From an uncultured Verrucomicrobiae bacterium (lineage in GTDB: Bacteria; Verrucomicrobiota; Verrucomicrobiia; Limisphaerales; J093), in NCBI GenBank assembly GCA_937976685.1, contig CALJWR010000052.1, positions 1 to 32,819 on the forward strand: a DNA stretch of 32,819 nt, written 5' to 3'. Both the position numbers and the translations under genes were made by a program. Positions 1 through 32,819 of the stretch are shown here, piece after piece. Position 1 is the first letter of the stretch. Each line of letters opens with the position of its first letter. The notes under the pieces were generated by a model. The model was not told the origin of the DNA. It did no database searches and saw nothing but the letters and a program-made list of their open reading frames with translations.

Positions 1-3000
1 GACGGCACACCCAATCAGCCTGGCGGCGTGAACATCCTGGCCATCGGCGTCACGCCGGTTCGCGTCGGGAATGCGATTGTGGAACTCGGTCTCGAGCACG
101 AGCAACCGGGCGACCTGATCGGCAATCTCAGCCACAACGGCCAGTTCGCCGTGCTGAACAATCATTCCCGCCCGGAGGATCCGGAGGCGCGCGTCCTGGA
201 CGCGGTTTACGACGATTCCGGCTCGGGCGAACTTCCCTTCTCCCTGCCTTCCGATGGTCCCGGCAGCCTACGGAACTTCCTGGGGCAGCGGAACACCGGT
301 GCTTGGATGCTCACGATGGTGGACAACGCGCTCAGCCAGACCGGCTTCGTGTACAACTTCACCGTCCGCGTGCGCCCCGCGCCCGACCTGCTGATCGGGG
401 TGTACGGCTCCGTACTGGCCAACCAGTGGAATTACTACGTGTTCGACGTGCCGGCCGACGCGAGTCGGATGACCGTCCTGCTCCAGGAATTGTCCGGCCC
501 GCTGAACGTCTATCTGCGCCGGGGCGCCCCGCCCACGCTGACGGACTACGACAAGGCGGCGTTTCTGGTGCCGCCCGGCGGCTCCCTGTCGCTGGGCATT
601 CGCGATGTGCCGCCGCTGCAATCTGGGCTGTACTTCATCGGCTTGTACAACCCGACGGCGGTCACGGTGGACTACTTCCTGCGGGTTATTCTGGAGCGCG
701 AGTTGCCCGGCTCCTTCCGGGGCGATTACCGCAGCACCAATCGCGTGTACCTGAGCGACGACGCGCGCACCAACGGTGTGATCTTCGTCAATGAGGACCG
801 CACGGTGACTGACGTGAAGGTGGGGCTGCGCGTGGACCACGAGCGGGTGTCCGACCTCGATTTTCGCCTCATCAGCCCTCGCGGCACCCGCGCCTTGGTG
901 GTCGAGAATCGCGGCGGGACTAATCTGGCTCAGCTCGGCTACGAGCGGGTGCAGACCAACTTTCATCACGTGGCGCTGACTTACAGCACCAACTCCGGCG
1001 TGGCGGCGCTGTACCTGGACGGCGAACTGCTCGTGGCGCAGGAGGTCGGGGCCTTCAAGCCCGATACCACCCCGGACCTTTACTTGGGTTATGGGCCGAC
1101 CAACGCGGTAACCAGCAACCAATTCCGCGGCCTGCTGGATGAAGTGGACCTCTACGACCGCGCCCTCAGCGCTTCGGAGATTCTGGCCATTTTCAAATAC
1201 GGCGGCGCGGGCAAGCCCGCGGCCGGCCTCGTCAGCCGGTGGGCCTTCGATGGTAACGGCGACGATGCGCAGACCAACAACCCGGCCGTGATCGCCGGGC
1301 CGACCTTTGTCCCAGGTCGGTTCGGTTCGGCGCTCCGGTTCGGCGCGGACGGCGATTTGGTGATCGTCACGAATCAAGGGGGGCTTGATGTCGGCGCCGG
1401 TGGCGGCTTCACGGTGGACGCCTGGGTCAGCCCGTTCGACCTTTCAGCGCCGCGGACGATCGCTGCCTGGACGGATCTGTCGAATCGGGTCGGGGTTGTT
1501 TTCGGCCTGGTTCCGGGGCCGGGTACCAACGCGTTGCCCGGCCTCTTGTATGCCAGCCTGCCGGACGTGGGAGGGCTTTCCAATCGCGTGGTGTTCGCTC
1601 CCCGCCAGGGCTTGATGAGCACGAACTGGCTCCAGACGAATCTCGTGTTCACCGTCCTGATGGACAACACGAACCAAGCCTTGCTGCCCATCAAGTTTGG
1701 CCGGCCGGCCACCAACGCGGCGGGTGCGTTGACCAACCAGTTGATCTCGGGCTTCGAGCAGGTGGAGGCCCGCAAGACGGCCGAGTTCGCAGCCGGCGCG
1801 ACGTTCGAGAATTGGGCCGTCGAGTCGAATCAGGTGGCCGTGCTCCAGTCCTCCCTGGCGCACACGGGCACCAACCTGTTGGTCTTGAAGGACGGCGTCA
1901 TCAGCCGCGATCTGGTCACCGAGGTGGGCAAGGCCTACCGGTTGCAGTGGGTTCACCGGCAGCAACCCGCGTTTGAGGGGATCGTGAGCTGGTGGCCCGG
2001 TGAAGGAGACGCGCGGGATCGGGTGGGCACCAATCACGGCTTGGTTCTGATGAATGTCGCCTACGACGCCGGCATGGTCGGTCGGGCCTTCCGCTTCGCG
2101 AGAAACGCGGGACTGATCGAGGTGGCCACCAACGCGACGCTGAACTTCACCAATCAGCTCACGATGGAGATGTGGTTTCTCGCCGACACCAACCTGCCCT
2201 ACGGCGGCGGCATGCTGGGTAAACGCGAGGATCAGTTCGGCACACCGCCATTTGGCGCGAATTACGGCGCCAGCCTGAGTGCCGCCGGTCTGGAGATTTG
2301 GTACAACGACACCAATCGTTCGAGTGTCCTCTCGGACCCGCCGGCCTTGGGCGGCTACGAACGACTGCGGTTGGCGATGAATCCCCGGACCAACGAGTTC
2401 CACCACTTTGCGGGAACCTTCCGCCAGATGGGGCCGGCGCAGGTCGAGTTGCAAATCTACCTCGATGGCCGGCTTGCAGCGACGCGCATCCTGCCCGGAG
2501 TCTTGCGCGAAACAGTCAACGCCGCGCCGCTGCTGATTGGCGCGACCGTGGACGGCGTGGATGGTTTCAACGGAATGCTGGATGAGATCACGCTCTACGA
2601 CCGCGTTCTCTCGCCGGAAGAGATTGCGCAGATTTACCTGCTCGACCGCGTGGGCAAGGCGGCGCCCCCGATGGCCGCCCGCGGCCAGATGATCCTCAAT
2701 GGAGCTTCCACCAACACGTTCACCAGTGACGTCTCATGGGCCACGAATGCCGTATCATTTCTCGCGACGACGAATCTCACGCGCCTGACCTTTGCCAGCG
2801 TCGCGCCGGGCGTCATGCTGGATTCAATCGAGCTGATCGAACTCGAAGCCAACGTCTTTCTCCCCGAGGAGTCCTTCCAGCCCATCTTGGGCGAGAGCTC
2901 CCTGGGTGAATGGCGGATTGAAGTCACTGACCGTCGCACCGGGGCGACGAATGTCATCGCGCCCCAACTGGTCCGCTGGCGGTTGGAGCTGAGTTACGGG

Positions 3001-4728
3001 CCGAATCTGATTCAGGCCGTGCGGTTGACCAATCACGTGACCTATGGCGACGTCATACCGCTCGGGGGCGTCCGATACTTCTACACCGACGTTCCGCGAA
3101 GCGCCCGCTTCGCCACGAACACACTTCGCTCCGACGGCGTGGTCATGTTGGGCCTCTGGTTTAATCAAGATGGAGTTCCGTTGTTCGATCCGGCCGCCGG
3201 GGACTTTCAATTGCTGACCAACACCGCCGAGGGGATCGCCGTGCTCGCCACGAATGGCGTCTTCCAAGTGGATACCAACGGAGCGGCCCTGTTCCCGCCG
3301 GTGAACCCGCCTCCGCTGGTCCCCGGCCAGCGTTATTACCTGGCCGTCACCAATGACGACGCGGCGACGCCATACACCATCCGGGTGGACTTCGATGCGG
3401 AGGACACGGGGATCTTGGGCCTCACTCCGCTGGCTTACGGCGAGACCATCGTCACCAACATCGCGGTCACCAACGCCCTGCAATACTATCGCTACGACGT
3501 TTCCACGAATGCCGCGGCCGCCTCATTCGAGGTGTACCCGGCCAACGGCAACGTGAACCTCTACCTCCGGAAAGCGAGACCGGTACAGGATCCCTTGCCG
3601 ACGCCGCGGGTGTTCGATTACGCCTCGCAAAATCCGGGTACGAACGCGGAGATCATTCTGGTGACTCAAAGTTCGCCCATCCCGCTGGGCAGCGGCCCGT
3701 GGTACCTCGGCGTCCTCAATGCGGACACCAACGCCGTGGACTACAGCATCCGCGTGGTCGAGATCACCAACGTTGTCGAGGAAATCGTCGTCTTGACCAA
3801 CGCGGTGCCGCGGGCGGACTCCGTTCCACCGGGCCCACTGACGACGAAGTACTTCGTGCTCCACGTTTCCAACTCCCCGCCGAGCCTGCAGTTCGACCTG
3901 ACCGGGCTCTCCGGTAACGCGGTCCTTTACGCCGAACTCGGCGCGAAACCAACCACCAACAGCTTTGTCCGTGCGGATCCGGCGAGCGCGGTCGCGCCGG
4001 GCAAGCTCGTGTTCCGCACCAACGCGCTTCTCCCGTCGCTGAACGGCGAGTGGTACCTCGCGGTCGTTCCTTCTGCCGCCGCTCCGGTTTCCTTCCTGCT
4101 CACGGGTACCTATCCGGCGCCCGACTCCGGAATCACCGCCCTGATCAATCATGTCGCTGCCTCGCGGACACTGGCGGCGGATACCTTTGGCCTGCCGCCG
4201 TTCCTGGACTATTTCAGTTTTGAGGTGCGCCCAGATGACACCACTGTGAGCTTCTCGGTCGCGCCGGTGAACGGCGACGTGGACCTGCTCCTGCGGCGGG
4301 GGGCGCTGCCAGACCTGGCAACATTCGACTACGCGGCCTCAACTACAGGCCCTGGTGCGGAAACCATCGTGGTCACCCCGAACAGCGTGCCCGTCCCGCT
4401 GTCGGCGGGAATCTGGTATCTCGGGGTGGTGAACCAAGGTTTCAATTCCGTGACCTACACGGTTCGCGTGGACGCTTCCGGAGCTGAAGTTTCCATCAAT
4501 CCGGACGTCCGTTTTGCCGACGGCAAACTGACGCTGACTTGGGACGCGGCTTGCGGACTAAACTTCGTGGTCCAGTACGCGACCGTGATTCCGGAGTCCG
4601 GGCCCATCGCGTGGATGGACACGGGGATTGGCGCAGTTTGCGCCGATGGAACCTACTCGTTCACGGACGATCCCGGCCTGACTGGTGTCGCGACGGTGAA
4701 GTTCTTCCGCGTGGTGCTGGTGCCCTAG
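1..4728 (+). CDS. Giant secreted multidomain protein (P-domain, PPC and LamG modules), 5' end outside the window
   Basis: The frame is open from base 1, so the gene starts upstream and only its last 1,575 or so codons are here. Numbering from the GTG at 28, I see the end of one proprotein-convertase P-domain (1-115), a pre-peptidase C-terminal-like (PPC) domain (118-222), the first half of a second P-domain (about 240-311), LamG/ConA-like pieces (312-535), P-domain continuation and a DUF642-like stretch (539-645), a full LamG domain (650-875), a P-domain end near 945-990, then about four PPC-like repeats with W/YYLxVxN cores. The C-terminus resembles the short beta module that closes many verrucomicrobial surface proteins. 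Thr-Asn pairs are very frequent. No catalytic domain is visible. A role in cell-surface adhesion or glycan binding is inferred from the modules only. The odd order of half-domains at 312-535 is treated separately. Confidence 0.85.
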   Translation, partial: DGTPNQPGGVNILAIGVTPVRVGNAIVELGLEHEQPGDLIGNLSHNGQFAVLNNHSRPEDPEARVLDAVYDDSGSGELPFSLPSDGPGSLRNFLGQRNTGAWMLTMVDNALSQTGFVYNFTVRVRPAPDLLIGVYGSVLANQWNYYVFDVPADASRMTVLLQELSGPLNVYLRRGAPPTLTDYDKAAFLVPPGGSLSLGIRDVPPLQSGLYFIGLYNPTAVTVDYFLRVILERELPGSFRGDYRSTNRVYLSDDARTNGVIFVNEDRTVTDVKVGLRVDHERVSDLDFRLISPRGTRALVVENRGGTNLAQLGYERVQTNFHHVALTYSTNSGVAALYLDGELLVAQEVGAFKPDTTPDLYLGYGPTNAVTSNQFRGLLDEVDLYDRALSASEILAIFKYGGAGKPAAGLVSRWAFDGNGDDAQTNNPAVIAGPTFVPGRFGSALRFGADGDLVIVTNQGGLDVGAGGGFTVDAWVSPFDLSAPRTIAAWTDLSNRVGVVFGLVPGPGTNALPGLLYASLPDVGGLSNRVVFAPRQGLMSTNWLQTNLVFTVLMDNTNQALLPIKFGRPATNAAGALTNQLISGFEQVEARKTAEFAAGATFENWAVESNQVAVLQSSLAHTGTNLLVLKDGVISRDLVTEVGKAYRLQWVHRQQPAFEGIVSWWPGEGDARDRVGTNHGLVLMNVAYDAGMVGRAFRFARNAGLIEVATNATLNFTNQLTMEMWFLADTNLPYGGGMLGKREDQFGTPPFGANYGASLSAAGLEIWYNDTNRSSVLSDPPALGGYERLRLAMNPRTNEFHHFAGTFRQMGPAQVELQIYLDGRLAATRILPGVLRETVNAAPLLIGATVDGVDGFNGMLDEITLYDRVLSPEEIAQIYLLDRVGKAAPPMAARGQMILNGASTNTFTSDVSWATNAVSFLATTNLTRLTFASVAPGVMLDSIELIELEANVFLPEESFQPILGESSLGEWRIEVTDRRTGATNVIAPQLVRWRLELSYGPNLIQAVRLTNHVTYGDVIPLGGVRYFYTDVPRSARFATNTLRSDGVVMLGLWFNQDGVPLFDPAAGDFQLLTNTAEGIAVLATNGVFQVDTNGAALFPPVNPPPLVPGQRYYLAVTNDDAATPYTIRVDFDAEDTGILGLTPLAYGETIVTNIAVTNALQYYRYDVSTNAAAASFEVYPANGNVNLYLRKARPVQDPLPTPRVFDYASQNPGTNAEIILVTQSSPIPLGSGPWYLGVLNADTNAVDYSIRVVEITNVVEEIVVLTNAVPRADSVPPGPLTTKYFVLHVSNSPPSLQFDLTGLSGNAVLYAELGAKPTTNSFVRADPASAVAPGKLVFRTNALLPSLNGEWYLAVVPSAAAPVSFLLTGTYPAPDSGITALINHVAASRTLAADTFGLPPFLDYFSFEVRPDDTTVSFSVAPVNGDVDLLLRRGALPDLATFDYAASTTGPGAETIVVTPNSVPVPLSAGIWYLGVVNQGFNSVTYTVRVDASGAEVSINPDVRFADGKLTLTWDAACGLNFVVQYATVIPESGPIAWMDTGIGAVCADGTYSFTDDPGLTGVATVKFFRVVLVP
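961..1641 (+). other. In-frame 681-bp segment interrupting a P-domain, carrying a circularly permuted LamG domain
   Basis: The segment codes for residues 312-538 of the giant protein. The codons just before it (952-960) and its own last three codons (1633-1641) both encode Gln-Thr-Asn, and their DNA matches at seven of nine bases (cagaccaac and cagacgaat). Within it, the second half of a LamG domain (FHHVALTYS to AIFKYG) comes before the first half (LVSRWAFDGN to STNWLQTN). Removing the segment joins ERVQTN to LVFTVLMDNTN, which reads as an uninterrupted P-domain; joining its end to its beginning gives WLQTN-FHHVAL, a normal LamG order. The half-domain assignment rests on pattern recognition, not an alignment. 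Confidence 0.55.
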
Positions 4729-4875
4729 GCGGGCTGGCCTTTGGCATTGTTCCAACGTTGCCCGACACTCAGCGGCGCTAATTAGGGTCATTTTAGCCAT
4801 CGTGATTTCGCTGGCGTTGTTTGTTACGATTTCGCGAAGATGCTCTCGATCCGGAGAAATCCGGGCGACGAGTCT

Positions 4876-5238
4876 ATGAAAGTCATCGAGCAACTGCTGA
4901 AACTTCAAGAAATCGAATTCGGACCCCAGTCAACTGCCGCCGATCACTGCCACGAGGCGTCCGCCCTCCGCGACGAAATCCCCGCGCCTCTGCTGGCTCA
5001 TTACGACCGCTTCAAAGCCCGTGCCAAAAAGGCCGTGGCACTTGTCCATCATGGCGTCTGCGGCGGGTGCCGGATGAAGATCCCCTCCGGACCCTACGCG
5101 GCGCTGATCCGCGACGAAGACGTGGCGATGTGCGAATACTGCGGGCGCTATCTGATTCTCGCGCCACCTGATCCGGCGCCGGCCAAGCCCGCCCGGCGCG
5201 CGCGCCGTAAGTCGGCCGACACCCTTGTCACCGCCTGA
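4876..5238 (+). CDS. Short C4-type zinc-ribbon protein
   Basis: The 120-residue product has a helical N-terminus starting KVIEQLLKLQEIE, then a ribbon with two CxxC pairs (GVCGGC and MCEYC, about 25 residues apart) and a basic, proline/alanine-rich tail. This matches the C-terminal half of the zf-RING_7/DUF164 family of C4 zinc-ribbon proteins, which usually carry a long coiled coil and are about 240 residues. Here the coiled coil is reduced to roughly 50 residues. I chose the ATG at 4876 because family members begin just before this VIExLLxLQ segment. An in-frame ATG at 4840 would add 12 residues, and neither has a good ribosome binding site. The molecular function is not established; nucleic-acid or protein binding is a guess from the fold. 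The gene converges on eboE, 98 bases away. Confidence 0.75.
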   Translation: MKVIEQLLKLQEIEFGPQSTAADHCHEASALRDEIPAPLLAHYDRFKARAKKAVALVHHGVCGGCRMKIPSGPYAALIRDEDVAMCEYCGRYLILAPPDPAPAKPARRARRKSADTLVTA

Positions 5239-5336
5239 CCGCGGGGCATGGTCCGAACGGAAGCGCCGGACCCTTCCTGCCGCCCGTTTGGCTGGTTCGG
5301 CGAACACCTCCGGGCCGTAAAGCGACGAGCGTCCTT

Positions 5337-6503
5337 TCACGCGGGGCCGACACCGCGTTCCGTCCAACGTGCCAGCGTCCAGACATACTCCCGCTCCAAC
5401 TGTTCCACTACGCTCCGCGACCGGAGGGGTTCCGGCATGACCTCCCACGTGTAGGTTTCCATCTCGAAGTGCCGGCAGCGGCCAGGGTCCACTGCCAGCT
5501 CGTCCAGGACCCCGAGCAGGTGCGCGCGTGTCGTTCCCATCTCTCCTTCCGGCTCCCAGTGTAGCGGCACGTGGAAGTGGATCCGCCACTCCTCGGCTTG
5601 GGCCGCGGCATTGTTGGCCAGTGCCTCCGGCAAATCGCGATGCCGGGTGATCTGACCGTTGCGGTCGCGGGCGATGACCTGGTGCAAATAGGTCTGGTCC
5701 GCAAACGCGGCCAGGCGGGCGCGTCCCTCGTAGGTGGGGTTGAGCGCCAGCGCTGAACTCAGATGGACCTTGCTCAAAAGAATTCCGGCTTCACGCAGGC
5801 GGGCCAACGCCGCAGGGGCCTCCTCGAATTCCACCCCCAGATGGCAGGCGTCGTAGTTGATGCCAAGATGCCGGTCGAGCCGCGAATCGCCGGGCCGGTC
5901 TGTGCGCATCCGCTCGAAGAAACCGACCGTCTCTTCAGTCGTCTCCAGGTGGCAGAGCGGTTCCGGCTCCAGCCCTAGATGGAGGATGCGTCCGCTGCGT
6001 TCGCTGAGCGCGGCGATGTGTTCGATGCACTGCCAGAGGTTGCCCCGCATGGCGCGTTCTGCCTCCGGGCTGACGCCGAACTCTTTGAACGAGACCGGGA
6101 CCGTGCTGACACTGCCTTCGCCGCCGGGCGGGACCAGTTCGGCCAGCAGATCAAACACCCGACACGTGTACTCCAGGCGGGCCTCGCTGCCCCAGTCCGG
6201 ACGATACACCTGCTCCTTCACGCGCGTCCCGTGAAACTGGCCGTAAGGAAAGGCGTTCACGGTGAAAACGTAGCAATCGTGCTTGTCAAGCCAGCACCGG
6301 AAGTCTCTCAAGGCTGTTGGATCGCCCAGTTCCGCGGCCGCCCGCGCCCCGAGGCGGAGACCCAGCGCGAACGGCCGGTGGGGGCAGACCTGCTCCTTCA
6401 CCGCCAGCGCATGGTGTTCGAGATTGGCCAGCGTCTCCGGCCAGCTTTCGCCGCGGTGAATATTGGTGCAGTAGGCAAGGTGCCGGCCTCCGGTCAGTTG
6501 CAT
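5337..6503 (-). CDS. eboE: EboE-like metabolite traffic protein (TIM-barrel)
   Basis: The 388-residue product begins MQLTGGRHLAYCTNIHRGE and contains FTVNAFPYGQFHGTRVKEQVY, LGLEPEPLCHLE, GINYDACHLGVEFE and LSKVHLSSAL. This is the pattern of EboE, a xylose-isomerase-like TIM-barrel protein. The Glu, Asp and His residues in these strands would suit a metal site. In cyanobacteria and other bacteria EboE belongs to a conserved ebo cluster (eboA-F) linked to export of secondary metabolites to the periplasm. Here none of the usual partners (TatD-like EboB, UbiA-like EboC, dehydroquinate-synthase-like EboD) is adjacent: upstream is decayed DNA and downstream an unrelated zinc-ribbon gene. The ATG at 6503 begins exactly at the conserved N-terminus; no Shine-Dalgarno sequence is evident. 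The family call is firm, the biochemical role is not known. Confidence 0.85.
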   Translation of the reverse strand: MQLTGGRHLAYCTNIHRGESWPETLANLEHHALAVKEQVCPHRPFALGLRLGARAAAELGDPTALRDFRCWLDKHDCYVFTVNAFPYGQFHGTRVKEQVYRPDWGSEARLEYTCRVFDLLAELVPPGGEGSVSTVPVSFKEFGVSPEAERAMRGNLWQCIEHIAALSERSGRILHLGLEPEPLCHLETTEETVGFFERMRTDRPGDSRLDRHLGINYDACHLGVEFEEAPAALARLREAGILLSKVHLSSALALNPTYEGRARLAAFADQTYLHQVIARDRNGQITRHRDLPEALANNAAAQAEEWRIHFHVPLHWEPEGEMGTTRAHLLGVLDELAVDPGRCRHFEMETYTWEVMPEPLRSRSVVEQLEREYVWTLARWTERGVGPA

Positions 6504-6579
6504 GGCGGCAGCCTACCAGCGCGTCGGCTGAGGGCGCATGGATTTCTCCCAGAACGCCGGGCGGGGCGGCCCGGATGGC

Positions 6580-6678
6580 GCGCCGGAAGTCCGCGAGACG
6601 ATGCTGCTCTGCCTCGACCAAGAAGGTATTTGCGCCTCCTTCGGCTCCGCCTGCCTCGCCGATTCCGACCCGCCGCAC
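6580..6678 (+). pseudogene. Cysteine desulfurase-like (NifS/IscS) C-terminal fragment
   Basis: One plus-strand frame reads ETMLLCLDQEGICASFGSAC followed by LADSDPPH. This resembles the active-site loop of class-V aminotransferase cysteine desulfurases, where a leucine-rich helix leads into EGIxxSxGSAC with the catalytic Cys, followed by xxxSxxPSH. The similarity covers only about 33 residues. Neither the PLP-lysine region nor the downstream helices can be found in any frame nearby, so if it is a relic the gene is almost entirely gone. A chance match is possible, but the run of conserved positions (LLxLDxEGI, SxGSAC, P-H) is longer than I would expect by accident. Confidence 0.4.
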
Positions 6679-7117
6679 CGGGACGGACCCCGCCACACAA
6701 AAGGTGGAAACGCTTTTGCCTTCGGGTTGGCAAGCGCGGGTCGCGCTGCTGACAAGACCAGGATCGAAACTGCCGGCGTTTGCCCCGCCCCATCGGTCGA
6801 AGTCTCTTGCCCGCTGCCCCGAAGGACGGTTCGGCAAGTCCGTGGCTGTCCCTGCGCGCGCGGCGGTGGATTCGCGGACGTCGTCGGGAGTCCCGCGCCA
6901 GATGGGAGAGACCCAGAGCCGCGTTTTTCCCGGGGAAACCTGGCTGCCGGATAAACGAGGGTGACCTTGCGCTTTTTACTCCAGTGGAAGGTGACGAAAA
7001 TGCGTCCGAACGAAACGCAGGGCGGCCATTGTTTCAGGCGGGGAATCGTTCGTGCAGGCGGCGAAACGATTCACGCGCGGAGCTGGCTGCGCTTCGAAGT
7101 GACGCATCCCCCATTCT

Positions 7118-7132
7118 CGAAGGCCTCCTTCG
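7118..7132 (-). terminator. Small hairpin downstream of tRNA-Thr
   Basis: CGAAGG and CCTTCG form a 6-bp stem around a 3-base loop, nested within longer C-rich and G-rich arms, about 20 bases beyond the tRNA 3' end. There is no T-run after it, so termination is only a possibility. Confidence 0.3.
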
Positions 7133-7151
7133 GGGGCGTTTGATAGGGAGG

Positions 7152-7226
7152 TGGAGCCAGTGGTCGGGGTCGAACCGACGACCTACGGTTTACGAAACCG
7201 TTGCTCTGCCGCTGAGCTACACTGGC
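7152..7226 (-). tRNA. tRNA-Thr (anticodon CGU)
   Basis: The reverse complement folds into a complete cloverleaf. The acceptor arms GCCAGTG (7226-7220) and CACTGGC (7162-7156) pair over 7 bp. The D stem is GCTC/GAGC, the anticodon stem ACGGT/ACCGT with loop TTCGTAA (7185-7201, anticodon CGT at 7194-7192), the variable loop is AGGTC, and the T arm is GTCGG-TTCGACC-CCGAC (7179-7163). The discriminator base is T and the CCA end is encoded (7154-7152). All pairs are canonical, so it should be functional. It reads the ACG threonine codon. It stands alone, with decayed genes on both sides. Confidence 0.95.
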
Positions 7227-7770
7227 CCGCCTTGCTTCCGGAGGTTGGGCTGACTGAAGTCCCAGCGCAAACGATTGCGCCGACAAAACCCGATCCCGCG
7301 TCCGCTGTTCCCATCGCCAACCCACCGAAGCGTGCCGATCGGTTGCTGAGACGCGGGGGAGGTTACCCTCTTACCTCAGAAGCCATCGCTGTGGGTGAGT
7401 ATGGTGGAACAGCGACCTGAGGCAAACAGTTTTGCTTCCGCCACCGATTCTCGGTCGGGTTCATCCACGATTAGCCGTGGACGAGGGAATGCAGACAAGT
7501 GGGGTTGGGTGCGGAATTCGGCTTGGGTTTGTCTCCCGCGGCTCCCAGCCACCGGCTGACTGGAGCGGAGGTGTCCGGCGGGAAGCCGGACACGGCACGC
7601 GTGACGCGTGCGTTCCCCGTCCTCCGGGGCACGGCGCGGGGCACCCTACGCCTTCGCCCGCAAGCCCCTTACTTGAGGCGCGGGACTGGGCAATACGGGC
7701 CAATACCCCTAGTCGGCGGGGGCCGTTGGGCGTGGACAGGCGGCAGGCGCAGACCGTACGACATGGTGGT
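7227..7770. other. Gene-free stretch between tRNA-Thr and the CHASE pseudogene
   Basis: An open frame runs through the right part of this stretch, but its residues (7432-7770) are low-complexity, Pro/Arg/Gly-rich and coincide with strong DNA hairpins, so I do not read it as coding. No promoter was identifiable. The notable content is the cluster of adjacent perfect inverted repeats at 7571-7629. Confidence 0.55.
7571..7629. repeat. Cluster of three adjacent perfect hairpins (REP-like element)
   Basis: Three inverted repeats follow each other within 59 bases: GTGTCCGGC/GCCGGACAC (7571-7579 and 7585-7593, 5-base loop), GCACGCG/CGCGTGC (7595-7601 and 7605-7611, 3-base loop) and CCCCG/CGGGG (7615-7619 and 7625-7629, 5-base loop). 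All arms pair without mismatch. This is the appearance of a repetitive extragenic palindrome or a small non-autonomous element. Only one copy lies in this window, so repetitive status is inferred from form only. Confidence 0.45.
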
Positions 7771-8670
7771 TTGCGCATTGACCTTGACCATTGCTGCCCC
7801 GAAACCGCGCCCCCGGTGCCGTGGCGGGCGTTTCGTCTGGTGTGGGTGATCGGCACGGTCGGCGCGGTGCTCAGTCTGACGCTGGCGGAGTGGTTCGCCC
7901 GCGAGGCTAAGCGATTGGACGCAGCGCGGTTCTTCCAGATGGGGAACGCCATCGGGGGAGCGCTCGAACACCGTGTCGAGCCCATCGAGGCGATGCTCCG
8001 AAACCTCCAGCGCATCTTCAACGCGAAGGAAACCCCGGACCTGGCCGACTGGGACGAATTCATGAACCGGGTGTCGCCCGTGTGGAACATCCCCGTAATG
8101 CTTGCGATGGGCTACGCCACGAATGCCACCGTTGCCGGGACGGTGCGGCGGTTGGAGGAGTGGACGCGGCCGGGTTCCTCGCGCGACCGGACGGAATTCT
8201 ACCGACTGCCGGAGGACGTCGGCGGCGAGAAGGCTTGGAGCGTGTGGCTGGCGGACGTGCATGGCGACGATCTTCGGCCGGCTCAGCCGTTTGCCAGCGA
8301 GGAGCCCGAGATCGAGGTCGCCATCCGCTGGGCACACTTCCGGCGGTACCGGGAGCCTGCCGAGCCGCAGGTGCGACTGGGGCGCGGCCTGGCCTGCGAA
8401 CCAATCGGCGACCGTTGGAGGATCACGGAGCACGGCCGGACACGGAGGGTCTGTTGCACGTGATCTACCGCGACGATGTGAAAATCACCCGCGGCGAGAA
8501 AGTCCTGCGCCGCGCGGATGGCTCGCCAGAACGCCACGATGGTGGTGCCGACGTATCATCCGAGAAACGCAGAGTTCTGGCGGGCGCTGCCGCCCGCACC
8601 AGACCAGCGCGTGGACGCCCACTGGCTGCAGTGGAACCTGAACACCGGCTTCGCGTTCGCGCACTTGGAC
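7771..8670 (+). pseudogene. Broken CHASE-domain sensor protein (N-terminal part)
   Basis: From about 7816 the frame shows a membrane segment (FRLVWVIGTVGAVLSLTLAE), then a region like the start of CHASE extracellular sensor domains, with GALEHRVEPIEAMLRNLQRIF and WDEFMNRVSPVW. The frame stops at 8463. Protein-like sequence continues in the third frame (EGLLHVIYRDDVKITRGEKV, about 8437-8515) and returns to the first frame (ATMVVPTYHPRNAEFWRALP, then WLQWNLNTGFAFAHLDF), where the late CHASE strands would be. Two compensating frameshifts are thus needed within about 80 bases. No second membrane helix, kinase or cyclase output domain follows: the text changes abruptly into an oxidoreductase tail near 8670. 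CHASE domains normally sense small ligands outside the cell. The start is uncertain (GTG at 7816 or TTG at 7771). Confidence 0.55.
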
Positions 8671-8676
8671 TTTGCG

Positions 8677-8835
8677 GAGGGCCACCGCGGCTCGGCGCTG
8701 TGTCATTTGGGCAACATCGCGTGGCGGCTCGGGCGGATTCTCGTCTGCGATCCTCAATCCGGCCGGATTCAAGGCGACCGCCAGGCGGCCCGCCTCTGGC
8801 CCCGGGAATACCGGCGCGGCTGGGAGCCCAAGGTG
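8677..8835 (+). pseudogene. C-terminal remnant of a Gfo/Idh/MocA oxidoreductase
   Basis: In the same frame as the last CHASE piece, the text reads EGHRGSALCHLGNIAWRLGR, then GDRQAARLWPREYRRGWEPKV. The intact paralogue at 29979-31457 has the corresponding GHLSSALCHTGNISYRLGK and ends in ANRLLTREYRAPF followed by VPAKV. About 53 residues are preserved; the NAD-binding domain and catalytic EKP region are absent. The frame continues for 14 unrelated residues to a stop at 8880. It seems to be the 3' scrap of a gene whose body was lost in a deletion that also removed the end of the CHASE gene. Confidence 0.65.
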
Positions 8836-8921
8836 TGCCCCGGCTCCCACGGTTGCGGGGAACGGCGGCACCGCGGTTAAGTCCGGCAAACCCGCGTCGG
8901 CTCCTGAAAGCGAAACTCCGG

Positions 8922-11900
8922 TCATCCGCCCGGCGCCGGCGTTGCCGGTGGAGTCGGGCAGCGCTCCCGCTCGAACCATACGTAAAGCACGGGCAGCAGC
9001 ACGAGGGTCAGGAACGTCGAGCTTAGGATGCCGCCAATCACCACGGTCGCCAAGGGACGCTGCACCTCGGCGCCGGGGCCGGTGGCGAGGGCCATCGGCA
9101 CAAAACCAAGGCTCGCAACAAACGCTGTCATGAGGACCGGCCGCAACCGCGTCATGGCTCCCTCCCACACCGCCCGGCAGATGGTGAGCCCCTCCTCCCG
9201 CAGTTCGTTGAAGTAGCTGATCATCACCACGCCGTTGAGCACCGCCACACCGCTCAGCGCGATGAAGCCCACGGCCGCCGTGATGCTGAAGGGCATGCCG
9301 CGCAAATACAGGGCGATCACGCCGCCGGTGATGGCGAGGGGGATGCCGGTGTAGATCAGAAAGGCCTGCCGCAGGCTGCCGAAGGCCACGAAGATGAGCA
9401 GGAAGATCAACACCAACGCGGCCGGTACCACGATCAGCAGCCGCAGCCGCGCCTCCTGCAGGTTCTTGAACTGCCCGCCGAATTCGTACGTGTACCCCTC
9501 CGGGAACTGGACCTGTGCCCTGATCCGCGCCTCCGCGTCGTTCACAAAACCCTCCACATCGCGCCCTCGCAGATTGACCATCAGCGCCACGCGCCGATGC
9601 CCTCCCTCCCGCACGATGGGATCCACGCTGGCCACGGTGCGAAACTCGGCCAGTTTCTCGAGCGGCGCGAGGCCGTGTTCTCCCACGCGCACGGGCAGGG
9701 CCCGCATTTCCTCGAGGCTCTCGCGCAGATTGCCCGCAAGGCGAACGACCACCTCGTGACGCCGGTTGGCGTCGTAGATCAACCCCACCGTCTGTCCCGC
9801 CAGCGCGGTCGAAATGAGTTCGTTCACGTCAGCGGCATGAAGGTTGTAGCGTCGGAGCGCGTCCCGCTGGAGGATGATCTCCAGCACCGGCGCCCGGCCC
9901 TGCGCCTCGAACTCCACCTCCCCGGCGCCGGGCACCTGTTCCAGGATGGCCTTGATCTGTGCGGCCAACTGTTCCATGACGTCATAGTCCGGTCCGATGA
10001 TCTTCACCGCGAGATCGGAACGGACGCCTTCGAGCAATTCGTTGAAGCGCATCTCAATGGGCTGCGCGAAGAGGAAGCTCTGCTCCGGCAGGTGCCGTGT
10101 GATTTCCTCCTCGATGAGCGCGGCCAGGGCGGACTTCGAAATTGGCCGGCCGTTCACCTGACGCCACTGCGCTCGCGGCTTGTAGAAGATGTAGAGGTCG
10201 TTCTGGCTGGGCGGCATCGGGTCGGTCGCCACTTCACTCGTGCCGAGGCGACAGAAGACCCGCTCGACTTCCGGAATTTGTAGCAGCAGTTTTCCCGTGG
10301 CCAGTTCCATCGCCAGCGAGGCGTTGAGGTTCATGCTGTTGGTGCGATAGACCATGACGGTGTGCGAGCCTTCATCCAGTTTGGGCACGAACTCGGCGCC
10401 GAGCCGGAGAAACGCCAGCACGGCCAGCGTGGTCCAGATGACGGTGCTGATGGCGATCAGCCACGGCCTGGCCAGGACGAGCCGCAGCGAAGGCGCATAG
10501 GCGCGCTTGAGCAGCCGCACTAGGCGGTTGTCTTCCTCGCTCACCCGGCCGCCCAAGAGATAGGAACACAAGACTGGCATGAGCGTGAGCGCCAGCACGA
10601 GGGCGCCCCCGAGAGCCAGCATCACCGTGATGGCCATCGGGCGGAACATTTTCCCCTCCACCCCGGTCAACGCGAGGATGGGAACGTAAACGATCGTGAT
10701 GATGAGCACGCCAAAAAACATCGGGTTGGCCACTTGCCGACTGGCGACCCCCACTGTGTGCAGACGTTCGACCGGCGTGAGCACCCGCCCGAGTTGCTTC
10801 TGCCGCTCACCCAACCGGCGGACGATGTTCTCCACCATCACCACCGCGCCATCTATGATCAGGCCGAAGTCAACAGCGCCGAGGCTCATCAAGTTCCCGG
10901 ACACGCCGAATTGCAGCATTCCGGTCAACGCGAACAGGAACGATAGCGGGATGGCCATGGACACAATCAGCGCCGCCCGCCAGTTGCCCAGCATGACCAG
11001 CAACACCACCACGACCAGAATGGCCCCCTCGAACAGGTTCTTTTTGACCGTGGCCACGGTTCGATCCACGAGGTCGGCCCGGTCGTACTGAGTGCGGATC
11101 TCGACCCCCGGCGGCAGGCGCGAGGCAATCTCCCGCAGGCGCTCGCCGAAACGCCGGGCCACCACGCGGCTGTTCTCGCCCGCCAGCATCATCGCTGTGC
11201 CCAAGATGGTTTCCTCTCCGTTCTCGGTGGCGGCACCCGTGCGAAAGCGCGAGCCGATCCCCACGTCGGCAACGTCGCCGACAAGGATGGGCCGGATCCC
11301 GGCGGCGAACTTGACCGGCAGACCGGCAATATCCTCCGGGGTATGCACACGGCCAACGGTCCGAACAGTGAGCTGGTTGAGGCCGCTGTTGATCGTGCCG
11401 CCGCCGGCGTTCTCGACGTTGTTGCCGACCACCTTCACCAGGTCGGCGAATGTCAGCCCCGCCAGCTCGAGATCCCGCGGGCGGGGCTGGATGACAATTT
11501 GCTTTTCGTAGCCGCCGCTGGCGTTGATTTCGGCAATGCCCGGGGTCGTGCGCAGCATCGGCTTGATGGTGAATTCATGCAGATCGCGCAGCTCCCGCAA
11601 CTGCTCAATCCGTTCGGCGGGCCGGTTGGTGGCGTCGGCACGCCACGCGACGGTGTAGTAGTAGATTTCGCCGAGACCGGTGCTGATGGGTGCGAGTTTC
11701 GGGGTCAGACCCGGCAGCAGGCGATCGGCCACCGCCTGCAGGCGTTCGGCGACGAGTTGCCGGGCGCGGTAGATGTCCATCCCGTCACGGAAGATCAGCG
11801 TGACCTGGGAAAGACCGAACTTGGTGAGCGACCGCATTTCCTCCACGCCCTGGATGCCGGAGAGCTCCATTTCCAGGGGTATGGTGACGGCTTGTTCGCT

Positions 11901-12080
11901 TTCGCCGGGCGCGAGGGCGGGCACCTCGGTATTCACCTGCACCTGGGGACTGGTGATGTCCGGCACGGCATCAACCGGCAATTCATAGGCCGACCAGAGC
12001 CCGATGCCCAGAGAGACCAGGGCCATCAGCAGCAGAAACAGGCGCTGACGAAGCGAGGCGTCTATGAGGGCATGCAGCAT
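8922..12080 (-). CDS. CusA/CzcA-family heavy-metal efflux RND pump
   Basis: The 1,052-residue length is typical for the HME subfamily of RND transporters. The N-terminus has the first membrane helix (RLFLLLMALVSLGIGLWSAY) and the family motif AVPDITSPQVQVNT. The fourth-helix signature DFGLIIDGAVVMVEN is at 404-418, supplying the acidic residues of the proton relay, and PMPPSQNDLYIF lies in the porter region. The C-terminal helices are complete. The protein exports metal cations from periplasm or cytoplasm through an outer-membrane channel, driven by protons. The PMPP-type porter text is nearer CzcA than CusA, suggesting divalent metals, but I cannot fix the substrate. It starts 9 bases after the upstream outer-membrane factor gene, with an AAAGAG Shine-Dalgarno-like sequence overlapping that stop. 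The periplasmic adaptor is missing from the locus. Confidence 0.93.
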   Translation of the reverse strand: MLHALIDASLRQRLFLLLMALVSLGIGLWSAYELPVDAVPDITSPQVQVNTEVPALAPGESEQAVTIPLEMELSGIQGVEEMRSLTKFGLSQVTLIFRDGMDIYRARQLVAERLQAVADRLLPGLTPKLAPISTGLGEIYYYTVAWRADATNRPAERIEQLRELRDLHEFTIKPMLRTTPGIAEINASGGYEKQIVIQPRPRDLELAGLTFADLVKVVGNNVENAGGGTINSGLNQLTVRTVGRVHTPEDIAGLPVKFAAGIRPILVGDVADVGIGSRFRTGAATENGEETILGTAMMLAGENSRVVARRFGERLREIASRLPPGVEIRTQYDRADLVDRTVATVKKNLFEGAILVVVVLLVMLGNWRAALIVSMAIPLSFLFALTGMLQFGVSGNLMSLGAVDFGLIIDGAVVMVENIVRRLGERQKQLGRVLTPVERLHTVGVASRQVANPMFFGVLIITIVYVPILALTGVEGKMFRPMAITVMLALGGALVLALTLMPVLCSYLLGGRVSEEDNRLVRLLKRAYAPSLRLVLARPWLIAISTVIWTTLAVLAFLRLGAEFVPKLDEGSHTVMVYRTNSMNLNASLAMELATGKLLLQIPEVERVFCRLGTSEVATDPMPPSQNDLYIFYKPRAQWRQVNGRPISKSALAALIEEEITRHLPEQSFLFAQPIEMRFNELLEGVRSDLAVKIIGPDYDVMEQLAAQIKAILEQVPGAGEVEFEAQGRAPVLEIILQRDALRRYNLHAADVNELISTALAGQTVGLIYDANRRHEVVVRLAGNLRESLEEMRALPVRVGEHGLAPLEKLAEFRTVASVDPIVREGGHRRVALMVNLRGRDVEGFVNDAEARIRAQVQFPEGYTYEFGGQFKNLQEARLRLLIVVPAALVLIFLLIFVAFGSLRQAFLIYTGIPLAITGGVIALYLRGMPFSITAAVGFIALSGVAVLNGVVMISYFNELREEGLTICRAVWEGAMTRLRPVLMTAFVASLGFVPMALATGPGAEVQRPLATVVIGGILSSTFLTLVLLPVLYVWFERERCPTPPATPAPGG

Positions 12081-12089
12081 GGCGCTCTT

Positions 12090-13496
12090 TCAGGGGGCCG
12101 GGAGCGAGGCGAGCGGTTGGCCCACGAGAATTTCCAACTGCTGCCAGTGATCGAGCGCTTCATTCCGGGTCGCCAGGAGCGCTTCCAGCGCGTCGAGGTA
12201 CTTCACCTGCATTTCGACGTAGATCGTGACCGGAACGGCTCCCAGCCGGAAATGCCGGTCTGCCAGTTCGGCGGCTTCACGGAACTGGGTCGCCGCGTCG
12301 GGCCGCCACCGGGCCATTTCGGCAAGCTGGGCACTGAGCGCGAGCGCGTGCTCCGTGACCTGCCGCTCGAGTTCGCGCTGCGCGACCCGCAATGAGGCCT
12401 CGGCCTGTTGCTCGCGAGCGCGGGCCGCCTCGACCCCGCCACGGTTCTGGTTCCACAAAGGCAACGGCAGGCTGACGCCCAAGCCCACGATGTGCTGTTC
12501 GTCGTCGGCCGTTTCGGCGGCGTAAAACGGGGCCAGGGTCACATTGGGATAGCGTTCATTGCGGGCCAACTGCACTTGGAACCCCTGCTGCGCCAACTCC
12601 GACAGCCGCATCCGCAGATCGAAATTATTCGTTGCCGCCACCGCCAACAACACCGGCAAGGCGGGGACCTGCGTCGGGGCGTCCAGATGGCCCGAGAGCC
12701 GCAGCGGCGTGCCCGCGGCCACACCACGCAGTTGATTCAATTCCACCAGCGCGCTCTGCAACTCGCGCGCGGCTTGAGCGGCCCGGCGCTGAAGCGTGAT
12801 CACACTGGCTTCGATGATTCGTTGATCCAGCAACGGGGTGACTCCGGCGGGGTCGCGTTGCACCAGCGTGGCCAGCAACGCCCGCAGTCGCGCCGTGACC
12901 TCATCGGCCGCGTCCGCCCTTTCCTGCGCCGCCAGCGCCGCCAGCGCCTTGCTCCGGGCTCGCGCCGCGAGGGAGGCCTGGAACTGCGCCAACCCGAGTT
13001 CGGCCACCTCGATCTGTCGGTTTGCGATCGCTTTTCGCAGCGCGATCCGGCCTGGAAACTCAAACGTTTGCGCCACCGACACCGACCAAGCCACACCGTC
13101 GCCAAGCGTGCGACCGCCCCGTTCCAAAACGCGCTTGCTCCCGATGTCGGCGGATAATTCGGGGTTTTGCCATTGAGCCGCAGTTCGCCGGCCAGCCCTG
13201 GCCGCCGCGATCTCGGCCCGGTAGAAGTCGAGCTCCGGATTTTGCCGCACCACCTGTTCGACCAGGACGGTGACCGGCACGGCGACCGGCTCAGCCGCGG
13301 ATTCCGAGACCGCACTCCCTGCCGGGACAAGAGCCCCGAGGACTGCCAAGGCGGTGAGCCGGCCAAACTGTGGAAAGGCCCTTCCGAACCGGGCGACGCC
13401 GCCAAGCTCAACGCCCGGCCTCGACGCTAGCGGGGCTGAACGGAGGTGGTGCCTGCCACCATCGGCTGCGGGGGACAGAGAATTCAGAGACTTCAT
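12090..13496 (-). CDS. TolC/CzcC-family outer-membrane efflux protein
   Basis: The 468-residue product has the two-repeat layout of the outer-membrane efflux protein family. After a signal segment (GRLTALAVLGALVPAGSAVS, about 46-65) come LVEQVVRQNPELDFYRAEI and AAARAGRRTAAQWQNPELSA; the second repeat includes VGLGVSLPLPLWNQNRGGVE, followed by long Ala/Arg/Glu-rich helices. It should form the channel for the RND pump encoded immediately downstream, with which it is probably co-transcribed. The ATG at 13496 leaves an unusually long polar stretch of about 45 residues before the signal's hydrophobic core; I found no better in-frame start, so either the leader is real or the true start is unusual. 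A perfect 6-bp inverted repeat sits 19 bases upstream. Confidence 0.88.
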   Translation of the reverse strand: MKSLNSLSPAADGGRHHLRSAPLASRPGVELGGVARFGRAFPQFGRLTALAVLGALVPAGSAVSESAAEPVAVPVTVLVEQVVRQNPELDFYRAEIAAARAGRRTAAQWQNPELSADIGSKRVLERGGRTLGDGVAWSVSVAQTFEFPGRIALRKAIANRQIEVAELGLAQFQASLAARARSKALAALAAQERADAADEVTARLRALLATLVQRDPAGVTPLLDQRIIEASVITLQRRAAQAARELQSALVELNQLRGVAAGTPLRLSGHLDAPTQVPALPVLLAVAATNNFDLRMRLSELAQQGFQVQLARNERYPNVTLAPFYAAETADDEQHIVGLGVSLPLPLWNQNRGGVEAARAREQQAEASLRVAQRELERQVTEHALALSAQLAEMARWRPDAATQFREAAELADRHFRLGAVPVTIYVEMQVKYLDALEALLATRNEALDHWQQLEILVGQPLASLPAP

Positions 13497-13514
13497 TGGC
13501 GTTACTCGACGGAC

Positions 13515-13531
13515 GCAAATGAGTTATTTGC
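13515..13531 (-). promoter_or_regulatory. Candidate operator upstream of the metal-efflux operon
   Basis: GCAAAT and ATTTGC form a perfect inverted repeat around five bases, 19 bases before the first efflux gene. It stands out as AT-rich in a very GC-rich context. On the minus strand a weak -35-like TTGCGA lies 17 bases before TAACTC, which falls inside the dyad, so a repressor bound here could block transcription. No regulator gene is adjacent. Confidence 0.35.
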
Positions 13532-13672
13532 CATGAGCCTGCCTCGCAAGCGCGCACAGCGAGTACGGGGGCACCGAGGGACGCCATTGCAGCGGCTACC
13601 CGGAAAACGGCGGCAGGCTGATGCGGCCGACCCTAGAGCGCCGTTGGGGCGCGCCGCGCTATGCCGGTCGTG

Positions 13673-16600
13673 TCAGCGGGAAGACTCCACCGAAGTAAGC
13701 TGCTTCAGAAGGAACGGCTCGAACAGTCCGTAGCTGACGGTGCTGTACTGATCCCCCGGAGGCGGGCCGGTCTTGGGTCCGCTCTGGAACATGCCCGGCC
13801 AAGCACTGCCGAGAGCTTGTCCGGCATGATGCGGTCCCAGAGTGTTCCTCAGCGTGCCGATGACCACCAGTTCCACACGGTTCTCGCCGCGAATCAGTTC
13901 GTCCGTCACGTCGAGTTCCCACGGCGGCGCGGTGAGGTATCCGGCCAGATCGCCGTTCACCAGCACCTTGGCCACACTGCCGTACCAGTGGGGTGCTGAT
14001 ACGATGTACCGGCCGGTCTGCCGCTCGACTCGGAACCGCTGTTGGTAGCCCACACCTGCCGCGTAGAAGGGGTGTCCCTGGTCGTTCCAGCCCAGTCCCG
14101 CCTGCGCGGAGAGTCCGCTGCCGTCTATCAAGTGCTCCGCCGTCCGCCGCATGGAAGCCAGCTCGCTGGTCCGGGCAGTGATCTTGACGCCCTCAAGGAC
14201 TTTGCCGTCCCGGTCGAGGAATCGGACTTCGCCCAGGCCCACGAAACCAAAATCCACCGGCGCGCCGGCGGCCGGATACGTGACGCCGGCATGGTTGCTG
14301 AGCACCTTCAACTCGACGAAGCGCACCCGGCCTTTCGGCGCGACGCCCAGCGTCTGCGGCAGGGCGGCCCGTCCGTTGGCCCGGGCGAGATCGAATTCTC
14401 CGAGCGGTTCCGCCGCGTCGGTCGTTCCCCTGGCCGAGAGCGCGATCCGCGCCGCGCCGCGCGCGGTCAGATCACGGACGTGAGCCTCGTTGTAGTTCCA
14501 GACCTGGATGCTGCCCAAGGCCACCTCGCTGCCGAGGTCGAACGTCACTGCGGGCGCTCGATCTTCCACGCCCGGTTCGAACCCGATGCCGCCGCTGAGC
14601 CACATGGCGCCGTCGGGTTGAATGTCGTGCGTCAAGACCGGCTCCCCGGCGTTCACTTGCAGCGGGCGGTCGGCCGTGACGACGAAACCGCGCGCCGCCG
14701 GGCGGAGCGCGAAGTCGCCCAGCAAGTAGGCCGGCTCCAGCTCGTGGAACATCGTCATGGGGGAGGCGGTGATCGTGACTGAGTTCTCGCCCGGTCGAGC
14801 CGCCTTTGCGATTTCGATCCGGCCGAACGCCTTGTCCAGCCACCAGTCGCCGCGTCGGGGCCTGACGGGGTGACTGTTGCAGGTCACCTCGTAGAGGTCC
14901 GCGCGCTCGATGACGATCGCCAGATTCGCCGGAACTGGTCCGTCGATCGTGAACCGGTAGCTCGCCGAAAAGCCGCTGTCGGCGGGAAACGTCCGGGAGA
15001 TCAACGCGTCCTTGAACTGGACCGCGCTGTCCCAGGGATTGCGGTCCAAGCCGTGCTTCTGCCAAACCAGCCGGTTCGCGGCGTAGAAATACTGGTCGCG
15101 GAGTGTCTCCCCGCCCACCGTGATGTCCACGTAGTCGAGCGTCAACACGTTGGGCTCAAGGCGGCGAACCTGCATGGGCCCGGTGGCGGCGAGCCGAGTC
15201 TCGCTGGGTGCGACGGCCGAAGCCGGCTTCAGCGAAGCCTTGGACAAGAAGAGCAGCAGACTGCCGGAAGGCGGCAGGCGGAAGCTGGCCTTCACCCCGT
15301 TGCCGTTGGATTCAAAGGCGTAGGGCTCGGCGCGGCCGGTGTACGGGTCCCAGCGTTCGATTCCCTTCAACCCGGACTCGATCGTGCCGGCCGATGGCGC
15401 GTCGAGGCTTGTGTTGACCAGGAGCAACAACTGGCCGTCGTCGAGAGTGCGGCGGTGATGAAAGAGGATGCCGCGATCGCCCGCTTGCCGGGTGATCCAG
15501 AAACCGTCGGGCGCCGGCCCTCGCGCCAGGGCGGCGACGAGTTCATCCGCACGATAAACACGCGGGCGGGTCGGCCATGCCTGGCTTGGATTGCCGCCTG
15601 TCATCAGCTCTCCGGCGCGTCGAGAGGGCAGTGCCCCGGCCAGCAGGTTGGCCGGCGACACCCGCGCGACGTCCTGGAGGAGATCCCACGTTCGCGCGTC
15701 GAGGTTTTCCGTGCCGAGCGGAAGAACGACCTGATTGTAGAGTCGCTGGGCAACCCGCAGGCGGCCGTTCTCGATCTGGCCGTGGCGCGCGATCACGTCC
15801 TCGCAGCCGAGGTCGTACTCGATCTGTGCCGCCTCCAGCGCCATGAGGAACTGGAAAAACGAATCACCCAGTTCGCGCAGCTTCGGCTCGTGGCCCTGGT
15901 ACATCCACGCGGTGGTGGTCGGTTCGATCACCAGCACCCGGTTGATCTGCTCGCCTTGGGACATCGCGCAACTCAGCCGGGCCAGATACTGCGCGTTGAC
16001 GTGGTACGCCTCCCACCACGGCTCGTGGTAGCTGAAGCTTTGGGGATGGTCCCGCTTGCGCGCACCGCGGAGCGTGATGTAGCTGAGGTGCTCGTCCATC
16101 GTATTGACGCCCAGCACCTGGAGCCAGTCGCCGATGCGTTTCATGTCCTCGAAGCGCAGGTCCCATCCGCCCGCGCCGTAGAGTTCGACGAGGGTGCGCT
16201 TCCGGCCGAGCTGGTTGGCGATGCTGGAGACCTCGCGGCAGTAGCGGACGTTGCCAAACTGCGCGTGCGTGTGCTCCGCGTACTGGTTCATCAACGTGTC
16301 CACGCCGGGACGGTGCTGCCACGCTGCCATTGCCATGTTGTCCGGCACGCCGACGCAGTGGGGCCACTCGTGGTCCCAGTAATGCCCGGTGAATTCGAGC
16401 CCATTGCGCTCACACCACTCGTACATGGGGCGGGCCCAGCGTTCGATGAACAGCTCGTTGAGCAGGGCGAAGTAGTTGTGGCGCACGCGGCGCCAGTCGC
16501 CGACCTCCTGGGTCAGGCTCGGGAGCTGAGCCAGCAGGTCGTAGCCCCACCGTTTTTGAAACTGCTCGGGCAGGTCCGGGCACCACGGCAATCCGCCGGC

Positions 16601-17347
16601 CGGTCGGATGTTCGGTTCGTCGGTGAAAACGCCGGGAACGCGTCCGCCGAACTCACGGCCGATCTCCCGCTTATACGCTTCCAAGGTCACCTCGATGAAC
16701 TTCTCGGTGACACCGGGAGTCAGCAGATTCACGTAGCTCCTGCCGCCGTGCCACGGCGAGTTGCCGGCGCGCTGGATCGAGGCCACCAGATAGCGACCCT
16801 CGGGCTGGGCACTCCCACCCCGCACCGCGTCCGAAACGTCCGTGGGAGCCGCCCCGTCCGAAAGGCGGAACACCCGCAGCACGCCCTCGGTCCACGCCGG
16901 CGCGGACTTGGACTCCTTGAGCACCACTCCCATGCCGCGCGATTCGGGCATCAGCTCCGGCACCCAACCACCGGCAAAACCGCTGGGGTACGAGTTCTCG
17001 TCGTAGATCCAGAGGTTCATGTCCAGCTTGGCGGCCTCGTCCAGCGCGACTTTCCACAGCCGAAACCAATCCGCGCTGAGGTAGGGCGTCATGAGACCGG
17101 GCCGCGGATGCACGAAGGCCTGTTTGACCCGTTGGTCAGCGAGGTCGCGCAGGGTGTCGCGGATCTGCTGCTCGGTCAGGAGATCATTCCACACCCAGAG
17201 CGGCGCGGTGGCGTACTCGCGGGGCGGATCGGCAAACAACGGCTTCACCGCGGCAGAGGTGGCGGAGCGGGCGGAAAATGCCGGCAGCCAAGTCATCGCG
17301 GCGAGCAACACAGCGGGAAGGAGGTGACGGCTAGGACGGGAGCGCAT
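13673..17347 (-). CDS. Large secreted GH106-like glycoside hydrolase (alpha-L-rhamnosidase type)
   Basis: The 1,224-residue product starts with a signal peptide (RHLLPAVLLAAMTWLPAFSA). Family-typical segments follow: APLWVWNDLLTEQQIRDTL, WIYDENSYPSGFAGGW (about 113-128), GVFTDEPNI (239-247), HYWDHEWPHC and VELYGAGGW (387-395). These are features of the GH106 and related large glycosyl hydrolases; the Glu in TDEP and in VELYG are natural candidates for catalytic acids. The C-terminal third has jelly-roll or galactose-binding-like beta domains, including APHWYGSVAKVLVNG and LDVTDELIRGENRVEL. It probably cleaves rhamnosyl or related residues from complex polysaccharides outside the cytoplasm; the exact linkage cannot be read. 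I start at the ATG at 17347 because a TTG 36 bases earlier would put a charged stretch before the signal peptide. It is divergent from the DUF748 gene. Confidence 0.8.
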   Translation of the reverse strand: MRSRPSRHLLPAVLLAAMTWLPAFSARSATSAAVKPLFADPPREYATAPLWVWNDLLTEQQIRDTLRDLADQRVKQAFVHPRPGLMTPYLSADWFRLWKVALDEAAKLDMNLWIYDENSYPSGFAGGWVPELMPESRGMGVVLKESKSAPAWTEGVLRVFRLSDGAAPTDVSDAVRGGSAQPEGRYLVASIQRAGNSPWHGGRSYVNLLTPGVTEKFIEVTLEAYKREIGREFGGRVPGVFTDEPNIRPAGGLPWCPDLPEQFQKRWGYDLLAQLPSLTQEVGDWRRVRHNYFALLNELFIERWARPMYEWCERNGLEFTGHYWDHEWPHCVGVPDNMAMAAWQHRPGVDTLMNQYAEHTHAQFGNVRYCREVSSIANQLGRKRTLVELYGAGGWDLRFEDMKRIGDWLQVLGVNTMDEHLSYITLRGARKRDHPQSFSYHEPWWEAYHVNAQYLARLSCAMSQGEQINRVLVIEPTTTAWMYQGHEPKLRELGDSFFQFLMALEAAQIEYDLGCEDVIARHGQIENGRLRVAQRLYNQVVLPLGTENLDARTWDLLQDVARVSPANLLAGALPSRRAGELMTGGNPSQAWPTRPRVYRADELVAALARGPAPDGFWITRQAGDRGILFHHRRTLDDGQLLLLVNTSLDAPSAGTIESGLKGIERWDPYTGRAEPYAFESNGNGVKASFRLPPSGSLLLFLSKASLKPASAVAPSETRLAATGPMQVRRLEPNVLTLDYVDITVGGETLRDQYFYAANRLVWQKHGLDRNPWDSAVQFKDALISRTFPADSGFSASYRFTIDGPVPANLAIVIERADLYEVTCNSHPVRPRRGDWWLDKAFGRIEIAKAARPGENSVTITASPMTMFHELEPAYLLGDFALRPAARGFVVTADRPLQVNAGEPVLTHDIQPDGAMWLSGGIGFEPGVEDRAPAVTFDLGSEVALGSIQVWNYNEAHVRDLTARGAARIALSARGTTDAAEPLGEFDLARANGRAALPQTLGVAPKGRVRFVELKVLSNHAGVTYPAAGAPVDFGFVGLGEVRFLDRDGKVLEGVKITARTSELASMRRTAEHLIDGSGLSAQAGLGWNDQGHPFYAAGVGYQQRFRVERQTGRYIVSAPHWYGSVAKVLVNGDLAGYLTAPPWELDVTDELIRGENRVELVVIGTLRNTLGPHHAGQALGSAWPGMFQSGPKTGPPPGDQYSTVSYGLFEPFLLKQLTSVESSR

Positions 17348-17518
17348 GGCCACGATTTGAATGCCCGTCGGGCGGCTAGGCAAGTCCGCTTCGTCGGCGC
17401 GTTGGTTTCCGAGTTGGCGTTTGACCTTGGCGGCGCATAGTTCCGGCGTGAAATCGCCACTTAGACCAAGCTGCAGGCGTCATCACCCCGTGGATGGCCG
17501 CTCTCTGCCAATCGTGCG

Positions 17519-20500
17519 ATGAAAACCCTTCCGCTCTCCTTCGTTCCCGCCCGGTGGCGCCGGCCGCTGCTGTGGCTCGTCGCCCTGTGGGTGGCCTACT
17601 CGGTCATCGGCTTCTTCGTTCTGCCACCGCTGATCAAGTGGCAACTGGCCGAACGACTCCCGGAACTCACCCAACGCGCGGCCACCATCCGGCAGGTGAA
17701 GGTCAATCCCTGGGCGCTCAGTCTCACCGTCCGCGGCTTGGAACTGAAGGAAGCCGATGGACGTATCTTCGCCTCGTGGGAGGAGCTCTACGTCAACTTT
17801 CAAGCTTCGTCGCTGTTTCGCTGGGCGTGGACATTCGACCAGATTCGCCTCGTCCAGCCGTTTGCCGAAGTGCTCCTTTTTGAAGACGGCCGGGTGAATC
17901 TGGCCAACCTCTGGACAGCACCGACCAACCCTCCTCCGCCCCCTGCGGGTCCGGCCCGGGTTCCGCGGATCCACATTTTCCAGATCGGCGTCACCAACGG
18001 GTTTGTCGCCTTCGAAGACCGCACCCGCCGCTCGCCGTTCCGCACCGAGTACCGCCCCATCAATCTGGAGCTGCGCGGCTTCACGACCCGGCCAGATTCC
18101 GACATCCCGTACTCCTTTGAGGCCGAGAGTGACGCCGGCCGCAGCATGGCGTGGGCGGGGGACGTGACCGTTCAACCTTTGCGGTCGGCCGGCCGACTGG
18201 AGATCGCCGGCGTGCAACTGCCGCGGTACCAACCCTACCTCGAAGACTTTACCCGCGCGGTGTTGACCAACGGCCTGGCGGAGGTGCAGCTCGACTACCG
18301 GTTCGCCGCCGACAGCAACGGCCTTGACCTTGTCCTCACCAACGTCGCGCTCGAGGTGGCGAGCGCGCAACTCCGCGACCCCGACACCGGCGAAACCGTG
18401 GCGCGCCTCGGGGGTTTGGAATTGGCCGGCGGGAGTTTCGATTACCGGGCCAACGCGGTGCGCGTCGAGTCAGCGACCCTCTCTGAAGCGGCGATTCTGG
18501 CGCGCCTCAAGCCCGATGGCCGTCTCAACCTGCTTGACTTGCTCGTCCATCCGCGAGCGCCCGCCACGCCGCGCGCGGTTTCGTCTGAGGAGACCGCAAA
18601 AGCACCACCGGTGCTGACCGTCGCCAACTTCACGCTGGAGCGCGCGACCGTCAGCTTCGAGGACCAAACCCTGGGTACGCCGTTCCAGACCGAGTTGCAA
18701 CCGATCCGGGCGACCATCAACGACTTCACCACGGAGCCGGACAAAGACGCGAAGTTTTCGCTGAGCGCCACCTCGGAAGCGGCGGAGACCCTTGCCGGCG
18801 CCGGAATGTTTTCCATCCAGCCTCTGCGGTCTGCAGGTGAGCTCAGCGTCAATGCGCTGGACCTGAAAAAGTATCTTCCCTACGTCGAACCCTTTTTCCG
18901 GGGCAAAATCATCGCCGGTCAGCTCGCGGCCCGCGTGCCCTACCAGATCGCCGTCGAGTCGTCCGGTCTGCGCGCCGGCGTCTCGAACCTGACGCTCACG
19001 CTGACGGACCTCGATGTTCAGATGCCCGATTCCGGCGAGCGCGTCACCCACATCCAGCGAATCAGCTTTGCGGATGTGGAGGCCGATCTCGAAGACCGGC
19101 GTGGGCGGGTGGGGAGCTTCTCCAGCGAAGGCGGGTCAGTGCTGGTGCGGCGCAATCGCGACGGCTCGCTGAATCTTCTCGGCCTCTTCGCGGTCAGGCG
19201 GACAAATGCGGCCGACGTAGAGCCTGCTCCCGCTCCTGCGCCGCCGACCGCCCCGGACACAAACGCTTCCGCCGTCGCCCTCGGCGGGTGGGCGCTCCAG
19301 GTGGACCAGTTCGCGTTGACCAGCTACACCATCGCGCTCGAAGACCAGGTGCCTTCCGAACCAGCCAAGGTCATCCTGAACGACGTGTCCCTGACCGCGC
19401 GCCACCTCAGCACTACCGTCAGCAACGCGGTGGAAGTGACAGCGGCGTTTCACCTGAACGACTCCGGTCAGGTGAGCGTGGAAGGCCGGCTCATTCCGCA
19501 GCCGCTTTCGGCGGAAGCTGCCTTTGCCGTTGCGAATCTCGATGTCCGCGTGGTGCAGCCTTACCTCGAACCCTTCGTGGCCGCTGAGATCGAAGGCGGC
19601 CGCCTCAGCAGCCGGGGCCGCGTCGCCGTTTCGCTGAATGACGCCGCCCCGCCGCGACGCGAGTGCGCCGGGGATCTTGAGCTGGATGATTTCGCCATCG
19701 TCGCCTCGGATTCGGAACGCAAGCTCCTCAGTTGGGATGCGCTCGGGATGACTGGTATTGAGGCCGGGTTTCCGCCACTGCGCGTCGCGGTGGGGGAAAT
19801 CCGCTGGGTTCGCCCGGAGGCCAACGTGTGGCTGGACGCCGAGGGCCGCCTCAATCTCACCACGCTGCTGAAAGTCCCGCCGGCTGACACCGAGGGCGCG
19901 GGCTCCGGAGTGGCCGCCGGCGGCGCGAGCGTGCCCGAACTCCGATTGTCCAGGTTGACCTTGGAAGACGCGACCTTCGCGTTTCTCGACGAGTCGGTGC
20001 AGCCGCCTGTTGCCCTCGGGATCAACCAACTCGGCGGGACGCTCAAAGGCCTTTCGTCTGCCCAGACCGAACCTGCCGAAGTCGCTCTTGAAGGGCGCGT
20101 GGACGGGGAATCTCCGTTTGTCCTCGCGGGCCGCCTCAATCCATTCCCAGCGGCGCGGCTCGTGGACCTGACCATCACCAATGCTAACACCCAGCTTACC
20201 CCGCTGACGGGCTACCTAGAGAAGTGGGGTGGCTATCCGCTGCGCAAAGGGCGCCTCAGTGCCGGTCTCCGCTACCGTGTCGAGGGCAACGCCTTGGACG
20301 CCGAGAACCACGTCGTGGTGGACCAACTCACCTTGGGCCCGAGGAACGACAGCCCGCATGCCACCAAGCTGCCGCTGAAGCTGGGCATCGCCCTCCTCAA
20401 GGACAGCGACGGCCGCATTGATCTGGATCTGCCGCTCTCGGGTCGCCTCGATGAGCCGGACTTCCGCCTCGCGCCGCTGGTCCTCAAAGTCCTGGTCAAC

Positions 20501-21289
20501 ACCATCGTCAAGGCGGCGTCGTCGCCCTTCAAACTGCTCGGCGCGCTGGCGGGAGGCAGCGAAGAAGACGACCTGAGTTTCATCGCCTTCGAGCCGGGCA
20601 CCACCAACCTCGTTGAAGGGGAGTTCGACAAACTCGGCCGGCTCGCGGCAGCCCTCGCCAAGCGTCCCGCCCTCCAGCTCGTGATTGAAGGCGCGATTGA
20701 CCCGCGCCGGGACCGCGACGCCCTGGCGCGCCAGAAACTGGAGGATCAACTCCGGTCACGCCGACTTCAGGAACTGGGCCGCAAGAGTCGGCGCGCCGTT
20801 GCCGAAGTCCCGCCCGTCCTCGAACCCGAAGACCGGGAGCGTTTGCTCCGGGCGGCTTTCGTCGAACAGTTCGGAACCAATGTGGCCGAGGTCATTACCG
20901 CCAACGCCGCCCGCCTCGCTGCCGCCAGCAGCGCCGCGACCAACAACGTTCACACTGCCGCGACGAAACACCGCGGGCTGCTGCGGCGGCTCACCGGCAT
21001 TTTCGGGGGCGATGGTCCGGTCCGGACGAAGGCCGAAAAGCGCCTGCCCAAGGAGGATCGCGAGGCGATGGCACTGGCCACGCCGGACCTCATGGCGATG
21101 CTGCTGGCGGAGAAAATCGAGGTCCCGCCCGAGGACTTCCGCCCGCTCATCGCCGCTCGTGCCCGACTCGTCCACGACTGGCTCATCGCCGAGGGACAGG
21201 TAACGGGAGAACGGCTCCTGCTCGTCGCGCCGAAGCCCGTGGATGACCGCTACGCCGGCCGGGCTCAGGTGAACCTGTCCCTGGAGTAG
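17519..21289 (+). CDS. DUF748 (AsmA-like) envelope protein
   Basis: The 1,256-residue product has a short cytoplasmic N-terminus, one membrane helix (about 16-38, LLWLVALWVAYSVIGFFVLP) and a long, repetitive beta-rich body. At least three units resemble one another, each with a F(T)T-PD-D segment, a QPLRSAG or QPLSAEA turn and a xYxPYLExF block. The last part carries the conserved DUF748 region (PLKLGIALLKDSDGRIDLDL, then ALQLVIEGAIDPRRD), followed by Lys/Arg-rich helices. DUF748 proteins are related to AsmA/TamB-type proteins that span or line the periplasm and are linked to lipid transport or outer-membrane integrity; that role is inferred here. ATG at 17519 without a visible Shine-Dalgarno sequence. 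The next gene follows after 70 bases in the same direction. Confidence 0.85.
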   Translation: MKTLPLSFVPARWRRPLLWLVALWVAYSVIGFFVLPPLIKWQLAERLPELTQRAATIRQVKVNPWALSLTVRGLELKEADGRIFASWEELYVNFQASSLFRWAWTFDQIRLVQPFAEVLLFEDGRVNLANLWTAPTNPPPPPAGPARVPRIHIFQIGVTNGFVAFEDRTRRSPFRTEYRPINLELRGFTTRPDSDIPYSFEAESDAGRSMAWAGDVTVQPLRSAGRLEIAGVQLPRYQPYLEDFTRAVLTNGLAEVQLDYRFAADSNGLDLVLTNVALEVASAQLRDPDTGETVARLGGLELAGGSFDYRANAVRVESATLSEAAILARLKPDGRLNLLDLLVHPRAPATPRAVSSEETAKAPPVLTVANFTLERATVSFEDQTLGTPFQTELQPIRATINDFTTEPDKDAKFSLSATSEAAETLAGAGMFSIQPLRSAGELSVNALDLKKYLPYVEPFFRGKIIAGQLAARVPYQIAVESSGLRAGVSNLTLTLTDLDVQMPDSGERVTHIQRISFADVEADLEDRRGRVGSFSSEGGSVLVRRNRDGSLNLLGLFAVRRTNAADVEPAPAPAPPTAPDTNASAVALGGWALQVDQFALTSYTIALEDQVPSEPAKVILNDVSLTARHLSTTVSNAVEVTAAFHLNDSGQVSVEGRLIPQPLSAEAAFAVANLDVRVVQPYLEPFVAAEIEGGRLSSRGRVAVSLNDAAPPRRECAGDLELDDFAIVASDSERKLLSWDALGMTGIEAGFPPLRVAVGEIRWVRPEANVWLDAEGRLNLTTLLKVPPADTEGAGSGVAAGGASVPELRLSRLTLEDATFAFLDESVQPPVALGINQLGGTLKGLSSAQTEPAEVALEGRVDGESPFVLAGRLNPFPAARLVDLTITNANTQLTPLTGYLEKWGGYPLRKGRLSAGLRYRVEGNALDAENHVVVDQLTLGPRNDSPHATKLPLKLGIALLKDSDGRIDLDLPLSGRLDEPDFRLAPLVLKVLVNTIVKAASSPFKLLGALAGGSEEDDLSFIAFEPGTTNLVEGEFDKLGRLAAALAKRPALQLVIEGAIDPRRDRDALARQKLEDQLRSRRLQELGRKSRRAVAEVPPVLEPEDRERLLRAAFVEQFGTNVAEVITANAARLAAASSAATNNVHTAATKHRGLLRRLTGIFGGDGPVRTKAEKRLPKEDREAMALATPDLMAMLLAEKIEVPPEDFRPLIAARARLVHDWLIAEGQVTGERLLLVAPKPVDDRYAGRAQVNLSLE

Positions 21290-21359
21290 CCAAATCCACG
21301 CTAATTTCCGCCCCACCGGCCTTGACGCTCCGTACGCGCCGCCTTAGCCCGATCACACC

Positions 21360-23030
21360 ATGACACGACGCGCTTCTTCGGTCTGGATCTCTCCGCTGAG
21401 ATGCGGAATGGCCGTCCTTCTCGCCGTCACTGCCTATTCGGCCGCCACACCGCGCGGGCCGCTTCCGCCGGTGACGGCCGCACCCGGCGATCTGTTCGAG
21501 GACGTGAGCCGGCAAGCCGGCCTCGACTTTGTGCATCAGTTTTGTCACGACCGGATTGCCAACATCCTGCTCTCGAACGGCGCGGGCGGGGCGGTATTTG
21601 ACTACGACAATGACGGTTTCGTGGACATCTACCTCGTGAACTGGGGTCCGCTGAACGGCGTGACCTCGGGCAGGCAAGCCTGTCCCCGCGAGCCCAACCG
21701 GCTGTTCCGTAATCGTGGCGATGGCACGTTTGAAGACGTCACCCGGCCGGCGGGCGTGGAGGGCGTGGGTTTCGGCAGCGCGGCCGCTGCAGGCGACTTC
21801 GACAACGACGGTTTCACGGACCTCTACGTCGTGAATATCGGGCGGAATCAACTGCTCCGTAATCGCGGCGACGGCACGTTCGAGGACGTGACGGCCAAAG
21901 CCGGCGTGGGCGACACGGGCACCGGTATCTCGGCCGTCTGGTTCGACGCGGACAATGACGGCCGGCTCGATCTGTTTGTTGCCAACTACCTGACCTTCGA
22001 TCCCGCCACGGTGTCCGAACAGAATCCGGGCGCCTACCCCGGACCGCTCGCCTATCCGGGCGAGGCGAATGTGCTCTACCGCAATCGCGGCGATGGAACG
22101 TTCGAAGAGGTTACCCGGGCTGCCGGCCTGTATGCGCCGGGCCATCGCGCCATGTCCGTCTCGGCGCTCGACGTGGATGGCGATGGCGACACCGATCTGT
22201 ACGTATCGAACGACGATACGCCCAACGCGCTGTGGTTGAACGACGGCAAGGGCCGATTCCGCGACGTGGCCATCGAGGCAGGCGTCGCCTTCAATTCGAT
22301 CGGCGAGGCGCCCGGCTCCATGAATGCCGCCGTGGGCGATCTCGACGGCGACGGCCGGCTGGACCTGTTCGTCACGCGCCTCGGCTACGGTTCGCTCTAC
22401 CTCCAGACCGCTCCGTTGCGCTTCGAGGATCGCATGTTCGCCTCCGGTCTGGGCCGCATCACGCAGCCGTACGTGGGCTGGGGCGGGGTCCCGTTGGATT
22501 TCGACAACGACGGCGACCGCGACCTCTTCGTGACCAACGGCGACGCCTTCACGCTGTCCGGGATGTTGAGCCTGTTGCTGGAAAACGACGGCCGGGCCCG
22601 CTTCACCGACGCGGCAGCCAGGGGCGGCGCATTCTTTTGGACCCCGGTCAACGGTCGTGGGGCGGCGACGCTGGATTTCGACAACGACGGCCGCATGGAC
22701 CTGTTGATCACGCCTCTCGCCGACCGGGCCATCCTGCTGCGGAACCGTTTTCCGGGAAATCACTCCTGGCTGACGTTGGACCTCCGGGGCAGGCGCAGCA
22801 ACCGCAACGGCTACGGCGCCCGAATCACCGCCCGCGCGGGTGGTCGGGTCTGGGTCACGGAGGCGCAATGCCCCACCGGCTTTCTGCTGCAGTCCGATCC
22901 GCGTGTTCACCTCGGCTTGGGCGAGGTCAAATCGCTCGAGGAGTTGGAAATCCGCTGGCCCAGCGGCCAGGTGCAGCAACTGAAGGCTGTTCCCGTCAAC
23001 CGCGTGTTGCGAGTCGAAGAACCGCTGTGA
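21360..23030 (+). CDS. CRTAC1-type FG-GAP/VCBS beta-propeller protein with ASPIC/UnbV domain
   Basis: The 556-residue secreted protein has an N-terminal signal segment (CGMAVLLAVTAYSAA) and seven calcium-binding-like DxDxDGxxD loops (for example DYDNDGFVDIYLVN, DFDNDGFTDLYVVN, DLDGDGRLDLFVTR), enough for a seven-bladed propeller. Several blades share RNRGDGTFEDVT. The C-terminus (LTLDLRGRRSNRNGYGARIT to LEELEIRWPSGQVQQL) is an ASPIC/UnbV domain, as in vertebrate cartilage acidic protein 1 relatives. Such proteins are abundant in Verrucomicrobia and Planctomycetes; their ligand is generally unknown. A small haem-binding protein begins 17 bases after its stop, suggesting co-transcription. The blade repeats also appear as imperfect DNA repeats, which are explained by the protein. 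Confidence 0.9.
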   Translation: MTRRASSVWISPLRCGMAVLLAVTAYSAATPRGPLPPVTAAPGDLFEDVSRQAGLDFVHQFCHDRIANILLSNGAGGAVFDYDNDGFVDIYLVNWGPLNGVTSGRQACPREPNRLFRNRGDGTFEDVTRPAGVEGVGFGSAAAAGDFDNDGFTDLYVVNIGRNQLLRNRGDGTFEDVTAKAGVGDTGTGISAVWFDADNDGRLDLFVANYLTFDPATVSEQNPGAYPGPLAYPGEANVLYRNRGDGTFEEVTRAAGLYAPGHRAMSVSALDVDGDGDTDLYVSNDDTPNALWLNDGKGRFRDVAIEAGVAFNSIGEAPGSMNAAVGDLDGDGRLDLFVTRLGYGSLYLQTAPLRFEDRMFASGLGRITQPYVGWGGVPLDFDNDGDRDLFVTNGDAFTLSGMLSLLLENDGRARFTDAAARGGAFFWTPVNGRGAATLDFDNDGRMDLLITPLADRAILLRNRFPGNHSWLTLDLRGRRSNRNGYGARITARAGGRVWVTEAQCPTGFLLQSDPRVHLGLGEVKSLEELEIRWPSGQVQQLKAVPVNRVLRVEEPL

Positions 23031-23047
23031 ACTCTTTTTCCTGCATC

Positions 23048-23644
23048 ATGAACGCGCGATCGTTGCTTGTTCTCGTCGGCGGGATCACCGCCGGAATGGC
23101 GGCCTGGCTCTTCGCTACCGAGGCACCCACGGAGAAGGCCCACAAGCTCACCACCATCAGCCCGCGCAAATTCGCGGACTCGCTGCACGCGGTGATCGCC
23201 GCCGACCGCGAGGCGTACTCGCGGCACGTCGTGGAGCGTCTGGCGCAGGCCAACCCCCCGGTGAAAGCCAGCCCGGAATGGCGCCGCGAAGGCGGCCTGC
23301 CTACTCATGCCCAACTGCTGCGCGAGGCGGCGACGCGCATTCAGCGGCGCGGTGCGGAGTTCTCCTACACGTTGCGGGGGCGTTGGCCGCTCAGCCCGAG
23401 CGGTGGCGCCCAAACGGAAATCGAACAGCAGGGCCTTGAGTTCGTGGCCGCCAATCCCGACGTGAACTTCTATTCGGAGGAAACGCTCGGCGGCCGCAGC
23501 TACTTCACCGCCATCTACGCGGACCGCGCGACATCCACTGCCTGTGTGGACTGCCACAATGCCCATCCCGCCAGCCCGCGGCGCGACGTGAAGGTGGGCG
23601 AGGTGATGGGCGCCCTGGTCATCCGGGTGCCGCTCGAATTCTGA
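23048..23644 (+). CDS. Exported DUF3365/Tll0287-like single-haem protein
   Basis: The 198-residue product has an N-terminal hydrophobic segment (SLLVLVGGITAGMAAWLFAT) acting as signal or anchor. The DUF3365 region runs from about 40 to the end, with NPDVNFYSEETLGGRSYFTA and a single CVDCH c-type haem motif at 166-170. The closing GEVMGALVIRVPLEF is typical of this family. Tll0287 of a cyanobacterium is the structural reference: a PAS-like fold with a haem, proposed to sense redox state or gas. I use the ATG at 23048; the open frame extends far upstream, but that part is an out-of-frame shadow of the FG-GAP gene. The gene follows the FG-GAP gene at 17 bases and converges with panC. Confidence 0.85.
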   Translation: MNARSLLVLVGGITAGMAAWLFATEAPTEKAHKLTTISPRKFADSLHAVIAADREAYSRHVVERLAQANPPVKASPEWRREGGLPTHAQLLREAATRIQRRGAEFSYTLRGRWPLSPSGGAQTEIEQQGLEFVAANPDVNFYSEETLGGRSYFTAIYADRATSTACVDCHNAHPASPRRDVKVGEVMGALVIRVPLEF

Positions 23645-23652
23645 GCGGACCC

Positions 23653-23679
23653 GTGGCGTCGTCGCTCGCCCGGCGCCAC
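23653..23679. terminator. Weak hairpin between convergent genes
   Basis: GTGGCG and CGCCAC can pair across a 15-base loop between the ends of the haem-protein gene and panC. No T-run follows on either strand, so this is only a possible bidirectional terminator. Confidence 0.25.
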
Positions 23680-23686
23680 AAGGACG

Positions 23687-24553
23687 TTACAAGGCGGCGT
23701 TGTCGATCAACCGCGTCTTGCCGATGAACACAGCCAACGCGAGGTGGGAGCCCCGACTGGCGCGTTTCACCGGGCGGAGCGTGGCGGGATCGAAGATTTC
23801 CACGTAGTCCAGCCGGGCTGCCGGCTGGGTGGCGATCAGGGCGGCCAGCCGACGCTTCAGTTGCGCCGCCGGCACGCCGTCGGGACGTTGGGCGACCGTG
23901 GCTTGGGCGGACTGGATGGCCTGCCAGAGGATCGTTGCCTGATGGCGCTCGGCAGCAGTCAGGTACTTGTTGCGCGAGCTCATCGCCAGGCCGTCCGGCT
24001 CCCGGACGGTCGGGGCGACGACGATGCGAACGGGAAAGTTGAGATCCGCGACCATCCGCGACACCACGGCGGCCTGCTGAAAATCCTTGGCGCCAAAAAC
24101 CGCCACGTCCGGCTGGACGATGTTGAACAACTTGGCCACGACCGTGGTCACCCCGCGAAAGTGGGTCGGCCGTGAGGCGCCTTCCATACTGCGCGACAGC
24201 GTTTCTTCCACGACAAACGTGCTGTACCGTCCCTCAGACCGGCCGGGATACATCGCCTCGTCGTCCGGCAGGAACAACACGTCAGTGCCTGCTGCGCGGC
24301 AAAGTCGTTGGTCCCGCGGCAGGTCGCGGGGATACTTGGCGAGGTCTTCATGCGGCGCGAATTGGGTGGGATTGACGTAGATGCTGACCACCACCGCGCC
24401 GCCACGTCCCACGCGCCTTCGCGCCTCCCGCACGAGACTCAGGTGGCCCTCGTGCAGGTAACCCATTGTGGGCACGAACCCAATCCGGCGACCCGCTCGA
24501 TGCCACCCTCGCGCGAGCCGCTGCATTTGCTCAATGGAGACAATCTTCCGCAT
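23687..24553 (-). CDS. panC: Pantothenate synthetase (pantoate--beta-alanine ligase)
   Basis: The 288-residue product carries the complete set of PanC motifs: FVPTMGYLHEGHLSLV with the HxGH nucleotide-binding motif at 34-37, SIYVNPTQFAP, HFRGVTTVVAKLFNIVQPD, FGAKDFQQAAVV, and REPDGLAMSSRN at 184-195. It joins pantoate and beta-alanine with ATP in the cytoplasm, the last step of pantothenate (vitamin B5) and hence coenzyme A synthesis. I place the start at the ATG at 24553, preceded by GAGG at a suitable distance and matching the usual N-terminus; a longer frame begins 63 bases upstream. Other pan genes are not in the window. It is divergent from an oxidoreductase gene, with a 154-bp gap. Confidence 0.97.
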   Translation of the reverse strand: MRKIVSIEQMQRLARGWHRAGRRIGFVPTMGYLHEGHLSLVREARRRVGRGGAVVVSIYVNPTQFAPHEDLAKYPRDLPRDQRLCRAAGTDVLFLPDDEAMYPGRSEGRYSTFVVEETLSRSMEGASRPTHFRGVTTVVAKLFNIVQPDVAVFGAKDFQQAAVVSRMVADLNFPVRIVVAPTVREPDGLAMSSRNKYLTAAERHQATILWQAIQSAQATVAQRPDGVPAAQLKRRLAALIATQPAARLDYVEIFDPATLRPVKRASRGSHLALAVFIGKTRLIDNAAL

Positions 24554-24707
24554 CCCGCCCTCGAAGTAGGGGAAAACCGCCCCCGCGTCGAGTCCTTGCC
24601 CATCGGTGCGACGCACTGAACATTGTCGGCGCTATGGACACCGCCGGCGAATCCGTTCAAACATCTCGGTGGACGCCACACAGACTGAAATCGGAACCCC
24701 ATCAAGC

Positions 24708-26024
24708 ATGAAAACCAAGCTTCTCCCCGCGAGTCCTTCCCCCCGGGCGCCGTTTGCTCCGGCGCTGAATCGTCGCGGCTTTCTCGCGCGCGCCCTGCGT
24801 GTCGGGGCGGTGTTCGCGCTGCCGCAGATCGTTCCCGGGCGCGTGCTCGGCAAGGACGGCGGCGTGGCCCCGAGCGAGCGGGTAGTGCTCGGCGGGATCG
24901 GCATCGGCAACCGCGGCCAGTATGTCCTTGGCTGCTTCCTTCAGGAACCTGACGTGCAGTTCGTCGCCATTTGCGACGTGCGCAAGCAGCGTCGTGACGC
25001 GGTCAAGAAACTCGCTGACACGAAATACGGGAATAGCGATTGCGCGCAGTACAAGGACATTCGCGAGGTCCTTGCCCGGGATGACATAGACGCCTTCCTC
25101 ATTGCCACCGGACCCAACTGGCACGCGGTTGCTTCGATGATGGCCGCCAAGGCCGGCAAGGACGTGTACTGCGAGAAGCCCTGCACCAAAAACATCGCCC
25201 AAAGTCTGCAACTGGCCGAGGTCTTCCGACGCACCGGGCGCGTGTTTCAAGCCGGCACCCAGCGCCGGAGCCTGCCCAACTTCATGTTTGCGATTGACCT
25301 GGCCCGGCGCGGTCGGCTCGGCAAGCTTCAGACGCTCTACGCGCATCCCGGCGGCCTTGGCACGGCGATGAGCGGCTGGGCCGACCCCGAACCCGAACCG
25401 CCCAAGGACGAGGTGGATTGGGATCTGTGGCTGGGACCGGCCGCGTGGCGCCCTTACAACCGGCGGCTGCTGGACGGTTTCAACTTCGAGAAGGGCGGCG
25501 GCATGGTGGGCGGCGGCTGTCTGGAGTGGGGTTCGCACTGTGTGGATCTCTGCCAGTGGGCGAACGATGCGGACGATACGGCCCCTGTCGAGTACGAGCC
25601 CAAGGACGGCCAGCTTCACGCGCGCTACGCCAACGGCACGCGGCTGATCCTCCGCAACGAAGGCTGGCTGCCGCTGGGCTCTTGTCCGGTACGCTTCGAA
25701 GGGGAGCAGGGATGGGTGGAAACCGGCGACAACGGCGACCTCGTCGCCAGCTCGCCCGGCCTGCTGGAGGGCAAAGGCGCCAAGATTGGTGGCTACCCGG
25801 CGGACTTCCACGTGCGCGACTTCCTGGACGGCGTCAAGACCCGCGGCCGCACCCGCGCCAACGCAGACGTGGCGTGCTGGGCGCACATCGCCTGTCACGC
25901 GGCGAACATCGCGCTGTTCCTGAATCGCAAGGTCGTTTTTGACCCGAAGAAGTGCGAATTCCCCGGCGATGAAGAAGCCAACCGCCTGCGGTCGGAGGCC
26001 CTCCGCGAGCCCTGGCGCGCCTGA
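24708..26024 (+). CDS. Tat-exported Gfo/Idh/MocA-family oxidoreductase
   Basis: The 438-residue protein begins with a twin-arginine-type leader (NRRGFLARALRVGAVFALPQ). The Rossmann fold follows with GGIGIGNRGQY (62-72), AICD at the end of strand 2, NWHA and the family's YCEKPCTKN (EKP at 156-158), whose Lys is a usual catalytic residue. The C-terminal domain includes DVDWDLWLGP-like and GGGMVGGGCLEWGSHCVDLC segments and ends ANIALFLNRKVVFDPKKCEF, then DEEANRL. Such enzymes oxidise or reduce sugars and sugar derivatives with NAD(P), and Tat export implies cofactor bound before secretion. I use the ATG at 24708, directly before the leader. A secreted HEAT-repeat gene begins 14 bases after its stop, so the two are likely an operon. 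The sugar substrate is unknown. Confidence 0.9.
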   Translation: MKTKLLPASPSPRAPFAPALNRRGFLARALRVGAVFALPQIVPGRVLGKDGGVAPSERVVLGGIGIGNRGQYVLGCFLQEPDVQFVAICDVRKQRRDAVKKLADTKYGNSDCAQYKDIREVLARDDIDAFLIATGPNWHAVASMMAAKAGKDVYCEKPCTKNIAQSLQLAEVFRRTGRVFQAGTQRRSLPNFMFAIDLARRGRLGKLQTLYAHPGGLGTAMSGWADPEPEPPKDEVDWDLWLGPAAWRPYNRRLLDGFNFEKGGGMVGGGCLEWGSHCVDLCQWANDADDTAPVEYEPKDGQLHARYANGTRLILRNEGWLPLGSCPVRFEGEQGWVETGDNGDLVASSPGLLEGKGAKIGGYPADFHVRDFLDGVKTRGRTRANADVACWAHIACHAANIALFLNRKVVFDPKKCEFPGDEEANRLRSEALREPWRA

Positions 26025-26038
26025 ACCCGCGAACCGAA

Positions 26039-28030
26039 ATGAAGCACCCGAATCAACTCATGAGAACGAACATTTCCTCCGCTCGTGGTCTGGCCGCGCT
26101 GGGTTTTGCGCTCGCCATCGGTTTGCTGCCGCTGCGCGCCGCTGAAGGCCTGTCCCGGGCCGAGCGTGAACGGCAACTGATTTCCGTCCTGCAAAGCGAC
26201 GCCGCTTCCGGCGAAAAGGCGATCACCTGCAAGCGCCTCGCGATCTACGGCTCCAGGGACGCCGTGCCCGCCCTCGCCCCGCTGCTGGCCAATCCTGATC
26301 TGGCCTCGTGGGCACGCATTGCGCTCGAAGTCATTCCCGATCCCGCCGCAAACGACGCTCTCGTTGCCGCTGCGAAGACGCTCAACGGACGGCTGCTGGT
26401 CGGGGTGCTCAATTCGCTGGGGGTGCGCAAAGACCCACGCTCGTCCGAAGTCCTGGCTCAACACCTCGACGCTTCGGACATCGAGGTGGCCGCCGCCGCG
26501 GCCGAGGCGCTGGGTCACATCGGTGGTCCGGCCGCGACCAGGGCGCTCACGGCCAAGTTGACCTCGGACTCGGCCGCGCTCCGCTCCGCCGCCGCCTACG
26601 GCGCGGTCATCTGCGCCGAGCGACTGCTCCGGGAAGGCAGGGCCGCCGAGGCCGCCGGCGTGTACGACCAGGTGCGTCAGGCCAACGTGCCGCGCCAGCG
26701 CCGCCTGGAAGCCACGCGGGGAGCGATTCTCGCCCGGCAGGGCGACGGCCTGCCGCTGTTGATCGAGCAACTCAAGTCCACGGACAAGGAGTTGTTCCAC
26801 GCGGGACTGGGCACCTCGCGCGAGATGCCGGATCCCCGGGTGTCCCAGACCTTGGTGACCGAGATGAAGAACTCGACCGGCGACCGGCAGGTGTTGCTGC
26901 TGATCGCGCTGGCGGATCGCCGCGACCCGGCCACCGAACCGGCCGTGCTCGAAGTGGCTCGAACCGGAGCCAAGCCCGCCCGGCTGGCGGCCATCAACGT
27001 GCTCTCGCAGGTCGGCAACGTCTCGTCCGTGCCCGCGTTGCTGGAGGCCGCCGGCGACGCCGACCCCGAGCTCGCGCGCGCGGCCAAGAACGCTCTGGTT
27101 CGGATGGAAAACCCGGCCGTGGACAATAACCTGCTTGCGCGGCTCGGGCAGGCGCAGGGCGCGGCGCGGCTCGTGCTCGCCGAGCTGACTGGTCAACGAC
27201 GCATCGAGGGCGCGGTCCCAACCTTATCGCAGTGGCTGGACGATCCGGACCTCGGGTTGCGGCTGGCTGCGTTGCAGGCCCTGGGGCAGTTGGGCAATGA
27301 TCAAACGGTCGCGCGGCTCGCGGCGAAGCTTCCCGCGACCCCCGCCGGGCCGGAACGCCAGCAAATGATTCGTTCGTTGACGGCGATCTGCGGCCGCGTT
27401 GGGTCGAAAGGCGCGCCGAGCTTGCTGCCCTTGATGAAGGCGCCCGACGCGGCGGTGAAGCTGGATGCGCTGCACTTGCTCGCGGCGGTGGGCGGCCGGG
27501 AAGCGCTCGCGGCGGTGGTGGCCGCCATTGACGACCCCGATGAATCGGTCCAGGACGAAGCGGTAAGCACGCTGGCGTTGTGGCCGGGCAACTGGCCGGA
27601 CGACTCCAGCGTGGTCGCGCCGTTGTTCAAGCTGGCCAGTTCGGGCAAAAAGCTCTCGCACCAGGTCCAGGGCATCCGTGGCTTCCTGGATTACGCGCAG
27701 GAAGCCAATCTGACCGCGCAGGAAAAGGTCGCCAAGGTGCGGCAAATCCTCCCGCTGCTGAAGCGGCCCGAGGAGAAGCGGTTGGCGGTGGCCACGCTGG
27801 GCGCCGTTCCCAGCGCGGCGGCACTGGAACTGCTCGCGGAATTGACGGCCGACCCGGCGGTCTGCGAAGAGGCCTGCCTGGCGATCGTCAACCTGAACAC
27901 CGGCCGCAAGCTGCTCGACACGCCCAAAGAAGCCCGTCAAGCAGCGCTCCAAGTCGCCGTCGAGAAGGCCACTAGCGAGGGCACGAAGCGGAAGGCGGAG
28001 GAGGCTTTGAAGCGGGTCAACCAGTTCTGA
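26039..28030 (+). CDS. Secreted HEAT-repeat protein
   Basis: The 663-residue product has a signal peptide (GLAALGFALAIGLLPLRAAEG) followed by tandem helical repeats over almost its whole length. Typical units are SRDAVPALAPLLANPDLASW, DIEVAAAAAEALGHIGGPAA, ANVSSVPALL-like VGNVSSVPALLEAAGD, and LGLRLAALQALGQLGN. The rod-like surface is expected to bind other proteins; no enzymatic domain is visible. It follows the Tat-exported Gfo/Idh/MocA gene by 14 bases, so it may act with that enzyme outside the cytoplasm. The ATG at 26039 is used; an in-frame ATG at 26060 would give a neater signal peptide. Its stop lies one base from the stop of the convergent dehydrogenase gene, leaving no room for a terminator between them. 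Confidence 0.85.
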   Translation: MKHPNQLMRTNISSARGLAALGFALAIGLLPLRAAEGLSRAERERQLISVLQSDAASGEKAITCKRLAIYGSRDAVPALAPLLANPDLASWARIALEVIPDPAANDALVAAAKTLNGRLLVGVLNSLGVRKDPRSSEVLAQHLDASDIEVAAAAAEALGHIGGPAATRALTAKLTSDSAALRSAAAYGAVICAERLLREGRAAEAAGVYDQVRQANVPRQRRLEATRGAILARQGDGLPLLIEQLKSTDKELFHAGLGTSREMPDPRVSQTLVTEMKNSTGDRQVLLLIALADRRDPATEPAVLEVARTGAKPARLAAINVLSQVGNVSSVPALLEAAGDADPELARAAKNALVRMENPAVDNNLLARLGQAQGAARLVLAELTGQRRIEGAVPTLSQWLDDPDLGLRLAALQALGQLGNDQTVARLAAKLPATPAGPERQQMIRSLTAICGRVGSKGAPSLLPLMKAPDAAVKLDALHLLAAVGGREALAAVVAAIDDPDESVQDEAVSTLALWPGNWPDDSSVVAPLFKLASSGKKLSHQVQGIRGFLDYAQEANLTAQEKVAKVRQILPLLKRPEEKRLAVATLGAVPSAAALELLAELTADPAVCEEACLAIVNLNTGRKLLDTPKEARQAALQVAVEKATSEGTKRKAEEALKRVNQF

Positions 28031-28031
28031 A

Positions 28032-29060
28032 TCACGGCTGAATCACCACCTTGCCCAGGACCTGACGACGGCGCAGCAGGTCAAACGCCCGGCCTGCTTC
28101 CGCGAGAGGCACCACTTCGTGAATCACCGGGCGGAGCCGCCCGTCGGCCGCCCACTCCAACGTGGCCGTCAGGTCACGGCGGGTTCGCCCGTAGCTGCCG
28201 ATCAGTTGCTGCTGCTTCACGAAGAACGGCCAGAGATCCAGCCGCGGCCGTCGGCCGGCGGTGGCACCGCAGGTCACGACCCGACCGCCCCGCGCCAGAC
28301 AGCCGAAGACCTGCTCCAGTACCTCGCCGCCTACGTGCTCCACCACCAGGTCCACACCGCGTTTGTTGGTGAGACGCCGCACCTCCGCCGGCCAGTCAGA
28401 TCGCGTCGAATCCACAACGGCGCCGGCCCCAAGGCGTGACGCCAGCGCCCGCTTCGCGTCAGAGGAGCCCGTGGCGATGACCTCTGCTCCGAGCCCGCGC
28501 GCGATCTGGATGGCGGCCGACCCCACGCCACTGGCCCCCCCAATGACGAGCACCCGCTCTCCGGGCTGAACCCGCGTCCGGCTGGTCAGCATGTGCATCG
28601 CGGTACTGGCAGCCAATGTGAGCGCCGCGGAGGAGAGAAAATCCACGACCGTCGGAATGCGCACCAGCGCCGCGGCGGGCACCAGCACTTGCTCCGCGAA
28701 GCCACCATCGCGCATCACGCCCAACAGCACGCCGTTCAGGCAGAGCGATTCGTCACCGCGCCGGCAGAATTCGCAGTCGCCGCAAAAGAGGTTGGACTGC
28801 ACCGCCACGTGGTCGCCGGGCCGCCATTCCACCACGCCCTCCCCGACTGCGGCGACCTCGCCGGCAATCTCGCCACCCAGCGTCCGGGGCGGAACAATCG
28901 GGATCGGCAAGGCCCCGGCCTCGGTCCAGAGGTCGAGGTGGTTGAGGCCGCAGCCGCGGACGCGAACAACCACCTCTGCCCTTGCAGGGCTCGGGTCGGG
29001 AACGTCTCGCAGCGCGAATCGGCCCGGCTCGCCGTGGGCCACGAGTTGAAACGCTTTCAC
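28032..29060 (-). CDS. MDR-family zinc-binding dehydrogenase / quinone oxidoreductase
   Basis: The 342-residue product is a medium-chain dehydrogenase/reductase. The N-terminal GroES-like domain has GCGLNHLDLW with Cys37, and the structural-zinc cysteines CGDCEFCRRGDESLC (93, 96, 99, 107). The cofactor domain has VLVIGGASGVGSAAIQIARG. The usual catalytic-zinc His of GHE is replaced (GGE at 62-64), so a classical alcohol dehydrogenase mechanism is doubtful and a quinone-oxidoreductase or enoyl-reductase type activity is more likely. I assign the GTG at 29060 because homologues begin MKAF-, and earlier in-frame sequence runs into the upstream gene. No Shine-Dalgarno sequence is present; eight cytosines directly precede the GTG. 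It is the last gene of the minus-strand run and lies 34 bases after the ConA-like gene. Confidence 0.88.
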   Translation of the reverse strand: MKAFQLVAHGEPGRFALRDVPDPSPARAEVVVRVRGCGLNHLDLWTEAGALPIPIVPPRTLGGEIAGEVAAVGEGVVEWRPGDHVAVQSNLFCGDCEFCRRGDESLCLNGVLLGVMRDGGFAEQVLVPAAALVRIPTVVDFLSSAALTLAASTAMHMLTSRTRVQPGERVLVIGGASGVGSAAIQIARGLGAEVIATGSSDAKRALASRLGAGAVVDSTRSDWPAEVRRLTNKRGVDLVVEHVGGEVLEQVFGCLARGGRVVTCGATAGRRPRLDLWPFFVKQQQLIGSYGRTRRDLTATLEWAADGRLRPVIHEVVPLAEAGRAFDLLRRRQVLGKVVIQP

Positions 29061-29068
29061 GGGGGGGG
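29061..29068. repeat. Homopolymer of eight G (C on the coding strand) abutting a GTG start
   Basis: The run touches the first base of the dehydrogenase start codon. Its position is upstream of the coding frame as I call it, so length change would alter the leader rather than the frame. If translation began further upstream, it would shift the frame. Confidence 0.6.
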
Positions 29069-29094
29069 AAAGGTTCCACTTATGACGCCCTGCC

Positions 29095-29922
29095 TCAGCG
29101 GAAAAAGCCCGCGCGCCGGGGTGCAAAATCCAGGCCCCAGATGCGAATGCGGGCGACCTTGCCCGTGTCATCGAACGATCCGAACCCGATCCGGCCGTAA
29201 TCGAAATGCCGGTCGTTCGCGGTCATGATGGGCGTCGTGAGGTCGTCGAAGAAGACCTTGATGCTGCCGGCCTCCACCCGGCGCTCCACCCGCACGGTAT
29301 GCCAGACCTCCAGTCCCCAGTTCACGCCGTCGGTGGTTGTGTCCGCGATTTTGCGCCGGGGCTCGTCGTTCACGAGGAAGATATTGTGGGCGTGGTCGTC
29401 GGCCTTCGTCGCCAGATGTGCGTAGTAGAAGTTTGCCGGGTCCTTGGCCGCAAAAACGATCACCATGTCGCGGTGACCGTACTCGCGGCCTGTCTGGACG
29501 AGGTCCACCTCCAGCACGAAATCGCCAAATTCACGACCTGCCAGCAGGGCGATGTTGAACGGGGAGCGGACGCGCGGCGTGTAACGGCTTTGCTGGAACA
29601 GTTCGAGCGCCCCCGGGCGCCCATCCGCCTCGGCGGTCCAACGCCAGGCGGCTGGATCGCTGAACTCGAAATCGCCGAGCGCCGCCGGCGTCGCAAAGTC
29701 CTGCTCGTAAAGCAGGCGGTAACCCGCGGGAATTCCCGCCGCCGGCACTGCTGCGGCCGAGGCCAACTCGGGCGGGCAGGTGAGCGCCAAACAAAGCGGC
29801 ATCAACAGGAAGATCACGCCCCCGGGCTGCAGCCGGGGCCAGGCAGACTCGGAACGCCGGCGACGCGCGGCGGGCGCGATGGCCAGCTTCTCAGCCCACG
29901 AGCGGGGAAACGGAGTGGTCAT
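29095..29922 (-). CDS. Exported ConA-like (lectin/glucanase-fold) protein, distantly DUF1080-like
   Basis: The 275-residue product has an unusually long basic leader followed by a hydrophobic core (PGGVIFLLMPLCLALT), suggesting export. The mature part has the beta-sandwich pattern of the concanavalin-like superfamily: YRLLYEQDFATP, FGDFVLEVDLVQTGREYGHR, FYYAHLATKADDHAHNIFLV, GLEVWHTVRVERR, IKVFFDDL and YGRIGFGSFDDTGKVARIRI. It resembles the 3-keto-disaccharide hydrolase (DUF1080) group in architecture, but I cannot confirm membership. The gene sits between a Gfo/Idh/MocA gene (56 bases upstream, separated by a strong hairpin) and the MDR dehydrogenase. The frame stays open well upstream of the ATG at 29922, but that part overlaps the oxidoreductase and is noise. 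Substrate binding or glycan processing is inferred. Confidence 0.72.
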   Translation of the reverse strand: MTTPFPRSWAEKLAIAPAARRRRSESAWPRLQPGGVIFLLMPLCLALTCPPELASAAAVPAAGIPAGYRLLYEQDFATPAALGDFEFSDPAAWRWTAEADGRPGALELFQQSRYTPRVRSPFNIALLAGREFGDFVLEVDLVQTGREYGHRDMVIVFAAKDPANFYYAHLATKADDHAHNIFLVNDEPRRKIADTTTDGVNWGLEVWHTVRVERRVEAGSIKVFFDDLTTPIMTANDRHFDYGRIGFGSFDDTGKVARIRIWGLDFAPRRAGFFR

Positions 29923-29935
29923 GTCGTTAAACGGG

Positions 29936-29963
29936 AAGCCCGGCCTCGACGGAGGCCGGGCTT
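29936..29963 (-). terminator. Strong hairpin between oxidoreductase and ConA-like gene
   Basis: AAGCCCGGCCTC and GAGGCCGGGCTT pair perfectly over 12 bp around a 4-base loop, 13 bases before the ATG of the ConA-like gene and 15 after the oxidoreductase stop. In the minus direction only a short GTTT follows, so it may act as a partial terminator, attenuator or 3' mRNA-stabilising structure rather than a full terminator. Confidence 0.65.
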
Positions 29964-29978
29964 GGCAATTGGCGACGT

Positions 29979-31457
29979 TTAGACCTTGGCCGGCACGATG
30001 AACGGCGCACGGTATTCCCGGGTCAGCAAGCGGTTGGCGTCCGGAGCGTTGGCGCCGGTGAACCGCTCTTTCTTCGGATCCATCGTGAGAACCGGTCCAA
30101 CGGTGATTGGCGTGGCCTCGACGTCCACTTCGTTGGCCCGCAGATGATCGAGCATCCGCTGGAAAGTCGCATCGGCATCCGGCTGACTCTTGATGGCCGC
30201 CCGGATTTCTTCCGGTCGCGCTGTTTTCCCCAGCCGATAGGAAATATTGCCCGTGTGACAGAGCGCACTGGACAGATGCCCCTCGAGAATGTCCGCGTGC
30301 AGATCCGCCACCTTCCGACTGCGGACCGCCTTGAAGAAGTTCTCGTAGTGGTCCTCGGCGCCGGAGAACTTTTTGATTTCCATGCCCTCCAGGTCGAGCG
30401 CGACGGCGCTGTTGTAGTTCGGGATGACCACCACACCGCCTTCGCAGTGGATGATCACGCCCACGCCCGCGCCCATGAACTGGTCCATCTTGTTCGAGCC
30501 GGCTTTTTCGGGCAGTCCCCGCACCTCGAAGATCAGCGGCGCCTTGGCGTAGTTGTGGAAGATGATCTGGGTGTTCGCCGTGGTGCCATCGTCCACATAG
30601 CCCAGCCGTCCCCCGACGCTGCACACCTGGGGCGACAACGCGTCCTCGCCAAGAAACCAGCGCGCAATGTCCATCTGATGGATGCCCTGATTGCCCAAGT
30701 CACCGTTGCCCGTGGGCCACACCCAGTGCCAATCGTAGTGCAGGCGCTTGCGCATCAGCGGTTCCTTCGGCGCCGGACCGCACCACAAATCGTAATCAAT
30801 CTCCGGCGGGATGGGCTGTGGCCCGTCCACTTTCCCGATGCTCGCGCGACGCTTGTAGCAGAGTCCGCGGGCAATCTTGATCTTGCCGAGGTTGCCGGCC
30901 TTCACCCAGTCCACCGCCGCCTGGATACCCTCGCGCGAAGAGCGACTTTGGGTGCCCGCCTGCACGATGCGCTTGTATTTGCGCGCCGCCTCAACGGCCA
31001 TGCGGCCTTCCCACACGTTGTGCGAAATGGGCTTCTCAATGTACACGTCCCGGCCAGCCTGAACGGCCCACACCACGTTCAACGAATGCCAGTGGTTGGG
31101 CGTCGCTGACATCACGACATCCACCGCCGGATCCTCGAGCACGTGGCGATAATCGGTGTAGCCCTTCACCTCGACACCCTTGTCTCGCTGCGCTTTGACG
31201 GCCCGATCCAGAATGTTCCGGTCCACATCGCACAGCGCGACCAGCCGGACCTTCTGGCCCTTCTCGCGCAGCCGCAGAACGCCACCGATGTGGTCCGCCC
31301 CGCGGCCTCCGAAACCGACGACGGCGACGCCGATTTCGTCATTGGGGCCGAGGGTTCGGCCACCCTGCGCGGCCCGGGCGAAGGCGGGCGCCAATGCGGA
31401 TGCCAACGCGGCAGCCGCGGACTTTCTGAGGAATGTTCGACGGTTGAGTGGTTTCAT
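29979..31457 (-). CDS. Tat-exported Gfo/Idh/MocA-family oxidoreductase
   Basis: The 492-residue product begins with a clear twin-arginine leader (NRRTFLRKSAAAALASALAP). The Rossmann domain has VAVVGFGGRGADH (44-56), VALCDVD (acidic Asp77), NHWH and VYIEKPISHN (EKP at 141-143). The C-terminal domain includes DYDLWCGPAPKEPL and NQGIHQMDIARWFL and ends SSALCHTGNISYRLGK, then DANRLLTREYRAPF. It is longer than the paralogue at 24708-26024, with inserts before the C-terminal tail. Expected activity is NAD(P)-dependent redox chemistry on a sugar or sugar acid in the periplasm. It follows the PmoA-like gene by 42 bases, suggesting co-transcription. The pseudogene at 8677-8835 resembles this type at its C-terminus. 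The ATG at 31457 immediately precedes the leader. Confidence 0.92.
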   Translation of the reverse strand: MKPLNRRTFLRKSAAAALASALAPAFARAAQGGRTLGPNDEIGVAVVGFGGRGADHIGGVLRLREKGQKVRLVALCDVDRNILDRAVKAQRDKGVEVKGYTDYRHVLEDPAVDVVMSATPNHWHSLNVVWAVQAGRDVYIEKPISHNVWEGRMAVEAARKYKRIVQAGTQSRSSREGIQAAVDWVKAGNLGKIKIARGLCYKRRASIGKVDGPQPIPPEIDYDLWCGPAPKEPLMRKRLHYDWHWVWPTGNGDLGNQGIHQMDIARWFLGEDALSPQVCSVGGRLGYVDDGTTANTQIIFHNYAKAPLIFEVRGLPEKAGSNKMDQFMGAGVGVIIHCEGGVVVIPNYNSAVALDLEGMEIKKFSGAEDHYENFFKAVRSRKVADLHADILEGHLSSALCHTGNISYRLGKTARPEEIRAAIKSQPDADATFQRMLDHLRANEVDVEATPITVGPVLTMDPKKERFTGANAPDANRLLTREYRAPFIVPAKV

Positions 31458-31499
31458 AATGATGGAGCGTTTGACGGTTCCGGGGGTTGACGATTCAAG

Positions 31500-32495
31500 C
31501 TACTGCGCGGACGCGGCGTACTCTGCAAAAAGACCGGCGATACCCGCCTGTTTTTCATCACCACGGTGGAACACAAAGCGGTAACGGAACGTGACCTTCT
31601 CCCCGGCGGCCAGCTTGAGATTGCCCGTGCTGGCCGGCCGCTTCTCGAAGTCGTGAATGCCAAAGGGATTCGCAGCGAAGAGGCCGTAATCGCGTACGTG
31701 CCACCAGGTGGGGTGGCGTGGATTGGAGGGGTGATCAAAGATGGCCACCCCCACCGTCCGCCCGCCAACCGGCCCGTGGTAGTCCACCCATTTCGCGCGT
31801 TTGCCCCAAGTATCGCCGTCGCGTACGCCCTCGCTGTTGACGATGCGTCCGGTTGGCCTGCCTGCGTTGTCCTTGTTCGGCTTGAGACGCATCGTTTCGG
31901 CCAGGCGGATCGCCATGGTCCCTTCTTTGGTGTCACCGAATTCGAGCGGCCCTTCCGACGCGTGGATGGTCACCTCGAAATCAAGAAGCCGTTGGTCTCC
32001 GCGGCCCATGAAACGAAGCGTCCGCTCATCCGTCGCCACCACCTTGCCGTCCGGGCAAACCAGCTTGTTCGTCGTCCGAATCAACCCGGCTTCCGGACCG
32101 GACGTGGCTTCGAGAAGCTGGTGATGCACCGTCTTGCCGGCCTTGCTGGATTCCGACCAGAAGTCCACGCCGTTCACGTCACCGTGGGCCCACCAGAGCG
32201 ATCGGTGATGGGGATGGTCCCGGTCTTCTCCGGGCGCCTCCTTTATGGGCCAGTTACGGGTCATCGCCAGTCCGCCGGGCAGGAGAACCGGATACAAGTA
32301 GGGACGCGACCCTGCACGGTAATGGTACTCAGCGAACAACTCGCCACCCACTTCGACGCGCAGTTTGCCGTCCAACTCGGTGATCCGGACTTGCGCCGTT
32401 TCCGCCGCGAAGGAAATGGAAAACCCGACGCTCATCCCAGCCACCATGGTTGTGGCCACTGCGAGCCGCCCCGCCAACCGATGCCGGAGAATCAT
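31500..32495 (-). CDS. PmoA-family (DUF6807) exported protein
   Basis: The 331-residue product has a signal peptide (LAVATTMVAGMSVGFSISFA). The body has the family pattern: FAEYHYRAGSRPYLYPVLLP, DHPHHRSLWWAHGDVNGVDF, DFEVTIHA, KEGTMAIRLAETM, WVDYHGPVGGRTVGVAIFDH, NPRHPTWWHVRDYGLFAANP and a closing FRYRFVFHRGD. The name PmoA in these annotations derives from an old label and does not imply methane monooxygenase; they are beta-sandwich proteins common beside oxidoreductases in Verrucomicrobia, Planctomycetes and Bacteroidetes, with unproven function. The conserved His-Pro-His-His and other histidines could bind metal or sugar. It is the first gene of the minus-strand run, and a candidate promoter lies so close that the transcript would have almost no leader. 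Confidence 0.88.
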   Translation of the reverse strand: MILRHRLAGRLAVATTMVAGMSVGFSISFAAETAQVRITELDGKLRVEVGGELFAEYHYRAGSRPYLYPVLLPGGLAMTRNWPIKEAPGEDRDHPHHRSLWWAHGDVNGVDFWSESSKAGKTVHHQLLEATSGPEAGLIRTTNKLVCPDGKVVATDERTLRFMGRGDQRLLDFEVTIHASEGPLEFGDTKEGTMAIRLAETMRLKPNKDNAGRPTGRIVNSEGVRDGDTWGKRAKWVDYHGPVGGRTVGVAIFDHPSNPRHPTWWHVRDYGLFAANPFGIHDFEKRPASTGNLKLAAGEKVTFRYRFVFHRGDEKQAGIAGLFAEYAASAQ

Positions 32496-32503
32496 GGCGG
32501 CAG

Positions 32504-32531
32504 ACTAGAAATCGAATTTACGTGCGGTCAA
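32504..32531 (-). promoter_or_regulatory. Candidate sigma-70-type promoter for the PmoA-like operon
   Basis: On the minus strand TTGACC (32531-32526, five of six to consensus) is followed after 16 bases by TCTAGT (32509-32504, four of six). Only eight bases separate the -10 from the ATG at 32495, so transcription would begin at or next to the start codon. No Shine-Dalgarno sequence is present, which fits a leaderless or nearly leaderless mRNA. Confidence 0.4.
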
Positions 32532-32565
32532 TGGGATTCCTCGACATCGGCGGGCCGCCTCATCA

Positions 32566-32578
32566 ATACGATGCGTAT
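32566..32578. promoter_or_regulatory. Candidate operator dyad upstream of the PmoA-like operon
   Basis: ATACG and CGTAT form a perfect 5-bp inverted repeat around three bases, 34 bases upstream of the candidate -35 element. The AT-containing dyad contrasts with its GC-rich surroundings. No regulator gene is in view, so assignment to any family is not possible. Confidence 0.25.
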
Positions 32579-32819
32579 GGGGTTGACAGTTTGAGGGTGG
32601 GGAGAGGAACGCAGGGAGTGCGTGGCCGCCGAAGTTTTGCTTTGGCCGGCGGCGACACACGCCGGCGAGACCGAAAATCAGCGTTGTTTCGGGTTCTGGC
32701 GGCTCGCCAGACAACGCTCCGCCACACCCCAGGCATCGGGCCGGGGGTCTCGGCGGACGAGGACTCGCGGCGCGCGGGCGTCAGCCGCTGGCGGCGGCCA
32801 GTCGGGGACGGCCCGGAGC

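Follow-up and report, generated by a model that had tools for sequence, protein, structure and literature searches.

A circularly permuted LamG domain inserted in a P-domain of a giant bacterial S8 subtilase

The locus and its host gene

The window, meaning the whole stretch of 32,819 nucleotides analysed here, is an entire contig (C52) in a genome bin of 374 contigs. It opens within a frame that encodes 1575 amino acids with Pfam matches to P_proprotein, Laminin_G_3, and PPC, and because its orthologues in the same family, which are 2400–2900 aa long, carry a Peptidase_S8 domain (Pfam), the host is a giant extracellular S8 subtilase of Verrucomicrobia, of which the window holds the C-terminal part. 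The first-pass annotation had called it a giant surface protein. Regarding the assignment to S8 (PF00082), the orthologues show the Peptidase_S8 match and retain the catalytic Asp, His, and Ser motifs (VNDTGV, HGTHVA, and GTS). In the family of the window, f1 (L042–L049, residues ~700–830), GTS is followed by residues other than those of GTSMAAP, with D, H, and S kept.

The N-terminal part of the gene sits on another contig of the bin, C211. The last 513 nt of this contig (G000:C211) overlap positions 1–513 of the window at 95.3%, inside the subtilase gene; the gene is split between the two contigs in the assembly, probably through strain variation. The features of the window region are collected in Table 1.

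Table 1. Features of the subtilase gene and of its interrupted P-domain in the window
Feature	Positions	Strand	Basis
C-terminal part of giant S8 subtilase (P-domains, LamG, and PPC)	1..4728	+	Open frame, orthologues; contig start cuts gene
P-domain, first part (residues 239-320)	715..960	+	P_proprotein positions 2-38, 1.1e-5 alone; furin P-domain match in homologue model
Junction 1, Gln-Thr-Asn, CAGACCAAC	952..960	+	Read directly; in most relatives only TN conserved
LamG C-terminal half (FHHVAL...EILAIF), placed first	961..1200	+	Laminin_G_3 81-150, 1.8e-16; ordinary-LamG profile 135-213
Linker GGAGKPAA between LamG halves	1201..1224	+	Resembles linkers between repeats of tandem LamG arrays
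LamG N-terminal half (GLVSRWAF...NWLQTN), placed second	1225..1641	+	Ordinary-LamG profile 1-136, 1.4e-22
Junction 2, Gln-Thr-Asn, CAGACGAAT	1633..1641	+	Read directly
P-domain continuation, LVFTVLMDNTNQALLPIKF...	1642..1770	+	Contiguous with first part in insert-free orthologues
Beta-rich segment, first half	1771..1965	+	Conserved in orthologues
Ordinary, non-permuted LamG nested in beta-rich segment	1978..2640	+	Laminin_G_3 10-151 at residues 710-876
Beta-rich segment, second half	2689..2835	+	Alignment: halves contiguous in f7 homologues
P-domain, last strands	2860..3003	+	P_proprotein 54-85

The P-domain is interrupted twice. It had been described as simply continuing after the permuted LamG, and it does resume at 1642, but from about 1770 a segment wrapped around an ordinary LamG splits it again, and the end of the domain is not reached until near 3003. 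This beta-rich segment, for which DUF642-like serves as a label and not as a family assignment, gave no Pfam match at window positions 1762–1983, DUF642 included. It is itself a case of nested insertion, as the ordinary LamG separates its two halves; in family f7 the LamG is missing at the corresponding site and the halves are contiguous.

A permuted LamG within a P-domain

The insert between the two junctions is a circularly permuted LamG. Pfam recognizes only its C-terminal half, the N-terminal half alone having no Pfam match, and after the halves are swapped Pfam returns a single joined match over positions 15–150. A profile built solely from 63 ordinary LamGs of the host order matches the insert at 135–213 first and then at 1–136 (86.5 and 71.6 bits); rejoining the halves yields one 170-bit match over 1–213. 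Apart from a residue or two, each half covers what the other lacks, which means that no part of the LamG has been lost or doubled. The insert thus belongs to Laminin_G_3 (PF13385) as a permutant, with both halves present, swapped, and complementary, and with one match on rejoining.

The P-domain around it is recognized in pieces, P_proprotein positions 2–38 lying within window 715–960 and positions 54–85 within window 2851–3009. Natural homologues that lack the insert match the joined P-domain flanks contiguously, at up to 44% identity. Both parts of the original reading, that the LamG halves stand in swapped order inside a P-domain and that removing and swapping them restores both domains, are therefore borne out by these profile matches and homologues.

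Regarding the structure, an AF2 model of the window region (25 sequences) reached a mean pLDDT of 85.5 and a pTM of 0.67. A fold search with this 770-aa model returned a match list filled by the ordinary LamG, and for this reason L121 was modelled instead, a natural minimal homologue whose layout is only P1-LC-LN-P2-end (pLDDT 80.8, pTM 0.64). When compared with solved structures, the L121 model matches the furin P-domain with a Z of 16.0 and an rmsd of 1.9 over 120 residues, running from 4 to 399 of the model and skipping the insert. Lower scores were obtained with the P-domains of Kex2 and the Aeromonas serine protease ASP (Z 14.4 and 12.8), the latter being matched by sequence as well. All three proteins combine an S8 protease with a P-domain, but their P-domains have no LamG insert. 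Together with the profile pieces of the window, the model indicates that a complete P-domain (P_proprotein, PF01483) surrounds the insert.

The insert part of the L121 model (88..303) finds its best match in PDB entry 1ajo (Z 10.8, 157 residues), followed by concanavalin A types (Z ~7.5). The entry is CPA16M-127, an engineered, permuted 1,3-1,4-beta-glucanase of the same fold, whose chain order can be aligned sequentially with that of the insert, although it is a man-made enzyme and is not inserted in another domain. The Foldseek E-values for L121 were weak, with none at 0.001; it is the second-look aligner, taken with the sequence evidence, that carries the structural case. On the predicted structure of L121, the permuted LamG would fold as one ConA-like jelly roll. 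Structure prediction, which had been proposed as a check, thus yields a furin-type P-domain split by an insert that matches a permuted glucanase. For annotators this is a warning, because standard profiles display such a region as half a LamG and a broken P-domain.

Distribution and the P-domain loop in orthologues

The region that spans the junctions has collinear, full-length matches in eight other genomes of the same family, at 49–60% identity. Within the host order, the same elements follow one another collinearly in about 49 of the 293 genomes, from families f1, f44, f54, f15, and f7, a count taken from search-result rows, and 29 frames were checked element by element. In all 29, the LC half starts 0–2 residues past the P1 profile, and the junctions lie at matching profile positions of both LamG and P-domain. 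The arrangement is real, old, and well conserved, its age following from its recurrence in five families and in separate assemblies. As a result, the idea that the locus keeps a fresh, readable record of an event in this genome does not hold; the presence of the same order in many lineages tells against a recent event and leaves the permutation itself untouched.

When the window protein alone was used as a query against the genome-contig collection no match was found, and the family alignment as query found 17 loci. Among 386 other sampled genomes of the phylum there was no match at 1e-22, a threshold that would miss distant cases. Two records call for comment. In L050 (G003:C35) the orthologue lies in two overlapping frames that break near the middle of the LamG N-terminal half, an apparent frameshift or sequencing error. 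L187 (CAMBEJ010000044.1), whose record is titled Akkermansia muciniphila, carries the gene at 47% identity, and the name on this bin is probably wrong.

The P-domain loop that receives the permuted LamG differs among orthologues. It is uninterrupted in those of 11 families (f55, f57, f36, f34, f45, f35, f5, f14, f20, f41, and f52). Two loci, L124 and L130, were moved by eye from script class D to B, because their P2 piece scored too low and yet the joined query matches them contiguously. In f62, f22, f21, f46, f47, f9, f42, and f40 the loop holds a module of ~100 aa that has no Pfam name, and in four genomes it holds the beta-rich, Pfam-unmatched segment known from the window, with or without a LamG. 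The ~100-aa module is conserved and beta-rich, with the motif YDFF.IPD.M.VYYDG...FGPG.ST (L143, L145–L151, L154–L157, and L161; eight families). In the orthologue L152 (G063), a legume-lectin-like domain (Lectin_legB, 1e-12) occupies the same loop at residues 1433–1654 of the frame.

This loop is likely to be a natural socket, at which orthologous proteases have acquired unrelated modules repeatedly, counting as modules the permuted LamG, the ~100-aa module, the segment with its nested LamG, and the legume-type lectin, alongside the uninterrupted forms.

Origin of the insert and its significance

In a tree of 92 LamGs, one clade (SH-aLRT 90) unites 28 inserts of f1, f44, f54, and f7, and the f15 insert lies close to it. 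The ordinary LamGs nested in those proteins stand apart from the inserts, and the LamGs of tandem arrays are near them. An origin from the nested ordinary LamG was considered and is unsupported, the nested LamG belonging to another clade.

The tandem arrays of the host order (e.g., L162, L163, and L170) already present the order LC-linker-LN with the same period: a single array period, taken from the FHHVAL-type strand at the start of the C-terminal half of one LamG up to the equivalent position in its neighbour, can be aligned contiguously over the full insert at ~34–35% identity. A GK motif occurs in 19 of 20 array linkers and is seen in many insert linkers. The arrays themselves are in ordinary phase and lie outside P-domains. 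A search for a donor array of high identity found none, the best reaching ~35%. Where array proteins seemed to match the end of the first P-domain part, the matching stretches proved to be ordinary LamG N-terminal halves with no P-domain there, and they were set aside.

Most likely, the donor was one phase-shifted repeat period of such an array. The insert would then be a single period of ~227 aa, captured one time long ago, with cuts falling before the FHHVAL strand in two neighbouring array repeats, such that the C-terminal half of one repeat, the linker, and the N-terminal half of the next could close into one jelly roll. The new ends of this LamG would lie side by side and so fit a P-domain loop. 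The route would be the known one of permutation by duplication, here in a nested setting. Sequence comparison and predicted structure show the permutation, the intact though interrupted host domain, the conservation across five families, the insert-free orthologues, and the clustering of the inserts; beyond these, there is a good probability that the permuted LamG in the loop of this one P-domain was captured once, anciently, from a tandem array.

The host gene tells a less simple story, and here the idea has to be weighed that a permuted LamG entered this loop independently in f7, f15, and the group of f1, f44, and f54. On the host-gene tree the insert label requires 4 changes, the unconstrained tree scattering the carriers, and the same loop has taken unrelated modules in other families. 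The changes forced by starred branches number at least 2 (3 in a smaller set), and f54 inserts nest within those of f1 while the f54 host gene does not. However, the breakpoints in both LamG and P-domain are identical, the inserts cluster, and a single clade of all carriers is not rejected by the host-gene data (p-AU 0.217), so that separate insertions seem rather unlikely. Given the scatter of carriers in the host tree, the insert may have been lost, the segment may have spread laterally, or insertion may have recurred; the best reading is a single origin and then vertical inheritance, with losses or with some lateral transfer.

A further proposal was the excision of a LamG-coding circle that integrated by a single crossover at microhomology in the Gln-Thr-Asn codons, and a circle opened at the LamG site would indeed yield exactly the observed order. 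Its starting point is correct as read directly: Gln-Thr-Asn stands at both junctions, with seven of nine bases equal, and the two sites are 681 bp apart, a multiple of three (227 codons). Among relatives (16 of 25 rows compared), TN is found at both junctions in most (STN/LTN, TTN/RTN, VTN/LTN, etc.), but QTN at both is confined to the window, and in most relatives the junction codons are no more alike than other xTN pairs. Moreover, TN is very common in these proteins, occurring 40 times in the 1575 aa of the window frame, where composition predicts 7. Of the 780 xTN codon pairs, 277 (36%) agree in at least seven of nine bases, and around two randomly chosen positions the best in-register 9-mer is as good as this in 3.6% of draws. 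Because the double QTN is limited to the window and relatives keep only the frequent TN, the 7/9-bp match records no event, and since the event is old, present DNA identity is uninformative on it. The match is weak evidence at best, and microhomology as a trace of the event is abandoned. A circle excised from an array would give the same product, but it is not needed, as arrays supply the LC-linker-LN order without one, and we regard it as improbable.

That there is no permuted domain at all, only two half-domains pairing elsewhere, for instance by swapping with the nested LamG, is suggested by the complete ordinary LamG ~110 residues downstream in the window protein; it is very improbable, given that in f7 members such as L121 the permuted LamG is the sole LamG of this P-domain and that the model of L121 agrees with one permuted jelly roll. 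An assembly error joining LamG and P-domain pieces, a natural suspicion in a metagenome-assembled genome whose contigs break in this gene amid strain variants, is ruled out for practical purposes by the same collinear order in many independent assemblies from different studies, including contigs of 129 and 433 kb.

The closest precedent is swaposin, the plant-specific insert, in which a saposin with helix order 3-4-1-2 lies within plant aspartic proteases (PMC3320104). In both cases a permuted domain is inserted in a protease and has relatives arranged in tandem repeats, those of saposin in one precursor, prosaposin, and swaposin is cited as a permutation by duplication (PMC3320104). Swaposin, in contrast, is all-alpha and belongs to a plant aspartic protease, whereas here an all-beta LamG sits in the P-domain of a bacterial subtilase for which insert-free orthologues are at hand. 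Concanavalin A, related to favin and peanut lectin by circular permutation, offers a permutation within the ConA-like jelly-roll fold, to which the LamG part of L121 is also matched. Its permutation takes place after translation, by cleavage and ligation, in a free-standing protein (PMC3320104), whereas the permutation of the LamG is encoded in its gene, and the domain is nested. A recent survey keeps domain insertion distinct from circular permutation and describes nested cases (PMC13114784). In the open literature, as far as its incomplete coverage reaches, neither this protein nor any permuted LamG inside a P-domain was found described.

In the secreted protease, the P-domain may act as a structural platform on which the LamG, a putative carbohydrate- or surface-binding module, would be held at a fixed place. 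Natural, gene-encoded permutants nested in another domain rarely come to light alongside both their insert-free orthologues and a plausible type of donor, in this case tandem repeats. Here one bacterial order holds the permutant, the insert-free orthologues, the donor type, and other modules at the same loop, and it thereby becomes testable when permutation, with its adjacent new ends, aids insertion and how often a fixed loop gains modules. If the loop is truly a socket, these proteases would offer a comparative system for the rise and persistence of domain insertions and circular permutations.
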